DNA of 64,000 nucleotides. It comes from Arachnia rubra. GTDB taxonomy: Bacteria > Actinomycetota > Actinomycetes > Propionibacteriales > Propionibacteriaceae. The position numbers and the translations under genes are program-made. This document shows, one piece after another, positions 1-64,000 of the stretch. How positions within the stretch are numbered: position 1 is the first letter of the stretch; each line of letters begins with the position of its first letter. The notes beneath the pieces are model-generated. The model did no database searches. It was not told the DNA's origin and was given only the letters and a program-made list of their open reading frames with translations. The DNA lies in assembly GCF_019973735.1 (NCBI RefSeq), contig NZ_AP024463.1:2976001-3040000 (forward strand). The letters are read 5' to 3'.

Positions 1-201
1 CGCTTCGCCGCTCTCCTGAACCAGCTCGACCCCGCGGTCAAGGGCCAGCATCTGACGATCACACGCCGAAAAGGAGTTCTCGTGGCCACTGTGGCTGAAC
101 CAGGTTTATCAGAGACGCGACAGGCGGGCCTTGCAGGTGCCAGAATCTTGCTTACAGATCCGGATTTCACCCAGTTCAGTTGTGAGGAGGACCAGCCGTG
201 A
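1..201 (+). CDS. 3' end of an unidentified gene (partial), translationally coupled to the response regulator
   Basis: An open frame enters from the left edge and ends with TGA at 199-201. The GTG of the next gene shares bases with this stop (GTGA), so the two are translationally coupled. The 66 visible residues end in CEEDQP and contain a positively charged patch (TITRRKGVLVATV), but no kinase ATP-binding motif. Because the next gene is a NarL/LuxR-type response regulator, the missing upstream part could be its sensor histidine kinase. This is inferred from position only, and the visible residues do not show it. Confidence 0.5.
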   Translation, partial: RFAALLNQLDPAVKGQHLTITRRKGVLVATVAEPGLSETRQAGLAGARILLTDPDFTQFSCEEDQP

Positions 202-857
202 GCATAAAGGTGGCAGTCCTCGATGACCACGAATTCATCTGCCGCGCCATTTCGGCGCTCGGTCGCGACTACCCGGAGCTGGCGGTGGTGTACACCAGCA
301 CCAGCCCCGAGGAGTTCCAGGCGTGGTGCCTCGAGAACCATCCCGATGTGGCCATGGTGGACCTGATGTTGCACGGCCAGTTGGCCGGGCACGAGACCAT
401 CCGTGTACTCAGCCAGGCCAGCATCTCATGCCTGGCATTCACCGCCGACCACCGCCGCGTCCCGATCAGCCTGGCCATGCGGGCCGGGGCCCGGGGACTC
501 GCGTTGAAGGACGAATCTCCCGACAAGCATTTCGAGACGCTGCGGGAGATCCACGAGACCGGCTGGTCGCCGTCCTCGGCGATGGCGGCCGCGCTCATCG
601 AGGACGCCGCGGAGCTGCCGGCGCTGTCCGCCCATGAGCTGCGCTGCCTGCGGCTGGCGTCGGAGGGAGTCCCCATCAAGGCCATCGGCCGCCAGTTCAA
701 CCCCGTCATCTCGCTCTCGACCGTCAAGACCTATCTGGCGCGGGCGTACGAGAAGTACGCGGCGGTCGGGCGTCCCGTCGGCAACACGACGGCCGCGGCG
801 ACGCAGACCTGGGAGGACGGCTGGTTCGACCTCAACGGGACGAGCGAGTCGAGCTGA
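198..857 (+). CDS. NarL/LuxR-family response regulator
   Basis: A 219-residue two-component response regulator. The receiver domain fills roughly residues 1-125: the acidic pair D9/D10 in AVLDDHEF, the likely phosphorylated D55 in VAMVDLML, T82 and K104 (LALKDES). A LuxR-type helix-turn-helix occupies about 140-190 (LSAHELRCLRLASEG, then ISLSTVKTYLARAYEK). The C-terminal tail of about 25 residues is unusual and polar. The GTG start overlaps the upstream stop, which is typical of a kinase-regulator pair. It would bind DNA once phosphorylated, but its targets cannot be told from the sequence. Confidence 0.85.
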   Translation: MSIKVAVLDDHEFICRAISALGRDYPELAVVYTSTSPEEFQAWCLENHPDVAMVDLMLHGQLAGHETIRVLSQASISCLAFTADHRRVPISLAMRAGARGLALKDESPDKHFETLREIHETGWSPSSAMAAALIEDAAELPALSAHELRCLRLASEGVPIKAIGRQFNPVISLSTVKTYLARAYEKYAAVGRPVGNTTAAATQTWEDGWFDLNGTSESS

Positions 858-979
858 CACCCATCTGCCAGCGTTCCCGTCGGAGGCGCTCTCCCCTGGA
901 AGCTGCAGACCCCGGGCGACCCCCCTGGGTTTTCCCGGGGTAGCTCCGGTAACCTTCCCTCTCGGCAAGGAGGTTTTGC

Positions 980-2254
980 GTGGGACGCATTGTTCAGAAA
1001 TACGGTGGCTCGTCGGTCGCGGATGCCGAGTCCATCAAGCGCGTGGCCCGGCGGATCGCCCGGACGCGCGCGGAAGGGCACGACGTCATCATCGTCATCT
1101 CGGCGATGGGTGACACCACCGACGAGCTGATGGACCTCGCGCTGAAGGTCTCGCCGCAGCCGAAGTCCCGCGAGCTGGACATGCTGCTGACCACCGGGGA
1201 GCGCCAGTCGGCGGCGCTGCTGGCCATGGCGCTGTCCGACCTGGGCATCGACGCCGTCAGCTACACCGGCAGCCAGGCGGGCATCCTGACCACACCCACC
1301 CACGGCAACGCCCGCATCATCGACATCACCCCCGGCCGGGTGGTGCGCTCCATCGAGGAGGGCTCCGTCGTCATCGTCGCCGGCTTCCAGGGGGTGGCGC
1401 AGTCGACGAAGGACGTCACCACGCTGGGCCGCGGCGCCTCCGACACCACCGCCGTCGCCCTGGCCTCGGCGCTCGGGGCGGATCACTGCGAGATCTACAC
1501 CGACGTCGACGGCGTCTACACCGCCGACCCGCGGATCACGCCGAGCGCCCAGCGGATCGCAGAGATCGGCTACGAGGAGATGATGGAGCTGGCCGCGTCC
1601 GGAGCCAAGATCCTCCACCTGCGCTGCGTCGAGTATGCGCGCCGCGAGAACGTGAAGGTCCACGTCCGCTCGTCCTTCAGCGACAAGCCGGGCACCTGGC
1701 TCAAACCCCAGGAAGAGGTCAAGAAGGGAAAAAGCATGGAAGAAGCCATCATCACGGGCGTGGCCCATGACCGCAGTGAGGCGAAGATCACCATCATCGG
1801 CGTCCCCGACCAGGTGGGTGCGGCGGCCGCGATCTTCCAGGCCATCTCGGACGCCGACATCAACATCGACATGATCGTGCAGAACGTCTCGCGCCTGTCC
1901 GCGGTCAAGACCGACATCTCCTTCACCCTGCCCATGAGCGAAGGCCGCAAGGGCATCGAGGCGCTGGAGGCCATCAAGGAGAGGACCGGCTTCGACGAGG
2001 TGCTCTACGACGACCAGATCGGCAAGGTCTCGATCGTCGGCGTCGGCATGCGCTCCCATCCAGGCGTGACCACCACCTTCTTCAAGGCGCTCGCAGCCGA
2101 GGACGTCAACCTGCAGATGATCTCGACCTCCGAGATCCGCATCTCCGTGGTGGTCGGCGCCGACGAGGTGGACCGGGCCGTCCGTGGCGCCCACAAGGCC
2201 TTCGGCCTAGACGCCGACGAGCAAGCGGTCGTCTACGCCGGGACGGGCCGCTGA
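980..2254 (+). CDS. lysC: Aspartate kinase
   Basis: A 424-residue aspartokinase that phosphorylates aspartate, the first step towards lysine, threonine, methionine and diaminopimelate. The amino-acid-kinase domain runs from the N-terminus ([12 protein letters not shown]) through [15 protein letters not shown] and [12 protein letters not shown], followed by two C-terminal ACT domains for feedback control. The GTG start is set by a strong AAGGAGG at 967-973. In actinobacteria the gene usually also makes a separate regulatory subunit from an internal start. Here an in-frame ATG at 1736 lies behind AAGAAGGGAAAA just before the first ACT domain (MEEAIITG), so a beta subunit of about 172 residues is likely. 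The usual partner asd is not downstream. Confidence 0.96.
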
Positions 2255-2378
2255 GAGGGCCCGGGGCCGGCACACACTGGACTGAGGAAGCACGATTCCT
2301 ACCCCGCACAGTACCTGCTTTCGTGGCGCTGTCTGGTTGTTGACGCAGCTTAAGAATCAGAGCTGAAAGGACTATCCC

Positions 2379-3115
2379 GTGCTCAGCCGCTTTCCCACCT
2401 GGTCCGTCCGGAAACCGGAAAACGCCCGGGCCGATGCCGTCTGCAAAGTGGGTGGGGCACCGATCGGATGGTCGCGGGACTGGCCGGTGTGTGCCTTGTG
2501 CAGCCTGCCCATGAGTTTCCTCGGCCAGTTCACCGGCGACCCCCTGGCGCCCCGCCTCCTACCCGGGCACACGCTGTTCCTGTTCACTTGTGAACGCGAC
2601 TCGATTGCGACTTCTGGGATCCCGTCGCAGGCGCCAACGCCTGCGTTCTCATCCCCCACGACGAGCTGGGCGCGCACCCAACCCCCATCCCGGGAGACAC
2701 CCCCGTGCTGCTGGAGCTGTGGGTGAGCAGCTGGACGAGCAGGGACGACGGCATCCCTGCGGAGCTGGAGGAATCGCTCCACGAGAACGGGCGGTTCGAT
2801 GAGCTGCCCGAGGATGTGGCCTTCCCCCACGACTTCGACAGCGCTCTGCTGACGAAGGCCGGGGGCGCACCCTACTGGACGGCCAACGGTCCCTGTGCCC
2901 TGCTCGACCCGTCCGACCGCATGGTGCTCCAACTCGACAGCTGGTTGACGGTCTCCGAGGGCCAGGAGGCCCTCGCGGCCCACGCGGAAAACTTTCCCGG
3001 CACCGTCCAGCTGGAAGACGACGCGGCATCGATCGCGAACTTCTGCCTGGACGGCATCGGTTTCGTCATGACCCATGCGGGGGAACCGGAGATCTACTTC
3101 ATGATCAATCGCTGA
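2379..3115 (+). pseudogene. DUF1963-like protein, frameshifted
   Basis: Two overlapping frames together read as one DUF1963/YwqG-like protein of about 245 residues. The first frame, from the GTG at 2379 behind AAAGGA, gives KVGGAPIGWSRDWPVCALC then PMSFLGQF and HTLFLFTCERD. The second frame continues with DCDFWDPVAGANAC, LLELWVSSW and a C-terminus ending EIYFMINR. The join lies near 2598-2603, where one base appears lost or two gained, with no long homopolymer there. If the sequence is correct the gene is broken; otherwise it is a sequencing error. The GTG at 2705 could make only the second half. The family assignment rests on the GG-P, W-x-C and PM-FL-Q pattern. No function is assigned. Confidence 0.6.
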
Positions 3116-3148
3116 TCCCACCCCCTGTAGGGTCGGCGCCTCCCGGTT

Positions 3149-3219
3149 CCACCCGGTTGCGCAGCACTCAACCCGGATTTTCCTCCCTCGGCGGCGGTTT
3201 TCGGGTTTGAGTGCTGCAT
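3149..3219. repeat. REP-like palindromic repeat, copy 1
   Basis: Arms GCAGCACTCAACCC (3161-3174) and GGGTTTGAGTGCTGC (3203-3217) form a near-perfect hairpin between two convergent genes, so it may end transcription from both sides. The left flank and arm (CCACCCGGTTGCGCAGC) recur at 4409-4425 with a decayed second arm, so this is a dispersed element and not only a terminator. Confidence 0.6.
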
Positions 3220-3248
3220 GACCGCGTTGTGGGCGCCGCAGCTTGGCG

Positions 3249-3809
3249 TCATTCCGGTTTCCTGGACCAATGCTCGACCATCAGTCGCTGCGCATCAGGT
3301 TCCGACAGATTCGCTATTTCCTCCATCGGCAGGTGCAACTCCTCCCGAAGTCCCCTGACGAGCCAATCCGGTAATCCGGCAGGTTGGGTGGGTTCGGGAG
3401 TCGCAGGAATATCGCTGTACAGCCTGCCCATGTGCTCCAGCACCTCGGCGAGCGGTTTCGCCTGCGGATGTCCTGCCTTCCTCGCCTTTTCCACCCTGCG
3501 TTTCATCTCCGAATAGATCTCTCCGTCCTCGCGGGCCCCAGCGGCCCAGATCTCGGAGATGTCCAGCACGGGGTTGTTTCGCACATCCGTCGTCTCGCGC
3601 CACACGATGCGCCACGAGCGATCACCGACGACGAGCTTGCGGAACCCGACCAACGCGCCGACGAGAGGCTCACCCGCATCGCTCGCCCGTTCGAGCAGAA
3701 GCATTTGTGCGAATACGTCGCGCACGATCCGGGGGTCTTTCCTGTGCAGCCTGCGGAGGTCGTCAATGGCGTCGTCGGTGAGGCGCACGCGCTTCGCGTT
3801 CTTCGTCAC
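3249..3809 (-). CDS. RelE/ParE-fold type II toxin
   Basis: A 186-residue protein whose N-terminal 80 residues read as a RelE/ParE-type mRNA interferase or gyrase toxin (AIDDLRRLHRKDPRIVRDVF, then FRKLVVGDRSWRIVWRE and VLDISEIWAAGAR). Its ATG overlaps the end of the upstream Phd-like antitoxin gene by four bases, the standard arrangement for such a pair. It is about twice the usual length of 85-100 residues. The extra C-terminal half (from about residue 90, rich in charged helices, ending EHWSRKPE) is not explained by the toxin fold and may be an added regulatory part. It would act in the cytoplasm and be neutralised by the antitoxin. Confidence 0.75.
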   Translation of the reverse strand: MTKNAKRVRLTDDAIDDLRRLHRKDPRIVRDVFAQMLLLERASDAGEPLVGALVGFRKLVVGDRSWRIVWRETTDVRNNPVLDISEIWAAGAREDGEIYSEMKRRVEKARKAGHPQAKPLAEVLEHMGRLYSDIPATPEPTQPAGLPDWLVRGLREELHLPMEEIANLSEPDAQRLMVEHWSRKPE

Positions 3810-4111
3810 GGCAGGGCGTGCAGGCCGGACTTGATCTCGGATTCGAGTTCATCCCGGTTGATTCCGAAAGCCTCCATCGCGTCGTCGAGCTCCGTCCGAT
3901 TGCCCGAATCGGTGACCATCCGGGTCATGATGAGGACGACATCGCGGAGAGTTTCCCGGTCGCGGCGGAGCAGGTCCATCTCTTCCCGGGAAACGATCTC
4001 GGCAACAGGTTTTCCGTGACGGGACAGGGTAACCACCCGCCCGGATTCCGCGGAACTGACGAGCCCGGAAATTCCGACGTGGTTCGCATCGGTTATGGAA
4101 AACACGCTCAC
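3806..4111 (-). CDS. Phd/YefM-family antitoxin
   Basis: A 101-residue antitoxin. The N-terminal DNA-binding Phd/YefM fold is seen in SVFSITDANHVGISGLVSSA followed by VVTLSRHGKPVAEIVSREE. The C-terminal helix, which normally wraps the toxin, is acidic (ELDDAMEAFGINRDELESEI). It precedes and overlaps the toxin gene by four bases. Such antitoxins usually repress their own promoter, which should lie just upstream of 4111 on the minus strand. The length is normal for the family. Confidence 0.82.
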   Translation of the reverse strand: MSVFSITDANHVGISGLVSSAESGRVVTLSRHGKPVAEIVSREEMDLLRRDRETLRDVVLIMTRMVTDSGNRTELDDAMEAFGINRDELESEIKSGLHALP

Positions 4112-4307
4112 GACGACAATTCTACCTGGAAATCTAACTGGAACAACGAGGCCGAGGGGATCGTGGTCGTCACTCGGTCGCCCAGGAAAACCCCGCGAAC
4201 AGACGCCCCATCGCAGCCGGCACGGTCACGAGCACGGGGAGACGCTCCCGCACAGAAGGGCGCCACCCGGTCACACAGACCGACAACAACAGTGACACAT
4301 CACATCG

Positions 4308-4335
4308 ACACTTGTCACTGTAGATGTACAAGTGT
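4308..4335. promoter_or_regulatory. Perfect inverted repeat, possible repressor operator
   Basis: ACACTTGT (4308-4315) and ACAAGTGT (4328-4335) are perfect inverted arms 12 bases apart, in an AT-richer pocket. They sit in the 386-base gap between the antitoxin gene and a truncated ABC gene, where I see no convincing gene. TGTCACTGT also occurs twice in direct orientation across the site. It looks like a TetR-type operator left without its gene. A short open stretch starts at GTG 4339 but soon loses coding character. Confidence 0.35.
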
Positions 4336-4408
4336 CACTGTGATCCTCACCGAACGCGAGCTGCGCAGCAGGGAGTGCGCGGAACCAGGTACCAGCTCAC
4401 GGGGAGAT

Positions 4409-4480
4409 CCACCCGGTTGCGCAGCGCTCAATCCCGGAAATCGCCCCCGAATGGGCAGAAATCGAGTTAAGTGCTGCGAA
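4409..4480. repeat. REP-like palindromic repeat, copy 2 (diverged)
   Basis: The second copy of the element at 3149-3219: CCACCCGGTTGCGCAGC is identical, followed by GCTCAATCCCGGA against ACTCAACCCGGA. The right arm GTTAAGTGCTGC (4466-4477) pairs only imperfectly with the left arm. It lies just past the 3' end of the truncated ABC ATPase gene on the opposite strand. Confidence 0.5.
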
Positions 4481-4497
4481 ACCGGGATTCCCGCCGC

Positions 4498-4839
4498 TCA
4501 GGTTTGCGTCACCGGCCTGAGGAACTGGAACAGCGGCGTCTCGTCGCCGTCCGGATGCAGGATCCGCACCTCCACCCCGTAGACCTCACGGATCAGGTCC
4601 TCGGTCAGCACGTCCGCCGGACGCCCCAGACACACCGCCCGGCCCTTGTGCAGGACCAGCACCTCGTCGCAGAACGTGGTGGCCAGGTTCAGGTCGTGCA
4701 GGGCGACGACCACACCCAGACCCGTCTGTCTCAAGGTTGTGAGGATGTCCAGCTGGTGGGAGATGTCGAGGTGGTTGGTGGGTTCGTCCAGCAGCATGAC
4801 CTGCCCCTCCTGGGCGAACGCCCGGGCGAGGTGTATGGT
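4498..4839 (-). pseudogene. Truncated FecE-like siderophore/hemin ABC transporter ATPase
   Basis: Only the C-terminal 113 or so residues of an iron-siderophore-type ABC ATPase remain. The frame picks up inside the ABC signature region (HLARAFAQ), followed by Walker B LLDEPTNHLDI, the H-loop VVVALHDLNL, and a tail with VLVLHKGRAV and the usual family ending. The P-loop half is missing. Upstream the frame runs into a remnant of an IS3-family transposase, so an insertion and deletion removed the 5' half. No partner permease or binding-protein gene remains nearby. It should be inactive. Confidence 0.75.
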
Positions 4840-4947
4840 ATTGCTCGAACTCGACTGAAGACTGTTATCCCAGCGACGAGTGTGGTCGAGGCTTCTTGTG
4901 GACCACCTCGATCCAGCGGGCGACCTCAGTGCGGGTTTCGGCTCGGG
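4838..4947 (-). pseudogene. IS3-family transposase (OrfB) C-terminal remnant
   Basis: Read on the minus strand, this segment gives RAETRTEVARWIEVVHKKPR, then PHSSLG, a TAA stop where OrfB proteins carry tyrosine (LGY), then QSSVEFEQYHT. This matches the end of the DDE integrase domain of IS3-family transposases (RPHSxLGYxSPxEFE). About 36 residues survive, broken by the stop. It adjoins the truncated ABC ATPase gene and so marks the insertion that destroyed it. Confidence 0.6.
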
Positions 4948-4968
4948 TACATCCAGCACCTGTGGAGC

Positions 4969-5705
4969 CTCTCGTAAGGTGATTGGCCGATAGTTACTAC
5001 TGCCGGATGGTGTCGGCGGGGTAGCGTGGTGAGAACAAAATTTCACCGAGACCTATCGCACGGCATTTCACATCGCAATTCCGGTTTGACAGGGGATCTG
5101 AGTGGATCTGCCTCGTGGTGCTGGTTGAAGCAAGGATGCGACAACTTGGAAGCGCTGATTTTCTCGAGGGGCTGCGGCTGTGAATCTCAGGGGTGGGTGG
5201 TGCGCCGTTGGACTCGTGCGTGTGCTGGACCCGTTCGATGTGTCCGTGCGGGATAGTTCGTTGGGTTCCGTTTCGATGGTAGGTCTTAAGAAGAGAGGAT
5301 GAGGAGATTCCGGTGAGGTTCAAGAAGATGTTGGCGACGACGGCTCTCGTTGCGACGATGTCGTGTGGTCAGGCTATGATTCCTGCTTCGGCCGTCACTG
5401 TTCCCGAGGATGCGTCGGTTCCGAGTCTCGTACAGGATGATGTCGATCTCCAGGCTGTGGAGGCTGAGGTTACAACTATTTTTGAACGCTATCTTCAACA
5501 GGATTCTGAGGGCAGGTGGAGCGTTAATGTAGAGGCCGTCCGGCAGGACGGGGCGCCTGAGGCTGAACTGCAGCGTATCGCGGAAAGGTTCAATGTCCCG
5601 ATCGGGACGTATGTGTTCCCGGGCTCGGAGGACAAGGACGCAGGAGGGAAGGGCGCGAGTCCCCAACACCAGTTCGGCAGCTGGGAGTGGGGCAAATGCG
5701 TGCTC
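4969..5705 (+). repeat. Duplicated segment, copy A (leader plus N-terminal half of the secreted protein gene)
   Basis: This roughly 737-bp stretch is repeated at 6847-7506 at about 85-90% identity by eye. It covers about 340 bp of upstream DNA and the gene up to the WGKCVL codons; the last 90 bp before the start codon are almost identical. Similarity stops abruptly where the C-terminal domain begins. Conserved promoter and N-terminus with a swapped C-terminus points to recombination or diversifying selection. Confidence 0.75.
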
Positions 5706-5927
5706 GGTGCTCTCGTCCCTACTTTCGGAGCGGTGGTCACGAAAGCTATGCAAGGGGGCTATCTTTCCTTGTTGGCCAAAGGGCAGTATGCCAAGGTGGT
5801 GTCGCACCTGATTCGGGTAGTCGGGCCTGCGGCCTTGAAAGAGGGACTGAAGGCGGTGGGCGGAACCGTCGGGTTGATCGGGTTACTCGCTGGTGCAGCT
5901 GCTTGGTGCGCCTCCCCGTGGGCGTAG
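5313..5927 (+). CDS. Secreted bacteriocin-like protein, cassette A
   Basis: A 204-residue presecretory protein. It has a signal peptide (RFKK, then a hydrophobic stretch, likely cleaved after PASA near residue 28) and a polar middle domain of about 90 residues (VEAEVTTIFERYLQQ and VNVEAVRQDGAPEAELQRIA). A hydrophobic, glycine-rich C-terminal domain of about 80 residues is bounded by cysteines in WGKCVLG and AAAWCASPWA. This layout recalls uncharacterised small secreted Gram-positive proteins with a C-terminal hydrophobic module between two cysteines; I rely on memory for that likeness. The GTG start has GAGGAG nine bases before it. The next gene encodes a small membrane protein, its likely immunity partner. 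Pore formation is inferred only. Confidence 0.7.
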   Translation: MRFKKMLATTALVATMSCGQAMIPASAVTVPEDASVPSLVQDDVDLQAVEAEVTTIFERYLQQDSEGRWSVNVEAVRQDGAPEAELQRIAERFNVPIGTYVFPGSEDKDAGGKGASPQHQFGSWEWGKCVLGALVPTFGAVVTKAMQGGYLSLLAKGQYAKVVSHLIRVVGPAALKEGLKAVGGTVGLIGLLAGAAAWCASPWA

Positions 5928-5929
5928 TG

Positions 5930-6286
5930 ATGGATGATACACAACCCGGTACGCGAGAGAAGGCAATCGCGTACTTTGCCCTGTGTACGTTTCGGCTGGG
6001 CCTAGTGGGGCTGGCTTTCTTGGCTTTCTGGTTGTCCACCTGGGTTTCCCTTGAGACTGCGGGGATAATTGCTGGCCTGATGGCAATGGTTGTGCTGGGA
6101 GGCACGGCATATGAAGTCTTCATATCTCGTGCTGATAGTGCGCAGCTTCCGTACAAGATCATTGTTTCTCTCCTGATAGTGGCTGCCATAGTTCTGCCCG
6201 TGTGGGGGACCGAGAAATTCTGGCCTGCGCTGACCTCGACCCTGCTGGTGTCCGGACTCATAACAATGCGCCGACCCGGGGGATAA
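5930..6286 (+). CDS. Four-helix membrane protein, putative immunity partner A
   Basis: A 118-residue membrane protein with four predicted helices: around 12-38, 42-62, 75-92 and 95-112. The conserved segment WGTEKFWPAL leads into the last helix. The ATG follows the stop of the secreted-protein gene by two bases (a GTG at 5927 in frame even overlaps it), so the two are translationally coupled. A paralogue with the same layout and WGTEKFMPAL follows the second secreted-protein copy. Small multi-helix proteins coupled to hydrophobic bacteriocin genes are usually immunity proteins that protect the producer's membrane. That role is inferred from arrangement, not from recognised homology. Confidence 0.65.
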   Translation: MDDTQPGTREKAIAYFALCTFRLGLVGLAFLAFWLSTWVSLETAGIIAGLMAMVVLGGTAYEVFISRADSAQLPYKIIVSLLIVAAIVLPVWGTEKFWPALTSTLLVSGLITMRRPGG

Positions 6287-6355
6287 GGTTCATAGATAGG
6301 CTGATCTCACTTCCCGGTGCGACACGAGCAGATGAGTTACTAAGAGGGCTTTATG

Positions 6356-6484
6356 ATGGTCAGTGGACATGTCGACAGACGTGAGAGAACGAGTGCCTAT
6401 GCGATTGTGGGTGCCTTCTGGTTGACGTTGGTGGCCGTGTTCTTCCCCGGATGCGGCGGCTCTACGCGGACTGGGAGGACGTGA
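6356..6484 (+). pseudogene. Fragment of a third immunity-like membrane protein gene
   Basis: An ATG-started frame of 42 residues begins MVSGHVDRRERTSAYAIVGA and continues into one hydrophobic helix. Its start resembles the N-terminus of the putative immunity protein just upstream (TREKAIAYFALC and a helix). After about 30 residues it runs into DNA belonging to an unrelated regulator remnant and stops. I read it as the 5' piece of a further cassette cut off by rearrangement. The likeness is short, so this is tentative. Confidence 0.35.
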
Positions 6485-6757
6485 CCCGGGTGGCGGTGGA
6501 GCAGCTGCGCAGGTTCAACGCCACCACCCCTGACGATCCGGAGTTGCGTCGTCTCGTCGCAGAACTGTCCGCCGGGGATGATGTTTTCGCGTATTGGCGG
6601 CGCCAAGCTGTTGCGGCACCCGCTGGTGGGGGAGCTCGAATTCGAATGGTCTGCGCTGACCTGGAACGCTGACCCGGGGATGCAGATCATCGTTTGGACC
6701 GCGACCCCGGGCTCGGCCTCCCGAGAGCGCCTCGCCCGGTTGAGGATACTGGCGTGA
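6443..6757 (+). pseudogene. MmyB-like XRE-family regulator, C-terminal remnant (frameshifted)
   Basis: The first frame gives MRRLYADWEDVTRVAVEQLR and DDPELRRLVAELSAGDDVF. After a shift near 6600 a second frame gives LLRHPLVGELEFEWSAL and WTATPGSASRERLARL before the stop. Together these match the C-terminal ligand-binding domain of MmyB-like helix-turn-helix regulators (LYADW, HP-VGEL, PGS-S-ERL). The N-terminal DNA-binding domain and part of the middle are missing, so it is a relic. It lies between the two cassette copies and shows that foreign DNA has moved through this island. Confidence 0.6.
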
Positions 6758-6846
6758 GAAGCAGCGCATCCACCCAACAGCCTTGCCAGCGTGATGGGTG
6801 CGGAAGGTGGCTGAGTCGGGTGCGATGTGGTCACCACCCGCGGAAC

Positions 6847-7506
6847 TCTCTCGTGAGGTGATTGGTTGGTAGTTGCTACTGCTGGATGGTGCTGGTGGGG
6901 TAGCGTGACGGGAACAAAAGTTCACCGAGGCCTGTCGCGTGGTGTTTCGCATCGCAGTTATTGGTTTGACAAAGGGGGTCTGAGTGGATCCGCCTCGTGG
7001 TGCTGGCCGGGGTAGGGGTGTGACAACCTGGAAACGCCGGAGTCCCTGGGGTGTTGCGGCTGCGGATCTCAGGGGTGGGTGGTGCGCCGTTGGACTCGTG
7101 CGTGTGCTGGACCCGTTCGATGTGTCCGTGCGGGATAGTTCGTTGGGTTCCGTTTCGATGGTAGGTCTCAAGAAGAGAGGATGAGGAGATTCCGGTGAGG
7201 GTCACGAAGATGTCGGCGACGACGGCTCTCGTGCAGGATGATGTTGATCTCCAGGCTGTGGAGGCCGAGGTCACAACCATTTTTGAACGCTATCTTCAGC
7301 AGGGTTCTGAGGGCAGGTGGAGCGTTAATGTAGAGGCCGTCCGGCAGGACGGGGCGCCTGAGGCCGATCTGCAGCGTATTGCGGAAGGGTTCAATGTTCC
7401 GATCGGGACGTATGTGTTCCCGGGTTCGGAGGACAAGGGAGCAGGAGGGGAGGGCGCGAGTCCCCAACACCAGTTCGGCAGCGGGGAGTGGGGCAAATGT
7501 GTGCTC
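6847..7506 (+). repeat. Duplicated segment, copy B
   Basis: The counterpart of 4969-5705. The promoter and leader are conserved, with the last 90 bp before the start codon almost identical. Within the gene, 81 bp covering most of the signal peptide are missing; the flanking hexamer TCTCGT in copy A suggests deletion between short direct repeats. Similarity ends at the same WGKCVL point as in copy A. Confidence 0.75.
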
Positions 7507-7704
7507 AACGTCGCGGTTCCCGGTGCAGGAACCATGCTTATCGACGGTGCTATCAGGGGTCTTCTGGCAAAGGGGAAGTATGCTCAAGTGGCTTCTTGGC
7601 TCCTGCGCGTGGTTGGCCGGTCGGCAATTCGGGGTGGCGCAATCGGCTTGGTGGCTTCGCTTGCCGCGGCAGCAGCCTGGTGTTCTACGTCGGTTGCATC
7701 ATGA
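7195..7704 (+). CDS. Bacteriocin-like protein, cassette B (signal peptide deleted)
   Basis: A 169-residue paralogue of the secreted protein in cassette A. The middle domain is almost identical (VNVEAVRQDGAPEADLQRIA), but the C-terminal domain is different (WGKCVLNVAVPGAG, RGLLAKGKYAQVASWLLRVV, AAAAWCSTSVAS) while keeping both flanking cysteines and the small-residue-rich helices. Relative to copy A it lacks 27 residues covering the hydrophobic core and cleavage site of the signal peptide, so export by Sec looks lost. The GTG start and ribosome-binding site are identical to copy A. Its stop overlaps the ATG of the next membrane-protein gene (ATGA). The toxin may be silent while the partner gene stays expressed. 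Confidence 0.65.
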   Translation: MRVTKMSATTALVQDDVDLQAVEAEVTTIFERYLQQGSEGRWSVNVEAVRQDGAPEADLQRIAEGFNVPIGTYVFPGSEDKGAGGEGASPQHQFGSGEWGKCVLNVAVPGAGTMLIDGAIRGLLAKGKYAQVASWLLRVVGRSAIRGGAIGLVASLAAAAAWCSTSVAS

Positions 7705-8081
7705 AACAATCCGGTCTGCCAACAAGGGAACTGCGACAACGGCACTTCCCACAGGTTGTCATCTTCATTATCTGCATGGTATTTCTCCTGGCCACCATCA
7801 TGACGGCAATCTCGTGGATCACGATTCCGCGTGCGACAATCATGGCATCCGTGCTCATCGTAGGACTGACTGCCGCGATGGCATACAAGACCTTTGTAGC
7901 GCAAAACATCGCGTACAGCACGAATTTCACTATCGTTTGCTCTCTGATCTTGATGGCTGGTATCGCTGGAGCACAATGGGGAACAGAAAAATTTATGCCC
8001 GCACTCATCGCTACGCTCACAGTTTCTGCCATTATGACCATTCGCCAGGCCAGATCCACATCCTCTCGGATTCGACCCTGA
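7701..8081 (+). CDS. Four-helix membrane protein, putative immunity partner B
   Basis: A 126-residue membrane protein with four likely helices (about 18-38, 43-62, 74-92, 100-115), WGTEKFMPALIATL near the end and a basic tail. It matches the cassette A partner in helix order and in the WGTEKF-PAL segment but has otherwise diverged, in step with the divergence of the toxin-like C-terminus. The ATG overlaps the upstream stop by four bases, so expression is coupled. It is probably the immunity protein for the cassette B product. Being kept intact next to a crippled toxin gene would fit a producer retaining protection. Confidence 0.65.
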   Translation: MKQSGLPTRELRQRHFPQVVIFIICMVFLLATIMTAISWITIPRATIMASVLIVGLTAAMAYKTFVAQNIAYSTNFTIVCSLILMAGIAGAQWGTEKFMPALIATLTVSAIMTIRQARSTSSRIRP

Positions 8082-8166
8082 CGCTCTGCCTTTCGGCCTG
8101 ATGGCCTCGGCAAAACTTCTCACTCACAAGATCAGCGGATCATTGCCCTAGAAGCCTATCCATGGA

Positions 8167-8355
8167 GTGGTGGCGGACGGGACACCTGAGCCCGATCAGC
8201 AGCGTATTACGAAAAGGTTCAATGAGGCTTATTTAACAGACAGCGTGCCGGCCAGGAAAAACCCCAGTAAGCGCACGCTCAAAGAGAGTTGTGAACAAGC
8301 CTCACTGAAGCTATCAGACCATGTCCAAGACCATCAACGCCTAAGATTTAGGTGA
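8167..8355 (+). pseudogene. Decayed third copy of the secreted-protein gene (middle domain only)
   Basis: The frame begins VADGTPEPDQQRITKRFNEA, which lines up with VRQDGAPEADLQRIAEGFNV of the two cassettes, and the DNA is similar over about 65 bases (8170-8235). It then departs and ends after 62 residues without the hydrophobic C-terminal domain. No ribosome-binding site stands before it. It is a relic of another cassette, so the locus once held at least three. Confidence 0.5.
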
Positions 8356-8408
8356 TCCTCTTCCTCGCCCTGACCCCTTTCACACAAATCTCCCCCACGA
8401 AGGAGCCG

Positions 8409-8612
8409 ATGGGTCTGCGGGTCCAACTCAAGATAGAGATCAAAACCGACGACGACCTTGCGAAGACGGCTACGGAAAATTCTCTTGAAGACGCCCTTGC
8501 CGCGGAGAAGATGTTGTGGATATCAAAGCACACTGAGCGCGAGAGTTCACAGTTGCAGCCTTGGCTGAATATAGATCAGCCGCATGAACACACACGAAAT
8601 GGCTGCCGCTGA
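8409..8612 (+). CDS. Small hypothetical protein (doubtful)
   Basis: An ATG closely preceded by AAGGAG opens a 67-residue frame: VQLKIEIKTDDDLAKTATEN, EDALAAEKMLWISKHTERES and a histidine-rich end. It has no membrane segment and I do not recognise it. Its end overlaps the start of the next gene by 29 bases in another frame. Base composition here is lower in GC than in the surroundings. It could be a real small gene, a regulatory leader, or chance. Confidence 0.3.
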   Translation: MGLRVQLKIEIKTDDDLAKTATENSLEDALAAEKMLWISKHTERESSQLQPWLNIDQPHEHTRNGCR

Positions 8613-9324
8613 AACGCAGCCCATCGGAGCCTTGGGGCAGACCCACATCGCATTCTGCATGATGAAGGAGCGAACCAAGGAACTCTTCAACGACAAAACC
8701 AAGGGACCCATGGATGAGGTCATGAATCTCGCCACCACGACCTCTCGGTTCGACGGCTTGGCCGCGCATTTGTTGCGAGCAGTGGTCCTGCAGTACGCCG
8801 GCGAATTCGATGACATCGAACGCGCAGAGGCGCTCGACCGCTACGTAGACGTGAACAAGGTCCGACTGCCTGACTGGCAGGGTGCGCTCCTGTCTCACAT
8901 GGCCGCGGACGCTGCACTCCAGCTGGACGACCATGCTTCACCACTGAGAATTGCCGTCCCGCAGAATCTCCCCGACGGGGCAGTGGGCGATACACTCGTT
9001 TACCGTGTTCTCGGTATGAAATGGGGTGTCGCCAACGTGGACGAATGGGTGGCAACCGCCAAGGCCCGGGGGATCGACCCCCTCAGCGACGTGGCGGATG
9101 CCGAACGACCCACAAGTCTTCGGATCTGGGCGGCCTCAGCACGTGGCGCAATGCATCCCGATCTCTCCACACAACAGGAGGAAGACACCAAGGAGAGATT
9201 GCAGGGACTTACCACCTGTGACAATGTTGAACGTTTGGCGATGGCGGATCAGGACAGCCCCGAGAAATGCAGCCTCGATTCAACCTTCGCCTACTATCTG
9301 AGCTCTGTTTGGGGAATTAAATGA
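8584..9324 (+). CDS. Unknown protein encoded with an ABC transporter
   Basis: A 246-residue protein I do not recognise. It is soluble-looking, mostly helical, without signal peptide or membrane segment at this start (an in-frame stop lies 12 bases before the ATG). Visible stretches include HIAFCMMKERTKELFNDKTK, FDDIERAEALDRYVDV and a C-terminus ending YYLSSVWGIK, with cysteines in TTCDNVE and EKCSLD. The stop overlaps the ATG of the ABC ATPase gene by four bases, so it is made with the transporter. Its place directly behind the bacteriocin-like cassettes suggests a part in export, self-protection or maturation, but nothing in the sequence shows which. Confidence 0.6.
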   Translation: MNTHEMAAAETQPIGALGQTHIAFCMMKERTKELFNDKTKGPMDEVMNLATTTSRFDGLAAHLLRAVVLQYAGEFDDIERAEALDRYVDVNKVRLPDWQGALLSHMAADAALQLDDHASPLRIAVPQNLPDGAVGDTLVYRVLGMKWGVANVDEWVATAKARGIDPLSDVADAERPTSLRIWAASARGAMHPDLSTQQEEDTKERLQGLTTCDNVERLAMADQDSPEKCSLDSTFAYYLSSVWGIK

Positions 9325-9965
9325 CGACCAGAATCGCGTGTCACGGCATCACGAAGTCGTATGGCGAAAACGTCGTGCTCAAAGATCTCGATTTCTGGGT
9401 CGACGCCGGCGAATTGGTGACGCTCGTATCGCCGTCCGGCGGTGGGAAAACCACCTTGTTGAACATCCTGGGAGGTTTGACCACGGCGGATCAGGGTGTC
9501 GTCGAGGTGGCGGGGCAGGACCTCAGCCAGCTGGACGAGGACGGTCGGGCCAGCCTCAGGCGCCACGCGATCGGCATCGTCCACCAGTCGAGTTACCTGT
9601 TTCCCTGGCTCTCGGTGAACGAGAACCTGGAGATCGCTCCCGGCTCCCGCGCTCCCGCCTCGTGGCTCGCGGAGGTCAGGAGAAACCTAGGGATCGATGA
9701 ATTCCACGACACCGAGATCAACAAGCTCTCCGGCGGGCAGCGACGCCGGGTGTGCATCCTGAGGGCCCTGCAGATGGAGGCGAAGGTCCTGTTGCTGGAC
9801 GAACCGACCACTGGACTCGACGATCACCTGGCTTCCTGCGTTCGGCGGGCGTTGCGGGATCTTGCCGACCGGGGCTGCGCGGTCGTCGTCGCGACCCACG
9901 AGGAGGCCATCTCAGCAGCAGCGGATCGTGCGATTGCTCTCCGCGGAAGGAGGACCATCCTATGA
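9321..9965 (+). CDS. ABC transporter ATP-binding protein (MacB/LolD type)
   Basis: A 214-residue ATPase of the MacB/LolD/FtsE class, which drives FtsX-type permeases. Visible motifs: a P-loop SPSGGGKTT around residues 39-47, in which serine replaces the first glycine of the usual GxSGxGKS/T; the signature LSGGQRRRVCILRAL; Walker B VLLLDEPTTGLD; and the H-loop VVVATHEEA. It overlaps the upstream unknown gene and the downstream permease gene by four bases each, forming a three-gene operon. Such transporters in Gram-positives export peptides or lipids or remove antimicrobial peptides from the membrane, which would fit the adjoining bacteriocin-like cassettes. Confidence 0.88.
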   Translation: MTTRIACHGITKSYGENVVLKDLDFWVDAGELVTLVSPSGGGKTTLLNILGGLTTADQGVVEVAGQDLSQLDEDGRASLRRHAIGIVHQSSYLFPWLSVNENLEIAPGSRAPASWLAEVRRNLGIDEFHDTEINKLSGGQRRRVCILRALQMEAKVLLLDEPTTGLDDHLASCVRRALRDLADRGCAVVVATHEEAISAAADRAIALRGRRTIL

Positions 9966-11161
9966 GCACCTTCGCTCTGGTGAGACGCAGCCTGGCCAGG
10001 ACCGTGCGGCGGCACAGGTTGATCGCGGTGCTGGTGTTGCTCCTGGTGTTGGCAACGGTTGTCCTGTCCTGGCTGGCCCGAGGGGCCACGCACGGCACAT
10101 CCCGAGGATTGACGGAAAGCCTCGGAGCCAAGGAGATCGAGGTCATTCAGGGCTACAGCGGGCCGAACAGTCCACCGTTGAACACGAACGCGGTCAAGCA
10201 ACTGGGGAAACTGGACGGTGTGGAGCACGTGTTCCCGTCGGGCATCTCAGGAATCGACCCGCCCGCGGACATCGCCGATTCCGAGGACGGCGCGGGGCCG
10301 TGGTGGCTGACACCCCGCAACCCGTTCGACGACCGAATGAAGGACGTCCACAGCAATCCCGCCGCTTTCCCGGAACCCGGCCAGATGCTGGTACCCGGAC
10401 AACACGAAAACCTGGTGGGAAAGACGATCGAGGTCAACGTCACGCGGGCGGTCAGTTCCACCAGCGGAACGGGCGAGGCGAAACACTTTATGGTGATCGG
10501 CACCTACGACCCGGAAACCGTCCAGGGGGAGCCCCCGGATGCGGTGTTCATCAACTCCTCCCAGTTCAACGAGATCCAGGCGGCGGCACTGCCACCGGAC
10601 ACGCCTCCCTACAGCTCCATCTACCTCTACGTCGGGGACGTGAACGACGTCGCGAAGGTGCAGAAGTCGGTGGAGGACCTGGGCTACGGCACCCGCAGCG
10701 CCATCGGCTCCGGGATCCAGCTCGACAGGGCCCGGCAAGGACTCGCGGTGGCCTCCGTGCTGGTGCTCTTCGTCACCGTCCTCGGGGCGCTGTTCGCGGG
10801 CACATCCGTGGCGGGGACGTGGATGACATCGCGCATCGAGGAGATCGGGTTGTTCAGGTCCCTGGGGTGGACGCGGCGGGCGATCGTGAGGTTCTACCTG
10901 CTGGAAGCCCTCATCTTCGCGCTGTGCGTCTCGGCCATCGGGGTGCTTCTGGGCGTCGGGGTGGTCATGGCACTGGCGGCGCTGCCGTCCCTGCTGACGT
11001 CGGTGGCCGGCTTCAGCATGGATCCCGGGGCGTTGCTGGCCCAGGCGTGGGTGGTAGCGGTGCCACTGATCGCCGTGCCGCTCGGTTTCATCGCCGGAGC
11101 GGGTCGCAGGGCCGCCACGCTGCTGCGCGTCGACACGGACACGCTCCTGCGTCAGATCTGA
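9962..11161 (+). CDS. FtsX-like ABC transporter permease
   Basis: A 399-residue MacB/FtsX-type permease. One N-terminal helix (LIAVLVLLLVLATVVLSWLA) precedes an extracellular MacB-like domain of about 230 residues. Three C-terminal helices follow, with the FtsX pattern: LFVTVLGALFAGTSVAG, then the coupling segment SRIEEIGLFRSLGWTRRAIV, then two further helices. It forms the membrane part for the ATPase just upstream and overlaps it by four bases. The external domain would handle the substrate. One ATPase with one four-helix permease gives a dimeric mechanotransmitter-type transporter. Confidence 0.87.
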   Translation: MSTFALVRRSLARTVRRHRLIAVLVLLLVLATVVLSWLARGATHGTSRGLTESLGAKEIEVIQGYSGPNSPPLNTNAVKQLGKLDGVEHVFPSGISGIDPPADIADSEDGAGPWWLTPRNPFDDRMKDVHSNPAAFPEPGQMLVPGQHENLVGKTIEVNVTRAVSSTSGTGEAKHFMVIGTYDPETVQGEPPDAVFINSSQFNEIQAAALPPDTPPYSSIYLYVGDVNDVAKVQKSVEDLGYGTRSAIGSGIQLDRARQGLAVASVLVLFVTVLGALFAGTSVAGTWMTSRIEEIGLFRSLGWTRRAIVRFYLLEALIFALCVSAIGVLLGVGVVMALAALPSLLTSVAGFSMDPGALLAQAWVVAVPLIAVPLGFIAGAGRRAATLLRVDTDTLLRQI

Positions 11162-11186
11162 TCCAAGACCCCGGACGCCCTCACCG

Positions 11187-11360
11187 TGGTTTCGACACGG
11201 ACCGCTCCTTCGCCGCAACCCGGCTCAACCAACTTCCACGTCTCCAAGCTGGTTGAGCCAGCACGTGAGCGCCAGCAAACGGCTGAGTCGAAACCACCAC
11301 TGGCACCCGGCAGACAAACCCAACCCCAAGTCACCATGGTTTCGACACGGGCCGGGAAGC
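11187..11360. repeat. Dispersed-repeat cluster with hairpin between convergent genes
   Basis: GGTTTCGACACGG occurs at about 11189 and 11338 in direct orientation, and GAGTCGAAACC in inverted orientation at about 11285. Inside, GGCTCAACCAACTT (11220-11233) and AAGCTGGTTGAGCC (11246-11259) form a hairpin with one mismatch. The element lies between the ends of the FtsX-like permease gene and the DUF853 gene, and could act as a terminator. I see no gene in it. Confidence 0.5.
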
Positions 11361-11365
11361 GATCT

Positions 11366-12937
11366 CTATCGCCGTCTTCCGGTGCCGAATAGGCCGCGGA
11401 CGACCTCCCGGGTGACGGTGCGGATCACCTGCATGATGCCGCGGCTGGCGATCCGCTCCACCGCCGATGTGCGACCGCGGCCAGAGGACCTGTCGTTGGA
11501 GCGCTCCTCGCGCTCCGACTCCGCGCGGCGCTCGGCCTCGGCCCTCTCCTGCTCGGCACGCTGCTGTTCCTCCTCGGCAGCCTTCGCCCCGGCTTCGAGC
11601 TTCGCAGTGAGGATCTCATAGGCCGACTCCCGGTCGATGGCCTGACCGTACTTCGCGATCAGCGGCGACGCGGCCACCGCCTGCTGCATCACGGCGGCGT
11701 CGGTGGGCTCCATCGACGCCTCGGGGGCCCAGATCCGGGTCCAGGCGACAGGCGTCGGAGCGCCCTTGGGGTTCATGACGGTGACGATCGCCTCGCCGGT
11801 CCCGAGGCTCTGCAGCACCTCCTCCAGGTCGTAGGCCGACTTCGGGTAGGTGGACACCGTCGCCTTCAGGGCCTTGGCGTCGTTGGGGGTGTGGGCGCGC
11901 AGCTGGTGCTGCACCCGCGACCCGAGCTGCGCCAGCACGTCCTCGGGCACGTCCTTGGGGGTCTGGGTGACGAAGAACACGCCGACGCCCTTCGAGCGGA
12001 TCAGCCGGACGGTCTGGGTGATGGAATCGAGGAATGCCTTGGATGCCCCCTTGAACAGCAGGTGCGCCTCGTCGAAGAAGAACACCAGCTTCGGCTTGTC
12101 GGGGTCGCCGACCTCGGGCAGGGAGCTGAACAGGTCGGCCAGCAGCCACATCAGGAAGGTGGAGAACATCTCGGGCCGCGACGCCAGATCGGGCAGCTCC
12201 AGCAGTGACACGATGCCCCGGCCGTCGGAGGCGGTGCGCAACAGCTCCTCCGGCTCAAACTCGGGCTCGCCGAAGAACACGTCGCCACCCTGCTCGGAGA
12301 GCGTGACGAGGTTGCGCAGGATCACTCCGGCCGTGGCGGCGGACACCCCGCCGATCTCCTTCAGCTCGTCCTTGCCGTCGTCGGAGGTGAGGAACTTCAG
12401 CAGCGCGACGAGGTCCTTGAGGTCCAGCAGCGGCAGGCCGTTGTTGTCGGCGTAGTAGAACACCAGCCCGAGGGAGCTCTCCTGCACCTCATTGAGACCC
12501 AGCACCTTCGACAGCAGGACCGGGCCGAACGACGAGACCGTCGCCCGCACCGGTACGCCGGTGCCCTGCCCGCCGAGCGCCAGGAACTCGCATGGCGCGG
12601 CCTTCGGTTCCCACGGCTGACCCTGCGCCTCGACCCGCGCCGTCAGCTTCTCGCTGGCAGCTCCCGGGGAGGCCATGCCGGACAGGTCGCCCTTGATGTC
12701 GGCGGCGAAGACGGGCACGCCCGCCTTGCTGAGGGCCTCGGCCATCAGCTGGAGGGTCTTGGTTTTGCCGGTGCCCGTGGCCCCGGCGACGAGCCCGTGC
12801 CGGTTGAACATCCCCAGCGGAATGCGGATGGGAGCCTCGACCACCGGACTCCCCTCGTCGAGGAGCACACCGAGCTGCACCGCGTCACCGTCGAATCCGT
12901 AGCCTGCCTGAATCGTCGCAACCAGTTCTTCACTCAC
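11366..12937 (-). CDS. HerA/DUF853-family ATPase
   Basis: A 523-residue P-loop ATPase of the HerA-FtsK superfamily, DUF853 branch. It shows GATGTGKTKTLQLMAEAL (Walker A, about residue 52), KLVFFFDEAHLLFKG (Walker B), QTVRLIRSKGVGVFFVTQTP and the conserved RVQHQLRAHTP. The C-terminal 80 residues form a charged coiled coil (EEEQQRAEQERAEAERRAES) and a basic tail. Bacterial members are thought to be DNA- or protein-pumping ATPases of unclear role. The GTG at 12937 (VSEELVATI) behind AGGGG is chosen as start; an in-frame start lies 45 bases upstream. The divergent 119-base gap to the next gene should hold promoters for both. Confidence 0.88.
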   Translation of the reverse strand: MSEELVATIQAGYGFDGDAVQLGVLLDEGSPVVEAPIRIPLGMFNRHGLVAGATGTGKTKTLQLMAEALSKAGVPVFAADIKGDLSGMASPGAASEKLTARVEAQGQPWEPKAAPCEFLALGGQGTGVPVRATVSSFGPVLLSKVLGLNEVQESSLGLVFYYADNNGLPLLDLKDLVALLKFLTSDDGKDELKEIGGVSAATAGVILRNLVTLSEQGGDVFFGEPEFEPEELLRTASDGRGIVSLLELPDLASRPEMFSTFLMWLLADLFSSLPEVGDPDKPKLVFFFDEAHLLFKGASKAFLDSITQTVRLIRSKGVGVFFVTQTPKDVPEDVLAQLGSRVQHQLRAHTPNDAKALKATVSTYPKSAYDLEEVLQSLGTGEAIVTVMNPKGAPTPVAWTRIWAPEASMEPTDAAVMQQAVAASPLIAKYGQAIDRESAYEILTAKLEAGAKAAEEEQQRAEQERAEAERRAESEREERSNDRSSGRGRTSAVERIASRGIMQVIRTVTREVVRGLFGTGRRR

Positions 12938-13056
12938 GCCCCTAGCCTGCCATGCCACTCCCCCAAACGCAGCGGACAACACCTCCCGGCACGGCCTGGA
13001 TATGCATTAATGCGCGCGAGGAACTATCCGACACCGGAAATGGCTAGACTGACCGC

Positions 13057-13350
13057 GTGATCTTCAAGCGTGTCGGTGATTCCCGCCCCTACCCGGACCA
13101 CGGCTACGTCCAGAAGCAGTGGGCCGCCATCGCTCCGCATCAGGTACGGCTGGATGAGCTGGTCACGACGAAGCGCACTCTCGACCTTGAGGCCCTCCTG
13201 GAGGAGGACTCCACTTTCTACGGCGACCTGTTCGCGCACGTGGTGTCCTGGCACGGTGACCTATACCTAGAGGACGGCCTCCACCGCGCCCTGCGGGCGG
13301 CCCTACAACAACGCCAGACGATGCACGCCCGCGTGCTGGAACTCTCGTGA
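13057..13350 (+). CDS. Small conserved actinobacterial protein (VapB-like annotation)
   Basis: A 97-residue protein of a family widespread in actinobacteria and often labelled VapB-type antitoxin: FKRVGDSRPYPDHGY, VRLDELVTTKRTLDLEALL, DSTFYGDLFAHVVSW and LEDGLHRALRAALQQR. No toxin gene lies beside it. The DELVTTKRTLDL and DGLHRAL segments look more like a nucleic-acid-binding or enzyme-associated core than a ribbon-helix-helix protein, so the antitoxin label is doubtful. It is followed after 12 bases by a LytR_C protein gene and may share its transcript. The GTG start fits the family's N-terminus. Confidence 0.8.
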   Translation: MIFKRVGDSRPYPDHGYVQKQWAAIAPHQVRLDELVTTKRTLDLEALLEEDSTFYGDLFAHVVSWHGDLYLEDGLHRALRAALQQRQTMHARVLELS

Positions 13351-13362
13351 GAATCTGAGACA

Positions 13363-13872
13363 GTGCGTATCTTCCGACTCCTCGCCACTCCGGTCATACT
13401 GATCGGGCTGCTGATCTTCCTGCTCTGGGGCGCGAGCTGGGGCTGGAGCGCCATGACGGCCCCCTTCCCCGGCCCGCCCCCGACGCCGTGCGTATCGCAG
13501 AAACTGGGGTCGGTCACTCCGAAGGACGTCACAGTCCGGGTCTTCAACGGCGGCTCCACCGACGGCCTGGGGTCGACGGTGAGCCAGGCGCTGAAGACGG
13601 CAGGCTTCGAGGTCAGCAAGACCAAGAACACCGAGGAGCAGATCACCAAGACGATCATCCGCGCCGGCTCGAACAACGCCGAGGCGGCAAAACTGGTGGC
13701 CAGCTACCTGGTGGAGCCGACCATGGAGACCGACTCCCGCGTCGACGGCACCGTCGATGTGCTGATCGGCTCCAAAAACGACTTCCAGGGCATGTCGGAG
13801 TCCGGGCTGTCAGAGGTCCCCGTCGAGTCCGGGACCATCTGCCTGGCCCCCAGCCCCTCACCGTCGATGTGA
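13363..13872 (+). CDS. LytR C-terminal-domain (LytR_C) membrane-anchored protein
   Basis: A 169-residue protein with one N-terminal membrane anchor (VILIGLLIFLLWGASWGWSA) and an outside LytR_C domain from about residue 50: DVTVRVFNGGSTDGLGSTVS, AGFEVSKTKN, a middle segment with NNAEAAKLVASYL, and VDVLIGSKND. The domain is found at the end of LytR-CpsA-Psr enzymes and on its own in actinobacteria, and is linked to the cell wall. It starts at GTG 13363, just behind the VapB-like gene, and the two probably form a small operon. No catalytic domain is present. Confidence 0.85.
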   Translation: MRIFRLLATPVILIGLLIFLLWGASWGWSAMTAPFPGPPPTPCVSQKLGSVTPKDVTVRVFNGGSTDGLGSTVSQALKTAGFEVSKTKNTEEQITKTIIRAGSNNAEAAKLVASYLVEPTMETDSRVDGTVDVLIGSKNDFQGMSESGLSEVPVESGTICLAPSPSPSM

Positions 13873-13951
13873 AAATGCTTGTGAGAATGGGTTTGCCGCC
13901 GTCTGGGACGACCCCGTTCTCCGATGCGCGCCGTCCAGCCGTGACGGGGAA

Positions 13952-13980
13952 TGTGAAATTCACAGCGAGGAACATATAGT
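13952..13980 (+). promoter_or_regulatory. Candidate promoter with overlapping palindromic operator
   Basis: TATAGT (13975-13980) resembles a -10 box. A weak -35 (TGTGAA, 13952-13957) lies 17 bases upstream. The -35 is part of the near-perfect palindrome TGTGAAATTCACA (13952-13964), a plausible repressor or activator site. It would start transcription near 13987, just ahead of the TctA/TctB-like gene pair that begins at 14014. Confidence 0.4.
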
Positions 13981-14013
13981 GCGCCGGGAAGAAGTCGAAT
14001 AACATCACCCCCC

Positions 14014-14313
14014 GTGCGCGATATTCCCGAAGCGGGCTCCGAGGACGCGGAGCACCAGAACATCGAGGTCTGGAATGACCTCGTCTCACCCAAAGACCTT
14101 GTGATCTCCCTGCTGGTGGCGGTGGTGTGCGCCGTCGCGGCGGTGCTGCTGTCGTTGGCCGTCGGCGGGCAGACCCTCTTCTGGGGGCTGGGAGCCTCGG
14201 TCGTCGGCTTCACCGTGAACTGCTTCCTCGTGACCCCCAAACGCGAGGTCAGCATCGTCGACGGCGCCGACTCCGCCGCCGGCGAGTACGCCACTGAAAG
14301 CGGTGCCCAGTGA
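14014..14313 (+). CDS. Small two-helix membrane protein paired with a TctA-like permease
   Basis: A 99-residue membrane protein with two helices (about 30-50 and 52-72) and short polar ends (TPKREVSIVDGADSA). Its stop overlaps the ATG of the TctA-like permease gene by four bases, so it is probably the small subunit, standing where tripartite tricarboxylate transporters carry TctB. TctB normally has about 150 residues and four helices, so this one is short and the homology is uncertain. The start codon is GTG with no strong ribosome-binding site. A promoter candidate lies about 35 bases upstream. Confidence 0.7.
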   Translation: MRDIPEAGSEDAEHQNIEVWNDLVSPKDLVISLLVAVVCAVAAVLLSLAVGGQTLFWGLGASVVGFTVNCFLVTPKREVSIVDGADSAAGEYATESGAQ

Positions 14314-15674
14314 CCCCGGACCTCATTGTCATGATGCTGGCAGCGGTGCTCGGCGCCGTCGTCCTCTACACCTTCATTGGCTTCATCCCCGGCACCGACG
14401 AGACGAGCGTGCTGGCGCCCGTCACCCTCGCCATTGTGTTGGCCGGGGCGCCGCCGCAGGTGGTGCTCGCGTTCTTCATCTCCGCAATCGTCACGCTCAA
14501 CCTGATGAACGGCATCCCGACGGCGCTGGTCGGCCTGCCGGGCGGGGTGATGTCGGCTCCGCTGATGGAGCACTCCCTGTTCCTGCGCGGCAAGGGCCTG
14601 GCCTCGGACACGATCCGGAAGATGGCCGTCGGCTCCACCATCGGAACCGTGGTCTCCATTCCCCTGAGCTTCGCCCTGGCGGGGCTGCTCGCGCCCCTCG
14701 CCGGCCCGATCAAGGCCCAGACCAACATCATCCTCGCGGCCGGCGCGGTGCTCCTGGCGCTGCTCGGCAAGAATCGGATCCTCGCGCTCATCTCGATCAT
14801 CCCGATGGCGATCCTGTTCCAGGCGCTGCCCGCGCTTTATCACGCGGCCGGGATCATCCCCGCCGAGAAGAAGGTGAGCATCTCCTTCTTCCTGGGGATC
14901 ACGGTGGGTCCCATGCTCATCACCCTCCTGGAGCTGCTCAACGCCAAGCGCCGCGAGGCCCTCCCCCATGGCGGGCACACCAAGACGACGCTGCTGCGCT
15001 CCGGCTTCGAGTCCCACCAGCTGATGCCGGGACGCCTGGTCACCCAGTCCGAGGGATGGTGGAGCGCCGGCATGGCGGCTGCATCCACGCCCCTGTTCGT
15101 GCTCAGCCCCGTCGGCCTGACCTTCCTGCTGGGCGAGGCGTCTGTCGCGCGTCACAAGGAGGATCACGTCCAACGCTCCCAGCGCGCGGTCACCGTGATG
15201 AGCGCGCTGACGCACTCCACCTATCTCGCCGGCGTGATCATCCCGCTGGTCGCGCTGGGCATCCCCATCTCGGGGGTCTCCGCCGGACCCGCGGGGCCGC
15301 TGTTCAACGCGCCCCCTGTCTACAGCCTGGAGAACAACCTGCACCACCTGCTGCAGCTGCCCGAGTTCATCCTGGCCGTGACCGTGGGCGCGCTGATCTC
15401 CGTCGTGATCACCTACGTGATCGCCGTGCGCTGGTCGTCGCAGATCACCTACTTCGTGATGCGGCGCATCCCACACGAGGCGGTGCTCGCGCTGTTCACG
15501 GCCTTCATCCTGCTGCTGGCCTACATCGACGCAGGCATCCCGAACATCTTCGGGGTGCTGCTCATCGGCGTGGTGTGCGGGACGCTCAACCGGCTGGGGG
15601 TCAACTACGGCGTGCAGTTCATGACGCTCTACGCCGCCCCCGGCATCGTCGCGGCGCTCGCGGCCCTGTCCTGA
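14310..15674 (+). CDS. TctA-family tripartite tricarboxylate transporter permease
   Basis: A 454-residue permease of the TctA family with about 11 helices. Diagnostic stretches are the N-terminal FIGFIPGTDETSVLAPVTLA, GIPTALVGLPGGVMSAPLM and the C-terminal AYIDAGIPNIFGVLLIGVVC. Classical systems need a large membrane subunit (TctA), a small one (TctB) and a secreted binding protein (TctC). Here the large and a small subunit are adjacent but no binding-protein gene is near, so the transporter may use a distant one or work without it. The substrate cannot be inferred. The gene converges on the fni pseudogene with five bases between. Confidence 0.87.
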   Translation: MTPDLIVMMLAAVLGAVVLYTFIGFIPGTDETSVLAPVTLAIVLAGAPPQVVLAFFISAIVTLNLMNGIPTALVGLPGGVMSAPLMEHSLFLRGKGLASDTIRKMAVGSTIGTVVSIPLSFALAGLLAPLAGPIKAQTNIILAAGAVLLALLGKNRILALISIIPMAILFQALPALYHAAGIIPAEKKVSISFFLGITVGPMLITLLELLNAKRREALPHGGHTKTTLLRSGFESHQLMPGRLVTQSEGWWSAGMAAASTPLFVLSPVGLTFLLGEASVARHKEDHVQRSQRAVTVMSALTHSTYLAGVIIPLVALGIPISGVSAGPAGPLFNAPPVYSLENNLHHLLQLPEFILAVTVGALISVVITYVIAVRWSSQITYFVMRRIPHEAVLALFTAFILLLAYIDAGIPNIFGVLLIGVVCGTLNRLGVNYGVQFMTLYAAPGIVAALAALS

Positions 15675-15679
15675 CGTGC

Positions 15680-16769
15680 TCAGCCCGCTGACCGGCGGGC
15701 GAGCTGTCCGAGGTCCACGCCGAGCAGGCGCGCCTGCTCGGCGGTGCGGCCCGTCACCAGGACGTCCGTATGGCGCAGCTGCTCGACGCTAGCCGCGCCC
15801 AGCAAGGTCATCAGGGTGCGCACGTGCTCAGTCCACGAGCGCAGCTCCCGCCGGAGCGTGTTGGCCCCGTCAGCCACCAGGGTGCGCAGGAAATGCCCCG
15901 AGACACCGACGGCCCGGGCACCCAGCGCGAGCGCCCGCACGACGTCGAGGGGGGTGCGTACCCCGCCGGAGGCCAGCACCGGCAGGGTGACGGGGTCGTC
16001 GCCACTCAGCGACTCCAGGAGGCACAGCACCGCCGACTGCCCCCAGCCGGTCAGGTAGGAGTAGTCGCGGTGGGGGCGCCGCTCGTTCTCGATGGCGATG
16101 AAGTCGGTGCCGCCGGCCCCGGCCACGTCGACGGCGTCGACACCAGCCTGCGTGAGAGTCGCGATCGTGCGGCGCGACAGCCCGAACCCGACCTCCTTAG
16201 CGACCACCGGGACGGGCACCGCGTCGGCGATGGCGGCGATGCGCCCGGCCCAGTCGCGGAAGTCGCGGTCGCCCTCCGGCATGATCAGCTCCTGCGCGAC
16301 GTTGAGGTGGACTTGCAGGGCATCGGCCTGCAGCATCTCGACGGCGCGCAACGCCTGCTCCCCGGTGACGGTCGGGCCGACGTTGGCGAGCACGAAGGCG
16401 TCGGGGGCCTCGCGGCGGATGACCTGGAAGCCGTCGGCGCGCTCCGGCTCCCGCAGGGCGATGTGCTGCGACCCGCAGGCGATCGCGACGCCCGCCTCGG
16501 CGGCCGCCCTGGCCAGGCCGGCGTTGACCTGGGCCGTGGCCTGCGTCCCCCCCGGTCATCGCGTTGATGTAGAACGGCACCTCCCAGCGCACCCCGCACA
16601 CCGTCGTACCGGTGTCGGCGAGCCCGGTTGCGGTGCCTGGAAGGGCGTGGTGCATGAAGGACACATCATCGAAAGCGTTGGGCCGCTCCTGGCCGTGCAG
16701 GCGCACCGCCAGGTCGAGGTGCTCGTCCTTGCGCACGGCGCGCTCCGACGCGGTGGGCTCGAAGCTCAT
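15680..16769 (-). pseudogene. fni: Type 2 isopentenyl-diphosphate delta-isomerase, frameshifted
   Basis: The last gene of the mevalonate operon. It would convert isopentenyl to dimethylallyl diphosphate using FMN. The first 74 residues (ERAVRKDEHLDLAVRLHGQ, then WEVPFYINAMTGG) are in one frame and the rest (TQATAQVNAGLARAAAEAG onward, DALQVHLNVAQELIMPEGDR, VPVVAKEVGFGLS, VDVAGAGGTDF, SGGVRTPLDVVRALALGA) in the next. The shift falls in a run of seven C on the plus strand (16547-16553); six would restore one open frame of about 362 residues. The ATG overlaps the end of mvaK2 by four bases. It is either broken, phase-variable or a homopolymer sequencing error. Confidence 0.85.
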
Positions 16770-17844
16770 GGGGTGGCCTCGCCGTGCGAGTAGACCGACA
16801 GGTCCAGAGGCTGGATGCCCGCCGACTCCCAGGACGCGCACATGGCGGCCACGTCCGTCTCGGGCAGGCACAGGGCGATGCCGCAGTCCCCGCCACCGGC
16901 GCCGGAGCTCTTGGCCATTGCCCCGCACTGACGGGCGATCTCCACGAGCCGCCGCAGCTGAGGGGTCTCGATGACGATCCCGCTCGTGCGGCTGAGATCT
17001 GACAGCAGCCGCCGGTTCTCCTCGATCTGACGTCCGATCTCCTGGGCGTCGTCGCCCTCCAGAGCCTGGATCAGCGCGCTCAGGCAGCTTTCGCTGCCCC
17101 GCAGGAACGCGGCGTAGGCGGCGTCGTGGGATCCGCGGGTGTGGGCCTGGACGCCCGCCACCAGCCGCGGGGTGGACGCGGGAGCCCCGGTCCAGCCCAC
17201 GCGCAGGTTCAGGTCCGGCGACGGCAGGCGGCGGATGCTCAGGTAGGGCCAGTCCATCCGCACCAGCTCCCCGACGCTCGTGTGGGCGCGCAACTGGTGC
17301 AGCCACCAGCGGTCGGGGGAGGTATAGCTGACCCATCCGGTGAAGGCGCTGGCCGCGATGTCACCGCCGGAGCCGATGGGTTGCACGGCCTCGCTGGCCA
17401 GCAGCGCCAGCTTGTACACAGCCAGGTCGTCGAGGGGCAGGTCGTAGAACCTCGCCACGGCACGCACCGTGGCTACGGTCACCGCGGAGGAGGACCCCAG
17501 GCCGAGTTTGCGCCCGCTGCCGTCGTCCAGCTCGCTGGAGACGTCCAGGTCGAAGAATCGCAGCGGACCACCCGCCTCGCGCACCAGCTGCTCGACGAGG
17601 CGGATCGCCGAGACCACGTAGTCGTCGAACTGCTCCTCGACCTCCACCATGCCGTCCTCCGGACGCCGGTACCAGGCTAGGGAGCGGGTCTCGTACAGGG
17701 CGGAGCTGATGCGGCCGGCGTGCTCGGCGGGTGTGATGCGTACGGTGATGAACCGGTCGACCGCGACCAGCACCGCCCGGTGACCGGGCTCGACGACGGC
17801 GTACTCCCCGGCGATGTAGAGCTTCCCGGGCGCGCTCTGCGAGA

Positions 17845-17848
<4 letters not shown>
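16766..17848 (-). CDS. mvaK2: Phosphomevalonate kinase
   Basis: A 360-residue GHMP kinase that phosphorylates mevalonate 5-phosphate to the diphosphate. Visible features: N-terminal SAPGKLYIAGEYAVVEPGH, the ATP-binding GLGSSSAVTVATVRAV around residue 117, IGSGGDIAASAFTGWVSY, and the C-terminal KSSGAGGGDCGIAL. It lies third in mvaK1-mvaD-mvaK2-fni, overlapping both neighbours by four bases, which indicates one transcript. Length and motif order are normal for the actinobacterial and Gram-positive mevalonate pathway. The upstream enzymes HMG-CoA synthase and reductase are not in this window. Confidence 0.95.
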
Positions 17849-18824
<976 letters not shown>

Positions 18825-18828
<4 letters not shown>

Positions 18829-19784
18829 TCAGTTACCTCGCTGATACGCATCTGGTAGGTCCATGTGGCGGGTGAGCCCGCAGCCAGGAGGGCGGCGCGG
18901 ATGCGGTCTGCCGTTCCAGCGCTGTCCGCCAGCGCGATCATGCAGCCGCCAAGTCCTCCGCCGGTGAGCTTGGCTCCCAGCGCCCCGGCCTGGCGGGCGG
19001 CGTCGGTGAGCCGGTCGAGGACCGGCAGGCTCAAGCCGAGTTCCCGCAGCACCGCATGCCCCTGGTTCATTGCGGTCCCGAGCGCGGGGGCGTCGCCGTC
19101 GCCCAGTGCTGTGATCGCCGTCTGCGTGAGCGCGCCGAGAGTGTCGATGAGCGGGCCGATGGCCGCGGTGTCGGCCTCGTAGCGCTGGCGCAGTCCACCG
19201 ACGGCCTCCCGGGTGCTGCCGTGGACTCCCGAATCGGCGATGACGAGGTGCGCGCGACCAATGCGCTGGCTGAGGAACCGCATCTCACCGCGCTGGAACC
19301 GTATCGGCGAAGGGGAGCTGGTGGCTGCCGCATCCAGCCCGGATGGTCTCCCGTGCGCGACCTGCTCGGCCAGCTGCGTGAGCGCGAACAGCTCATCAGC
19401 GGAGGCGGCGCGCTGGCAGGCGTCCAGGACCGCGCGGATGACCGCCCCCGCTGCCGCGGCCGACGATCCCAGCCCGCGCTCGTGGGGGAAGTCGCTGTGG
19501 GTGGTGATCTCAAAGCACTGACCGGGACACCCCGCGAACTCCCGGGCTGCGTCGAACGCGCGCACGACGCACGCGAAGTGTGATCCACTCTCGTCCATGG
19601 GGCCGTGGTAGCCGAGGCTGTTCAGCGTCGAGGGGCCGGAGACGGGGGTGGCGGTCGCCTGCATCTGCAGGTCGTGGAGCGGGATGGCGACAGCGGGATG
19701 CCCGTATACGACGGAGTGCTCGCCCAGCAGGATGGCCTTCGCCCAGGTGCGGCCCTGCCCCTTGCGAATGGGGGAATCTGTCAT
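18825..19784 (-). CDS. mvaK1: Mevalonate kinase
   Basis: A 319-residue GHMP kinase, first gene of the mevalonate operon, phosphorylating mevalonate. Marks: WAKAILLGEHSVVYGHPAVA, HERGLGSSAAAAGAVIRAV (ATP loop), RPSGLDAAATSS and KLTGGGLGGCMIAL. A good ribosome-binding site (AGGAAAG) precedes its ATG on the minus strand. The 179-base gap to the divergent hydrolase gene should contain the operon promoter; I see no clear operator. Length and motif order are standard for the family. Confidence 0.96.
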
Positions 19785-19963
19785 GTCTTTCCTTGCCTGT
19801 GGCCGGGAAGCGCGGGGATGGCGGCCTGGACTGGGTGAGGCAATGCCTGGTGCGCCATGTCGCTTTCCAGCGCGCGGTGGTGCTGCGACCCCCGTCGCAT
19901 TAACGTTTGCTCATGCGCGGATAGTTCCCTACAACTGATAATTCTCAGGCTCGGCTATGGGGC

Positions 19964-21274
19964 GTGATTGAGCGTATCGGTCTGGTCTGCGCAGCCGCAA
20001 GCCTTGTTCAGCCCCTGGCTATGGGTAACGTGGTGGCTGCCCCCATCTCCCTAACAGAGAGAGCACCTCGCATGCCAGACTATGAGAGCGATTTCATCGA
20101 GCGCCCCTGCCAGTCGGCTCCCGGCACGATCCGCCTGCCCTACCGGCGCTACCGGGGCACCGGGACCGCACGCGGCACCTGCTTCTTCCTCGGCGGCGGG
20201 CCGGGGATGAGCAACCTCAGCTTCAGGCCTCCCGAGGCCTGGCTCGACCTCATGGACGTCGTCGTGCTGGAGTATCGCGGAGTGGGCAAGTCGGCACCGG
20301 TCCTGCGGTCCCCTCACTTCACTAAAGCGGTCCTTAAGCCTGTGAAGAGACTGAGCCTGGCCGGTTCCGCCGCCGTCGCCGACGACCTGGCGCGAGGTTT
20401 CGCGGACCTGAGGTCGCAGGGGGTGGTGTTCGACGACTTCGGCTTGACGAGCATGGCCGACGACCTGGAGGCGCTCCGCCAGCAGCTCGGCCTGGGACCG
20501 GTGCTGCTCGTCGCCCACAGTTTTGGGACCCGGGTGGCGCAGGTGATGCAGACCCGTCACCGCGCCTCGGTGCAGGGTTCTCTGCTCCTCGGGTCGAACA
20601 CCGCCCCGGGGCTGATCTGGTTTCCCGACGAGATCCAGGCGGTGTGGCGGCGGTGGCTGAGCACGCAGGAGGCCGAGAACACGATCGGGGCGGAGGTCGC
20701 CGCCAGGCTGCTGGACGGCTGGACCCGGCGGGGCCGTTGGAGCGCGTCGGACTCCCGGGCTCTGGTAACGGCCTTCTTCATAGCCTTTTCTGGCCAAAGC
20801 GCCCGGCAGCGTGTCCTGCGCACCATGCTCGCGGCGCAGCGCGGCCCGAGTGCCGCCTGGTGGCTCATGGCCCGGCTGTACTCGCCGGTGATGCGGATGA
20901 TCTTCAGCTGGCCTGCCTTCTTCGTGACAGGTTATGTCGTCGACGGGGATCCCACCGCCGTCGCCCGTGCGGACACCCAAGGGGGAGCGGCCATGTTCCA
21001 GAGCCCGTCGTCGCTGCTGTTCAGCGGCCTCGACGGCTTCTTCGAGGCGGGCGGCCGCCGCGAGGAGGTAACTGCCATCGACTACGCCAATACCCTGCTG
21101 GTCTCCGGGGAGTTCGACACGTCCACGCCCATAGAGCGCTGGCCCGCCGAGGTGCCGGAACGCCACAAGGTCGTGCTGCCCGGCGCCGGGCACACCGACT
21201 CACTGGCCGCCGCGCGGGACACCGGCGCCAGCTGGCTGCGGCACCTCATGGAGCTGCCGCCCGTCGCGGGGTAG
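19964..21274 (+). CDS. Alpha/beta hydrolase, proline iminopeptidase-like
   Basis: A 436-residue alpha/beta hydrolase of the proline-iminopeptidase/TAP-like group. The oxyanion region FFLGGGPGMSNLS, the nucleophile elbow LLVAHSFGTRVAQV, the acid in LVSGEFDTSTP and the histidine in LPGAGHTDSL make a complete Ser-Asp-His triad. A cap domain fills about residues 220-350. The GTG start (MIERIGLVCAAASLV) adds a weakly hydrophobic N-terminus that may be a signal or anchor; a later ATG at MPDYESDF would give a cytoplasmic protein. It is divergent from mvaK1, and the substrate is unknown. Confidence 0.8.
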   Translation: MIERIGLVCAAASLVQPLAMGNVVAAPISLTERAPRMPDYESDFIERPCQSAPGTIRLPYRRYRGTGTARGTCFFLGGGPGMSNLSFRPPEAWLDLMDVVVLEYRGVGKSAPVLRSPHFTKAVLKPVKRLSLAGSAAVADDLARGFADLRSQGVVFDDFGLTSMADDLEALRQQLGLGPVLLVAHSFGTRVAQVMQTRHRASVQGSLLLGSNTAPGLIWFPDEIQAVWRRWLSTQEAENTIGAEVAARLLDGWTRRGRWSASDSRALVTAFFIAFSGQSARQRVLRTMLAAQRGPSAAWWLMARLYSPVMRMIFSWPAFFVTGYVVDGDPTAVARADTQGGAAMFQSPSSLLFSGLDGFFEAGGRREEVTAIDYANTLLVSGEFDTSTPIERWPAEVPERHKVVLPGAGHTDSLAAARDTGASWLRHLMELPPVAG

Positions 21275-21339
21275 TGCAGCGGCGTCTCATGGCTGCGAGG
21301 ACAGCAAGGGCGCAGACATCTGCCCGTATAGTGACCCCC

Positions 21340-22701
21340 ATGTCAGCAGCCCCCTCTACCGGCCTGAAGGCCACCATGCGTCCCCGTCACCTGGTGATGA
21401 TGAGCCTCGGGTCGGCGATCGGGGCTGGGCTGTTCGTGGGCTCCGGTGTCGGCATCGCGGCCGCCGGCCCCGCTGTGCTGCTGGCCTACCTGATCTCGGG
21501 AGCCGTCATCCTGGCGGTGATGCGGATGCTGGCCGAGATGGTCGCCGCCGATCCGAACCCGGGAGCGTTCTCCTACTACGCGGGCAAGGCCATGGGCCAG
21601 CCCGCGGCGTTCGCGCTGGGGTGGCTGTGGTGGATCGAGTTTTGCCTGGTGGTCGCCGCGGAGGCGACGGCGGCCGCGCAGTACCTGAACGGCATTTTCC
21701 CGTCGGTGGCCCCGTGGGTGTTCGCGCTGATCGCGATGGTCGCGTTCACGGCGAGCAATCTCGTGCACGTCGGCAACTTCGGGGAGCTGGAATTCTGGTT
21801 CGCGCTCATCAAGGTGGGGTTCGTCGTCGGGTTCCTCATCCTGGGGGCCGCCTTCCTGCTGGGCCTCACCTCCGGGACTTCCCCGGGGCTGCACAACATC
21901 GTCGACGTGCCGTTCATGCCGAAGGGGGTCAGCGGGGTCGCGGGGGCGCTGCTGGTGGTGATCTTCGCGTTCGGGGGGATCGAGCTGATGGCTGTCGCCG
22001 CCGCTGAGACGGCGGACCCGCAGCGCAGCGTCGCCAAGGCCGTGCGCACCATCTTGTGGCGCATCCTGCTGTTCTACATGGGGGCGGTGACCGTGATGCT
22101 GCTGGTCCTGCCCTGGGACAGCCCCGAGATCGAGCAGGCCCCGTTCGTCGCCGTGCTGAACGCGGCGGGGTTCCCGGCCCTGGCCGCGGCGATCGCGGTC
22201 GTCATCATCATCGCCCTGCTCTCCTCGCTCAACGCGAACCTCTACGGCGCTTCACGGATGATCTTCTCCCTGGCCGAACGCGGCATGGCGCCAGCCGCGC
22301 TGCACCGCACCAACTCGCGCGGGGTGCCGGTCAGCAGCGTCCTGGCGACGTCGGTGTTCGGTTTCGTCGCCGTGGCGCTCAACTATTTCTGGGGCGACGC
22401 GGTGCTCAAAGCGCTGCTGAACATCGTCGGCTCGACCCTGATCGTCACCTGGCTGGCGATCATCGTCTCTCACCTGGTGCTGCGGCGCCGGGCTGAACGC
22501 GAAGGCACGGACCTGCCGCTGAAGATGTGGGGCTTCCCCTATCTGTCCTGGCTGACCCTGGCGGCGCTGCTCGGCATCGTCGTCCTCGGCTTCACCGTCC
22601 CGGAGGTCGCAGCACAGCTGAGCGCCACCTTCCTGCTGACCGCGGCGCTGTTCGTCGTAGGCTGGCTCCTGGACCGGCGGCGCATCTCCTCCGCGACATA
22701 A
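21340..22701 (+). CDS. APC-family amino acid permease
   Basis: A 453-residue amino-acid/proton symporter of the APC superfamily (GABA permease/AroP-like) with about 12 helices. The hallmark first helix MMSLGSAIGAGLFVGSGVGI is present, followed by NPGAFSYYAGKAMGQP, a central FAFGGIELMAVAAAETADPQ and SSLNANLYGASRMIFSLAER. The ATG at 21340 is the first in-frame start. A downstream gene begins 20 bases after the stop. The substrate cannot be told apart among aromatic, GABA or other amino acids. Length and helix count are normal, and the P-loop-like GSAIGAGLF is intact. Confidence 0.92.
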   Translation: MSAAPSTGLKATMRPRHLVMMSLGSAIGAGLFVGSGVGIAAAGPAVLLAYLISGAVILAVMRMLAEMVAADPNPGAFSYYAGKAMGQPAAFALGWLWWIEFCLVVAAEATAAAQYLNGIFPSVAPWVFALIAMVAFTASNLVHVGNFGELEFWFALIKVGFVVGFLILGAAFLLGLTSGTSPGLHNIVDVPFMPKGVSGVAGALLVVIFAFGGIELMAVAAAETADPQRSVAKAVRTILWRILLFYMGAVTVMLLVLPWDSPEIEQAPFVAVLNAAGFPALAAAIAVVIIIALLSSLNANLYGASRMIFSLAERGMAPAALHRTNSRGVPVSSVLATSVFGFVAVALNYFWGDAVLKALLNIVGSTLIVTWLAIIVSHLVLRRRAEREGTDLPLKMWGFPYLSWLTLAALLGIVVLGFTVPEVAAQLSATFLLTAALFVVGWLLDRRRISSAT

Positions 22702-22721
22702 CCCAACCGGCCGCCCGTGCT

Positions 22722-22979
22722 ATGAAACGGACTATACGAACAGAAGAACTTCTCGACGAGATCGAGAATGCCAACAACGGCGAAGGACCCGACCCCATCG
22801 CCACCATCACCGACCCAGCACTGATAGAGGTCTACAAAGCCCTCTTGGGAATCAAGGCTGCCGAAAACCGTCTTGACACGGCCGTCCAGCATGCCCGTAC
22901 CGCCGGGTGCTCCTGGCAGGCAATCGGCGACATCATCGGCATGACGCGCCAGGGAGCCATGAAACGTTTCGCCGCGTGA
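22722..22979 (+). CDS. Small helix-turn-helix protein
   Basis: An 85-residue protein. The C-terminal 30 residues form a helix-turn-helix resembling short actinobacterial DNA-binding proteins (AGCSWQAIGDIIGMTRQGAM), preceded by a helical acidic segment (RTEELLDEIENANNGEGPD) and KALLGIKAAENRLDTAVQHA. It starts 20 bases after the permease gene and could be cotranscribed with it. No ligand-binding domain is present. The target is unknown, and it may regulate its neighbour. Confidence 0.7.
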   Translation: MKRTIRTEELLDEIENANNGEGPDPIATITDPALIEVYKALLGIKAAENRLDTAVQHARTAGCSWQAIGDIIGMTRQGAMKRFAA

Positions 22980-23025
22980 CTGGAGGACCCGGTGTTTCGT
23001 GAGCAGCGGTGGGCAACTGAGCCGA

Positions 23026-23059
23026 CAATAAAATCAAGCCCCCGGCGTTGCCGGGGGCT
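23026..23059 (-). terminator. Rho-independent terminator of tRNA-Ser
   Basis: On the minus strand AGCCCCCGGCAACGCCGGGGGCT (23059-23037) folds into a ten-base-pair GC hairpin and is followed by TGATTTTATT. It lies six bases after the tRNA-Ser end, in the right direction to stop its transcript. Confidence 0.85.
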
Positions 23060-23063
23060 GCTG

Positions 23064-23148
23064 CGGTGACGGTGGGATTTGAACCCACGGTGGCTTGCAC
23101 CACACTCGCTTTCGAGGCGAGCTCTTTCGGCCGCTCAGACACGTCACC
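23064..23148 (-). tRNA. tRNA-Ser(CGA)
   Basis: Read on the minus strand, the acceptor stem GGTGACG pairs with CGTCACC. The anticodon arm CTCGC-CTCGAAA-GCGAG carries anticodon CGA. A long variable arm GTGGTGCAAGCCACC marks serine, and the T arm is GTGGG-TTCAAAT-CCCAC. The discriminator is G and CCA is not encoded. It reads UCG codons. Confidence 0.95.
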
Positions 23149-23378
23149 GCCGATGAGCGTATCCCAGAGCGGCCTCGTGGACAAGTTCGGTCCGGCGCTG
23201 GTGCCGTGTACCGGAGGTTCAGCGGGAGGCGGTCCCGGGGCGGATGCTGCACAAGGCAACCGAGTAAGACGACGCTGCCGGGGCGTACCGCGATGAAGGT
23301 GAACGCAGCAAGGCGCCGCGGGAGAAAACCACCAGCGAACGACAGCGACACCAGCGCAGCACCGGCGGGGCTGGCTGG

Positions 23379-24329
23379 CTAGATGGCGGCGACGGGCGCG
23401 ATCGTGAACGACCCCACCCGGTCTGCGATCCCCGCTGCCAGGTCCTCGATCAGCCCGGCGGCGTGCAGCTTGTCCCGCCAGCTCTCCGGGATGCCCTGCC
23501 GGCCGTGGAATGCCCCGGCCAGCTGGCCGTAGATGGCGCCGACGGTGTCTGCGTCATCGCCCAGGTTCACCGCCAGCAGTGCGCCCTCGGTGAAGTCGTC
23601 GGCCCGGGCGAACGCCCACAGCGCCGCCTCCAGGCTGTGCAGCACATACCCCGACGACGAGATCTCGTCGCGTCCCTTCACCCGGTAGGAGCCGCGCAGG
23701 ATCGTCGCCAGGATGGGGTCGGTCACTTGCTCGCCGAGGTCCGCGGCCAGAACGAACAGCTCCGTCCGCGACGCCCCCTCGATGGCGGCCGCTATCAGCC
23801 TGCCGTACGCCCCGCATGCCTCGACGCACTCGATGGCGGGGTGGGTGGTGCGGGAGCTGTCCGCGGAGAGCCTAACGACGGTATCGGGGTCGTCGCAGAA
23901 CGCCATCGCGACCGGCGCCAGCCGCATCAGCGACCCGTTACCCGCGCTCATCCCGTCCACCGTCGCGCGGTACGGCTCGCCGCTCATCTCGAACTGCTCC
24001 ACGGCGGTCCTGGTCCGGTTGCCGATGTCGAAGCACTCCCCCGTGCTGCTGAGATACCCGTCGCGGTACCAGCGGACGAACCGGGCGAGCTGGTCGAGGG
24101 GATCGTAAGCCCCGGTCTCCGTCAGGCTAGCCGCGATGCACAGCGCCATCGACGTGTCGTCGGTCCACTGCCCGGGCGCGAGGTTGAACACCCCGCCGCC
24201 CGTCATGCCGGTGACGGGCGGGAAGGAGTCGCGAGCCTGGAACTCGACGGCGGTGCCCAGCGCATCACCCACCGCGAGCCCGAGGAGACTACCCAGCAGC
24301 CTGTCGCGCCATGCGTCACTGATCGCCAT
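23379..24329 (-). CDS. ADP-ribosylglycohydrolase family protein
   Basis: A 316-residue ADP-ribosylglycohydrolase (DraG/ARH fold) that removes ADP-ribose from proteins or small molecules. Metal- and substrate-binding marks are GLAVGDALGTAVEF, GQWTDDTSMALC, SAGNGSLMRLAPVA and VNLGDDADTVGAIYGQLAGA, so both aspartate clusters for the two metal ions are intact. The ATG at 24329 (MAISDAWRD) is the best start; an in-frame start lies 21 bases upstream. It stands alone, with the tRNA-Ser gene downstream and tadA upstream. The substrate is unknown, and no partner ADP-ribosyltransferase is nearby. Confidence 0.88.
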   Translation of the reverse strand: MAISDAWRDRLLGSLLGLAVGDALGTAVEFQARDSFPPVTGMTGGGVFNLAPGQWTDDTSMALCIAASLTETGAYDPLDQLARFVRWYRDGYLSSTGECFDIGNRTRTAVEQFEMSGEPYRATVDGMSAGNGSLMRLAPVAMAFCDDPDTVVRLSADSSRTTHPAIECVEACGAYGRLIAAAIEGASRTELFVLAADLGEQVTDPILATILRGSYRVKGRDEISSSGYVLHSLEAALWAFARADDFTEGALLAVNLGDDADTVGAIYGQLAGAFHGRQGIPESWRDKLHAAGLIEDLAAGIADRVGSFTIAPVAAI

Positions 24330-24391
24330 GCGCCTAAGCCTAGGTGACATTCAGGCCATGGTTGAAGGCTGTCCGCAACAGGCGCAGGAAG

Positions 24392-24847
24392 TCACCGGCG
24401 CTCCCCGAAGAACTCCGCCAACAGGTCCTCGCAGTCCGCCACGAGCACCCCCGAGGTGACGCGGGGCCGGTGATTGAGACGCGGATCGCGCACCACGTCG
24501 AACAGCGACGCCACCGCGCCGGCCTTCGGGTCGAAGGCCCCGAACACCAGGTGGGCGACCCGGGAGGCGACGATGGCTCCCGCGCACATCGCGCACGGCT
24601 CCAGCGTGACGACCAGGGTGCAACCCGTCAGACGCCACTGCCCCAGTCTCGCGGCAGCGCGGCGGACGGCGACGACCTCGGCGTGGGCCGTCGGGTCACC
24701 AGCCAGCTCCCGCTCATTGCCTCCGGCCGCGAGCAGGCCGCCGCCGGGATCCAGGACCACAGCCCCGACAGGCACGTCGCCGCGCCGTCCCGCTGCGCGC
24801 GCTTCCTCCAGGGCCAGCCGCATCGCGGGCTCGAAGCGTCGCGCCAC
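24392..24847 (-). CDS. tadA: tRNA-specific adenosine deaminase
   Basis: A 151-residue zinc deaminase that converts adenosine 34 to inosine in tRNA-Arg(ACG), allowing it to read three codons. The zinc site is complete: TAHAEVVAV gives the histidine and catalytic glutamate, and LEPCAMCAGA the two cysteines. The C-terminal segment (FGAFDPKAGAVASLFDVV, LNHRPRV) is typical of TadA. It starts three bases after the gene for the tRNA-deaminase-associated protein and is cotranscribed with it, as in most actinobacteria. Confidence 0.95.
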   Translation of the reverse strand: MARRFEPAMRLALEEARAAGRRGDVPVGAVVLDPGGGLLAAGGNERELAGDPTAHAEVVAVRRAAARLGQWRLTGCTLVVTLEPCAMCAGAIVASRVAHLVFGAFDPKAGAVASLFDVVRDPRLNHRPRVTSGVLVADCEDLLAEFFGERR

Positions 24848-24850
24848 AGG

Positions 24851-25453
24851 TCACTCGTCGAAGGCCTCGACGGCCCGCTCGAACACGTCGGCGATCTTCA
24901 GCCGGCTCGCGACCTGCATCAGCAGCTCGTCGGAGTCCTCGTCGTAGTTCGTGGCGATGGCCTCCAGCTCGAAACCGCGCAGCCCCGCGGCGGCGAACAT
25001 GTCGAGGTCGCCGATCGGCGCGGACTCCTCGTCCTCGTCGGGGATCTCCTCGCCCAGGTAGTCCACGACGTCGCGGGCGATGGGCCAGTCGTTGGCGGCG
25101 GTGGCGTCGCTGAGCAGCACCTCCACGATGCGCCCCCGCACCCGGCAGATCACGAAGAACTCCCCCGCCACCGACACGAACCCGTCCGCCCCCGAGTCGC
25201 CGGGCAGGCGGCCGAGCTGGCGGATCAACTCCTCCAGGTCGTTGGCCAGGTCGTAGTCGAGCGGCACCGCCGTCGCCTTGCCGTCCTCACGGTAGACGGC
25301 GACAACGAGGTCGATGTCGTCCTCACCTGCGTCCTCGAGGTCGTCGTCGAAGAACTCGTCGTCGGAGTCGTCGGCGGCATCCAGGTCGCGGTCATCCTTC
25401 AGGTCAAAGGGCTCGGCGTCTTCGTCAAAGGCGTCCACGGCTGATCTCCTCAC
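24851..25453 (-). CDS. tRNA adenosine deaminase-associated protein
   Basis: A 200-residue acidic protein of the family found beside tadA throughout actinobacteria. The N-terminal 45 residues are almost all Asp/Glu ([20 protein letters not shown]). The folded part has [53 protein letters not shown] and a C-terminal [20 protein letters not shown]. Its biochemical role has not been shown, and the constant pairing with tadA suggests a link to tRNA editing. The start is uncertain within a few codons (VDAFDED is also possible). It faces upp across a divergent promoter region. Confidence 0.88.
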
Positions 25454-25553
25454 GGGTGTTATAGAGAACCCATCCTTCCAGATCCTGCACCCGCTTGAGG
25501 ACTCGGGCCAATATCCGTTCGCCCAAACCCTTCCGGTATGCGAAAGTTACCTC

Positions 25554-26195
25554 GTGGAACTTCGCGTCATCTCTCATCCCCTCGTCGATCACAAGCTGAC
25601 CCTTCTGCGCAGCCGCACCACCGAGCAGCCCATCTTCCGGCGTCTCGTCGAGGAGCTGGTGACGCTGCTGGCCTATGAGGCGACCCGCGGGGTGCGCGTC
25701 CACGAAACCGCCATCGAGACCCCCGTCGCCCCGGCCACCGGCACGAAGCTGGACTCCCCCGCCCCGCTCGTCGTGCCGATCCTGCGCGCCGGCCTGGGAA
25801 TGCTCGACGGCATGCTGCGCCTGGTGCCGACCGCCGAGGTCGGTTTCCTGGGGATGATCCGCGACGAGACGACGCTTGAGCCCACCACCTATGCCGAACG
25901 CCTCCCGCAGGACCTCTCCGGACGTCAGTGCTACGTGCTGGACCCGATGCTGGCGACGGGCGGGTCGCTGGGTGAGGCCGTGAAGTTCCTCGTCGGACGC
26001 GGCGCCGACGACATCACCTGCATCTGCCTGCTGGCCGCCCCGGAGGGGATCGAGAGGATCCAGGACCTGCTGGCGGACCTCCACGTCCCCTGCACCCTGG
26101 TGGTGTCGGCCGTCGACGAACGCCTCAACGAACAAGGCTTCATCGTCCCCGGGCTGGGCGACGCCGGCGACCGGCTGTACGGGCTGGCCGACTGA
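25554..26195 (+). CDS. upp: Uracil phosphoribosyltransferase
   Basis: A 213-residue salvage enzyme that makes UMP from uracil and PRPP. Marks: [58 protein letters not shown], the PRPP loop [17 protein letters not shown], and the uracil-binding [12 protein letters not shown] at the C-terminus. The GTG at 25554 gives the canonical N-terminus ([10 protein letters not shown]); an upstream in-frame extension is not expected to be translated. It is a single gene, divergent from the tadA pair. Length is normal. Confidence 0.96.
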
Positions 26196-26260
26196 GGGCA
26201 CCGCCTGCGGCAGGAGATCATCAAAGTTCACATAAAAACGAGGGCATCACTGCAAACACA

Positions 26261-26296
26261 GACCCGGGCACCTGATGTTCCTCAGGCACCCGGGTC
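26261..26296. terminator. Hairpin between convergent upp and the WXG100 gene
   Basis: ACCCGGGCACCTGA and TCAGGCACCCGGGT form a long stem with two mismatched positions around TGTTCC. It lies between the ends of upp (plus) and the last gene of the type VII-like cluster (minus), so it can end both. The minus-strand transcript continues into CAGTGATGCCCTCGTTTTTATG, which supplies a T run. Confidence 0.55.
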
Positions 26297-26308
26297 CGGG
26301 AGGGGCAC

Positions 26309-26605
26309 TCAGCCGCGAACCTGGTTCGCCATCTGGGTATCGGTCTCGCGCATGGCATTGGCCATGGAGCGCAGGCCCTGCGCAATGCCATCGAGTGACG
26401 AGATGGTGTTGGAGGCCGAGGTGGTGAAATTCTGGTACATCTCGTTGAACGCGCCTGACGCCTGGTCAGTCACGAAACCATTGGTGACCAGACCCTCAAT
26501 ACGGGCTTTCATCGCCTGCAGCTGCTGGTGGATCTGATCCTTGCCACTGACCAGAGCGCTGGCCTCGGACTCCATCGCGTCGTAGCTTACGTTGAGATTT
26601 GCCAT
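26309..26605 (-). CDS. WXG100-family protein without the WXG tryptophan
   Basis: A 98-residue helical-hairpin protein of the ESAT-6/CFP-10 type. It has two amphipathic helices (YDAMESEASALVSGKDQIHQ to RIEGLVTNG; FNEMYQNFTTSASNTISSLD to MANAMRET) around a turn. The turn reads TNGF where the family has WxG, so the tryptophan is missing. AAGGGA sits five bases ahead of its ATG. It is the last gene of the cluster that contains an EccC motor and is expected to be exported as a dimer. Its partner could be itself or the WXG-like N-terminus of the 405-residue protein. I see no clear YxxxD/E signal. Confidence 0.8.
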   Translation of the reverse strand: MANLNVSYDAMESEASALVSGKDQIHQQLQAMKARIEGLVTNGFVTDQASGAFNEMYQNFTTSASNTISSLDGIAQGLRSMANAMRETDTQMANQVRG

Positions 26606-26679
26606 TTCATTCCCTTTCTGATGTGTGGGTTACATTTGTTTTTGACGCAGGGCCCCACCGTCCCGTCGCCACACCTTAT

Positions 26680-27252
26680 TTACCGACCCTCGCCAACAAG
26701 GATGAGTTGCTCGGCTAATTCACCGGCCAGGAATACCCCCAGGGGCCAGAACACGGTAGCCAAGTGGTCGATTTCTCCACCAACGAAGTACAAGCACACG
26801 TCCCGTTGCAGCCCAGCGATACCCCGAGTGGTCGCAATAGCTCCGCGCAGCACAACTGATTCCGGTTCATCCGCTGGAGCCACCACACGAGACGCACGGT
26901 ACAAAGTGAATCCTTTTACATCGACAGTGTCATCCACGCTATTGAACACGTGCGCAGCTGGAATATCGACGAGAGCCCGCGGCATCTCTTGGGCTTGCCC
27001 AGCGGGCTCTGGAGAAGCATAGACCGTCACCAGGCAAGGTTCAGTACCTGGTTGCAGCAACGCGCAGCAGCCCACAGCCGCATCGGGGATACCGAAGACC
27101 AGCATCCGGTTCAGCCGGTCCACGACCAAACCCATTTCCTCCTCAAACCCAGCTGACAGCAGTTCTGGACGCACTGTTTCGAACCAGGCCTGCCAGTCGG
27201 ACTCGGGCATCCCTGGCGGCAAAGGGAGGATCGTCGGAGTGACATCACTCAT
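26680..27252 (-). CDS. Unknown protein of the type VII-like cluster (about 190 aa)
   Basis: A 190-residue soluble protein I do not recognise. Visible: LPPGMPESDWQAWFETVRPE, LVVDRLNRMLVFGIP, CCALLQPGTEPCLVTVY and FVGGEIDHLATVFWPLGVFL. The second ATG (MSDVTP) is preferred, because GGAGG lies nine bases before it. The gene overlaps the upstream 224-residue gene by eight bases. Its fold looks alpha/beta, like small chaperone or immunity proteins. In type VII loci, proteins in this place are often chaperones or immunity factors for the adjacent large substrate. That is an inference from position. Confidence 0.65.
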   Translation of the reverse strand: MSDVTPTILPLPPGMPESDWQAWFETVRPELLSAGFEEEMGLVVDRLNRMLVFGIPDAAVGCCALLQPGTEPCLVTVYASPEPAGQAQEMPRALVDIPAAHVFNSVDDTVDVKGFTLYRASRVVAPADEPESVVLRGAIATTRGIAGLQRDVCLYFVGGEIDHLATVFWPLGVFLAGELAEQLILVGEGR

Positions 27253-27919
27253 CGTCATCGTCCTCCCAGCTCAGCGTCTCCACCCAAGCGTCAAAGAATT
27301 CCTCGACGGCATCAAGTGCCTCACCGGCCCCCTCGGCCAGATCACAGCTCACCGACGCCTCCACATGCATCCAGCGTTCCGGATTCCCCGGCTGACCGAT
27401 GATATAGCGGACCTGGCGCACCAAACGTGTACGTTCCGCCGCCGCAGCCAGCATCTTCTTTTCATCCGTGAGCTCCCGGACATCATCCGGGAGTATGTCC
27501 AGGCTATCCAGGAGAGCGGATTTGGCGTCCTCTGGGATCCGCAGCTTGGCTCCCACCATGCCGCTCGGCTGTATCAAGGAGGTCTCACCTTCCCCGCTCG
27601 TAGCCATGGCAAGCACGGCCTCCATCGGATCGTCACCTATCTCCGTGGCGTCGAAAGGCCGGGTTACGATCATCGGCCGCACCACCGAAGCCCGCGGATC
27701 CTCCACCGGTAGGTAGGCAGCCCAGGCCCCCCGCTCTGAGAGCGGCTCCAGCATTGAGAGCATGCGGCTGGTTACCCAGCCGGAAATCCTCACTCGGGCC
27801 ACCTCATCGGAAATGTTGGAAAACATCTTTTCCGTGGCCTTTTTAACAGCCTTCGGCTCCACAGGGTCCAGCCTGATCTGCTCCCAATCACGGGGCAGCA
27901 CATACCTGTACTTCACCAC
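27245..27919 (-). CDS. Unknown protein of the type VII-like cluster (224 aa)
   Basis: A 224-residue acidic, soluble protein without recognised domains: KYRYVLPRDWEQIRLDPVEP at the N-terminus, VTSRMLSMLEPLSERGAWAA in the middle, and a C-terminus with ALDAVEEFFDAWVETLSWED ending in four Asp/Glu. It overlaps the substrate-like gene upstream by seven bases and the next gene by eight, so all three are made together. The N-terminal pattern (a basic start, then W-IPLD/RLDP) suggests a globular regulatory or chaperone protein. It may bind or neutralise the 405-residue product. I cannot assign a function. Confidence 0.65.
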   Translation of the reverse strand: MVKYRYVLPRDWEQIRLDPVEPKAVKKATEKMFSNISDEVARVRISGWVTSRMLSMLEPLSERGAWAAYLPVEDPRASVVRPMIVTRPFDATEIGDDPMEAVLAMATSGEGETSLIQPSGMVGAKLRIPEDAKSALLDSLDILPDDVRELTDEKKMLAAAAERTRLVRQVRYIIGQPGNPERWMHVEASVSCDLAEGAGEALDAVEEFFDAWVETLSWEDDDDE

Positions 27920-29130
27920 GCACTCCCTCCTCCGCCTCCGCCGCCGTCGGTGAAACCGCCGCCCGCACCAAGGGGCTGGAGGCGATGTACCTTGGCGCTG
28001 TTTTTTGGAACAAACAGCCCGGTGACGGTGTCAGACGCCACTCCGATGCCCGTTTTGGCGGCCCATTTGATACCCTTGTCTGCGGCTTTGAAAGTACCCC
28101 AGCCCGCAGCGGCAGGCAGGAACTTCTTGAGGCCTGGCGAGATTTTCTCCGATGAACGTGTCAGCCGAGCAACGTATGCCCCTGGTTTGCTTCCGATCTT
28201 CCCCGCGATCTTATCGATCTTCTTCCCAGCGAACTTCTTCAAAGCAGCCCCGCCCACAGTCTTGAAAGCCCCAGAGATGTTCTTCTGCGAAGGATCGATG
28301 ATTGCCTTGCCGACAGATACAGTGATATCGAAGGCTGTTTTGCACTTGGTGAGGAAATTAACCACTCTCAAGGCCTTCGCGACAAGCTGGAGCGCTGGAG
28401 CAAGCCCAGGAACAAACGCCAACACGAAGGAAGCTATCTCCAGGACAAGACAGATCTCATCCAAGTGTTCCCAGACCCATTGAGCAACTTTGCAGATGCC
28501 ATTCCAGATTTTGCTGAAAATTGACTTGAAACGATCCCACCAGGAATCTTCCAGGCCAGAGTCGTCGCTGATCTGCTCGATCTTCGCAGCGGCCCTCTCA
28601 TTGGCTTCCTTGACTTTACTTACAGCAACCATAAGTTGCTTTAAAGATGTCTGAAAATCAGCGTCTGCATTCTTGTATGCAACAGCCGCGCGATTTCCAT
28701 CTTCGCAGGCTTGGCGCTGTTGCCCAGGGTCCGAGTTCATAGCCCTCAACACCGCGGTTTTATGCTGTTGTTCCGCATGATCCCTCCGGGCGAGGGCACT
28801 TTGGGCCTGGGGGGCCGCTCGCCGCCCGACCTGCTGCTCCTCCTCCAGCACATTGGCGAATTCATGAAGGGCTTTGGCCATGCCCTGGTAGCGGAGACCT
28901 GCGACGCGCAGCTTCTCCGTGGCCACAATGCCCTTCTCACCCAGCGCCTTGAAGGCATCTGAGGTGACCTCATCTGTGCTGCTGACTAATTTATCGACGG
29001 CGCGGGCAGCATCGTTGAGCTGATTTCCGGTGGTCTGCATCTGAGAAGCGCCGGAATGCACAGCCTCCGGGTTTCCCTTCAAGTCCTCGAGGGCTGCTTG
29101 AATCATGATGTTAGTGACATAAGAAGACAT
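27913..29130 (-). CDS. Putative type VII-secreted protein with WXG-like N-terminus
   Basis: A 405-residue protein. The N-terminal 125 residues form a helical WXG100/LXG-like domain (AVHSGASQMQTTGNQLNDAA, YQGMAKALHEFANVLEEEQQ) as in putative T7SS-secreted proteins, then a coiled coil (LKQLMVAVSKVKEANERAAA). A hydrophobic stretch follows at about 225-265 (EICLVLEIASFVLAFVPGLA), then a basic region with repeated AGKKIDKIAGKIGSK, and a glycine run before the final SAW. It lacks a recognisable enzyme domain; a membrane-inserting effector or a structural substrate are both possible. It sits beside a low-complexity WXG-like gene and two unknown small genes. Confidence 0.7.
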   Translation of the reverse strand: MSSYVTNIMIQAALEDLKGNPEAVHSGASQMQTTGNQLNDAARAVDKLVSSTDEVTSDAFKALGEKGIVATEKLRVAGLRYQGMAKALHEFANVLEEEQQVGRRAAPQAQSALARRDHAEQQHKTAVLRAMNSDPGQQRQACEDGNRAAVAYKNADADFQTSLKQLMVAVSKVKEANERAAAKIEQISDDSGLEDSWWDRFKSIFSKIWNGICKVAQWVWEHLDEICLVLEIASFVLAFVPGLAPALQLVAKALRVVNFLTKCKTAFDITVSVGKAIIDPSQKNISGAFKTVGGAALKKFAGKKIDKIAGKIGSKPGAYVARLTRSSEKISPGLKKFLPAAAGWGTFKAADKGIKWAAKTGIGVASDTVTGLFVPKNSAKVHRLQPLGAGGGFTDGGGGGGGSAW

Positions 29131-29131
29131 G

Positions 29132-30778
29132 TCACTCCTCCCCTCCGTCGTCCGCGACTGCGTCGTTTCTCAGCACTTCTGCGGCTTCCTCGCGTATCGC
29201 CTGGCGTTCACCCAGCACGTCCAGCGACGGCTCGCCCTCGGAGCGGCTTGCGGAGGCGGCCGCACCCATGGCAGCCGCCATACCGCCCATCATCAGCGGG
29301 ACGCCAGCCCGCGCCGGGGAGCCCTGCGGCTTCTCCTCCAGATCCGGCAGGTCCTGCTGCGGCGCTGAGGATGCCGTCGGTTCAGACGCAGTCTCCAGGC
29401 TCGGCAGATCAGTGCCACTCGGCTCTGCAGGGGTGGAAGCCTGGGACGCCGTCTCGAGCGAGGGAAGCGGCTCAACCCCACCGCCGCCACCGCCTGACGA
29501 GGTCAGGGGCGGCAGATCCGGTGCGTCCCCGCCCCCAGCCCCGGTGGCTCCGCCAAGATCCCCAGCAGGGTCCTGAAGATCCGCGACAGCCTCCTGGAGG
29601 TTGCTGTCTGTAAGATCCTCCGGGGCCTTAACGTCCGCGATATCCGCCAGGGACGTGGACTCACCATCATCCAGGCCTTTCAGACCCTCACCCATGCCGA
29701 GCATGTCATCCTGGGAACTGGGCAGCGCGCCCTCCAGCCCCTGGAGATCCCCGAGGCTTCCGCTGCCCTCAAGGGCCGACCCTGAGTGCAGTGGATCGGT
29801 GAGCGAGTTGTCGCCAGTGCCCACCTGCCCGAGGATGCCTTCTTTCATCGTGCCGGAGAGGCTGGCCAGGGCGCCGGTGCCGATCATTCCTCCGATAACG
29901 GAGAGGACCTCGCCGACGGGACGCCCAGTCAGCTTCGCCCATCGTTCGGCGAAAGTGCGAATCAGAGAACCGAGCTGCCGGTCACGCTCCGGGCTCGTCC
30001 CTGTCTCAGGAAGTCCGTGAATGCCCAGCTGCGCGCCATCGTCCCTGTCGGTGCCCTGCGAGTCAGGAAGTTCACTCCCGTCCGCGCCCTGCAGGGAAGG
30101 CACCTCGCTCCCTCCCGCACCCGGGCTGGAGGGATGGTCTGTTCCCGTCCCGCCTGATGACGAAGACAGATCGGTGCCGCTTGAGGAAAGCGGAGGTACA
30201 TCAACGCCACCTCCATGGGCACCGCCACCGGAAGCACCACCAGAACTTTCCAGGGGAGGAACGCTGGCGCCACCGCCACCAGCAGAACCACCACCGCCGA
30301 AGCCACCCCCGTCACCACCAACGGAACTGCCACCACCACTCAAGGGAGGAATGCTGGCGCTACCAGCGGCAGAACCACCGCCACCCGAAGCCGGGGGACA
30401 GGTCTCACCCCCAGCAGCCGGATCAGGACTCCCGGTTCCAGGGTTGCCAGCCCCAGCAGCCTGCTGCTTATCGCCCCCCTTTCCAGCAGACCGCTTTCCC
30501 TGGGCATCTTCAACGCTCTTGTTGAGATCGCCCTTGATTTTCTCGTCAAGCCTCTTGAATTCGTCGTCACACTGCTGCACCACGTCGGCGAGCTTGCCCA
30601 GCGATTCAGCCATCTTTCCGCGGGCAATCTCCCAGTCGCTCTCCTGCCCCTCGATCACCGAATTGAGACGGCCTGCTTTACCGACGGCTTCCGCCAAACC
30701 CTCTGCAAATCCCTGAGCAGAATCCAGGTAGTTCTTGGCCTCACGCGCACCCGTAGTCGCATCCTGAGGCTTATTCAT
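29132..30778 (-). CDS. Low-complexity protein with WXG-like N-terminus, T7SS-associated
   Basis: A 548-residue protein. The first 100 residues are helical and WXG100-like (YLDSAQGFAEGLAEAVGKAG, EIARGKMAESLGKLADVVQQ). Residues 110-260 are Gly/Ser-rich with recurring IPPLSGGG, VPPLESSGG and VPPLSSSG. A short folded segment (IRTFAERWAKLTGRPVGEVL, IGGMIGTGALASLSG) is followed by an acidic region with LPSLETAS twice. The ATG (MNKPQ) lacks a good ribosome-binding site; a GTG 30 bases upstream is an alternative start. It is the first gene after the inserted IS. The repeated motif and Thr-rich segments make it a candidate ligand for the cluster's FHA domains. Export is plausible. Confidence 0.65.
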   Translation of the reverse strand: MNKPQDATTGAREAKNYLDSAQGFAEGLAEAVGKAGRLNSVIEGQESDWEIARGKMAESLGKLADVVQQCDDEFKRLDEKIKGDLNKSVEDAQGKRSAGKGGDKQQAAGAGNPGTGSPDPAAGGETCPPASGGGGSAAGSASIPPLSGGGSSVGGDGGGFGGGGSAGGGGASVPPLESSGGASGGGAHGGGVDVPPLSSSGTDLSSSSGGTGTDHPSSPGAGGSEVPSLQGADGSELPDSQGTDRDDGAQLGIHGLPETGTSPERDRQLGSLIRTFAERWAKLTGRPVGEVLSVIGGMIGTGALASLSGTMKEGILGQVGTGDNSLTDPLHSGSALEGSGSLGDLQGLEGALPSSQDDMLGMGEGLKGLDDGESTSLADIADVKAPEDLTDSNLQEAVADLQDPAGDLGGATGAGGGDAPDLPPLTSSGGGGGGVEPLPSLETASQASTPAEPSGTDLPSLETASEPTASSAPQQDLPDLEEKPQGSPARAGVPLMMGGMAAAMGAAASASRSEGEPSLDVLGERQAIREEAAEVLRNDAVADDGGEE

Positions 30779-30826
30779 AGGGGTGTTTTGGCTTTCCCCA
30801 GCTAACACTTTACCCGAGGGGGATGT

Positions 30827-31669
30827 GAGGGCGGCTTGCCCGATCTGAGATAATTCAAAATGCAGAAAGAAAACCCTCAGATGAAAGACAAGCCGCCGCC
30901 GTGAATACTACCACAAGCCTTGACCGTGACCAGATCCTCAACCTGTGCGAACTGATCCACACATCCCGTTCCGGAAACCTTCCCCCGGCAGGGTCCCGTG
31001 TCCTGGGCTTGTTCCGCTGTATCCAGGTCACTGTGTTGATATTGCGGCACAATCTCACCCAGGAGTTGCTGGCCGACATCCACACAGTCTCCCAAGCCAC
31101 CATCTCACGAGTGGTGGCGGTCTACACTCCCCTGATCGCCGAGGCCCTCCAAGCCTGGGTGCCCGGCGTGGGGGACCTCGACCCGGACCGTCAGTACATC
31201 ATCGACGGTACTCTGGTGTCCTGCTGGTCGTGGCACGACCGTCCCGAGCTGTACTCAGGCAAGCACCACACGACGGGGGTGAACCTGCAAGTGGCCTGCA
31301 CCCTGGCCGGACAGCTCGCCTGGATCTCCCCGCCCCTGCCGGGTAGTGTGCATGATGCAAAGGCCATCAAGGAATCCGGCTTCCTCGCAGCCCTCGACAG
31401 TCAAAGTCATATTGGAGACAAAGGCTACATCGGATTGGGGATGATCACCCCCGCGAAGAAACCCGCCCATGGTGAACTCACCGACAGCGACAAAAGAAAC
31501 AACACGACCATCAACCGCGTCCGCTACCTCATCGAACGTGTCATCGCGAACGTCAAAACCTGGCGTGTTCTACACACCGATTACCGCCGCCCCTACAACA
31601 CCTTCGAAACCACAATACAAGCCGTCACAGGACTCATCTTCGCCTACAGTCTATGAATAAGCCTCCCTG
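30827..31669 (+). mobile_element. IS5-like insertion sequence inside the type VII-like cluster
   Basis: A single transposase gene is bounded by short imperfect ends, GAGGGCGGCTT (30827-30837) and AAGCCTCCCTG (31659-31669, inverted). No convincing target duplication is visible. The left end holds a second inverted repeat (GGCGGCTTG at 30830 against CAAGCCGCC at 30889, plus CGATCTGAG against CTCAGATG) that folds the promoter region into a large hairpin. The element faces against the cluster and separates eccC from the substrate genes. Confidence 0.6.
30901..31656 (+). CDS. IS5-family (DDE_Tnp_4) transposase
   Basis: A 251-residue transposase. An N-terminal helix-turn-helix (HNLTQELLADIHTVSQATIS) is followed by a DDE nuclease core. 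DDE residues are seen in QYIIDGTLVSCW, LPGSVHDAKA with IGDKGYIGLG, and LIERVIANVKTWRV; the YIIDGT start and H-GDKGY signature are typical of the Harbinger-like IS5 branch. The frame is intact from GTG 30901 to the end, so the element may still be able to move. Transcription runs opposite to the surrounding cluster. It catalyses cut-and-paste movement of its own element. Confidence 0.88.
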   Translation: MNTTTSLDRDQILNLCELIHTSRSGNLPPAGSRVLGLFRCIQVTVLILRHNLTQELLADIHTVSQATISRVVAVYTPLIAEALQAWVPGVGDLDPDRQYIIDGTLVSCWSWHDRPELYSGKHHTTGVNLQVACTLAGQLAWISPPLPGSVHDAKAIKESGFLAALDSQSHIGDKGYIGLGMITPAKKPAHGELTDSDKRNNTTINRVRYLIERVIANVKTWRVLHTDYRRPYNTFETTIQAVTGLIFAYSL

Positions 31670-31790
31670 TACCAGGCTTTCCTTGACGACTAGCCGGTCT
31701 GCCACCCTGGGCCTCCTTTCGACGCATACGATGTTCTCAGCACTTTCACAACCCTGCAATGGGGTCAACTGCCCATATTCACCAGTGCCC

Positions 31791-34700
31791 TCAGTCCACT
31801 TCTGGGATCTGGACCCGGACCGCGTCACCGGCAGCGATCCAGTAGCCACGGCCAGGCGGGAAATCAGCAGCCCTCACGCGCGGCAGCTGCGCCTTCAGCA
31901 GGTCACCGTCGTTCATCTCCGGCTGCAGCAGCAGTCCCTGCCGCGCGCCCTTCAACTCCGGCATGCTGGAGTTGAAACCGGACATGGTGGCGATCTCGCC
32001 CGCGCCGATCAGCAGGTGGCCATTGCGGCGCGCCAGTTTCAGTGACTCGGCAAGCGTGGAATCTGCCGGGGAGCCCGCCAGCTCGGAGAACTGCTCCACG
32101 AACACCGCGACCCGTGGAAGCCCCGGCGTGGTCTCCGTGGTCAGATAGGGCTTCAACTGGTTCGTCAGGAAGTCCTGCACCCGGTCGGCACCGTGCACGG
32201 TGGCCGTCCACAACGGCAGCCCAGCCAGCGGAGTGCTGCGTGCCGTGAGCAGCACCCTGGGCACATCCGGATACACATTCGCCATCGACTGCGCAAACCA
32301 GCGCACTGCCGAGCTGAGCCCCGATTTGGGTGGCCCTGCCACGAGATAGACACCCTGTGGCTCGAAGCCGATCGGCCCCAAAGTGCGGTCCTCCAGGCCG
32401 AGCGTCGGCAGGCCGCCGACCGTGGCGGGCAGCGAGGCGGCGGGCACCAGGGAAGGCAGCCTGCGGATCGGCTCCGGCCTCGACGGCTGGAAGCGAGCGA
32501 CGCTGGTCGCCAGCGACTCGATCTCCCGGGCCTGCGCGGGTGGCGACGGGTCCGGCCCCAGCACCGCGATCTGCAGCTCGTTCGGCTCCTTGACGTTCAT
32601 ACAGCGTCCCGGTGGGCTGTTCGGGTTCAGCACGTCCTTCGGGACGTTCAACGCGATGTACTGATCAGGGTCGCTCATCCTCAGCACCATGCGCTGTTGG
32701 AATGCGCCCTGCATGGATGACGGAACCGCCGCACCGCGGTCTGCCGTTGCCGCGAAGTGGATACCGACGGACCGGCCCTCACTGAGGAGCCGGTGGAACT
32801 GAGCGTAGGTCTTGGCCCGCTGCAACCCCGAGTCATATTCCGTGCGGAAACTCTCGAAACCATCTAGCAGCACCAGGACGCGCGGCTCGTCGGGGTTGCC
32901 GTGCTGCCGGTAGCTGCTCAGATTGTCGGCCCGCACAGCCGTGAAGGCGGCAGCCCGCTCGTCGAGCTTCTTGGTCAGGAACTCCATCAGCCGCGTGACC
33001 CGCTCGTCGTCATCACCCATGATGATGGCGCCGACATTGCTGAGCGGCTCCAGCAACGTCAAACCACCACCGGCGAAGTCAAGGCCGTAGATGTGCACCG
33101 GGCCGGACCGTGGGGTGATGGAGGCGGCGATCGCCAGCGACCGCAGTGCCGTGGTCTTGCCCGAGCCGCTGGTGCCGTAGTAGATGATGTTGCCCGCCTC
33201 GTCGGGACGAAACACCTCGGCATGCTGGGCCTGCTGCGCAGGCACATCCACCATGCCGAGCACGATGCTGGTGTCCCGGCGCTGCCTCAGCTCCATCAAG
33301 TCGTAGACCTCGGCCAGCGTGTCCAGCCATGGCTTGCGGGGCTCCGGTATCCGGCCGAGCTGCGCGGCTGCGGACACGCTACGCACCACCCGGTCGATGT
33401 CCTTGTCCACCTGTTCACCCTTAAGCTTCGGCCGGGGCAGTTTCCAGGCGGTGTCCAGGCCGAAATCGAACTCGTCGATGTCGATGGGCGGGGCAGGCGG
33501 CTCAGCGGGTGTCCTGGCCCCGGGGAAAGCCGACTGGAACCGGATCAGCCGTCCTGGACCCATCTTCGCGACGCCCCGGCCGGGGGTCGAGGGGTCGATC
33601 GCGGCTGCTTGCGGACTGCCCAGCACGTCGGTGGAGTCGTGCTCGTCATTCATGCGCAGTGCCACCCGCAGGTTGGTGTTCGCTCGCAGGCTGTCCTTGA
33701 TGACGCCGGCGGGGCGCTGCGTGGCGAGCACCAGGTGTAGGCCGAGGGACCGACCGCGCTGGGCCACGTCGATCACCCCGTCGACGAACTCCGGCACCTC
33801 GCCGACGAGGGCCGCGAACTCGTCGACGATGATGATCAGGCTCGGCGGGCAGTCGGGATCACCCGTCTTCTCGAAATCGATCAGGTCCTTAACGCCCTTG
33901 CTGTTGAACAGATGCTCCCGCCGGTGGATCTCGGCGCGGAGGCTCTGCAGAGCCCGCCGGACCAGGTATGGCGACAGGTCGGTGACGATGCCGACGCAGT
34001 GCGGCAGATCAACGCATCGCGCGAAGGCCGCACCACCCTTGTAGTCGACGAACAGGAACGTCACCCGGTCCGGGCTGTGCGCATGCGCCATGCCCAGCAC
34101 CCAAGCCTGCAGGAACTCCGACTTCCCGGCGCCCGTGGTGCCGCCAACCAGGGCATGCGGCCCCTGCGTGCGCAGATCAATGGTGAACGGCTCCGCACCC
34201 GCATGCCCGACCACGGCCCGCAGATCCCCGGACCGCTCCCGGGGAATGGCGGGTAGGGATCGGTTGACGAACGACCCATTGTCCTTCCAGCGGGCCAGGA
34301 TCTGCTCCTCGTCGTCGGCGGAACCGCCAAGCAGCCCGACCACCGACACCAGGCGCGGCAGGTCGGACTCGTCCGCGACGGGGGCGGAGGCGTCCACCAG
34401 GGGGGCCATGGTCCGGGCCACCGTGTAGGCGGTATCCAGACCGACGGCTTCAGTGGAGACATTCGCGAACACCCGCTCAGAGCGAACCATGCCGATAACG
34501 GCCTGGCCGTCAGGCTGCAACTCGACGTAGGTCCGGCAGGCCGCGGGCAGCTGGTCGCGGGTGGATGACACCCACACCACATAGACGCCGACATCAGGTC
34601 CGCGTTCAGCCAGCCGGGCAACACGCGCCAGGTCTACGGAGGCCTCGTGCACGATGACCACCACCGACGGCGTCACAGGCTGCTCGGTCTTCTCGCTGGA

Positions 34701-36185
34701 CTGGACCGGTCCCCGCAGAGTGGGCTCGTCGCCCTCAGCCCGCTGCTCGATCAGCTCCTCCAGCTGGTCCAGCAGCACCCGTCCCCGAGGCCCGTCGGCC
34801 GCCAGGCAGGGGCCGGGGATGGGACAGTGGGGCGAGGAGGTGTGCGGCAACCATTCGAGCCAGGCCCATTCAGGTTTGCTGTCGGTGGAGGTCAGGCAGG
34901 CGATCACCACCTCGGCGGGCGAGTGCAGTGAGGCGACCTGGATGATCAGCCCCCGGGCGATCTCGATGAGACTCGGGTCGCACCCCACCACGCCCAGCCC
35001 GCCCACGGAGCGCAGGTCAGCGACGATGGGGGTGTTGTGCAGCAACCGGTATCGCTCCCGCAGCTCGGTCTGCTGACGCTGCAGATGGACGAAGCCTCGG
35101 CGTCTACCGGGCTTTGAGAACTGATGCAGGGCCCTGACCGAGCCAGCACCGATCCGCACCTGTAGGAACTCGGGATGCTCCGGATGCCGGCACCACAGGG
35201 CGCCGTTGCGCTGCGTGGCAGCTTCTATGCACTCGTCGGTGGCCGGGTAGAGGCGCTGCAACTGCCGGGTCTCCAGAGCCTGGGCCTCGGCCATCTCCTC
35301 CTCGGCTGCACGCATTCCCTCGGTGAAGTTCGCCAGGTCGGCTTTCCTCTTGCGAGAGCCGTCGATGCGTTGGCTGACGTAGTTGCCGATCATGAGCACA
35401 GGGCTCAGAGCGACGAACATCAGCGTCATGGGTGAGCGGGTGAACACATACATGCCCACACCCATGACGATGGGCGCAACCAGCGAGATCCACGGGAATC
35501 GGGAATTATTGGGCGGCTCCGGCACCTCGGGCAGCTCCACCTCGGTCTTCGTGGGCCGCGCCAGCACCCGCGGGGGGCGCATGAAGGCAACCTCGGTGCC
35601 GAGGCTCTGGCCACTGCGGTTCCCGACGGCGTCAATCCGCACCTGGGTGCCACCCAGCACCGCGATGTCCCCAGCTCCCAGGGTGGCGCGGGTCACCCGC
35701 TGGTCGCCGACCACCACGCCGTTGGCAGAGTCATCGTCGATGATGTCGATGCCCGCGCCCACCAGCACCCGGGCGTGGGACTTCGAGACCCTGGGGTCGG
35801 TGAGCCGCACATCGCTCTGAGGGGAACGCCCGATCCGGGAGGACCCGAAGCGCAGCGGGACCTCCGCGCCGGCGTCCGGCCCGGCGACGACACGCAGCAC
35901 GGCCCCGATCTCGTCAACGGCTCCCTGCTGCTCGCGGACCACCTCGATGACGCCACCGGACTGCACTCCTGACTCGGACACGGCCGCGTCCGCAGCCAGC
36001 ACCCGAGCCCGGCCGAGCGGATCCTGAACGCGCAGGGTCGGGCGTCCCTCGGAGGACTGGAAGGGCTCGCTCAGACCCTCGCTGAGGATGGCGTTGGCGA
36101 CGTCCGTCGCGGTGGCGGTGGCATCGGCCCGGATCAGGATGTTGCGCGCTGCCCCGCCCCGGAGCAGCGTCACTCGGATCTGCAC
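31791..36185 (-). CDS. eccC: FHA-domain type VII secretion ATPase (EccC/EssC-like)
   Basis: A 1464-residue FtsK/SpoIIIE-type motor. An N-terminal ubiquitin-like part is followed by an FHA domain around residues 95-190 (RFGSSRIGRSPQSDV, VSKSHARVLVGAG), two membrane helices near 225-265, then three ATPase modules: GGTTGAGKSEFLQAW about 683, GTSGSGKTTALRS about 1007, and a degenerate GPPKSGLSSAV about 1285. The FHA head and three-module layout match EssC/EccC proteins, which recognise and push WXG100 and substrate proteins through the membrane. The GTG overlaps the preceding FHA gene stop by one base. The known membrane partners EccB/D/E, EssA/B and EsaA are not seen. Confidence 0.9.
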   Translation of the reverse strand: MQIRVTLLRGGAARNILIRADATATATDVANAILSEGLSEPFQSSEGRPTLRVQDPLGRARVLAADAAVSESGVQSGGVIEVVREQQGAVDEIGAVLRVVAGPDAGAEVPLRFGSSRIGRSPQSDVRLTDPRVSKSHARVLVGAGIDIIDDDSANGVVVGDQRVTRATLGAGDIAVLGGTQVRIDAVGNRSGQSLGTEVAFMRPPRVLARPTKTEVELPEVPEPPNNSRFPWISLVAPIVMGVGMYVFTRSPMTLMFVALSPVLMIGNYVSQRIDGSRKRKADLANFTEGMRAAEEEMAEAQALETRQLQRLYPATDECIEAATQRNGALWCRHPEHPEFLQVRIGAGSVRALHQFSKPGRRRGFVHLQRQQTELRERYRLLHNTPIVADLRSVGGLGVVGCDPSLIEIARGLIIQVASLHSPAEVVIACLTSTDSKPEWAWLEWLPHTSSPHCPIPGPCLAADGPRGRVLLDQLEELIEQRAEGDEPTLRGPVQSSEKTEQPVTPSVVVIVHEASVDLARVARLAERGPDVGVYVVWVSSTRDQLPAACRTYVELQPDGQAVIGMVRSERVFANVSTEAVGLDTAYTVARTMAPLVDASAPVADESDLPRLVSVVGLLGGSADDEEQILARWKDNGSFVNRSLPAIPRERSGDLRAVVGHAGAEPFTIDLRTQGPHALVGGTTGAGKSEFLQAWVLGMAHAHSPDRVTFLFVDYKGGAAFARCVDLPHCVGIVTDLSPYLVRRALQSLRAEIHRREHLFNSKGVKDLIDFEKTGDPDCPPSLIIIVDEFAALVGEVPEFVDGVIDVAQRGRSLGLHLVLATQRPAGVIKDSLRANTNLRVALRMNDEHDSTDVLGSPQAAAIDPSTPGRGVAKMGPGRLIRFQSAFPGARTPAEPPAPPIDIDEFDFGLDTAWKLPRPKLKGEQVDKDIDRVVRSVSAAAQLGRIPEPRKPWLDTLAEVYDLMELRQRRDTSIVLGMVDVPAQQAQHAEVFRPDEAGNIIYYGTSGSGKTTALRSLAIAASITPRSGPVHIYGLDFAGGGLTLLEPLSNVGAIIMGDDDERVTRLMEFLTKKLDERAAAFTAVRADNLSSYRQHGNPDEPRVLVLLDGFESFRTEYDSGLQRAKTYAQFHRLLSEGRSVGIHFAATADRGAAVPSSMQGAFQQRMVLRMSDPDQYIALNVPKDVLNPNSPPGRCMNVKEPNELQIAVLGPDPSPPAQAREIESLATSVARFQPSRPEPIRRLPSLVPAASLPATVGGLPTLGLEDRTLGPIGFEPQGVYLVAGPPKSGLSSAVRWFAQSMANVYPDVPRVLLTARSTPLAGLPLWTATVHGADRVQDFLTNQLKPYLTTETTPGLPRVAVFVEQFSELAGSPADSTLAESLKLARRNGHLLIGAGEIATMSGFNSSMPELKGARQGLLLQPEMNDGDLLKAQLPRVRAADFPPGRGYWIAAGDAVRVQIPEVD

Positions 36186-36901
36186 TACTGTTCCCCGATC
36201 TTCCGGTTCTGCTCCGCCTCGGCGTCGAGGGCGGGAAGATGGTCAGCGGTGACCAGGCGGGAGCTGACAGCCCAGTCCACCAGGTTGGCGCGACGGGAGT
36301 GGGCCTGGGAGGTGGGCCCGCCGTGGAGTCCACGTACCCCGGCCTTGTCGAGCTTGTCGCACACATTGTCGAGTTTCCGGTTGAACCGGGTCTGCGTCCA
36401 TCCCAGGCGCTGGGCGGCCTCGACGGCTGATGGAATCTGCCAGGCACCAACTCCCGCGCGTCGCAGCACCGGTTCCGCGAGGGCGAGGATCACCAAAAGC
36501 TGAGAGTGCGTGAACTGGGTCTCCCCCAGCGTCGTCTCTCCCCCGTTGTCCTCGGAGATCACAACCGTCTGATAGACCGCCGAGGCCAGCGAGATCTCCA
36601 GTTCGTAGCTGGTGTTCCCGGCATGAAAGGTCAGCAGCATCGACTCGAACACCAGCGGCATGGCGGAGCCCGGGGTGAGAGTGGACTCGATGAGCCGGTT
36701 GACGTCCGACAACCGCGCGGGAATCCGCGACCCGACGTTGTGGATCCACCAGATCTTGCCGTCGTGCCGTATCGCCAGGAAGTTACGGTGCAGGTAGGGA
36801 TTGTCGTCGATGACGAGGTTTCCGCAGCGCCCGATGGTGAACTCCTCACCAGGCTGCACCTGGTGGATCTCACCCGCGAAGTCAACCAGCAGCGTGCTCA
36901 T
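36185..36901 (-). CDS. FHA-like domain protein with winged-helix C-terminus
   Basis: A 238-residue protein. The N-terminal half is an FHA-like fold (VQPGEEFTIGRCGNLVIDDN, YLHRNFLAIRHDG), with extra strands up to residue 110. The C-terminal half is helical with a winged-helix look (FTHSQLLVILALAEPVLRRA, EAAQRLGWTQTRFNRKLDNV). It overlaps the kinase gene stop by four bases at its ATG and the eccC start by one base at its stop. The likely job is reading phosphothreonine marks placed by the neighbouring kinase and passing this to EccC or to DNA. The RLGWTQTRFNRKLDNVCDKL segment is suited to binding DNA or protein. Confidence 0.78.
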   Translation of the reverse strand: MSTLLVDFAGEIHQVQPGEEFTIGRCGNLVIDDNPYLHRNFLAIRHDGKIWWIHNVGSRIPARLSDVNRLIESTLTPGSAMPLVFESMLLTFHAGNTSYELEISLASAVYQTVVISEDNGGETTLGETQFTHSQLLVILALAEPVLRRAGVGAWQIPSAVEAAQRLGWTQTRFNRKLDNVCDKLDKAGVRGLHGGPTSQAHSRRANLVDWAVSSRLVTADHLPALDAEAEQNRKIGEQ

Positions 36902-38496
36902 GGCGCGCACACCGTCGCCGGCTGTGACTCCCGGCCATTGAGCCGCACCAGATGCACCTCCAGGCAGGTGTCACCCGCCAGCGCCGCGACCGTCACCGTG
37001 GTCTCGCTGGTGAGCTCGGATACCGAACCACCGCGCGGGTCCCTCACGGCGTAACGGAACCGGTCCCCCTGCTGCGGATCCGGGTTGGTCCAGGTGAAGG
37101 TCACCTCGGAACCGCTGACGCTGCCGCTGAGGTCCGTGACCGCAGGCACCGCGGCGGCGAGCGGGTCAACGGGTTTGGCGGAGGCCGATGGGCTGCCGGT
37201 CTCATTGGGGGTCGTGGCCGCGTTGTTCCGGTTCACCAGGACGACCACTGTCACGACGACCCCCACCAGCACAATCAGCAGCGACGCCACGACCGCCACC
37301 CGGGGAAGCCGTTTCCTGGCAGAAGGCTCAGATTCCGGCTCCGGCAGCAGGGTGGCGGGGGCGCTTTTCTCCTCTGGCGGGGCAGGAGCAACAGGACCGG
37401 TGAAATCCCGCAGGCCCGGCTGGGCCACACCCCGGCCATGCTGTAGGACGCCCTGACCCGGGACCAGGTAGCCGCCGGTCGGTTCGGAACGGTCCAGCGG
37501 GGAGGTGAGGCCGCCACTCGGTCCCGTGGCATGACTGGTGGGCTCGCCTGCCTCGGGGTCAATGAGCTGAAACCCCTGGATCCGGGTGCCCCCGTCACGC
37601 TGCTCCGGTTCGAAACCGGGCTCATCTGCTTCGTCGGTAAACACCTGGACGGCGGTCACGGACTGGTTCAGCAGGCCCTGCACACCTTGCATGGCTCGCG
37701 CGAACTCCAGGGCGCTCTGGAACCTCTCCCTTGGATCCTTGGCCATGGCGACGGCGAGCACCCGTTCCAACTCATCGGGCACATCCGCCCGTCCCGTGCG
37801 GGGCGCTGGCATGCTGCGCACCCTGGCGTTGAGGTGTAGAACGTCATTGCCCTGGCCTTGAAGGTACATGGGGCTGTGCCCGACCAACGTCGCCCAGACG
37901 CTGGCGGCCAGCGAGTACACGTCACTCCACGGCCCGATACCCACCGGAGAGTTGCCGAACTGCTCGGGCGGCGCCCACAGCGGGCTCATGGCCGTCGACG
38001 CCGTCGCCCCCTGGTCCACGGAGATGGAGATACCGAAGTCGGTCAACGCAGGCACACTGAACTGGGTGAACAGGATATTCGCAGGCTTGATGTCGCGGTG
38101 CAGCACGCCAAGACGGTGAGCGGTCTCGACGGCCCCAGCGATCTGGACACCGACCTCCATGGCCTTCGCGGGACTGTAGAGGCGGCGCGACACCCGCTCC
38201 CCCAGGTGCGCTGCCGGGCACATCTCCATCACCAGGTAGGGACGTCCGTCGGAAGCGATGTCCATCTCGAAGATCGTCACGATGTTGGGATGGCTGCTGA
38301 GCTTGGCCATCAGGCTGGCCTCGGTCTGGAAGGCAGCCAGGGTCTTGGGATTGACACCGTGGTGCAGCATCTTGATGGCGACGTCGCGTCCGAGGCCTTC
38401 CTGGTGGTAGTGAAACACATCTGCGAAACCGCCGCCGCCCAGCCATTTCCTGAAGGTGTAGCCGGGAAGCTCTGGGGCAGGAGTGCGTTGCGCCAT
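36898..38496 (-). CDS. Membrane-anchored Ser/Thr protein kinase (PKB2-like)
   Basis: A 532-residue Hanks-type kinase. The kinase domain fills about residues 12-270: P-loop WLGGGGFADVFHYH, catalytic lysine in DVAIKMLHHG, HRDIKPANILF, TDFGISISVD and SPLWAPPEQF. A Pro/Ser linker leads to one membrane helix at 402-425 (VVASLLIVLVGVVVTVVVLV). The outside C-terminal domain is an FN3-like fold of about 85 residues (EVTFTWTNPDPQQGDRFRYA, CLEVHLVRLNGRESQPATVC). It corresponds to PKB2 of the bifidobacterial PFNA cluster, whose neighbours are also alike. Probable targets are the cluster's FHA proteins, and the PP2C phosphatase would reverse it. Confidence 0.9.
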   Translation of the reverse strand: MAQRTPAPELPGYTFRKWLGGGGFADVFHYHQEGLGRDVAIKMLHHGVNPKTLAAFQTEASLMAKLSSHPNIVTIFEMDIASDGRPYLVMEMCPAAHLGERVSRRLYSPAKAMEVGVQIAGAVETAHRLGVLHRDIKPANILFTQFSVPALTDFGISISVDQGATASTAMSPLWAPPEQFGNSPVGIGPWSDVYSLAASVWATLVGHSPMYLQGQGNDVLHLNARVRSMPAPRTGRADVPDELERVLAVAMAKDPRERFQSALEFARAMQGVQGLLNQSVTAVQVFTDEADEPGFEPEQRDGGTRIQGFQLIDPEAGEPTSHATGPSGGLTSPLDRSEPTGGYLVPGQGVLQHGRGVAQPGLRDFTGPVAPAPPEEKSAPATLLPEPESEPSARKRLPRVAVVASLLIVLVGVVVTVVVLVNRNNAATTPNETGSPSASAKPVDPLAAAVPAVTDLSGSVSGSEVTFTWTNPDPQQGDRFRYAVRDPRGGSVSELTSETTVTVAALAGDTCLEVHLVRLNGRESQPATVCAP

Positions 38497-38497
38497 G

Positions 38498-39982
38498 TCA
38501 GGGAATCCGTTCCACGTTGATGAACACGCCATGACCGAGGTCAATGACGTCGCCTGGGACGAGCGGGACGTCTTGCTCGGGCATCCGCATCGGTGGTTTG
38601 CCGTGACGGCGCAGGTAGGAGCCGTTGCGGGACCCAAGGTCCCGGGCGAGCACCGTCCAACCCTCCAGCAGGAACGCGATGTGGCTGCTGGAGACGTGCG
38701 CGTGCGGAAGGGCCACCAGGCGCGGTGTCGTCTCCGCGGAGATCACCCTGGACTGGGGGTTGCGCCCTGCCACCACCGGGCCGAGCAGCGGCACCTTCTC
38801 CCCGCCGTTGATCCGCAGCCACCCGAGCTGTGGCCTGGCCATCTGGCGTGGCTGCCCCCCGACGGGAGCGTCGCAGGTATAACAGGTGGCGCGCTGCGGC
38901 GGGTTGGGGTGCCCGTTATCGCAGACCACCGCCAGCACCTCGATGCCGTTGCGCGACGGGACAGCGGTGACGGCGACCTCGGCATCCTCGTCAGCTATCG
39001 TCTCGCCATGGCGCAGCTCCTCGAGCCTCTGCGGGACGGAAGACTCAGGTTCCTCCTCCAGCAGCTGGGAGTCATCCCACATGGCGTCGTAGGGGCCAGC
39101 TCGCCGCGCGGAGGAGTCAGTGGACGAAGAAGCGGACTCTGCCACAGAGTCGTCCGCGGCAGGATCAGCATGGGTGGGGTCAGGCATCAGGGTAGGGATC
39201 TGCTCCGGCTGGATCACCGGTTCATCGAACACCGCGGGCTGGGGGGCTGTCACAGGCCCCTCTGGCTCGGCCTCGTCTGCCTCTTCCTCGGCGTCGCTCT
39301 CCTGCGACTCAGGTGGCTTCGGAGAGGCTGGGGCTGGTGCAGCGGCAGATGCGCCTGCCTCGGCATCGTCGTCCTCGTCCGAATCGGGTTTCTGCTCCGC
39401 TTTCCTCTCCACGGACTCCGGGCTCTCCGACACGGGACTCGCGGTGCTGGCCTCTTCTTCCCTGGCCTCGGCTTCCTCCGCCGCGACTTCCTCCGGCTCG
39501 GGTTTGCGGGGCGCGGACGTGACCGGCGGGGTCGTCGTCGGTTGCTGTTCGGACCGGCCATCCCAGACCAGGCGGGACGCATCTGTCAGGCCTGCAATCA
39601 GGAGAAGCGAGCGACCACCGGCGTCATCAGCGCTCAGCTCCACCGCAACCGGGCCGGCAACATGCTTCTCATCCCAGGTCGTCACCTCCCGCCCGCTGAT
39701 CAGCGTGTCGCCATCCACGGAGGTGATCCGGGCCCGCAGGGGGCCGCGCACAGCGACGTGGGCTCCCTCAGAGAGGATGGTCACCGCGAAAGCCGGGATC
39801 GTCAGCAGCCCCGTGCCAGTGGCCTCCATCAGGACCTGCAGGAAAGTTCCGAGCTGGGGATCGCGCAGCATCGAGAGCCACACTTGCTCCGCCTGCTCGT
39901 CGCTCACCTGAGCATCCACCAGCGCCATCCCCGCCTCCCAGACCAGAGCACGGTGGGTGCCTGGGGTCCAGCGCACAGTCAT
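38498..39982 (-). CDS. FHA-domain protein with zinc-ribbon and acidic linker
   Basis: A 494-residue protein. Residues 1-140 form an unrecognised globular domain (TPGTHRALVWEAGMALVDAQ, FAVTILSEGAHVAVRG). A long acidic, Pro-rich linker follows (EEAEAREEEASTASPVSESP). A zinc-ribbon-like pair CDNGHPNPPQRATCYTC lies near 368, and the C-terminal 100 residues form an FHA domain (VVAGRNPQSRVISAE, VSSSHIAFLLEGW, DLGSRNGSYLRR). The ending suggests phosphothreonine recognition. The stop is one base before the kinase ATG, and the start overlaps the phosphatase stop by four bases. It is probably an adaptor of the kinase-phosphatase-secretion system. Confidence 0.85.
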   Translation of the reverse strand: MTVRWTPGTHRALVWEAGMALVDAQVSDEQAEQVWLSMLRDPQLGTFLQVLMEATGTGLLTIPAFAVTILSEGAHVAVRGPLRARITSVDGDTLISGREVTTWDEKHVAGPVAVELSADDAGGRSLLLIAGLTDASRLVWDGRSEQQPTTTPPVTSAPRKPEPEEVAAEEAEAREEEASTASPVSESPESVERKAEQKPDSDEDDDAEAGASAAAPAPASPKPPESQESDAEEEADEAEPEGPVTAPQPAVFDEPVIQPEQIPTLMPDPTHADPAADDSVAESASSSTDSSARRAGPYDAMWDDSQLLEEEPESSVPQRLEELRHGETIADEDAEVAVTAVPSRNGIEVLAVVCDNGHPNPPQRATCYTCDAPVGGQPRQMARPQLGWLRINGGEKVPLLGPVVAGRNPQSRVISAETTPRLVALPHAHVSSSHIAFLLEGWTVLARDLGSRNGSYLRRHGKPPMRMPEQDVPLVPGDVIDLGHGVFINVERIP

Positions 39983-40785
39983 GGCATCTCCAGATCCTGA
40001 ACGGTGTCGTCATTGCCGGGGATGGTCTCCTCGTCCGGATCAGAGTCAACGCCATCTGCGTCAACGGTGTCAACGACGACGACAACGGCAGTCACGTTAT
40101 CGCGTCCCCCAGCGCGTTTCGCCGCATCGACGAGCGCCGCAGCCTTGTCACGGGGATCGGCGTCCCCCAGCAGGAGCGCGGTCATGAGAAACTCGGTCAC
40201 CTCGGAGTACAGGCCGTCACTGCAGATCAGGATCTGGTCACCCTTGTGGATGCTGAGCAGCCACTGGTCGGCGACGAGAGGCTTGACCATCCCAGCCCCG
40301 AGCGCCCGGGTGATGACGTTGCGCGACCCTTCCCCGGGGCGTTCCCACAGCACCGAGTGGTCCTCACTGATCTGGGTGAGTTCGCCTTTGCGCAGCAGGT
40401 AGACCCGGGAATCACCGATGTTGAACACCAGCCAGCGCGGCTGATTGGCCTGCAGGGTCAGCACCACCCCGGCCAGCGTGCTGCCCGGCGGCCGTCCCTC
40501 CCCTGACAGCCGGGACACAGCCGCACTGGCGCCGTCGATAGCAGCCAGCACCTCTTCACCGGTCGCCCACTTGTGGCCTGTCAGGGAGAGGAAATTCTCG
40601 ACGGCAGCCTGCGACGCGGCCTGACCGCGGGCATGCCCGCCCATACCGTCAGCCACGACGAAGCAGGGGGGCGCTGTGATGTAGGAGTCCTCATTGTGGA
40701 GCCGCACCATCCCGCGATCTGAGCGGGCACCGAACCGCAGCTCAACCCTCGGTTCCGTGAGCCTGCCGTGTGGTGTGTCGATCAT
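39979..40785 (-). CDS. PP2C-family Ser/Thr protein phosphatase (PrpC/PstP type)
   Basis: A 268-residue metal-dependent phosphatase. It shows GARSDRGMVRLHNEDSYIT, FVVADGMGGHARGQAASQAA, FNIGDSRVYLLRKGEL, ILICSDGLYSEVT and GGRDNVTAVVVVV, so all metal-binding aspartates are present, and it ends with an acidic tail. It has no membrane helix, unlike mycobacterial PstP, so it acts free in the cytoplasm. The start at MIDTPHG overlaps the preceding RDD-FHA gene stop by four bases. It should remove phosphates placed by the kinase two genes downstream. Confidence 0.93.
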   Translation of the reverse strand: MIDTPHGRLTEPRVELRFGARSDRGMVRLHNEDSYITAPPCFVVADGMGGHARGQAASQAAVENFLSLTGHKWATGEEVLAAIDGASAAVSRLSGEGRPPGSTLAGVVLTLQANQPRWLVFNIGDSRVYLLRKGELTQISEDHSVLWERPGEGSRNVITRALGAGMVKPLVADQWLLSIHKGDQILICSDGLYSEVTEFLMTALLLGDADPRDKAAALVDAAKRAGGRDNVTAVVVVVDTVDADGVDSDPDEETIPGNDDTVQDLEMP

Positions 40786-42041
40786 GACTCCACCTGGAAA
40801 GAGCGCCCACCCAGGTAGACCACGGTGCCGGGACGAACCGGTGTCCTCAGGTGCTGCTCGATGCGCCACCTGGTCCCCTCGAACTCGAAGATGACGCCAT
40901 TGCGCGCACCCACATCAACGACGTGCACGTCCCCATCGTTGGCCAACACCACTGCATGAACCTTGGACATCTTCATGGTTTCGTCGATCAGCTCGTGGGG
41001 CTGCGACTCCGGGTATTCCGGCAGGGCGACGGGGTTGCGGCCGAAGACCAGCGGTGTGTCAAGGCTGAGCACCGTGCCGTCATCAAGACAAAGCTTGGGT
41101 TCCGCGGATACCGCAACCTTGTCGAGCATGGTCTCGTCGCGGCCTGTGGTCCTGGTCTCCGACACAGTCTCCTGGGAGGAGGCAGGCGTATGCAGCGGTT
41201 GCGACACGGAAACGAGCGGAACCGCCGCGGATCCTTCCCGAAGGATCGTGGCCGGTGTGGGGGCGGCGTCCTTGGGGGCGAACGGTGACCGTTCGATCAG
41301 CGCACCGGCTGATGCCGAGGTCACGGGGGACACGGGCCGCGAGGCCGGCATGGGTGCGGCGGGCGAGGCTCCAGCAGCGTGCGGCGGGGAGACCGGACCG
41401 GCTGCGACCCAGGACGACGGGATGCCGGGCGGCGGGGTGGCAGCGCCCGGCTGGGGGGGCGACGGCTGCATTCCGGGGGGATCCGGCGGCTGCTGGCTCA
41501 CCGGCGCCGCCGTCGCCATGCCGGGCATGGTCACCTGACGCACCCGCCCCACCGGGGCAGCATTGAGTTTCGGCCTGGGCTCCTCCGGAATGTCCTTCGG
41601 CCTCGTCGCGACCAGCCCGAGCCAGCGGTCGACCATCGACTGGCCGCGGCGGTAGGTCACCAGCAGCACAATCGCCATGACGCCCACCGTGACGGTGGTC
41701 AGCAGCGATGTCAGAAGCAGCTGACAGAACAGGCGGCCTCCCCTGGGACGGGCCGTCTCCGGGTCGCGGTAGTCGAACCTCAGAAGCGAGGAGCCGATGG
41801 TCTGGGCGCGTCTGAGGACCAGCACCAGCTGCATCACCACGACGGCCAGCGCGCAGACCCCCAGCAGGATCTCGACGATCCCAACCCGGTAGCCGGTGGC
41901 GTCCTTGCCGGTGTAGAAGAGGAACAGCTCAGCCCCTGCGAGCAGCAGCATCGGGACGGCGTTCAGCACCTGGGCACCGACGCGCACGCCCCGTCCGGCA
42001 AGCGCCTTCTCCAGGCGCGGTGAGAGGGCTGTCTCAGGCAT
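40782..42041 (-). CDS. RDD-like membrane protein with C-terminal FHA domain
   Basis: A 419-residue protein. The first 150 residues hold three to four membrane helices in an RDD-like arrangement (VLNAVPMLLLAGAELFLFYT, IVEILLGVCALAVVVMQLVL, LLTSLLTTVTVGVMAIVLLV). A Pro-rich linker of about 150 residues follows (QQPPDPPGMQPSPPQPG). The C-terminal 100 residues are an FHA domain (LDTPLVFGRNPVALPEY, MKMSKVHAVVLANDG, VDVGARNGVIFEF). It overlaps the phosphatase gene by four bases and the transglutaminase-like gene by eight. It may place an FHA reader at the membrane. Confidence 0.85.
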   Translation of the reverse strand: MPETALSPRLEKALAGRGVRVGAQVLNAVPMLLLAGAELFLFYTGKDATGYRVGIVEILLGVCALAVVVMQLVLVLRRAQTIGSSLLRFDYRDPETARPRGGRLFCQLLLTSLLTTVTVGVMAIVLLVTYRRGQSMVDRWLGLVATRPKDIPEEPRPKLNAAPVGRVRQVTMPGMATAAPVSQQPPDPPGMQPSPPQPGAATPPPGIPSSWVAAGPVSPPHAAGASPAAPMPASRPVSPVTSASAGALIERSPFAPKDAAPTPATILREGSAAVPLVSVSQPLHTPASSQETVSETRTTGRDETMLDKVAVSAEPKLCLDDGTVLSLDTPLVFGRNPVALPEYPESQPHELIDETMKMSKVHAVVLANDGDVHVVDVGARNGVIFEFEGTRWRIEQHLRTPVRPGTVVYLGGRSFQVES

Positions 42042-44340
42042 CCTTGACCTCCTCGGTCATGACCTTCCCCCGACTGCAGGACTTGCTCAGGCTCGTCGCA
42101 AAGCCGTCGGCTGGCTTGTCGGCCCGCCGCAGGGAACGCAGGGACAGCAGAGCCAGCGGACGCCGGTACCACTCCACCTGTTGCAGCATGCCGCGCTTGA
42201 TCTGGTCCACCTGCCGCCACGTCTCCTCGGAGGCGGCAGGTGCCAGCTGGTTAGGACCGTAGAGGGCGGAGTCCATCAGCCGCGCTGTGGGCATGATCGG
42301 GACCTCCGGGTAGGCCTCCTGCATCCTGGCGGCGGCCTCCCGCCGGGTCTCGCACTGCGATGCCGGGAAGCCGAGGTCGCGGGCCCGGTCGACGATGTCC
42401 TTCCAGCCACCGGACACCGCGTCGCGCACCACAGCAGCGTTGCGGCGGCGGGTCGTGCGTCTGGCCTTCAGGCCCAGGACCAGCAGGAACGGCGACGCGA
42501 TCACTCCGGCACCGCCCAGGACGCCGAGCGCCATCAGCACCAGTCCCCAGTCGATGGTGAACCGGTCGTCGCCCTCCCCGTCCTCGGCATCACGGTCAGC
42601 GAGCACCGGCTCGTCCGGCAGCTTCTCGGGCGGGTTCGGCGGCGGGTCGACCTGAGGCTTGGGCTTGGGTTTCGGCTTGGGGACCTCAGTCTGCAGGGTC
42701 TTGTCCCGGTCCGGAGTCGGGTTGAAGGCCACCCAGCCCGCACCGGCAAAATAGGCCTCAACCCACACGTGGGCCTCGGTGCCCTTGACCTGCCATTCCT
42801 GTCCCGGATACTCCTTGGGGTAGAAACCCATGACGACACGCGCAGGCACGCCGAGCTGACCGGCCATGATCGCCATGGCGGTGGCGTATTGCTCGTCGTC
42901 GCCGACCAGAGCCGGGCTGTTGAACATCGTGGCTAGCCGTTCGGCGGTGTGGCCGGAGCGAGACTTCTGGTCAGAACCGTCGGAGTAGTAGCCGTCCTCA
43001 ACGAGCCTGGTCTCGATGGCCACCAGCCGCTCGAAATCGGTTCCTGCCCCCTCCGCGTACTCGGTGGCCCGGGTAGTGAGGATCTCCGGGGCAGCGTCCA
43101 GTTTCGCCAGCGGCGCGTTACCCGCCGTCTCGGCCCCCAGGGCGGCCCGCTCCTCCAGGGTCGGCTCCGGGCTGATCGCCGCTTCCAGCCGGTAGCGGTC
43201 GCCTGGGGCTAGAGCGCTGGTGGTGAGGGTCTGGTTCGCGGTGCGGTTGTAATAGGCTCCCTCGGATAGTTTGACGGCGTGCTCGCCCGTGAACTCCAGC
43301 CAGCTCGGCGTTCCGGCCTGCGGCACCCAGACACCGGAGTACTCGGCTGCCACCTCGACGCTCAGGCCGGCGTTGGCCTGGACATCCTGGGAGACGGTGC
43401 GGCCGGTGCGCAGGTACTGGTTGGCCTGCTGGGACACGTTGAACACGTTGCCGTCGTAGCGGTCCATCACCGCCAGCCGCAGCCGGGCACCCTCTGGCAT
43501 GCCGGTCACTGTGAACAGCGTGGTGTCCTTGAGATCGAGTTCCATCAGCCGGTAGCTCATCAGCGGCGACGGATAGTTCCGCAGGTCGAGAGGCGGGGCG
43601 ATCCGGTCGCGCAGCACCTGCCGGTCGGCGTGGGCCCCCGTCGCGGCGGTGGCACCGACGGCGCCGGTGGCGGCGGCCGCCAGGATGATGACGGCGGCGA
43701 CGGCCTGCCGGGCGACCTGCGCCGCGTCGGCCTTGCGGTTGACCAGGATGTCGGCGTTGTCGCTGCGTTGAGCTGCCAGCTGGTGTAGCCACACCCAGGT
43801 GACCATGCCCAGTCCGAGCGCGCCTCCCAGCCACAGGGCGGTAGGCGCGGTACGCACCCCGAAGGCGATGCTGACCGCGAGGTAGAGGGGTGGGACCAGC
43901 AGCGGCCAGAACACAGTCCGCCGCCGCAGGGCGATGGTGGCAGCGACCACCCCGGCCAGCAGCCCGGCGAGCCACGGAACCACCGCCGGTCCCGTGAAGT
44001 CGCCCGCCGGGGTGGCGATGGTCAGTAGGTCGCGCCAGCTGTACACCGCGAGCAGCACCAGACGCCGCAACGTCTCCACGGTGGGGATGACCCCGGCGAT
44101 GGTGGTGCGAGGCAGGGCCGCCACACCACCGAACAGCAGGTATACGACAGTGGTCATGAGCACCATGAGGGCCGCGGACAGCCGGAACCGGGCTGCTGCC
44201 CAGCCGACAGCGACGCCCGCCGTTATGCCTGCAAGGCCGGGGACGAAGCCCTGCCAGTCGCCGAAGGCTGGTTGCAGCGCGACAGCACCAGGGACGAGCA
44301 GCGCCCAGATCCCGAGCGCCCGGATCACGGACCCCCTCAT
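42034..44340 (-). CDS. Transglutaminase-like membrane protein lacking the catalytic cysteine
   Basis: A 768-residue protein of the TgpA/DUF3488-transglutaminase type. Six to seven helices fill the first 240 residues, an outside part carries the transglutaminase fold around 450-540, and one helix near 610 and a cytoplasmic tail follow. In the core the catalytic cysteine position (usually GxCEQF/Y) is aspartate: VGDDEQYATAMAIMAG, near residue 480. The histidine in TEAHVWVEAYF and the aspartate in FNPTPDRD remain. The DNA reads GGCGACGACGAG without ambiguity. It matches tgm of the PFNA cluster in position, and it may be a binding rather than a crosslinking protein. Confidence 0.85.
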   Translation of the reverse strand: MRGSVIRALGIWALLVPGAVALQPAFGDWQGFVPGLAGITAGVAVGWAAARFRLSAALMVLMTTVVYLLFGGVAALPRTTIAGVIPTVETLRRLVLLAVYSWRDLLTIATPAGDFTGPAVVPWLAGLLAGVVAATIALRRRTVFWPLLVPPLYLAVSIAFGVRTAPTALWLGGALGLGMVTWVWLHQLAAQRSDNADILVNRKADAAQVARQAVAAVIILAAAATGAVGATAATGAHADRQVLRDRIAPPLDLRNYPSPLMSYRLMELDLKDTTLFTVTGMPEGARLRLAVMDRYDGNVFNVSQQANQYLRTGRTVSQDVQANAGLSVEVAAEYSGVWVPQAGTPSWLEFTGEHAVKLSEGAYYNRTANQTLTTSALAPGDRYRLEAAISPEPTLEERAALGAETAGNAPLAKLDAAPEILTTRATEYAEGAGTDFERLVAIETRLVEDGYYSDGSDQKSRSGHTAERLATMFNSPALVGDDEQYATAMAIMAGQLGVPARVVMGFYPKEYPGQEWQVKGTEAHVWVEAYFAGAGWVAFNPTPDRDKTLQTEVPKPKPKPKPQVDPPPNPPEKLPDEPVLADRDAEDGEGDDRFTIDWGLVLMALGVLGGAGVIASPFLLVLGLKARRTTRRRNAAVVRDAVSGGWKDIVDRARDLGFPASQCETRREAAARMQEAYPEVPIMPTARLMDSALYGPNQLAPAASEETWRQVDQIKRGMLQQVEWYRRPLALLSLRSLRRADKPADGFATSLSKSCSRGKVMTEEVKDA

Positions 44341-45539
44341 GTCAGGCTCCCCAGAGCCCGCGGCAGCTGCTCCAGCTCTGGCAGGTCCAGCACCGTGATG
44401 TCGCCCACTTGGTGGCGCGCGATCGTCAGGCTGGACTGGTTGCGCAGGGCGAAGGTCTTGATCTGCTGGGGCAGCACGAGCTGCGCTGCCCGCAGCTCCA
44501 TCGGATCGGTTCCCCCCGTGATGAATCCAGCGACGGAGACCCCCGAGGCCTCACTGCCCGCCAGCAGCGCCAGCTCCTGCAGGCTGGGGCCGTCGTCTGT
44601 CAGCTCGACACGACACAGCTCGTCGAGCAGTCCCACGCCCGTCGGGAACGTAAGCCTGCCCGCCGAGGTGTAGAACGAGACCTGCCGTTCCTCCCGCAGC
44701 GCGGCGACGCTGAGCGACGCGGCCGCGGACAGGGCCGCCTCAAAGTCGTCGCCGGTGGCGTAGTCACGGCGCACCGTCGACAGCATCAGAAGCAGGTGCG
44801 CCCGCATAGTCTCCTCGAACTGACGCACCATGAGCCGTCCGGTGCGGGCGGTGGTCTTCCAGTGGACGGAGCGACGGTCGTCGCCGGGAACGTAGTCGCG
44901 CAGGGCATGGAAGCTGACGTCCGAGCTGGACAGGTTGGCCGTGGTGATGCCCTCGACGTCCTTGAGGAAGCCGATTGCGGTGGCCTCCACCATCACCACC
45001 CGGGGGTGGATGAACAGTTCCTGTGAGGGCGTCAGCTCCCGGGTGCGGCGGATCAGCCCCACCGGGTCGGCCTGCACGGCGCGCACCGGTCCGACGGGGA
45101 CCACGCCACGCCTCCGGGTGGGGATGGAAAACAGCTCCTCGTGGAAGTCGTCGGCACCCAGCGCAGCCACCCGGAACCGGGCGACAGCGCGACCGACGGG
45201 CAACTCGATGGTGGCGGAGGACGATCCGCGCCGCTGGCCGCGGATCCACACCCGCCCCAGGCCAGGCTCTCCCACTTGCACGCGCGGCTGGTGCAGCTCA
45301 AGCGTCACGTCGTGGATGGCGCGACGCAGGGTCAGGAGTACGGCGACGACGACCAGCGCCAACGCCAGGAACGCAAGGGTCCGGAATTCCAGCCAGCCCC
45401 ACAGCCAGCCGATGACGGCGCACACCGCACCGAGCCCGGCGACACCCCAGCCCAGTGGGGTGACAGCGGATACGAACTCGGCGCGCCGCACCCGGCGCAT
45501 CAGGCCTACGGCCGCATCTTTCAGACCCCGCAACCCCAC
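44337..45539 (-). CDS. DUF58-domain membrane protein
   Basis: A 400-residue protein with two membrane helices near residues 25-65 (GVAGLGAVCAVIGWLWGWLE, LAFLALALVVVAVLL). A beta-rich part follows, then the DUF58 signature DYVPGDDRRSVHWKTTARTG at about residue 220, and a VWA-like C-terminus. The GTG at 45539, five bases after the moxR stop, is chosen as start. DUF58 proteins always travel with MoxR AAA+ ATPases and transglutaminase-like proteins, and are thought to link the ATPase to membrane or cell-surface assembly. The stop overlaps the next gene by four bases. Confidence 0.88.
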   Translation of the reverse strand: MGLRGLKDAAVGLMRRVRRAEFVSAVTPLGWGVAGLGAVCAVIGWLWGWLEFRTLAFLALALVVVAVLLTLRRAIHDVTLELHQPRVQVGEPGLGRVWIRGQRRGSSSATIELPVGRAVARFRVAALGADDFHEELFSIPTRRRGVVPVGPVRAVQADPVGLIRRTRELTPSQELFIHPRVVMVEATAIGFLKDVEGITTANLSSSDVSFHALRDYVPGDDRRSVHWKTTARTGRLMVRQFEETMRAHLLLMLSTVRRDYATGDDFEAALSAAASLSVAALREERQVSFYTSAGRLTFPTGVGLLDELCRVELTDDGPSLQELALLAGSEASGVSVAGFITGGTDPMELRAAQLVLPQQIKTFALRNQSSLTIARHQVGDITVLDLPELEQLPRALGSLT

Positions 45540-45544
45540 GAGTC

Positions 45545-46513
45545 TCAGCCAGCCTGACTCGCCGGGCTGGGGACGGTGCCTAGGACGCGGGCGATCACCT
45601 TCTCCGCCGACGACCCACCGAAGGTGGCCGTCGGGGACATGATGATGCGGTGCGTCCACACCGGGACCACCAACTCTTTGACATCGTCCGGTATCACGAA
45701 GTTGCGACCGTGGGCGGCGGCCCAGACCCGGCAGGCCCGCACCATGGCGATGGCTCCCCGGGTCGAGACGCCCATGGACGTGTCGGGATCATTGCGGGTG
45801 GCGTCGGCCAAGTCCTGGACGTAGTCGAGGATGCCATCGTCGACGTGATTGTCGCGCACCAGGTCGCACATCTCGGCGATGGCTTGCTGAGAGATGACGG
45901 GGCTCAGTTTCTTGGAGCGGTCTGGCTGCGCGGATTCGGCCAGCACCTTCCGGGCTGCGTCGCGGCTGGGATAGCCGACGGAGGTTTTCATCAGGAACCG
46001 GTCCAGCTGGGCCTCGGGGAGCTTATAGGTTCCGGCCTGCTCCACCGGGTTCTGGGTGGCGATCACCATGAACGGACGGCCTGCGGGGTAGCGCACGCCG
46101 TCGACGGTGACCATGGCTTCCTCCATCACCTCCAGCAGCGCGGACTGGGTTTTGGGCGAGGCCCGGTTGATCTCGTCCGCCAGCACGATGGACGCGAAGA
46201 TGGGACCCTTGTGGAAGTCCCACTGGCTCTTTTCCTGGTCGTACATGGTGATGCCAGTGATATCGGAGGGCAGCAGGTCGGGGGTGAACTGGATGCGGCT
46301 GTGGCTGCCCTGCACCGAGGCCGCGATGGCGCGGGCCAGGGCCGTCTTGCCGGTGCCCGGAGCATCCTCCAGCAGCAGGTGTCCCTCGGAGAGCAAGCAG
46401 GTCAGCGCCAGCCGGACAACGGGCGCCTTGCCCAGCAGCGCCTGGCCGACGTTGTCGACGATCTTCGCGAAGGTGTCCGCGAACCAGGCAGCATGTTCGG
46501 GGGTGACTGTCAT
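45545..46513 (-). CDS. moxR: MoxR-family AAA+ ATPase
   Basis: A 322-residue AAA+ ATPase. Walker A is EDAPGTGKTALARA, Walker B ASIVLADEINRASPKTQ, sensor 1 FMVIATQNPVEQAGTYKLPE and the arginine-finger region DRFLMKTSVGYPS, with a C-terminal lid domain. The ATG at 46513 has a good ribosome-binding site (AAGAGGA) seven bases away. MoxR proteins are chaperones that remodel VWA or DUF58 partners; the partner is the DUF58 protein encoded next. It corresponds to atp of the PFNA cluster. Cytoplasmic, ring-forming by analogy with the family. Confidence 0.94.
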   Translation of the reverse strand: MTVTPEHAAWFADTFAKIVDNVGQALLGKAPVVRLALTCLLSEGHLLLEDAPGTGKTALARAIAASVQGSHSRIQFTPDLLPSDITGITMYDQEKSQWDFHKGPIFASIVLADEINRASPKTQSALLEVMEEAMVTVDGVRYPAGRPFMVIATQNPVEQAGTYKLPEAQLDRFLMKTSVGYPSRDAARKVLAESAQPDRSKKLSPVISQQAIAEMCDLVRDNHVDDGILDYVQDLADATRNDPDTSMGVSTRGAIAMVRACRVWAAAHGRNFVIPDDVKELVVPVWTHRIIMSPTATFGGSSAEKVIARVLGTVPSPASQAG

Positions 46514-46526
46514 CGGTGGTCCTCTT

Positions 46527-49500
46527 TCACTGCTGCTTGCATTGGCTGGTGATGTCATTTCCCGCAGGGAACCTGGTGTCTATGAACCACTGCTCGAACC
46601 GGCCCTGGAAGTAGCCATTCTGATCGACATTGAGGCGGCCTGAGCTCGTGTATCCGTTGTAGCTGATGGTGCAGACCACAGCAGAGTTCGGCTTCCAGTA
46701 GTCCAGCCGCACGTGGAACTGGTCACACGATGCGAAACTGCACGGCTCCCCCGAGCCGAGGGGCGGGCCGTGCAAGTCGGCGGCCTTGGGCGCAGGCCAG
46801 CTGGAATTGCACTTCTGAGTGCTGGCGCTCTGCCCCTCTGAGTTGGTTGCCGTGACCGTGATGCAGGCCTGCGTGCCGAAGTCGACGTCCTGCCCGCCGC
46901 CGCCGCCGCTGCCAGCGCTACTGCGCTCCCCCGTGGAGGTGGTGATGGTCGACGGCCGGCCGCCGGAGTTGGGGTCGTGGCTCCAGCTGTAGTTGACGCG
47001 CCGGTAGGTGCCCTCGGCGCTGACAACCGGTGCCTCAGGCGGCGCATAGGCGTTGACGGTGGCGGTCGCGGAATCACCCTCCGCGGTCTCACCGTTCACC
47101 GTCGCGATGGCCGTCAGGTTCACTGCGACGTCCCGGCCGTTGACGAACGCCCCGTTGGTGACGGTCTCCCCGTTGCCCACGACACCGGATGCGCCGCCCG
47201 CCGACCAGCGGTAGCGGATCTCGCCAGCCCTGGCGCCCTTGCCGTCCGCGCCGGAGAAGGAGAACCTGACCTGATTCGAGACGCCGGTGGGCGTGAGCGA
47301 GAACCCGGTCGGCGCGCCCGGCGGCTGGAAGGCCCGCACCGCATTCGACGCGGATGACCAGTCGCTCCATAGCCCGGACTTGTTGCTGGAGCGCACCTGG
47401 AAGGTCTTGTCCTCGGAGCTGACGCTCATGGTGACGGTGGTGCTGGTGGCAGGTCCGGAGTATTTCACCTCTCCGGAGCCGGATTCCCGCAGCTCGTAGA
47501 CGAAGCTGCGGTCGCCATTGGCGTCACCGGGGGCTCCCCAGCTGACGGTGGCGCTGGGCGCAGCTCCAGAGGCCTTGTTCTTGTTGACGGTGGGCGCACC
47601 CTGCCCGGTGGGTGCGCCTGCCGGGATCTCAGGGGCCGAATAGTCGCTCCACAAGTATTCGGACTCGCGAGCGACATTGCCCTCCGCGTAGCGGTTGAGT
47701 GCCTGGATGCGGAACCGGTATGCGGTGCCGTTGCTGAGGCCCGTCGCCTGCCACGCGGTGTCCGCTGTGGTGAACTCGGTCTGCCCGTTGATACCTGGGC
47801 TGACCTGGATCTTGTACTGGGTCACCGGAGATCCCCCGTCGGGGACGGTGGTTGCGGGCCAGCTGAGATCGATCACCCGGTCGCCGAACTTCGTGGTGGG
47901 GACTGCGGGCTGGTTGGGTTTGGCGTCGGGCCGGGCCGTGGCCGGCGCAGAGGGATCCGACGTGCCTGCCTCCGTGACCGCCGAGACGGTGAAGCTGTAG
48001 TCGACATTGTTCTGCAGGCCTGTGACGCGGCAATTCGTCACCGCCGGACAGTTCTGGGAGCCACCGTTCCAGTTGACCACGAAACTCTGTAGGGCACCGC
48101 CGTTCAGGTCGCCCTGCGTCCACGCCAGCTCCACGGTGCCGGAGACATCCGACTTGGCGGTCAGGTTGCTGGGCGGCTGAGGTTTGTCCTTGACGGTGAT
48201 GGAGACCTGGCCTGTGACCTGCCGTGACGCATCGCCAGTGGCATCCTGCGCGACATAGGTGACGACGACGCTGCCGACCGCGCCAGGGGTGGCGGTCAGC
48301 TCCATCCCGGACGCGGCGACGGTGGCAGTGCCCTGGGTGACCTGCGGATCGAGGATGGTGACCTGACCGCCCTGATCGGCGAATGGGTTGGTGATCGCCT
48401 GGGCCAGGTCGAACGTCTTGGACTGGCCCACCCGTCCATCCGGCTCGGTCAGTTCGGTGGTGGTGATCAGCGGGCGGGTGGAGGTCACCACGCTGAGCGG
48501 GATGCTCATCTGCAGGGGGTCTGTGCTGCCGTCGTGGACTTGGACGACGGCGGTTCCAGACGTCCCCGTGGGCACACCGGACTTCGCGGAGACCTGCATC
48601 TGCTGCCCGGTGACGGTGACGTCGAACTGGTCGGTGGGGGCCGAAAGCAGCTGGTAGGTCATCCGTTCGTTGTCGCCTTCGTCGGGGTCGTCGACCATGT
48701 CCTTCAGCGCGACATCGATGGGGGCCTCACCAGGCGCGACCTCAACGGGGGTGGGGCGCAGCACAGGCGGGGTCGCACCGGAGCTGATGACTTCGATGGG
48801 CAGGGTGAGGGTGGCACGTAGGCCGTTCGGATCATCAGGATCGGCGCCATCGTAGACCCCGAAGGTGACGGAGGTCGGCCCGTTGAACGATGGGTCGGGG
48901 GTGAACTCGATCATGGTGTCGCTGACGACTTTGAGACCCTGGTCTGGGCCGCCGGTCCACGCCCCGGAGGCTGCGGTGACGGAGTCAGCTGAGGTCACCT
49001 TGGCGACGTGGTCGGGGCGGGTGAGAACATACTTCGACAGGTCGATCTGCAGGGTCTCGCCGCTTTTGGCCTGGGCAGGCAGCTGGTCTGGGTCGAGGGT
49101 TGGTGGCAGGTGCCGGGTGCCGGGCACGAAGATCGCGGCCTGTGCCGTGTTCCCGTCCTTGTCCCTGATGGTGTAGAGCACGACCTGCGGATCCTCGGCG
49201 ACCGGCACGACGACGTTGCCTCCCCCGGTGACTCGGGCCGGTTCTGCCACGGAGACGGTCAGGTCGTCGCGGGCGCCGTCGGGGTCCTCGTCGTTCTCCA
49301 GGACGGGGACCTCCACCTCACGGTTGCGGAAGACATCGGCCATGGGGACCCTGTCATCAGCGGCGACCGGCGGCAGCAGCGGCGCGTTCTGGTCGACCAG
49401 GACGGTGGCATACCCGGTGACGGGGGCGCCGCCCTTGTCGGTGATGTCGTAGGAGAGCTGGTAGCTGCCCTCTTTTTCCGGGGCGACGACCCGGACGTCC

Positions 49501-52500
49501 TGGCCGACCACCTCCAGGTCCGTCTGCCAGGAGCCGAGGGAACGAGCAGAGCCGTTCACGATGCTGATGGTGTCGCCGTCGGGGTCGACGTCGTTCTTGG
49601 TGACGGGCAGGTCGAAGCGCTGGCCGGGGCGGACCTTGATCTGGTCCGGTACCGCCACGGGCAGCTGGTTGCTGTCCGGCGGGGGAATCACGCCGACCCG
49701 GATCTTGCCCTCCCCGATGTCCCCGAACCGGTCCCTGACCTGATAGGTGAAGGTATCGGTTCCGCTGGCTCCGCGCGGGGCCTTGTAGGTGAGGTAGCCG
49801 CCCTTGACCTGCGCCCGGCCGAGAGTGGGGCCGGTGGAGCCGCCTTCGATGAGCTCGACTGAGTCGCCGTCGGGATCCACGCCGTCCAGCGGCACCGCAA
49901 TGTCCACCTCGGAGTCCGAGAACACGCGGGCGGTGACGGGCACCGGGTTGGGTTTCTGGTTCCCGGCGTCGAGGCCCCGCACCGTCACGCTGATCTTGGC
50001 GCTGGCGCGGTTCCCGGCGGCGTCGGTGGTGGTGTAGACGAGGTTCACCGCGCCCGGGGTCTGACCTGCTTTGAAGCGCACCAGGTTTCCGGAGACGAAC
50101 GCTTGGCCGATGTCCGGGTCGCGCACCTCGACGTCAGGGGCGACGCTCAGGTCGAGGTCCGTCGGCGAGTAGTCATTGTCCAATACGGGGATGGTGACGA
50201 TGTCCCCGGCCCGCACCGTCGCCTGGTCATCGACGGCGACCGGCGGCTGGTTGGTGGCCTTAGGAGGCTGGGGCAGCACCAGCACCGTCGCCGACGCCGT
50301 CTCGGCCCCGTTGGAGACGGAGTACGTGAAGCTGCAGGACTCCTGGAGACCTGCGGGCGCGGAGAGACGCAGCGACGAGTGGTCGATGACCTCGGCGTTC
50401 AGGCCCGTGCAGTTGCCCATGGACAGCGATCGCACCGCGAGCACCCCGCCCGCCGGGTCGGAGTCATTCTCCAAGACGTTGACGACGGTGGAGGAGCTCT
50501 CCGGAAGCAGCGCTAGGTCATTCTCGGCGCTCGGAGTCTTGGATGCGGTGGCCGGGTCGAGGACGTCAATCCGGATGCGGCTCTCTGCCGTGTTGGGGCC
50601 GTCGGAGACCTTGTAGGTGATCTCGTGGGTGCCAGCGCGGGTGGAGCTGAACAGCGCCGTCGCCTGCTCGAAGTCGGGCTGCAAGGTCTCGTCGGAGGCG
50701 GGCTGGCCCAGCTCGGAGAGCTGCAGCGGCTCCCCGTTGGGGTCGGAGTCGTTGCTCAGGGGCCTCAGCACCACTTCCTCACCGAGGTTGACGACATAGT
50801 GGTCGGCGTTGGCTATCGGCGGCAGATTCGTGGCCCCGGACGCGACCTGCACCTGCAGCTCACCGGACGCTTCTTGTTTGCCGTCGGAGACGGTGAGCTG
50901 CACCTTGCGGGCCCCAGGTCCGCCGGTGCCGTTGTCCCGCAGGGACAGGTAGCCGTCCTGCCGGAAGGTCACCTGCATGCCATCGTCGCCGACGGCGTTG
51001 ACCAGGTAGAGGGGGTCGCCGTCGGGATCCACCCAGTCAGGCAGCGCCGAATATTCGACGGAGGCCTGCTCCGACATGCTGACGGTGCTGTCGCGTTTCT
51101 TCTCAGGAGGCGAGTTCTCCCCCGCCGACCGGGGTGTGACGGTGACGGTGGCGGTGTTGGAGAGGTCCTGGCCGTCGAAGGCCTGGTAGGTGAAGGTCAC
51201 CGGTGCGGTCTGCCCAGGAGGCAGGAAGATCTGCGCGGAACGGCCGTTGCGACCGGAGGTGACCTGCACTCCCTCTGGGATGTCTCCCAGCTTCACGGTC
51301 AGCACATCGCCGTCGGCGTCGATGTCATTGAGCAGCACGGGGAGGCTGGTGGATGTGCCGGGGCGGGCCCCGAACTCGTCATCGGTGGCGACGGGCGGCA
51401 CCTGGTCCTGGTTCTCGACGGACTGCTCATGCCGGACCTCGTCGTCGGATTCCTCCTCGGTTTCCTTCTTCTGCTCCTGCACCTGGGATCTGACGAGTTC
51501 CCAGTTGCTGACGATCTTCATGCCCTCGTTGGGCAGGTAGACGTTGCCTGCAGCGTCATTGATGACGACGATGTCGCGGTTGGTGCGAAAGACAGGCGTC
51601 TTGGCTGCGGCGAGGGTGTCATTGACGGCGTTCAGGTCGTCGCCATCACCTGCGCAGTCGCGGACGTAGGCGCCGGAGCCGCCCCAGGCGCCGTAGACAC
51701 AGCCTGCGACGTCCGCGGGGGCGGCCGGTTCTCCCTGAGGGACATCGGTGGTTTTCGGGGAGCCACCACCCAGGGGGACGGTGATGAGCGCGCTGGGGGT
51801 GGCGATGCTGACCTGGCCGCCAGTGCGGCTGGGCAGCTGGGCGCGGGCGGTGCCGTCGGCCTGGGGGACGTCGATGGATCTGCCGGTGGTGCGCACCCGG
51901 CCCGCGCCGACGGCCACGATCTCATCTCCTGCCACGGTGAGCTGGGTGTCGGAGGTGATCCCGCCGTCGAGGCGCCCGGCGTCCTCGGTGGTGAAGTGGT
52001 GGTCGCGGGAGGTGACTCGGGTAACGGCGCCGGCGGCATCGACGATGAACCCCACGCCGCCGCGGCCGGCGGTCACGCGCGGCTGTTGCAGGTCCTCGGC
52101 CACCGGTGTAGCGGAGGCGGTGTTGAAGGAGGCGAAATCCTCCAGGGTGGTGGCCCAGACCTTGCCCCCGGCGGTGTCGGCGATCAGGACGGTGTCGTCG
52201 CCCTGGACCACCGTCATGTCCCCGACGGAGACGCGGGAGTTGAGAAGCAGCGATGCGGTGGTGATGGTGGCGGCCGCGGAGCCCTGCGAGTCGTGCAGCA
52301 GGACGCGGTTGCCCTCCTGGCTGACGTCGAACTGGTGGGAGGCGGGGTCGAGGCCGCCGTCGAGGGTCCGGGACTGATAGTTGAGATGCCCGACGAGGCC
52401 TTCGGCGGGGTTGGTGACCCAGACGCCGCCGTCGTGGAGATCCACCTCGGTGGCTGGCACTCCCTGATGGACCAGCGCGAATCCGGTCAGCGACGCCAGC

Positions 52501-52547
52501 AGCAGACCGACGATACCTGTCTCGATGCGGCGTCGTGTGAACAGCAA
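46527..52547 (-). CDS. Giant Ig-like/fibronectin type III surface protein (FN3 of the PFNA-type cluster)
   Basis: A 2006-residue exported protein. One N-terminal helix (GIVGLLLASLTGFALVHQGV) is followed by a roughly 330-residue propeller-like part (VYGAWGGSGAYVRDCAG). About 11 Ig/cadherin-like repeats come next, with the signature PPVATDDEF, LLNDIDADGD and FTYQ-DG, then about five FN3-like domains (LTAKSDVSGTVELAWTQGD, FRIQALNRYAEG) and a cysteine-bearing C-terminal domain (CSFASCDQFHV). The start is TTG at 52547, five bases after GGGGAG and TTGAC; no ATG is available. It heads the long minus-strand cluster. Bifidobacterial FN3 binds a host cytokine; that function is not shown here. Confidence 0.85.
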   Translation of the reverse strand: MLFTRRRIETGIVGLLLASLTGFALVHQGVPATEVDLHDGGVWVTNPAEGLVGHLNYQSRTLDGGLDPASHQFDVSQEGNRVLLHDSQGSAAATITTASLLLNSRVSVGDMTVVQGDDTVLIADTAGGKVWATTLEDFASFNTASATPVAEDLQQPRVTAGRGGVGFIVDAAGAVTRVTSRDHHFTTEDAGRLDGGITSDTQLTVAGDEIVAVGAGRVRTTGRSIDVPQADGTARAQLPSRTGGQVSIATPSALITVPLGGGSPKTTDVPQGEPAAPADVAGCVYGAWGGSGAYVRDCAGDGDDLNAVNDTLAAAKTPVFRTNRDIVVINDAAGNVYLPNEGMKIVSNWELVRSQVQEQKKETEEESDDEVRHEQSVENQDQVPPVATDDEFGARPGTSTSLPVLLNDIDADGDVLTVKLGDIPEGVQVTSGRNGRSAQIFLPPGQTAPVTFTYQAFDGQDLSNTATVTVTPRSAGENSPPEKKRDSTVSMSEQASVEYSALPDWVDPDGDPLYLVNAVGDDGMQVTFRQDGYLSLRDNGTGGPGARKVQLTVSDGKQEASGELQVQVASGATNLPPIANADHYVVNLGEEVVLRPLSNDSDPNGEPLQLSELGQPASDETLQPDFEQATALFSSTRAGTHEITYKVSDGPNTAESRIRIDVLDPATASKTPSAENDLALLPESSSTVVNVLENDSDPAGGVLAVRSLSMGNCTGLNAEVIDHSSLRLSAPAGLQESCSFTYSVSNGAETASATVLVLPQPPKATNQPPVAVDDQATVRAGDIVTIPVLDNDYSPTDLDLSVAPDVEVRDPDIGQAFVSGNLVRFKAGQTPGAVNLVYTTTDAAGNRASAKISVTVRGLDAGNQKPNPVPVTARVFSDSEVDIAVPLDGVDPDGDSVELIEGGSTGPTLGRAQVKGGYLTYKAPRGASGTDTFTYQVRDRFGDIGEGKIRVGVIPPPDSNQLPVAVPDQIKVRPGQRFDLPVTKNDVDPDGDTISIVNGSARSLGSWQTDLEVVGQDVRVVAPEKEGSYQLSYDITDKGGAPVTGYATVLVDQNAPLLPPVAADDRVPMADVFRNREVEVPVLENDEDPDGARDDLTVSVAEPARVTGGGNVVVPVAEDPQVVLYTIRDKDGNTAQAAIFVPGTRHLPPTLDPDQLPAQAKSGETLQIDLSKYVLTRPDHVAKVTSADSVTAASGAWTGGPDQGLKVVSDTMIEFTPDPSFNGPTSVTFGVYDGADPDDPNGLRATLTLPIEVISSGATPPVLRPTPVEVAPGEAPIDVALKDMVDDPDEGDNERMTYQLLSAPTDQFDVTVTGQQMQVSAKSGVPTGTSGTAVVQVHDGSTDPLQMSIPLSVVTSTRPLITTTELTEPDGRVGQSKTFDLAQAITNPFADQGGQVTILDPQVTQGTATVAASGMELTATPGAVGSVVVTYVAQDATGDASRQVTGQVSITVKDKPQPPSNLTAKSDVSGTVELAWTQGDLNGGALQSFVVNWNGGSQNCPAVTNCRVTGLQNNVDYSFTVSAVTEAGTSDPSAPATARPDAKPNQPAVPTTKFGDRVIDLSWPATTVPDGGSPVTQYKIQVSPGINGQTEFTTADTAWQATGLSNGTAYRFRIQALNRYAEGNVARESEYLWSDYSAPEIPAGAPTGQGAPTVNKNKASGAAPSATVSWGAPGDANGDRSFVYELRESGSGEVKYSGPATSTTVTMSVSSEDKTFQVRSSNKSGLWSDWSSASNAVRAFQPPGAPTGFSLTPTGVSNQVRFSFSGADGKGARAGEIRYRWSAGGASGVVGNGETVTNGAFVNGRDVAVNLTAIATVNGETAEGDSATATVNAYAPPEAPVVSAEGTYRRVNYSWSHDPNSGGRPSTITTSTGERSSAGSGGGGGQDVDFGTQACITVTATNSEGQSASTQKCNSSWPAPKAADLHGPPLGSGEPCSFASCDQFHVRLDYWKPNSAVVCTISYNGYTSSGRLNVDQNGYFQGRFEQWFIDTRFPAGNDITSQCKQQ

Positions 52548-52631
52548 GTCAACTCCCCCGTAACAGTTATCGTCTGGTCGGATCAGTTCGGAATCATAAC
52601 CTCTGGGGCAGCGGGCAGCAGCGTCACGACC

Positions 52632-52694
52632 ATGGGGCGGGGACCCCATGAGCCACCCCAACCCACTATCTGCCGTAGTGGAAACAGGTTGGGG
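52632..52694. promoter_or_regulatory. Two palindromes upstream of the PFNA/type VII-like cluster
   Basis: CATGGGG (52632-52638) and CCCCATG (52644-52650) form one palindrome. CCCCAACC (52656-52663) and GGTTGGGG (52687-52694) form a second, which encloses CACTA-TCTGCCG-TAGTG. They lie in the 194-base gap between menB and the giant surface-protein gene on the same strand, where I see no gene. They could be repressor sites or a terminator/attenuator for the cluster. There is no T run. Confidence 0.4.
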
Positions 52695-52741
52695 ATGCCT
52701 GCGCGGTGTCCTCTGCCTCAGTATCAGGAGTAGCAGTGGCT

Positions 52742-53638
52742 TCAGTAGTAGTAGGGGAAATCCGACCAGTCGGGGGCGCGGTGCTGCAGGAACGCGTCGC
52801 GGCCCTCTACCGCCTCGTCGGTCATGTAGGCCAGGCGGGTCGCCTCGCCGAGCAGCACCTGCTGGCCGACCAAGCCGTCGTCGACCAGGTTGAAGGAGTA
52901 TTTCAGCATCCGCTGCGCCGTCGGGGACTTCGCGCAGATCTTCGCCGCCCACTCCAGGCCTGTCTCCTCCAGGTCGGCGTGGGGCACCACCTTGTTGACC
53001 ATGCCCATCTCACGGGCCTCCTGGGCGTCGTGGACGTCGCCGAGGAAGAAGATCTGGCGCGCGAACTTCTGCCCCACCTGGCGGGCCAGGTAGGCCGACC
53101 CGAAACCGCCGTCGAACGATCCGACGTCAGCGTCGGTCTGCTTGAAGCGGGCGTGCTCGGCGGAGGCGATGCTCAGGTCGGCGACGACGTGGAGGGAGTG
53201 GCCACCACCCGCGGCCCAGCCGTTGACGAGCGCGATCACGACCTTCGGCATGAATCGGATGAGGCGCTGCGCCTCCAGGATGTGCAGGCGGGCGAGCCGG
53301 GCTTTGTCGACGGTGCCTGCGGACTCGCCGTCGGCGTACTGGTAGCCGGCCCGGCCGCGGATGCGCTGGTCGCCGCCGGAGCAGAATGCCCAGCCGCCGT
53401 CCTTGGGGCTCGGGCCGTTGCCGGTGAGCAGCACGCACCCGACGTCGGAGCTGGTGCGGGCGTGGTCGAGGGCGGCGATCAGCTCGTCGACGGTGTGCGG
53501 CCGGAAGGCGTTGCGCACCTCGGGCCGGTTGAACGCGATCCGCACGGCAGCGACGTCGCGGGCGCGGTGGTAGGTGATGTCGGTGAAACCGAAGCCGGGG
53601 ACCTCGTCCCACCGCTCAGGCCTGAACGGATTGGTCAT
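52742..53638 (-). CDS. menB: 1,4-dihydroxy-2-naphthoyl-CoA synthase
   Basis: A 298-residue crotonase-fold enzyme of menaquinone synthesis that closes the second ring of the naphthoquinone. Marks: ITYHRARDVAAVRIAFNRPE, GGWAFCSGGDQRIRGRAGYQ, VNGWAAGGGHSLHVVADLSI, QTDADVGSFDGGFGSAYLAR, and the C-terminal RMLKYSFNLVDDGLVGQQ. The ATG at 53638 gives the expected N-terminus (MTNPFRPERWDEVPGF). No other men gene is next to it here. It precedes the giant gene on the same strand but is separated by about 190 bases. Confidence 0.96.
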   Translation of the reverse strand: MTNPFRPERWDEVPGFGFTDITYHRARDVAAVRIAFNRPEVRNAFRPHTVDELIAALDHARTSSDVGCVLLTGNGPSPKDGGWAFCSGGDQRIRGRAGYQYADGESAGTVDKARLARLHILEAQRLIRFMPKVVIALVNGWAAGGGHSLHVVADLSIASAEHARFKQTDADVGSFDGGFGSAYLARQVGQKFARQIFFLGDVHDAQEAREMGMVNKVVPHADLEETGLEWAAKICAKSPTAQRMLKYSFNLVDDGLVGQQVLLGEATRLAYMTDEAVEGRDAFLQHRAPDWSDFPYYY

Positions 53639-53700
53639 GGCCCACCAGCCTAGTGGGAGCCGCCCTGTCTGGAGGAGGTGCCGTCCTGCCGGTCTCAGTC

Positions 53701-54432
53701 TCAGAGATAGGGGCGTTCCAGGGCGCGGCGGGCCCGGTCGGGAAGGTTCGTGAAGATGGCGTCGACCCCCAGGGCCGCGAGGGCCCGGATGTCCTCGTTC
53801 TTGTCGACCGTCCACACGTTCACCCCGATCCCGGCCTCGTGGCACAGCCACATGTAGTTCGGCTGCTGGAGCGCGTAGAAGTGCGGGTGCAGGTAGCGGG
53901 CGCCGAAGAGATGGGCGTACTTCCACGGGTCGTAGAGGCCGTCGGAGTACAGCAGGGCCAGGTTCTCCGCCGGGACGGCGTCGCGCAGGTTCGCCAGGGA
54001 GAAGTGGTTGAAGGAGGAGAACAGCACCCGGTCGAGCAGCCCCGCCTCCTGGACGATGTCGAGGGCCTCGCTCTCCATGCCGGGGTAGAGCTCGACGGAG
54101 TTCTTCAACTCGATGTTGATGCGCAGCCCGGTGGGGCCGAGCAGGTCGAGGGCCTCCCGCAGTGTCGGGATCTGCACCTTGCGGTGCCCGACGAAGCCGT
54201 TGCTGAAGTTGCACAGCCGCAGCTGCTCCAGCGTCAGGTCCACCACCCTCCCGAACCCGTTCGAGGTGCGGTTGATGGTCTCGTCGTGAATGACGACGAG
54301 CTGCCCGTCGCTGGTGCGCTGGACGTCGAACTCGACGCCGTCCGCCCCCATCTCGATGGCCTGCTCGAAAGCCGGAATGGTGTTCTCAGGAGCGTAAGCC
54401 GATGCTCCGCGGTGAGCCCAGATCGCTGTCAT
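53701..54432 (-). CDS. Glycerophosphodiester phosphodiesterase
   Basis: A 243-residue GDPD-family TIM-barrel enzyme that hydrolyses glycerophosphodiesters to glycerol-3-phosphate. Catalytic marks: WAHRGASAYAPENTIPAFEQ (HRG and glutamate), GADGVEFDVQRTSDGQLVVI, HDETINRTSNG, INIELKNSVELYPG and VWTVDKNEDIRALAALGVDA. AAGGAGGAGGC just before the ATG at 54432 sets the start. No signal peptide is seen, so it is cytoplasmic. It stands between menB and the broken two-component genes, on the same strand as both. Confidence 0.94.
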   Translation of the reverse strand: MTAIWAHRGASAYAPENTIPAFEQAIEMGADGVEFDVQRTSDGQLVVIHDETINRTSNGFGRVVDLTLEQLRLCNFSNGFVGHRKVQIPTLREALDLLGPTGLRINIELKNSVELYPGMESEALDIVQEAGLLDRVLFSSFNHFSLANLRDAVPAENLALLYSDGLYDPWKYAHLFGARYLHPHFYALQQPNYMWLCHEAGIGVNVWTVDKNEDIRALAALGVDAIFTNLPDRARRALERPYL

Positions 54433-54484
54433 GCCTCCTCCTTGGCTGCAATGGTAATACCAATGTTCAGCGGAGGCCGGCTGT

Positions 54485-54781
54485 TCAGCGAAGGTCGGCA
54501 TCACGGGCGAGGATCACCAAACCCACCCGGTCGCGGCGGCCGAGCTTGGTCAGCAGCCGGCTGATGTAGGTTTTCACGCTCGACGGGGCCAGGTGCTGGG
54601 TTTCGGCAATCTCGGCGTTCGTCAAGCCCCGTCCGACGGCGACCAGCACCTCCAGCTCTCGTTCGCTGAGCCGCCTCAGAAGCGCCCTGGCCGCTGCCTG
54701 GCGTTCGTCCAGCCGGGGTTGCGGCTGCTGGTTCAGGACGCTGCGAGCCAGGAGTTCGCGGGTGATACGCGGGGCCAGCAC
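54485..54781 (-). pseudogene. LuxR-type response regulator remnant (DNA-binding domain only)
   Basis: About 98 residues with a NarL/LuxR helix-turn-helix: LAPRITRELLARS (the usual linker after a receiver domain), LSERELEVLVAVGRGLTNAE, IAETQHLAPSSVKTYISRLL. The receiver domain is missing. The frame is continuous with the end of the histidine kinase gene upstream, so a deletion fused kinase C-terminus to regulator C-terminus at about GPAGDQWVLAPRI. A GTG at 54781 could start it alone, but a phosphorylation-controlled regulator is lost. It once probably controlled the ABC-2 transporter genes upstream on the same strand. Confidence 0.65.
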
Positions 54782-55898
54782 CCACTGGTCGCCGGCAGGA
54801 CCTGCGTAAAACTCACCGCCCGCCTCGGCGATGCGGCGCGCTATGCCGGCCAGGCCCCGGCCACCCCCGGAGGGCGGCGCCGCGGTGGGGGGGCAGACCA
54901 CTGGCCACCCGCACCTCGGCTCCCCCCGCCGCCGCGGGAGTGACGGCGACCAGGATCTGGGAGTCGTCGGCGTAGCGCAGCGCATTGGTCAGGGCCTCCC
55001 GCACCACCGGCACCACGAGGGAATGCGCGACCTCAGGGGCGGGCCCCGCGACGACCCGGACCCTCCGGCCCGCAGCCCGGACCCGCGCGACCAGCCCGGC
55101 AACCGTGTCGTCGCCGTCGTTGCTGACCGGGGTGTCGCTGTTCAGCTGGGCAACCACGCCGCGGGTGCGGTCCAACCCCACCTGGGCGGCCTCTTGCAGC
55201 ATGACGAGGGCCTCGCGGGCGGCGGCGGGGTCGTCATCGAAGGTCGCCAGCGCGCCCCGCGACAGGCTGATGACGGCGGTCAGGGCATGCCCGACGGTGT
55301 CGTGGAGATCGGTCGCGATGGACATCCGGGCCTGGGCCTGACGCTGGGAGGCATCAGCGCGCAGGTCGTGGTCGCGGGCCTGTAACCGGTCGTACCGCCA
55401 CCTGATCAATAGCCCAGCGGATGCCCCGGCCAGCAGCATGAAGGCCATGGAGAAATAGCCTCCACTGACCCGGCCCCCAGGCGCCGCGAGCCAGCTCCCG
55501 GCCAGCACCGCCGCCTGCAGCAGCACGGTGGCCACCACCGCCGCGGGGAGACGGCCGGCCCGCACGATGCTGTACTGCACCATGACCGCCGGGACCATGA
55601 CGAGAAAAGCACCAGTCAGCACCGCCTCGGCGAGCGCAGCGACGATCACCAGCCCCACCGCGGCCTCCGGGTACCGGCGTCGCAGAGCCACCGCCACTAG
55701 CCCGGCGGCCGCGCAGATGATCTCCCACGGCAGCAACCCCAGGGAGAGGTGCTGGGTCAGCGGCAGCCGCCAGACCATGACCGTCAGGTACAGCGCTACG
55801 AACCCGCACCAGAAGCCGTCGACCAGGCGGGGATTGTGCTCCCAGCCCTCGATCCGGGCCTCGAAAGGAGTGCGCCGCGTCCGGATGTCGCTGCTCAC
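54782..55898 (-). pseudogene. NarL-type sensor histidine kinase, frameshifted and fused
   Basis: A HisKA_3-type kinase. Five or so membrane helices fill residues 35-175, then the H-box ATDLHDTVGHALTAVISLSR, and the N-box VVPVVREALTNALRYADDSQ. The G-box GGGRGLAGIARRIAEAGGEF lies in the next frame, because a run of seven G on the plus strand (54887-54893) shifts it; six would join the frames. After the G-box the sequence passes straight into the end of its cognate regulator, so the last part is deleted too. The GTG start at 55898 lies one base after the permease gene stop. Confidence 0.7.
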
Positions 55899-55899
55899 C

Positions 55900-56688
55900 T
55901 CACGCCTCCATTCGTGCCGCACGCCGCCTGGCAACACCATAGAGTGCGATCACCCATGCCAGCCCGATCCCGGCCCAGCCCGCCATGTCTAAGAAGGAGA
56001 AGAGCTCGTCGCCACCCTTCGCCACCATCGCATTCACCGGCAACGCGAACGGCATGAGCCAGGAGAGCCCCGGAACCACAACCCGGATCGCCATGGCCAG
56101 GATCGACCCCAGCAGTCCGGCGGCCGCTAGCCCTGAGAATTCACGAATCCACAGCCCAGCCGCGGTGATGACAGATCCGACGGCCCAGTAGCAGGGCACC
56201 GACGCCAGGGGGCGACCCACGATCACCGCGAGTCCACCGTCCGCGAGCAGGTCCTGTCCGAAGCCCATCACCACGATGGCTCCGATGATCATGCTGGAAA
56301 ACACCAGCGCCGTGACCGCGGCACGCTCCAGGTTGCGCAGAACCTGGGCACGTAACAGCACCCCGGCTCGGTCCAGCGACCGGGCACGCTGCCAGCTGCG
56401 GGCTTTCTGCGCGCGGGCTGCGTCGACGGCCGCGAACATCGCCAGCCCCGCGGGCAGGAAAACCATGGCGGGCAGCTGGACGCCGTTGATCAGCACGGCC
56501 TGCCAGGTCGTTTGCTGTTCGGCATAGATCTCCTGGTTGTACTGGTAGTTCCAGCACCCGGACAGTGCGCCCAGGAGGCCGAACAGGGCAGCGGTGGCGG
56601 CCACGGGCAGCAGGGAGATCTTGCGGCGTTCCCACTGCCAGGCACGCATGGTCAGGTGACGGGGCCGGGTGATGGTTGCTTGAGTCAT
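55900..56688 (-). CDS. ABC-2 type transporter permease
   Basis: A 262-residue membrane protein with six helices. It starts with a basic N-terminus (HLTMRAWQWERRKISLLPVA), then LFGLLGALSGCWNYQ, GVQLPAMVFLPAGLAMFAAV, ALVFSSMIIGAIVVMGFGQD, a fifth helix near LAAAGLLGSILAMAIRVVV and a final one before VARRRAARMEA. It overlaps the second permease gene by four bases, and ATPase-permease-permease are in one operon, as in lantibiotic-immunity (LanFEG) type ABC-2 exporters. The broken two-component genes follow. Substrate unknown; a role in resistance to membrane-active peptides is plausible only by analogy. Confidence 0.82.
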   Translation of the reverse strand: MTQATITRPRHLTMRAWQWERRKISLLPVAATAALFGLLGALSGCWNYQYNQEIYAEQQTTWQAVLINGVQLPAMVFLPAGLAMFAAVDAARAQKARSWQRARSLDRAGVLLRAQVLRNLERAAVTALVFSSMIIGAIVVMGFGQDLLADGGLAVIVGRPLASVPCYWAVGSVITAAGLWIREFSGLAAAGLLGSILAMAIRVVVPGLSWLMPFALPVNAMVAKGGDELFSFLDMAGWAGIGLAWVIALYGVARRRAARMEA

Positions 56689-57476
56689 GAGAGTTCCTTG
56701 GGTTTGGTGACGAACCAGATGGCGGCGGCGGTCCAGGCCGCGGCCAGGACGATCAGGGCTATGACGTCGAAGACGCCGGTCGGGGTGGTCAGCAGCTGCA
56801 GGGCGGCGGCTGCGGTCCCGGTGGAGTAGGCGGTGGCGGGCTCCAGCGGGGAGGCACCGACGGTCAGGCTCCAGGGCGTCAGCCACCCGGCCTCGGGGAT
56901 GCGCAGCGGTTCAAGTGCCGTTGTCAGGAATGCCCCGGCCACGCTGACGATCAGCCCGATGGGACGGTCGGGGAATCGCATGGCCAGCGCCAGCTGCACG
57001 GCAGCGACGGCGACGGACCCCAGCAGGAGCACGGCCAGGCAGCGGGCCGCCGTCGCGGGCAGTTCCGGACTGGACGGCATCCCGGTGGCGACGCCGAAAC
57101 CAACCACGACCGCGACGAGCAGCACACAGCACAGGGCTGCTAGGGCATTCAGGATCAGCAGCTTCGCCACGAACCGCTGCCGTAGCGACTGGCCCAGCGC
57201 GTCGAAGACCTGCCCCATGCGCTCCTGATGGTCGACGGCAGCCAGCCGGGCTGCGATCACGGCGACAAAGAGCGGGGAGAACACCCAAGACATGACCATC
57301 CCGTCGAGCAGGGCGAAGTCGGTCGCGGCGAACTGCCCGCTCTTGGCTGCCCGGGCCCGGACCAGGAAGAGCGTCCACACGATCCACAGTCCCAGGATGC
57401 CGGCGGTGAACAGGATGATCCGGCCCCGCCGCTGCTTGCGCAATTCAAGTTTCAGGGGAAGTGCTGCTGCGCTCAT
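56685..57476 (-). CDS. ABC-2 type transporter permease
   Basis: A 263-residue membrane protein with about six helices (RIILFTAGILGLWIVWTLFL, MVMSWVFSPLFVAVIAARLA, NALAALCCVLLVAVVVGFGV, LLLGSVAVAAVQLALAMRFP, IGLIVSVAGAFLTTA, ALIVLAAAWTAAAIWFV). The motif VDHQERMGQVFDALGQSLRQ on the cytoplasmic side after helix 2 is typical of ABC-2 permeases coupled to a bacitracin/lantibiotic-type ATPase. Its ATG overlaps the ATPase gene stop by one base, and its stop overlaps the next permease gene by four. It forms the membrane channel with that protein. Confidence 0.82.
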   Translation of the reverse strand: MSAAALPLKLELRKQRRGRIILFTAGILGLWIVWTLFLVRARAAKSGQFAATDFALLDGMVMSWVFSPLFVAVIAARLAAVDHQERMGQVFDALGQSLRQRFVAKLLILNALAALCCVLLVAVVVGFGVATGMPSSPELPATAARCLAVLLLGSVAVAAVQLALAMRFPDRPIGLIVSVAGAFLTTALEPLRIPEAGWLTPWSLTVGASPLEPATAYSTGTAAAALQLLTTPTGVFDVIALIVLAAAWTAAAIWFVTKPKELS

Positions 57477-58453
57477 CAGACCATCACCTGCTCCCGGTGG
57501 GAGGTGTCCTGGAGGCGCAGGCCCACGGGGACGGTTGCGGCGGCCGGGACAGCCGTCTCAGTCAGGGACAGGAAGATCTGCTCCAGCGACCGCCTACGAT
57601 GCTCGACGCGAGTGACCTGATGTCCCGCACGTGCCAGCGCTGCGACGCCGTCGGCCACGACCGGGTCGGGCAGGTGGCTGGAGATCAGCTCGCCTCTCTC
57701 GACCCGGGTGCGGATGCCACGCTGAGCCAGGACGCCGGCGGCGCCGGACAGGTCGGAGGTGCGGAACACCATGCGTCCCTCATCACGGAGCCGCGAAAGG
57801 GGACCCTGATAGCGCAGCACACCATCCTTGATGATGCCTACGTCGTCGGCCATCTGCTCGATCTCGCTCAGGATGTGGCTTGAGACCAGCACGGTGATGC
57901 CGTGCTCGCGGGTCAGGCGGACGATCAGGTTCCGGATCTCGACGACTCCCGCCGGGTCGAGTCCGTTGGTGGGCTCGTCGAGCAGCAGCAGGCGCGGCCC
58001 ACCGACCAGCGCGATCGCGATGCCGAGCCGCTGCTTCATACCCAGCGAGTACTGGCCGGCGCGGCGGTCGGCGGCGTGAGCGAGGTCCACGGTCTCCAGG
58101 ACCCATTGGACGGCGCTCGCGGGTGCGCCGAGATAGTCAGCGACGAGAGAGACGTTCTCCCGGCCAGTCAGGCGGGGAACGAAGGCGGGGCCCTCGATGA
58201 GGGAACCGATGCGCGGCAGGATCTCCGATGCGTTGTGGATGAGGTCGCGGCCGAGGATCTCGATGCTGCCTGCGGTGGGCCGGGTCAGGCCGAGTAGCAG
58301 TTTGAAGGTGGTGGACTTCCCGGCCCCGTTGGGTCCGAGGAAGCCGTAGACGCGGCCCTGCGTGACTTCAAGGCCGATTTGGTTGACGACGGTCTGGTCT
58401 CCGTAACGCTTGGTCAGCCCAAAGGTGCGGATCAACATGTTCATGCTCTTCAT
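57476..58453 (-). CDS. ABC-2 type transporter ATP-binding protein
   Basis: A 325-residue ATPase of the BcrA/LanF type. Walker A FLGPNGAGKSTTFKLLLGLT, Q-loop IGSLIEGPAFVPRLTGRENV, signature YSLGMKQRLGIAIALVGGPR, Walker B LLLLDEPTNGLDPAGVVEIR, H-loop VLVSSHILSEIEQ. The C-terminal 100 residues form the regulatory domain found in this group. The start is taken at MKSMNMLIR (58453); MNM or MLIR a few codons later is also possible, as no strong ribosome-binding site decides. It heads the operon with the two permease genes. The promoter should lie within the 210 bases before the divergent dehydrogenase gene. Confidence 0.9.
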   Translation of the reverse strand: MKSMNMLIRTFGLTKRYGDQTVVNQIGLEVTQGRVYGFLGPNGAGKSTTFKLLLGLTRPTAGSIEILGRDLIHNASEILPRIGSLIEGPAFVPRLTGRENVSLVADYLGAPASAVQWVLETVDLAHAADRRAGQYSLGMKQRLGIAIALVGGPRLLLLDEPTNGLDPAGVVEIRNLIVRLTREHGITVLVSSHILSEIEQMADDVGIIKDGVLRYQGPLSRLRDEGRMVFRTSDLSGAAGVLAQRGIRTRVERGELISSHLPDPVVADGVAALARAGHQVTRVEHRRRSLEQIFLSLTETAVPAAATVPVGLRLQDTSHREQVMV

Positions 58454-58590
58454 CGAACCGCCGTTGAATCCACGAAACAGTCCTCCACGGATGACACTTG
58501 AAAGCCACCCGCCAGCACACCAGGACAGCCGACGCTTTGCGGGGGCGGGCGCGCCCGAGGCGCCGAATATCTGTGGGTCCAGGAGACCCA

Positions 58591-58630
58591 TGTCTTTGAG
58601 CTGGGTGGTTGGTCTTTGGGCTGGGTGGTT
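58591..58630. promoter_or_regulatory. 20-bp direct repeat upstream of the dehydrogenase gene
   Basis: TGTCTTTGAGCTGGGTGGTT (58591-58610) and GGTCTTTGGGCTGGGTGGTT (58611-58630) follow each other without a gap, with 18 of 20 bases alike. They end 32 bases before the dehydrogenase start, in the divergent gap with the ABC transporter operon. Phased direct repeats of this length are typical regulator sites. Confidence 0.45.
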
Positions 58631-58662
58631 CACTGGTGGTCCCGACCGGAAGGACACCTGTC

Positions 58663-59424
58663 ATGGCACGAATTTTCATCACCGGTTCGACGGAGGGACT
58701 GGGCAGAAACGCCGCCGAGGAGCTCCTCGACGCGGGACACGACGTCGTCGTGCATGCCCGCAACCAGCAGCGCGCCGCCGCACTCGACGACCTTGTCGCC
58801 CGCGGCGCCGACCTCGTGGTCGGCGACCTCGCCCAGGCTGAAGAGGTCAAAGAGCTGGCGGAGGCGGTGAACAGCCTCGGACGGATGGACGCGGTGATCC
58901 ACAACGCGGGTGCCGCCAACAACCCGAAATCAACACACCCGGGGAACCCGAAGGCGCTGCTTCCGGTCAATGTCGTGGCCCCATACCTGCTAACCGCGCT
59001 GATTGAGCGGCCCAGCCGCCTGGTGTACCTGAGCAGCGGCATGCACCTGAGTGGGCAGCCCGGTCTCAGCGGCATCGACTGGTCGGGGGAACGCGAAACC
59101 CGCACCTACGCCGACAGCAAACTCCTGCTCACCACACTTGTCTTCCACATCGCCCGCCTGTGGCCTCACGTGCTGAGCAACGCCGTCTGCCCCGGCTGGG
59201 TGCCCACCCGCATGGGCGGACCCGCCGCCACGGACGACCTCACCCTCGGCCACAAGACCCAGACCTGGCTGGCAGTGAGCGACGATCCCGAAGCCCAGGT
59301 CAGCGGGGAATACTGGCACCACCAGCAGCGACAGGACCCCCACCCCGCCACCCGCGACCCAAAACTTCAGCAGGAACTCGCCGCCGCCCTCGCCGACCAC
59401 GCCGGAGTTCCTCTGAAACCCTGA
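58663..59424 (+). CDS. Short-chain dehydrogenase/reductase family protein
   Basis: A 253-residue SDR oxidoreductase. The cofactor loop is ITGSTEGLGRNAAEELL near the start, NAG in AVIHNAGAANN, and catalytic serine, tyrosine and lysine in YLSSGMHLSG and RTYADSKLLLTTL, with NAVCPGWVPT after it. The Y-x-x-x-K spacing is right and no residue is missing, so the enzyme should be active with NAD(P)H. GGAAGGA ahead of ATG 58663 sets the start. The substrate is unknown. It stands alone, divergent from the ABC transporter operon, and ends close to a tandem repeat array. Confidence 0.9.
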   Translation: MARIFITGSTEGLGRNAAEELLDAGHDVVVHARNQQRAAALDDLVARGADLVVGDLAQAEEVKELAEAVNSLGRMDAVIHNAGAANNPKSTHPGNPKALLPVNVVAPYLLTALIERPSRLVYLSSGMHLSGQPGLSGIDWSGERETRTYADSKLLLTTLVFHIARLWPHVLSNAVCPGWVPTRMGGPAATDDLTLGHKTQTWLAVSDDPEAQVSGEYWHHQQRQDPHPATRDPKLQQELAAALADHAGVPLKP

Positions 59425-59440
59425 GCCGACGGTTCACTGG

Positions 59441-59540
59441 CCTTCACCCGTTCCGCTGGTCCTAACCCGGTTTTGCTGACCCTAACCCGGTTTTGCTGGC
59501 CCTAACCCGGTTTTGCTGGCCTTATTGCTGTTTGCTGGCC
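59441..59540. repeat. Tandem 20-bp repeat array
   Basis: The unit CCTAACCCGGTTTTGCTGGC occurs three times almost perfectly (59461-59520), with one degenerate unit on each side (CCTTCACCCGTTCCGCTGGT; CTTATTGCTGTTTGCTGGCC). There are no spacers, so it is not a CRISPR array. It lies directly after the dehydrogenase gene, before a minus-strand toxin remnant. Confidence 0.75.
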
Positions 59541-59575
59541 TCACAGCACAGGCAAACGCAAACAAGGCCAGCAAA
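59530..59575. terminator. Hairpin after the tandem repeat
   Basis: TTTGCTGGCCT (59531-59541) and AGGCCAGCAAA (59566-59576) are perfect inverted arms about 24 bases apart; AGGCCAGCA occurs again at 59585. Between two convergent genes it could act as a bidirectional terminator, formed from the last repeat unit and inverted copies of it. Confidence 0.4.
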
Positions 59576-59595
59576 ATGACATTAAGGCCAGCACA

Positions 59596-59997
59596 TCACC
59601 GATTGGCCTCGAAAGGCCACGACGCCGCCGGATCCGCCGGGTCTGCATCGACATTCCGGAAATTCAGCTGTTCGGTCTCAAGCGGACGCGACCGGCGTAC
59701 CTGCCGCAGGCCCGCCTCAACACCGTCCAGTGAGCCCATGATCGTGACAGGTCGCCGTGAGTGGCGCTGGGAGAGGATCCAGCCATCTGTCTCCTCCATA
59801 GCCTCCAAGACCATGTCATAGCGTGATATCAGGTCGGCGACCACATGGTCATGGTCGTAGGACAGCCGATGATGGGCAGAGAGGCCGGCAACCGAACCTC
59901 TCACCAGGACAGCATCGGGCACAATTTCCTGGAGCCGTGCCGCTGACGTCAGGATCTGCTCCATGCCGGAATCGACTGACGGACGCGGAACACTCAT
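59596..59997 (-). pseudogene. Truncated AbiEii/AbiGii-like nucleotidyltransferase toxin
   Basis: A 133-residue frame with the N-terminal half of an AbiEii-type nucleotidyltransferase toxin: ILTSAARLQEIVPDAVLVRG, SAHHRLSYDHDHVVADLISR, then MEETDGWILSQRHSRRP, IMGSLDGVEAGLRQVRRSRP and LETEQLN. Full-length proteins have about 200-300 residues with a second half carrying RIKA- and YLD- motifs; here the frame ends right after the first half. It also has VRGS where the family has VGGS/T, and DHDH for the metal site. It is probably a relic or an inactive short form. No antitoxin gene is adjacent. Confidence 0.55.
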
Positions 59998-60008
59998 AGA
60001 CCGAGGGG

Positions 60009-60079
60009 GTTATTCACGAGCGCCTTGAGAGAATACAAAATCCTTTGTCAGAGCCCAGTCGCCTAAGGTCGTGAATAAC
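60009..60079. repeat. Perfect 11-bp inverted repeat flanking 49 bp
   Basis: GTTATTCACGA (60009-60019) and TCGTGAATAAC (60069-60079) are perfect inverted arms. The 49 bases between include a small hairpin ACAAAATCCTTTGT. The 190-base gap between the AbiEii remnant and the PIN toxin gene holds no gene I can see. It could be a tiny non-autonomous mobile element, the remains of an IS, or an operator. Confidence 0.45.
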
Positions 60080-60187
60080 GCCCTGATTTTGTCAGATCAG
60101 ATAAATAAGAATGCTTCCAGGGCGATGCGATACATACTCCCCGCTCCCCGGCATAACAGCACTCGGACACGGGCAAGGCCGGCAGAT

Positions 60188-60622
60188 CTAGGTTTGCGTG
60201 AGCGGGTTCCGGGTTTTCAGACTGGGGAAGGGCGAGTAGTCGCGATCCGCGGTCAACAGTTCTGTGACGCCGTGCCCCAGGCAGATGGCCGCGATCCTGG
60301 CTTCGTGCAGTCTCGCCCCGGTCATTCCAGGGCCGCCGAAACCCCTGAGGGTCCGCAGATAGTCGGACGTCTCCCCTAGGAGAAGGGCCTTGGGCAGTAA
60401 GGTCAGCTGCTCTATCGCGTCCAGGGCGACATCCAGCAGGGACGGTGGGTCGTAGATGCGGGGGTGCGTGGTCACCGCCAGGAACTCAGAAACGCAGGGC
60501 CAGGGGATGCCGAACACTCCCGGCGCGTCCGTCAGCTCTTGAATGACCCGGAGGGCGGCCGTATGGTGCGGGCTGTCCTCACGGTGCGCGTATACCAGGA
60601 TGTTGGTGTCGAGTGCGATCAT
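60188..60622 (-). CDS. vapC: PIN-domain ribonuclease toxin (VapC)
   Basis: A 144-residue PIN-domain endoribonuclease. The acidic active-site residues are in IALDTNILVYAHRED (D), WPCVSEFLAVTTH (E), GARLHEARIAAICLG and LLTADRDYSPFPSL (D-D). The ATG at 60622 overlaps the antitoxin gene end by four bases (ATGA). VapC toxins cut tRNA or rRNA when released from VapB. Length is normal and all core motifs are present. The protein is cytoplasmic, and its pair is probably autoregulated by the VapB-VapC complex upstream of the antitoxin gene. Confidence 0.9.
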   Translation of the reverse strand: MIALDTNILVYAHREDSPHHTAALRVIQELTDAPGVFGIPWPCVSEFLAVTTHPRIYDPPSLLDVALDAIEQLTLLPKALLLGETSDYLRTLRGFGGPGMTGARLHEARIAAICLGHGVTELLTADRDYSPFPSLKTRNPLTQT

Positions 60623-60840
60623 TGCCCGTAAGCCACCTCGATGATCTGATTCGCCGCGACCTTGAGTCCCATTCCACCGGTTGTTGCCCACGTGAACGCC
60701 AGCACCGAGCTGGCGTCACGGCGAGCCAGCTCCGCCTCCAAACCAGCAACGATCAAGTCAGCCATGGTCACGCCTTCAGCCGCCGCGTAGCGTTTGGCGC
60801 GCATCAATAACGCAGCGGGCAACTCCAGCGTCGTCTTCAT
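60619..60840 (-). CDS. vapB: VapB-type antitoxin
   Basis: A 73-residue antitoxin. The N-terminal 40 residues are a short DNA-binding domain (TTLELPAALLMRAKRYAAAE, TMADLIVAGLEAELARR) of the ribbon-helix-helix type, followed by a C-terminal segment that would bind the toxin active site (FTWATTGGMGLKVAANQIIE). It is translated just ahead of the vapC gene with a four-base overlap. A 44-residue frame ends on its ATG, so the transcript may begin further up. Confidence 0.85.
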   Translation of the reverse strand: MKTTLELPAALLMRAKRYAAAEGVTMADLIVAGLEAELARRDASSVLAFTWATTGGMGLKVAANQIIEVAYGQ

Positions 60841-60971
60841 GCCCTGAGGTTACATCGCCGGGACAGCCCGGTTTCCTCAAACCGGTAAATCCATTGGCTT
60901 GCAGTCGCGACCAGATCGAAGGTACGGTCCAGCGCCAGCTCGGTTGCGTTGGGACAGACATTCTTGTTCAT
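60837..60971 (-). CDS. Possible 44-residue leader or relic upstream of vapB
   Basis: An ATG-started frame of 44 residues (NKNVCPNATELALDRTFDLV, ATASQWIYRFEETGLSRRCN) whose TGA overlaps the vapB ATG. The coupling arrangement is that of a real upstream gene, but no ribosome-binding site is clear and I do not recognise the sequence. It may be the relic of a longer gene or a chance frame. Confidence 0.3.
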   Translation of the reverse strand: MNKNVCPNATELALDRTFDLVATASQWIYRFEETGLSRRCNLRA

Positions 60972-61059
60972 TCAAGCATTGCCTAGCTTTCACCATCACA
61001 GCCAGCATATGGCCATGTAGACCTGATCAACTTAGCCACCCGCTGGTACTCTAAGAAGG

Positions 61060-61290
61060 ATGAGCATCCAGATCAACGTGGCTGACGCCAAGGCGAGGCT
61101 CTCAGAGCTCCTCACCAGGGTAGAGAAGGGCGAGCAGATCACATTGGCGCGCGCCGGACGACCCATCGCCACGTTGAACCCCGTGGAAAATGCACCAAAA
61201 CGCATCCTCGGACAGCACCCTGAATTCGCGATCCCACGCGACGAGCTCCTGGCCCCGATGAGCGAAGCCGAGCTGGCCGAGTGGGAGTGA
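61060..61290 (+). CDS. Phd/YefM-family antitoxin (orphaned)
   Basis: A 76-residue antitoxin: IQINVADAKARLSELLTRVE, ARAGRPIATLNPVE (Phd/YefM DNA-binding fold) and a C-terminal toxin-binding helix (MSEAELAEWE). Such genes are followed by a PIN-domain toxin gene. Here only the last 31 codons of one remain 40 bases downstream, so the toxin has been deleted and the antitoxin stands alone. AGAAGGATG gives a close ribosome-binding site. It may still repress its own promoter or block related toxins. Confidence 0.82.
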   Translation: MSIQINVADAKARLSELLTRVEKGEQITLARAGRPIATLNPVENAPKRILGQHPEFAIPRDELLAPMSEAELAEWE

Positions 61291-61328
61291 GCCCAGACAG
61301 ATCGTAAAATACGAACGCATTGGCCTGG

Positions 61329-61424
61329 ATGCTCGCGGTCCAGGCGATCAGGCGCAGCTATCACCTGGTCAGCGCCAACCCGGTGTTCAGCCAGCTCCCA
61401 GGACTCCAGCTGCTCCCCAACTGA
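61329..61424 (+). pseudogene. C-terminal remnant of a PIN-domain toxin gene
   Basis: The frame MLAVQAIRRSYHLVSANPVF ending GLQLLPN is the end of a VapC-type toxin: the helix D-MLAAQA, then LVS-DPVF and the final LLW-like strand. The rest of the gene, including the first acidic residues, is gone. It lies 38 bases after the Phd-type antitoxin gene, in its expected place. Confidence 0.6.
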
Positions 61425-61556
61425 TCATTGATCTGGATCAACGTTTCGTCGCCGATGCCCTTCGGGCAGCGCCGTGTTGCTTGCCTGCCGGCTCCTGAGC
61501 AGGCTATGTTCCTGAACCTAACCTTAAGATAAACTTTAAATAGTTAAGGATTCCGG

Positions 61557-62378
61557 ATGCGGATGCCCAAGCAACGAGGCCTAGCGATCGCCGCCACCAC
61601 CCTAGCCCTGGCTGGTTGCGGTGCGAATATCAATTCAACGGAGGGAGGCCTGCCGGTTTCAGCTCTCCCGGCGCCACCTTCAGTTTCGTCGGCCTCCCCG
61701 GCACCCAGCCTCGATACCACCCCGACCATAGATGTGACCATAGATGTAACGCCGACGCCGTCAGAAAGTCCGACGCCCTCAGAAAGCCCCACCCCCATGG
61801 AGAGTCCAACGCCGAGCGTGGAACCGACTCCCAGTCCCAGTCCGACACCGAGCGAGGAGCCTTCTGCCACGCGGTCACCGAAGGCCAGCAGGAAGTCCAG
61901 GCAGGCCACTAATTCCCCCACCTCCACCGGGAAGAGCCCGGAGCGGTCGGCCCCGGCCGAGGTCAAGGCCCCGCCGCAGGAGGCTCCCCAGGAGAGAGAC
62001 AACAGCTCCGCCAATAAAGTGCTGAACCTGGTCAACCAGCAACGCTCCGCCGCCGGCTGTGGACCGCTGACCCTCGACAACCGGCTGAACCAGGCGGCCA
62101 CCGCCCACTCCCAGGACATGAGCCAGAACAACTATTTCGCGCACAACTCCCAGGACGGCCGCGACCCGTTCCAGCGGATGCGTGATGCCGGTTACCCGTC
62201 GCCGGGGGCCGAGAACATAGCCCAGGGCTATGCCGACGAGCAGGCGGTGGTCGACGGCTGGATGAACAGCCCAGGCCACCGGGCCAACATCCTCAACTGC
62301 AACCTGCACACCATGGGCCTCGGCACCGCGTCCTCACCCGCGAAGGGAATCTACTGGACGCAGACCTTCGGCTTCTAA
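61557..62378 (+). CDS. CAP/SCP-domain lipoprotein
   Basis: A 273-residue lipoprotein. The signal ends in the lipobox LALAGC (Cys about residue 21), so it is lipid-anchored outside. A Thr/Pro/Ser linker of some 80 residues contains repeats of SESPTP and PSPSPTPSEEP, with a basic and proline-rich tail. The C-terminal 125 residues are a CAP domain: LNLVNQQRSAAGCGPLTLDN, TAHSQDMSQNNYFAHNSQDG and NSPGHRANILN, with the histidine and glutamate pockets intact. Function in bacteria is unclear. The upstream sequence has AACCTAACCTTAA and the inverted pair CCTTAA/TTAAGG near 61520-61550, which may be an iron-responsive site. Confidence 0.88.
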   Translation: MRMPKQRGLAIAATTLALAGCGANINSTEGGLPVSALPAPPSVSSASPAPSLDTTPTIDVTIDVTPTPSESPTPSESPTPMESPTPSVEPTPSPSPTPSEEPSATRSPKASRKSRQATNSPTSTGKSPERSAPAEVKAPPQEAPQERDNSSANKVLNLVNQQRSAAGCGPLTLDNRLNQAATAHSQDMSQNNYFAHNSQDGRDPFQRMRDAGYPSPGAENIAQGYADEQAVVDGWMNSPGHRANILNCNLHTMGLGTASSPAKGIYWTQTFGF

Positions 62379-62391
62379 CCTCACCCCGGCG

Positions 62392-62430
62392 CCTACGGCA
62401 GGTCCTCGCTGGCCTGCCGTAGGTTGTTCT
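62392..62430 (+). terminator. Rho-independent terminator of the CAP lipoprotein gene
   Basis: CCTACGGCAGG (62392-62402) and CCTGCCGTAGG (62413-62423) form a perfect 11-base-pair stem with a ten-base loop, followed by TTGTTCT. It lies 14 bases after the stop and separates the lipoprotein gene from the response regulator gene. Confidence 0.85.
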
Positions 62431-62457
62431 CAGCAGGTCTGAGGACGAGGAGGGGCC

Positions 62458-63171
62458 ATGCCTGAGTACCCGACACCCATAACCGGCCTCCCACCGGGGC
62501 GGGTGGATGTGCTGATCGTCGAGGATGAGCGGGAGCTCGCCGAGGCCACCGCTGAATACCTCGATGCCATGGGGATCAGCAGCCATCACGAACCGACGGC
62601 GGAGGCCGCTCTTGACGTCCTGAGCCGCCGGGAGGCGGGGGTGGTCCTGCTGGATGTGAACCTGCCAGGCGACAGCGGGTTCGCGTTCTGCCGGCAGCTG
62701 CGGCAGGCCTCACAGGTCCCGGTCATCTTCATCAGCGCCCGCGGCAGCGAGGACGACCAGGTGCTCGCCCTGAGCGTCGGCGGCGATGACTACATCATCA
62801 AGCCCTTCTCGCTAGCCGTACTGGCCGCCAAGATCAGCCGCATGCTGAGCAGGTCCGGTCAACACACCGCCGGGTTCGACGATGGGAGGCTACGGGTCGA
62901 CGACGAGGCGGGACGGGTTTGGCTGCATGACCGGGAACTTAGGCTGCCGACCATGGAGGACCGCCTGCTACGACACCTGGTGCGCCACCGCGGCCGCGTC
63001 GTCACGAAGCAGGAGCTGTTCGACGAGGTCTGGGGCGAGCCGTTTACCTCGGACGGGACGCTGACGGTTCACATCCGTCGGCTGCGGCGGCGGATCGAGC
63101 CGGACCCCGAACGCCCCACCTATCTCAAGACCGTGTGGGGACGAGGCTATCTGTTCGAGGACACCAGGTGA
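62458..63171 (+). CDS. OmpR/PhoB-family response regulator
   Basis: A 237-residue regulator. Receiver domain residues 17-130: the acidic pair in VLIVEDERELAEATA, the phosphorylated aspartate in VVLLDVNLPGDSG, the conserved serine/threonine in FISARGSEDD and the lysine in YIIKPFSL. The C-terminal winged helix fills 140-237 (ELRLPTMEDRLLRHLVRHRG, GTLTVHIRRLRRRIEPDPER, VWGRGYLFEDTR). The stop TGA is shared with the GTG of the histidine kinase gene (GTGA), so the two form a two-component system. An N-terminal extension of 15 residues precedes the receiver. Confidence 0.93.
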   Translation: MPEYPTPITGLPPGRVDVLIVEDERELAEATAEYLDAMGISSHHEPTAEAALDVLSRREAGVVLLDVNLPGDSGFAFCRQLRQASQVPVIFISARGSEDDQVLALSVGGDDYIIKPFSLAVLAAKISRMLSRSGQHTAGFDDGRLRVDDEAGRVWLHDRELRLPTMEDRLLRHLVRHRGRVVTKQELFDEVWGEPFTSDGTLTVHIRRLRRRIEPDPERPTYLKTVWGRGYLFEDTR

Positions 63172-64000
63172 GACGGGGCTTTGGCATCGGCATCGTAGTG
63201 GTCGCGGTGGTAGGCATCGTTGTCACGTGGTGGCTGGCCAGCCGTCCGACGCCCACCCCTCAGACCGCCGAGTTCAACGACATCGCCCAGACGCTGGCGG
63301 AGCATTGGCCCAGTATCCACGAGGAGGACTTCGCCCGCTCGCCGGTTCCCTTCCTGGTCATCGGCGAGGACGGGACACCACTCTTCAGACGCGGTGACAT
63401 CCCGGCCAGCACGCTGCAGGCGGCTGGAGCCGGTTCTCCCAGCCTGCCCGTGCTGGTCTCGGGCCGCTGGGTGGCACAGGTGTACTTCCCCAACATCCCC
63501 GCCGGGGACTACGCGGCCCGGCAACACCTGACCGCCTGGGCTGTCACCGGCGCGATCGCAGCGGTGACGCTGCTCGCCACCGCTCACACCTGGTGGCTGC
63601 GGCGCCGGGTGGTGCTTCCGTTCCGGCGGCTGGAACGGTTCGCGGCCGACGTCGCGGCGGGCGATCTCGACGCTCCCCTACAGGTGGATGCCGGAAATGT
63701 GTTCGGAGCCTGGAGTGAGAGCTTCGACGTCATGCGGCGCGAGCTGGCAGCCGCCCGCACCCAGGCTGCTGCCGCCGAGGAGTCCAAGAGGCAGCTGGTG
63801 GCCCAGATCAGTCACGACATCCGCACACCGCTAGCATCCATCAAGGCGACGGCGGAGGTGTTGGGCCTCAAAGAGACGGACCCCTCACGGCTGGAGCGCC
63901 TCGGCGTCATCGACTCCAAGGTGGCCCAGTTGCAGTCCCTGGTGGCCGACCTCGCGACTGCCGGCACCGCCTCGCGCCCCAGCCTGGAGATCAGGCCCGA
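63168..64000 (+). CDS. Sensor histidine kinase (partial, runs off the window)
   Basis: The first 277 residues of an EnvZ-type kinase. Membrane helix 1 (GIVVVAVVGIVVTWWLA), an outside sensor part of about 100 residues, helix 2 (AWAVTGAIAAVTLLATAHTW), a HAMP-like linker (RRRVVLPFRRLERFAADVAA) and the H-box QISHDIRTPLASIKATAEVL near residue 215 with the phosphorylated histidine. The ATP-binding domain lies beyond the window. GTG start overlaps the regulator stop. It is the cognate sensor of the preceding regulator. The signal it senses is unknown. Confidence 0.85.
   Translation, partial: MRRGFGIGIVVVAVVGIVVTWWLASRPTPTPQTAEFNDIAQTLAEHWPSIHEEDFARSPVPFLVIGEDGTPLFRRGDIPASTLQAAGAGSPSLPVLVSGRWVAQVYFPNIPAGDYAARQHLTAWAVTGAIAAVTLLATAHTWWLRRRVVLPFRRLERFAADVAAGDLDAPLQVDAGNVFGAWSESFDVMRRELAAARTQAAAAEESKRQLVAQISHDIRTPLASIKATAEVLGLKETDPSRLERLGVIDSKVAQLQSLVADLATAGTASRPSLEIRP

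Follow-up and report, generated by a model that had tools for sequence, protein, structure and literature searches.

The question raised by this locus of Arachnia rubra is what is encoded by two small gene pairs that lie in tandem within a 64,000-nucleotide stretch of its genome (hereafter, the window). A sequence-only reading had taken each pair for a secreted protein with a hydrophobic tail and a coupled four-helix membrane protein, arranged like a polymorphic toxin and its immunity protein in a small, bacteriocin-like format. Both cassettes are present where they were first reported, at 5313-6286 and 7195-8081 (Table 1). We consider it very probable that each cassette encodes a distant EntV-type bacteriocin together with its own membrane immunity protein, laid out as a small polymorphic toxin. 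Homology to the EntV family, a conserved cysteine pair, a coupled membrane ORF, and block swapping are observed and support this reading of bacteriocin plus immunity, in which export, cleavage, the disulfide, killing, immunity, and the target are inferred.

Table 1. Positions of cassette features in the window and the evidence for each.
Feature	Coordinates	Strand	Basis
Upstream region common to both cassettes, promoter / 5' leader side	4954..5312	+	BLASTN, 85% (4954-5350 to 6832-7232)
P1 of cassette 1, predicted to be secreted (204 aa, begins with GTG); comprises signal peptide, pro-domain, and C-domain	5313..5927	+	ORF; homologues at 19 places in genus
P1 predicted Sec signal peptide, residues 1-27, ends ASA	5313..5393	+	By-eye reading of sequence
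P1 pro-domain, IFERYL region to WGK; near-identical in cassette 2	5394..5696	+	94% over last 240 nt; AF2 helices
P1 C-domain, from Cys129 through the C terminus (Cys-Cys spacing 70, to Cys199); putative active peptide	5697..5924	+	Cys invariant in alignments
MP1 of cassette 1, a membrane protein of 118 aa and putative immunity protein	5930..6286	+	ORF, start 2 nt past P1 stop; hydropathy
Cassette 2 upstream region, common to cassette 1	6832..7194	+	BLASTN
Cassette 2 protein P2, 169 aa, without signal peptide; Cys102-Cys163, spacing 61	7195..7704	+	ORF; EntV_fam E 0.0083 over residues 91-163
TCTCGT at junction of 81-nt deletion relative to cassette 1	7227..7232	+	Sequences; overlap of BLASTN pieces
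MP2 of cassette 2, a membrane protein of 126 aa and putative immunity protein; start overlaps P2 stop	7701..8081	+	ORF; hydropathy
Decayed remnant of third cassette's leader / pro-domain	8175..8224	+	82% over 50 nt to 5546-5595 (BLASTN)

The leader DNA and the N-terminal half had been described as nearly identical between the two cassettes. This holds for the upstream DNA, in which blocks starting at 5181 are identical in 117 of 120 columns, and for the pro-domain, where a BLASTN match within the window (5426-5705 to 7227-7506) shows 94% identity, as do the 240 nt preceding the first Cys codon. It does not hold for the signal peptide, since cassette 2 lacks 27 residues (81 nt) containing most of that of cassette 1, with the gap lying between two TCTCGT hexamers. 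Thus, P2 as it stands has no signal peptide and is not a second secreted protein; of the two proposed secreted proteins, P1 retains that description on the strength of a signal peptide recognized by eye. The abrupt divergence at the WGKCVL codons is confirmed. The BLASTN match stops there, and identity drops to 73% over 181 aligned nt of the C-domain (70 gap columns) and to 71% over 297 aligned nt of the membrane gene (138 gap columns). Three plus six extra residues in P1 account for its Cys-Cys spacing of 70 compared to the usual 61 in P2. AF2 predicts helices at residues 46-60, 73-79, and 83-94 of the P1 pro-domain, and its model of P2 has a pLDDT of 75.7 and a pTM of 0.71. A hydropathy scan of MP1 and MP2 reveals three hydrophobic windows in each at a width of 19, and three and four, respectively, at a width of 15; the coupled membrane ORFs are as reported, while four helices is a count made by eye. 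MP1 matched no Pfam family, and no Rfam match was found at E ≤ 0.1 within 4400-9400.

The secreted proteins had been assigned to an unrecognized family, but this assignment does not hold: by sequence comparison they are distant relatives of the EntV-type bacteriocins. When a profile of 24 genus members was compared by hhalign to four EntV-type proteins, a set in which one Lactococcus protein scores over the family cut-off (151.5 bits), the match was 99.0% with an E-value of 2.4e-18 over 148 columns, running collinearly through both the pro- and C-domains. The membrane-protein profile, used as a negative control in the same comparison, gave 0.1%. The EntV_fam model NF058576 matches 12 of the 24 members of profile A3 at E ≤ 0.1 (best, 7.7e-6); in separate scans it scores P0006 at E 2.3e-6 (27.7 bits), P1 at E 0.18 (11.8 bits), and P2 at 16.1 bits; none of the genus members scanned reaches its curated cut-off of 130 bits. 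Two Glutamicibacter plasmid proteins found from P0006 (25% over 99%) act as bridges, and the one scanned matches EntV_fam at 1.6e-18. Likewise, a protein of genome G392 is matched by A3, the profile of genus members (4.6e-9), as well as by EntV_fam (6e-17), G392 being the sole genome among 394 to be matched by EntV_fam at E ≤ 1e-6 (control genomes, 0/14). Among PDB chains, both the bridge protein (0.0023) and the mixed profile A4 (0.007) match EntV (7roa) best, with cysteine paired to cysteine in the alignment.

The two C-domain cysteines follow the EntV pattern. They are 61 residues apart at 15 of the 19 places where the family was found, 60 apart in two leaderless homologues, and 70 apart in P1 and L019, and the spacing is also 61 in eight of eight plasmid relatives. 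The corresponding EntV pair is C106-C167, with a spacing of 61 (PMC9562342 and PMC6606811), and EntV requires proteolytic release and its disulfide for activity (PMC6606811). The family shares with EntV (enterocin O16; EF1097 of Enterococcus faecalis) a pro-domain followed by a hydrophobic helical C-domain of about 68 aa and, in the leaderless homologues, the 68-aa length of active EntV; the signal peptide of EntV has a putative counterpart, read by eye, in P1. It differs from EntV in falling below the curated cut-off, in having a coupled membrane partner of 115-136 aa, and, for P1, in the nine extra inter-Cys residues. Given that these are distant EntV relatives with a common front half and swapped active ends, the family seems to be a modified form of a known weapon rather than a novel class. 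The papers listed on bacteriocins of Arachnia propionica and Pseudopropionibacterium do not, judged by title or abstract start, describe the P1-type family, and none was found on EntV in Propionibacteriaceae or on A-M57 in jeikeium.

The 19 places at which the P1-type family occurs are distributed over 7 of the 198 genomes searched in the bacterial family, all in one genus, and a coupled membrane ORF is present at every one of them. Under a fixed definition (100-150 aa, at least three hydrophobic windows at width 19, within 60 nt), such an ORF is found at 16 of the 19 places compared to 1 of 213 background ORFs, which were picked by length and codon-position GC rather than by annotation. A coupled membrane ORF is also found in all eight plasmid relatives examined (L027, L028, L035, and L045-L049) from the 12 records found, with H8, H9, H10, and H15 left out. 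Co-occurrence of the two genes, the count by which their coupling was to be judged, is consistent apart from the chromosomal relative in G392, where a coupled membrane ORF is absent (0/1). A signal peptide was recognized by eye at 14 of the 19 places, P1 included; P2, L020, and the two leaderless forms have none, and L011 is ambiguous. The leaderless homologues, 68 aa long, comprise nothing but the C-domain and have a membrane partner of their own; in one genome, and apparently in another, they lie just ahead of a YcaO/nitroreductase cluster. A third member in the Arachnia rubra genome has a VapB-like domain where its relatives have the signal peptide, and the halves of a more distant EntV-like locus are split over two frames. 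Alignment A2 comprises 13 of the 19 rows of A1, with P0016, P0021, and P0028 (near-duplicates) and P0036, P0046, and P0047 (frame-disturbed) dropped; A3, A4, A6, the partial-correlation tests, and the tree tests rest on chosen subsets.

Trees of six cassettes bear out the proposed combination of a fixed trafficking part, a swapped active part, and a co-moving partner. The three leaders of genome G033, two of them identical, form one clade (100/99), whereas their C-domain and membrane-gene blocks fall with cassettes 1 and 2 of the window and with the G019 cassette. The leader and C-block trees conflict, and forced alternatives are rejected (AU p 2.2e-6 and 9.7e-31). At the DNA level, the MP2 gene and its L014 counterpart in G033 are 98% identical. 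The claim of a co-varying partner stands insofar as the blocks move together in the trees; family-wide co-variation is inseparable from common descent, because, with the pro-domain controlled for, the partial correlation between C-domain and membrane protein is 0.24 (p 0.068, 12 non-redundant loci; 0.55, p 0.0002, at 17 loci), while controlling for the C-domain leaves one of 0.61 between pro-domain and membrane protein (p 0.003, 12 non-redundant loci). What appears to be new here is the exchange of C-domain/membrane-gene blocks behind a common leader, a homogenized leader in one relative, and the 68-aa leaderless versions. Leader homogenization is seen in that one genome, and the analysis does not place the leaders of window cassettes 1 and 2 as sisters. 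We give somewhat less than even chances to a fuller account, a true polymorphic system within one genus, in which a near-identical chassis of promoter, leader, and pro-domain, subject to gene conversion in at least one genome, would carry blocks exchanged at WGKCVL, some having gone leaderless beside the YcaO/nitroreductase cluster.

Polymorphic toxin and contact-dependent systems have a fixed trafficking part and a sharp boundary beyond which the C-terminal part and the partner gene are exchanged. The family of the window cassettes has all of these features, but its proteins are small and its C-domains are variants of one family rather than unrelated toxins. We know of no shared-leader family in the streptococcin A-M57 / dysgalacticin group. 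These are plasmid-encoded class III bacteriocins, and next to the dysgalacticin gene lies one for DysI, a membrane-associated immunity factor to which the coupled partner may be likened (PMC8308785). L046, a protein of a 3351-bp S. dysgalactiae plasmid that is probably of the A-M57 type, scores 209 bits to EntV_fam, has a Cys spacing of 61, and is overlapped by a 59-aa membrane ORF. In the six Firmicute/Corynebacterium relatives examined, the partner ORFs are 59-73 aa with one or two hydrophobic windows, and thus differ from those of the genus. The Glutamicibacter plasmids pKLBMP5180 and pRE117-2 and the Corynebacterium jeikeium plasmids pB85766 and pK64 likewise encode an EntV-type protein (67-74 bits in the three scanned) followed by a small hydrophobic ORF, but with one EntV-type gene, annotated hypothetical, per record in the stretches shown. 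No relationship was detected between the Glutamicibacter partner and the genus membrane partner. Arachnicin, a leaderless, aureocin A53-like bacteriocin from Arachnia, resembles the 68-aa forms in origin and in being leaderless, but is described as 6.3 kDa and lacticin Q-like, which would set it apart from these Cys-paired peptides (PMC11580447).

These features suggest how cassette 1 might operate. P1 would leave the cell via Sec with its pro-domain shielding the hydrophobic C-domain, which a Cys129-Cys199 disulfide would close; the genome encodes two DsbA-type proteins. An extracellular protease would cleave just ahead of the first Cys, and the resulting helical peptide of 70-80 residues may act on the membrane of close relatives, while the coupled membrane protein would guard the producer by holding on to either the peptide or the membrane component that the peptide targets. 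C-domain/immunity blocks would be exchangeable behind one export and pro-domain part through recombination in the common leader. Having lost its signal peptide, cassette 2 most likely no longer functions as a weapon but retains its immunity gene.

Both the hyphae and the biofilm of Candida are inhibited by EntV68, whose last helix is enough for the antifungal effect (PMC6606811 and PMC9562342). The cassettes might similarly serve mainly to restrain a fungal or other biofilm partner, with the membrane protein as an export or processing helper. However, that protein is coupled at 19/19 places and travels with the C-domain, not the leader, which would fit immunity better than export or processing, and we regard this role as unlikely.

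Retention of the signal peptide at most places, and a conserved Cys pair that fits export, make it very unlikely that the pair acts inside the cell with export no longer needed. The leaderless forms and signal-less cassette 2 would then be the working state, as could be argued from a dN/dS of 0.26 in the one leaderless pair computed, from the membrane partner that these forms keep, from the recurrence in metagenomes of 169-aa proteins like that of cassette 2 (P0030, P0037, and P0038), and from the VapB-like domain of the third genome member. Slighter still is the probability that the cassettes are recombination relics with no present activity. In its favor are the missing signal peptide of cassette 2, the decay of the third leader, the fusion of another member to another domain, and the split in a distant EntV-like locus; against it, both genes of cassette 1 have open frames, as do members in six other genomes, and dN/dS of the membrane genes is 0.13, 0.15, and 0.51 for the three pairs for which it was computed.

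The reading of the cassettes as EntV-type bacteriocins with immunity proteins would extend a lead class with antifungal and antibacterial activity to a multi-copy chromosomal family in Actinomycetota and supply a candidate immunity protein for every C-domain. The leaderless 68-aa versions that occur in nature would mark the likely active unit, such that knowledge of the protease is not needed, and the family may illustrate a route by which a simple bacteriocin diversifies like a polymorphic toxin.

The window covers positions 2976001-3040000 in a genome of one 3.317-Mb contig in the oral genus Arachnia, and the sequence-only reading had described in it two tandem cassettes that share leader DNA and an N-terminal half almost exactly, then diverge at the WGKCVL codons. 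We recover both the shared block and its end at these codons. The cassettes are 94% identical across the final 240 nt ahead of the first Cys codon, and at aligned positions, with numerous gaps, 73% identical in the C-domain (first Cys to the end, the predicted active peptide) and 71% in the membrane gene. The near-exact match of the N-terminal halves does not extend to the export region: cassette 2 lacks 81 nt (27 residues), bordered by TCTCGT repeats, that contain most of the cassette 1 signal peptide. Because that signal peptide is absent, cassette 2 is most likely silent as a weapon, with immunity retained. The signal-less 169-aa form may circulate, since metagenome proteins of the same length at 96-99% identity exist (P0030, P0037 and P0038, with 7, 5 and 7 member sequences). 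Near 4850 an ABC ATPase gene, which we read as one of the iron-siderophore type, ends in the cassette region and appears truncated, as though the cassette block had inserted there.

Features of the window and of related loci (locus coordinates count within each locus)
Feature	Record	Coordinates	Content
ABC ATPase gene	Window	4498-5046, minus strand	End of the gene
Shared block, cassette 1	Window	begins 4954
Cassette 1	Window	5313-6286	P1 and membrane protein MP1
Shared block, cassette 2	Window	begins 6832
Cassette 2	Window	7195-8081	P2 and membrane protein MP2
Third pro-domain remnant	Window	8175-8224
Genes after the cassettes	Window	8584-11161	246-aa unknown protein, ABC ATPase, permease
Fusion member	L020	1348-1992	Genome position 3183707
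More distant EntV-like locus	L034	1453-2072	Genome position 3252083
DDE transposase gene	L038 (G033)	11783-12946	Lies between two cassettes
Permease ORF, present twice	L039 (G033)	706-1905 and 10303-11502	Flanks the cassette on both sides
Leaderless peptide region	L040 (G019)	8000-9400
Leaderless peptide region	L041 (G033)	8598-12577

Of 198 genomes of the bacterial family searched with a 13-member profile, 7 contain the cassette protein, at 19 places in total and in one genus only, and a class-wide search of 394 genomes yielded, beyond the window's own, a single further genome, G392. One named relative is [Pseudopropionibacterium] massiliense (locus L006). The window's genome holds four open-frame members (at 2981313, 2983198, 3183707 and 179330), two of which, cassette 1 and the member at 179330, have a signal peptide by eye. 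In the fusion member, residues 1-65 match the VapB-like PSK_trans_fac (6.9e-10, over its cut-off), an in-frame fusion placed where relatives have the signal peptide; its other 164 residues are 84% identical to L010, a locus with a signal peptide by eye. The N- and C-terminal halves of L034, also in the window's genome, are in different frames.

The EntV family model (NCBIfam NF058576) matches the window proteins weakly (E 0.18 for P1, 0.0083 for P2) and other members better (P0006, 2.3e-6; P0032, 4.5e-5), reaching 12 of the 24 members of our alignment, A3, at E<=0.1. At a loose threshold the model also gives matches in two of the 14 control genomes, which are unrelated, and we therefore relied on stronger links. 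A search with P0006 led to two small mobilizable Glutamicibacter plasmids, whose proteins (97% identical to each other) share 25% identity with it across 99% of its length; one of these, P0077, matches the EntV model at 1.6e-18 and has EntV as its best PDB match (0.0023). Independently, the A3 profile, built without Glutamicibacter, found a G392 protein at 4.6e-9, and the EntV model found the identical protein at 6e-17. Profile-profile comparison of genus members with an EntV-type set, which contains a Lactococcus protein over the curated cut-off (151.5 bits), gave 99.0% (E 2.4e-18, 148 columns); the membrane-protein profile gave only 0.1%. The cassette family does not qualify for formal NF058576 membership. 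Through these bridge sequences, homology with EntV-type proteins is firm.

At all 19 genus places a strongly hydrophobic same-strand ORF of 115-136 aa follows, starting within the upstream stop or at most about 25 nt beyond. Under one fixed criterion 16 of the 19 pass, against 1 of 213 background ORFs; the three that fail have two 19-residue hydrophobic windows, not three. No Pfam description was found for the genus partners, and of the 7,997 candidates scored when 5.8 billion proteins were searched, 10 were relatives at E<=0.01. Counting its own record, the Lactococcus protein has relatives in 12 plasmid records. Eight were examined: Glutamicibacter (2) and Corynebacterium jeikeium (2), each pair near-copies, and Lactococcus, Enterococcus faecium, Streptococcus dysgalactiae and Bacillus pumilus. 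In all eight the Cys spacing is 61, and a small hydrophobic ORF begins between 31 nt before and 38 nt after the stop; the five scored reach 72-209 bits against the EntV model. The C. jeikeium plasmids pB85766 and pK64 (L048, L049) encode hypothetical 153-aa proteins (72-74 bits), each with such an ORF behind it. Likewise, a membrane-associated immunity factor is reported adjacent to dysgalacticin in the excerpted text of PMC8308785, resembling the cassettes' coupled, predicted immunity partner. In G392 a same-strand hydrophobic neighbour was not found among the ORFs listed; a 135-aa hydrophobic ORF is convergent to the EntV-type gene.

G033, of the same genus, carries three cassettes at two sites with near-identical leaders; across the 680 nt that precede the Cys codon, two of them do not differ at all and the third differs only slightly, and all three fall in one clade (support 100/99). 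Of their C-domain and membrane blocks, one groups with window cassette 1 (91/89, not starred), another with window cassette 2 (100/100) and the last with the G019 cassette (95/98). A tree that keeps the three blocks in one group is rejected (AU p 9.7e-31), as is one that pairs the leader of window cassette 2 with the leader of its block partner in G033 (p 2.2e-6). We picked the groups after identities were seen, so these p values are descriptive, though the conflict is large. The best tree does not place the leaders of the two window cassettes as sisters (sister grouping not rejected, p 0.376), so within-genome leader homogenisation is shown for G033 only. At the syntenic site G033 has a single cassette that resembles window cassette 1 on its upstream side and window cassette 2 at its end, the arrangement that unequal recombination between tandem copies would produce. 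C-domain and membrane protein distances correlate (Mantel r 0.70 for 20 loci, 0.43 for 14), and among 12 non-redundant loci the correlation is not separable from descent.

Leaderless forms also occur. In L022 (G019) and L025 (G033) a 68-aa C-domain stands alone, beginning MKC after a purine-rich stretch resembling a ribosome site and followed by the membrane gene; dN/dS for the pair is 0.26. P0067, which takes the same form, is represented by 50 member sequences from 17 contigs, and the longer P0057 has nearly the same C-domain. In L040 and L041 the leaderless peptide and its partner directly precede a 239-aa ORF. Downstream in L041 are an ORF rich in cysteine and genes for a YcaO protein (1.3e-36) and a member of the nitroreductase family (2.9e-16), a neighbourhood suggestive of an azole-peptide cluster; L040 has similar ORFs, judged from their listed beginnings.

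In the excerpted text of two reports, EntV undergoes cleavage and disulfide formation (PMC6606811) and dysgalacticin acts on membrane potential and sugar uptake (PMC8308785). By analogy with both, a cassette protein would be exported by Sec with its pro-domain shielding the C-domain; a disulfide would close the C-domain, cleavage immediately ahead of the first Cys would release it to act at the target membrane, and the coupled membrane protein would confer immunity. The window's genome encodes two DsbA-type proteins and gave no match to VKOR. Two AF2 models (pLDDT 75.7 and 71.4) predict three or four pro-domain helices and at least four in the C-domain, agreeable with the three plus four given for EntV in the excerpted text of PMC9562342. 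We regard these loci as coding for distant bacteriocins of the EntV type and for partners that probably confer immunity, carried in cassettes that share leaders and swap blocks.
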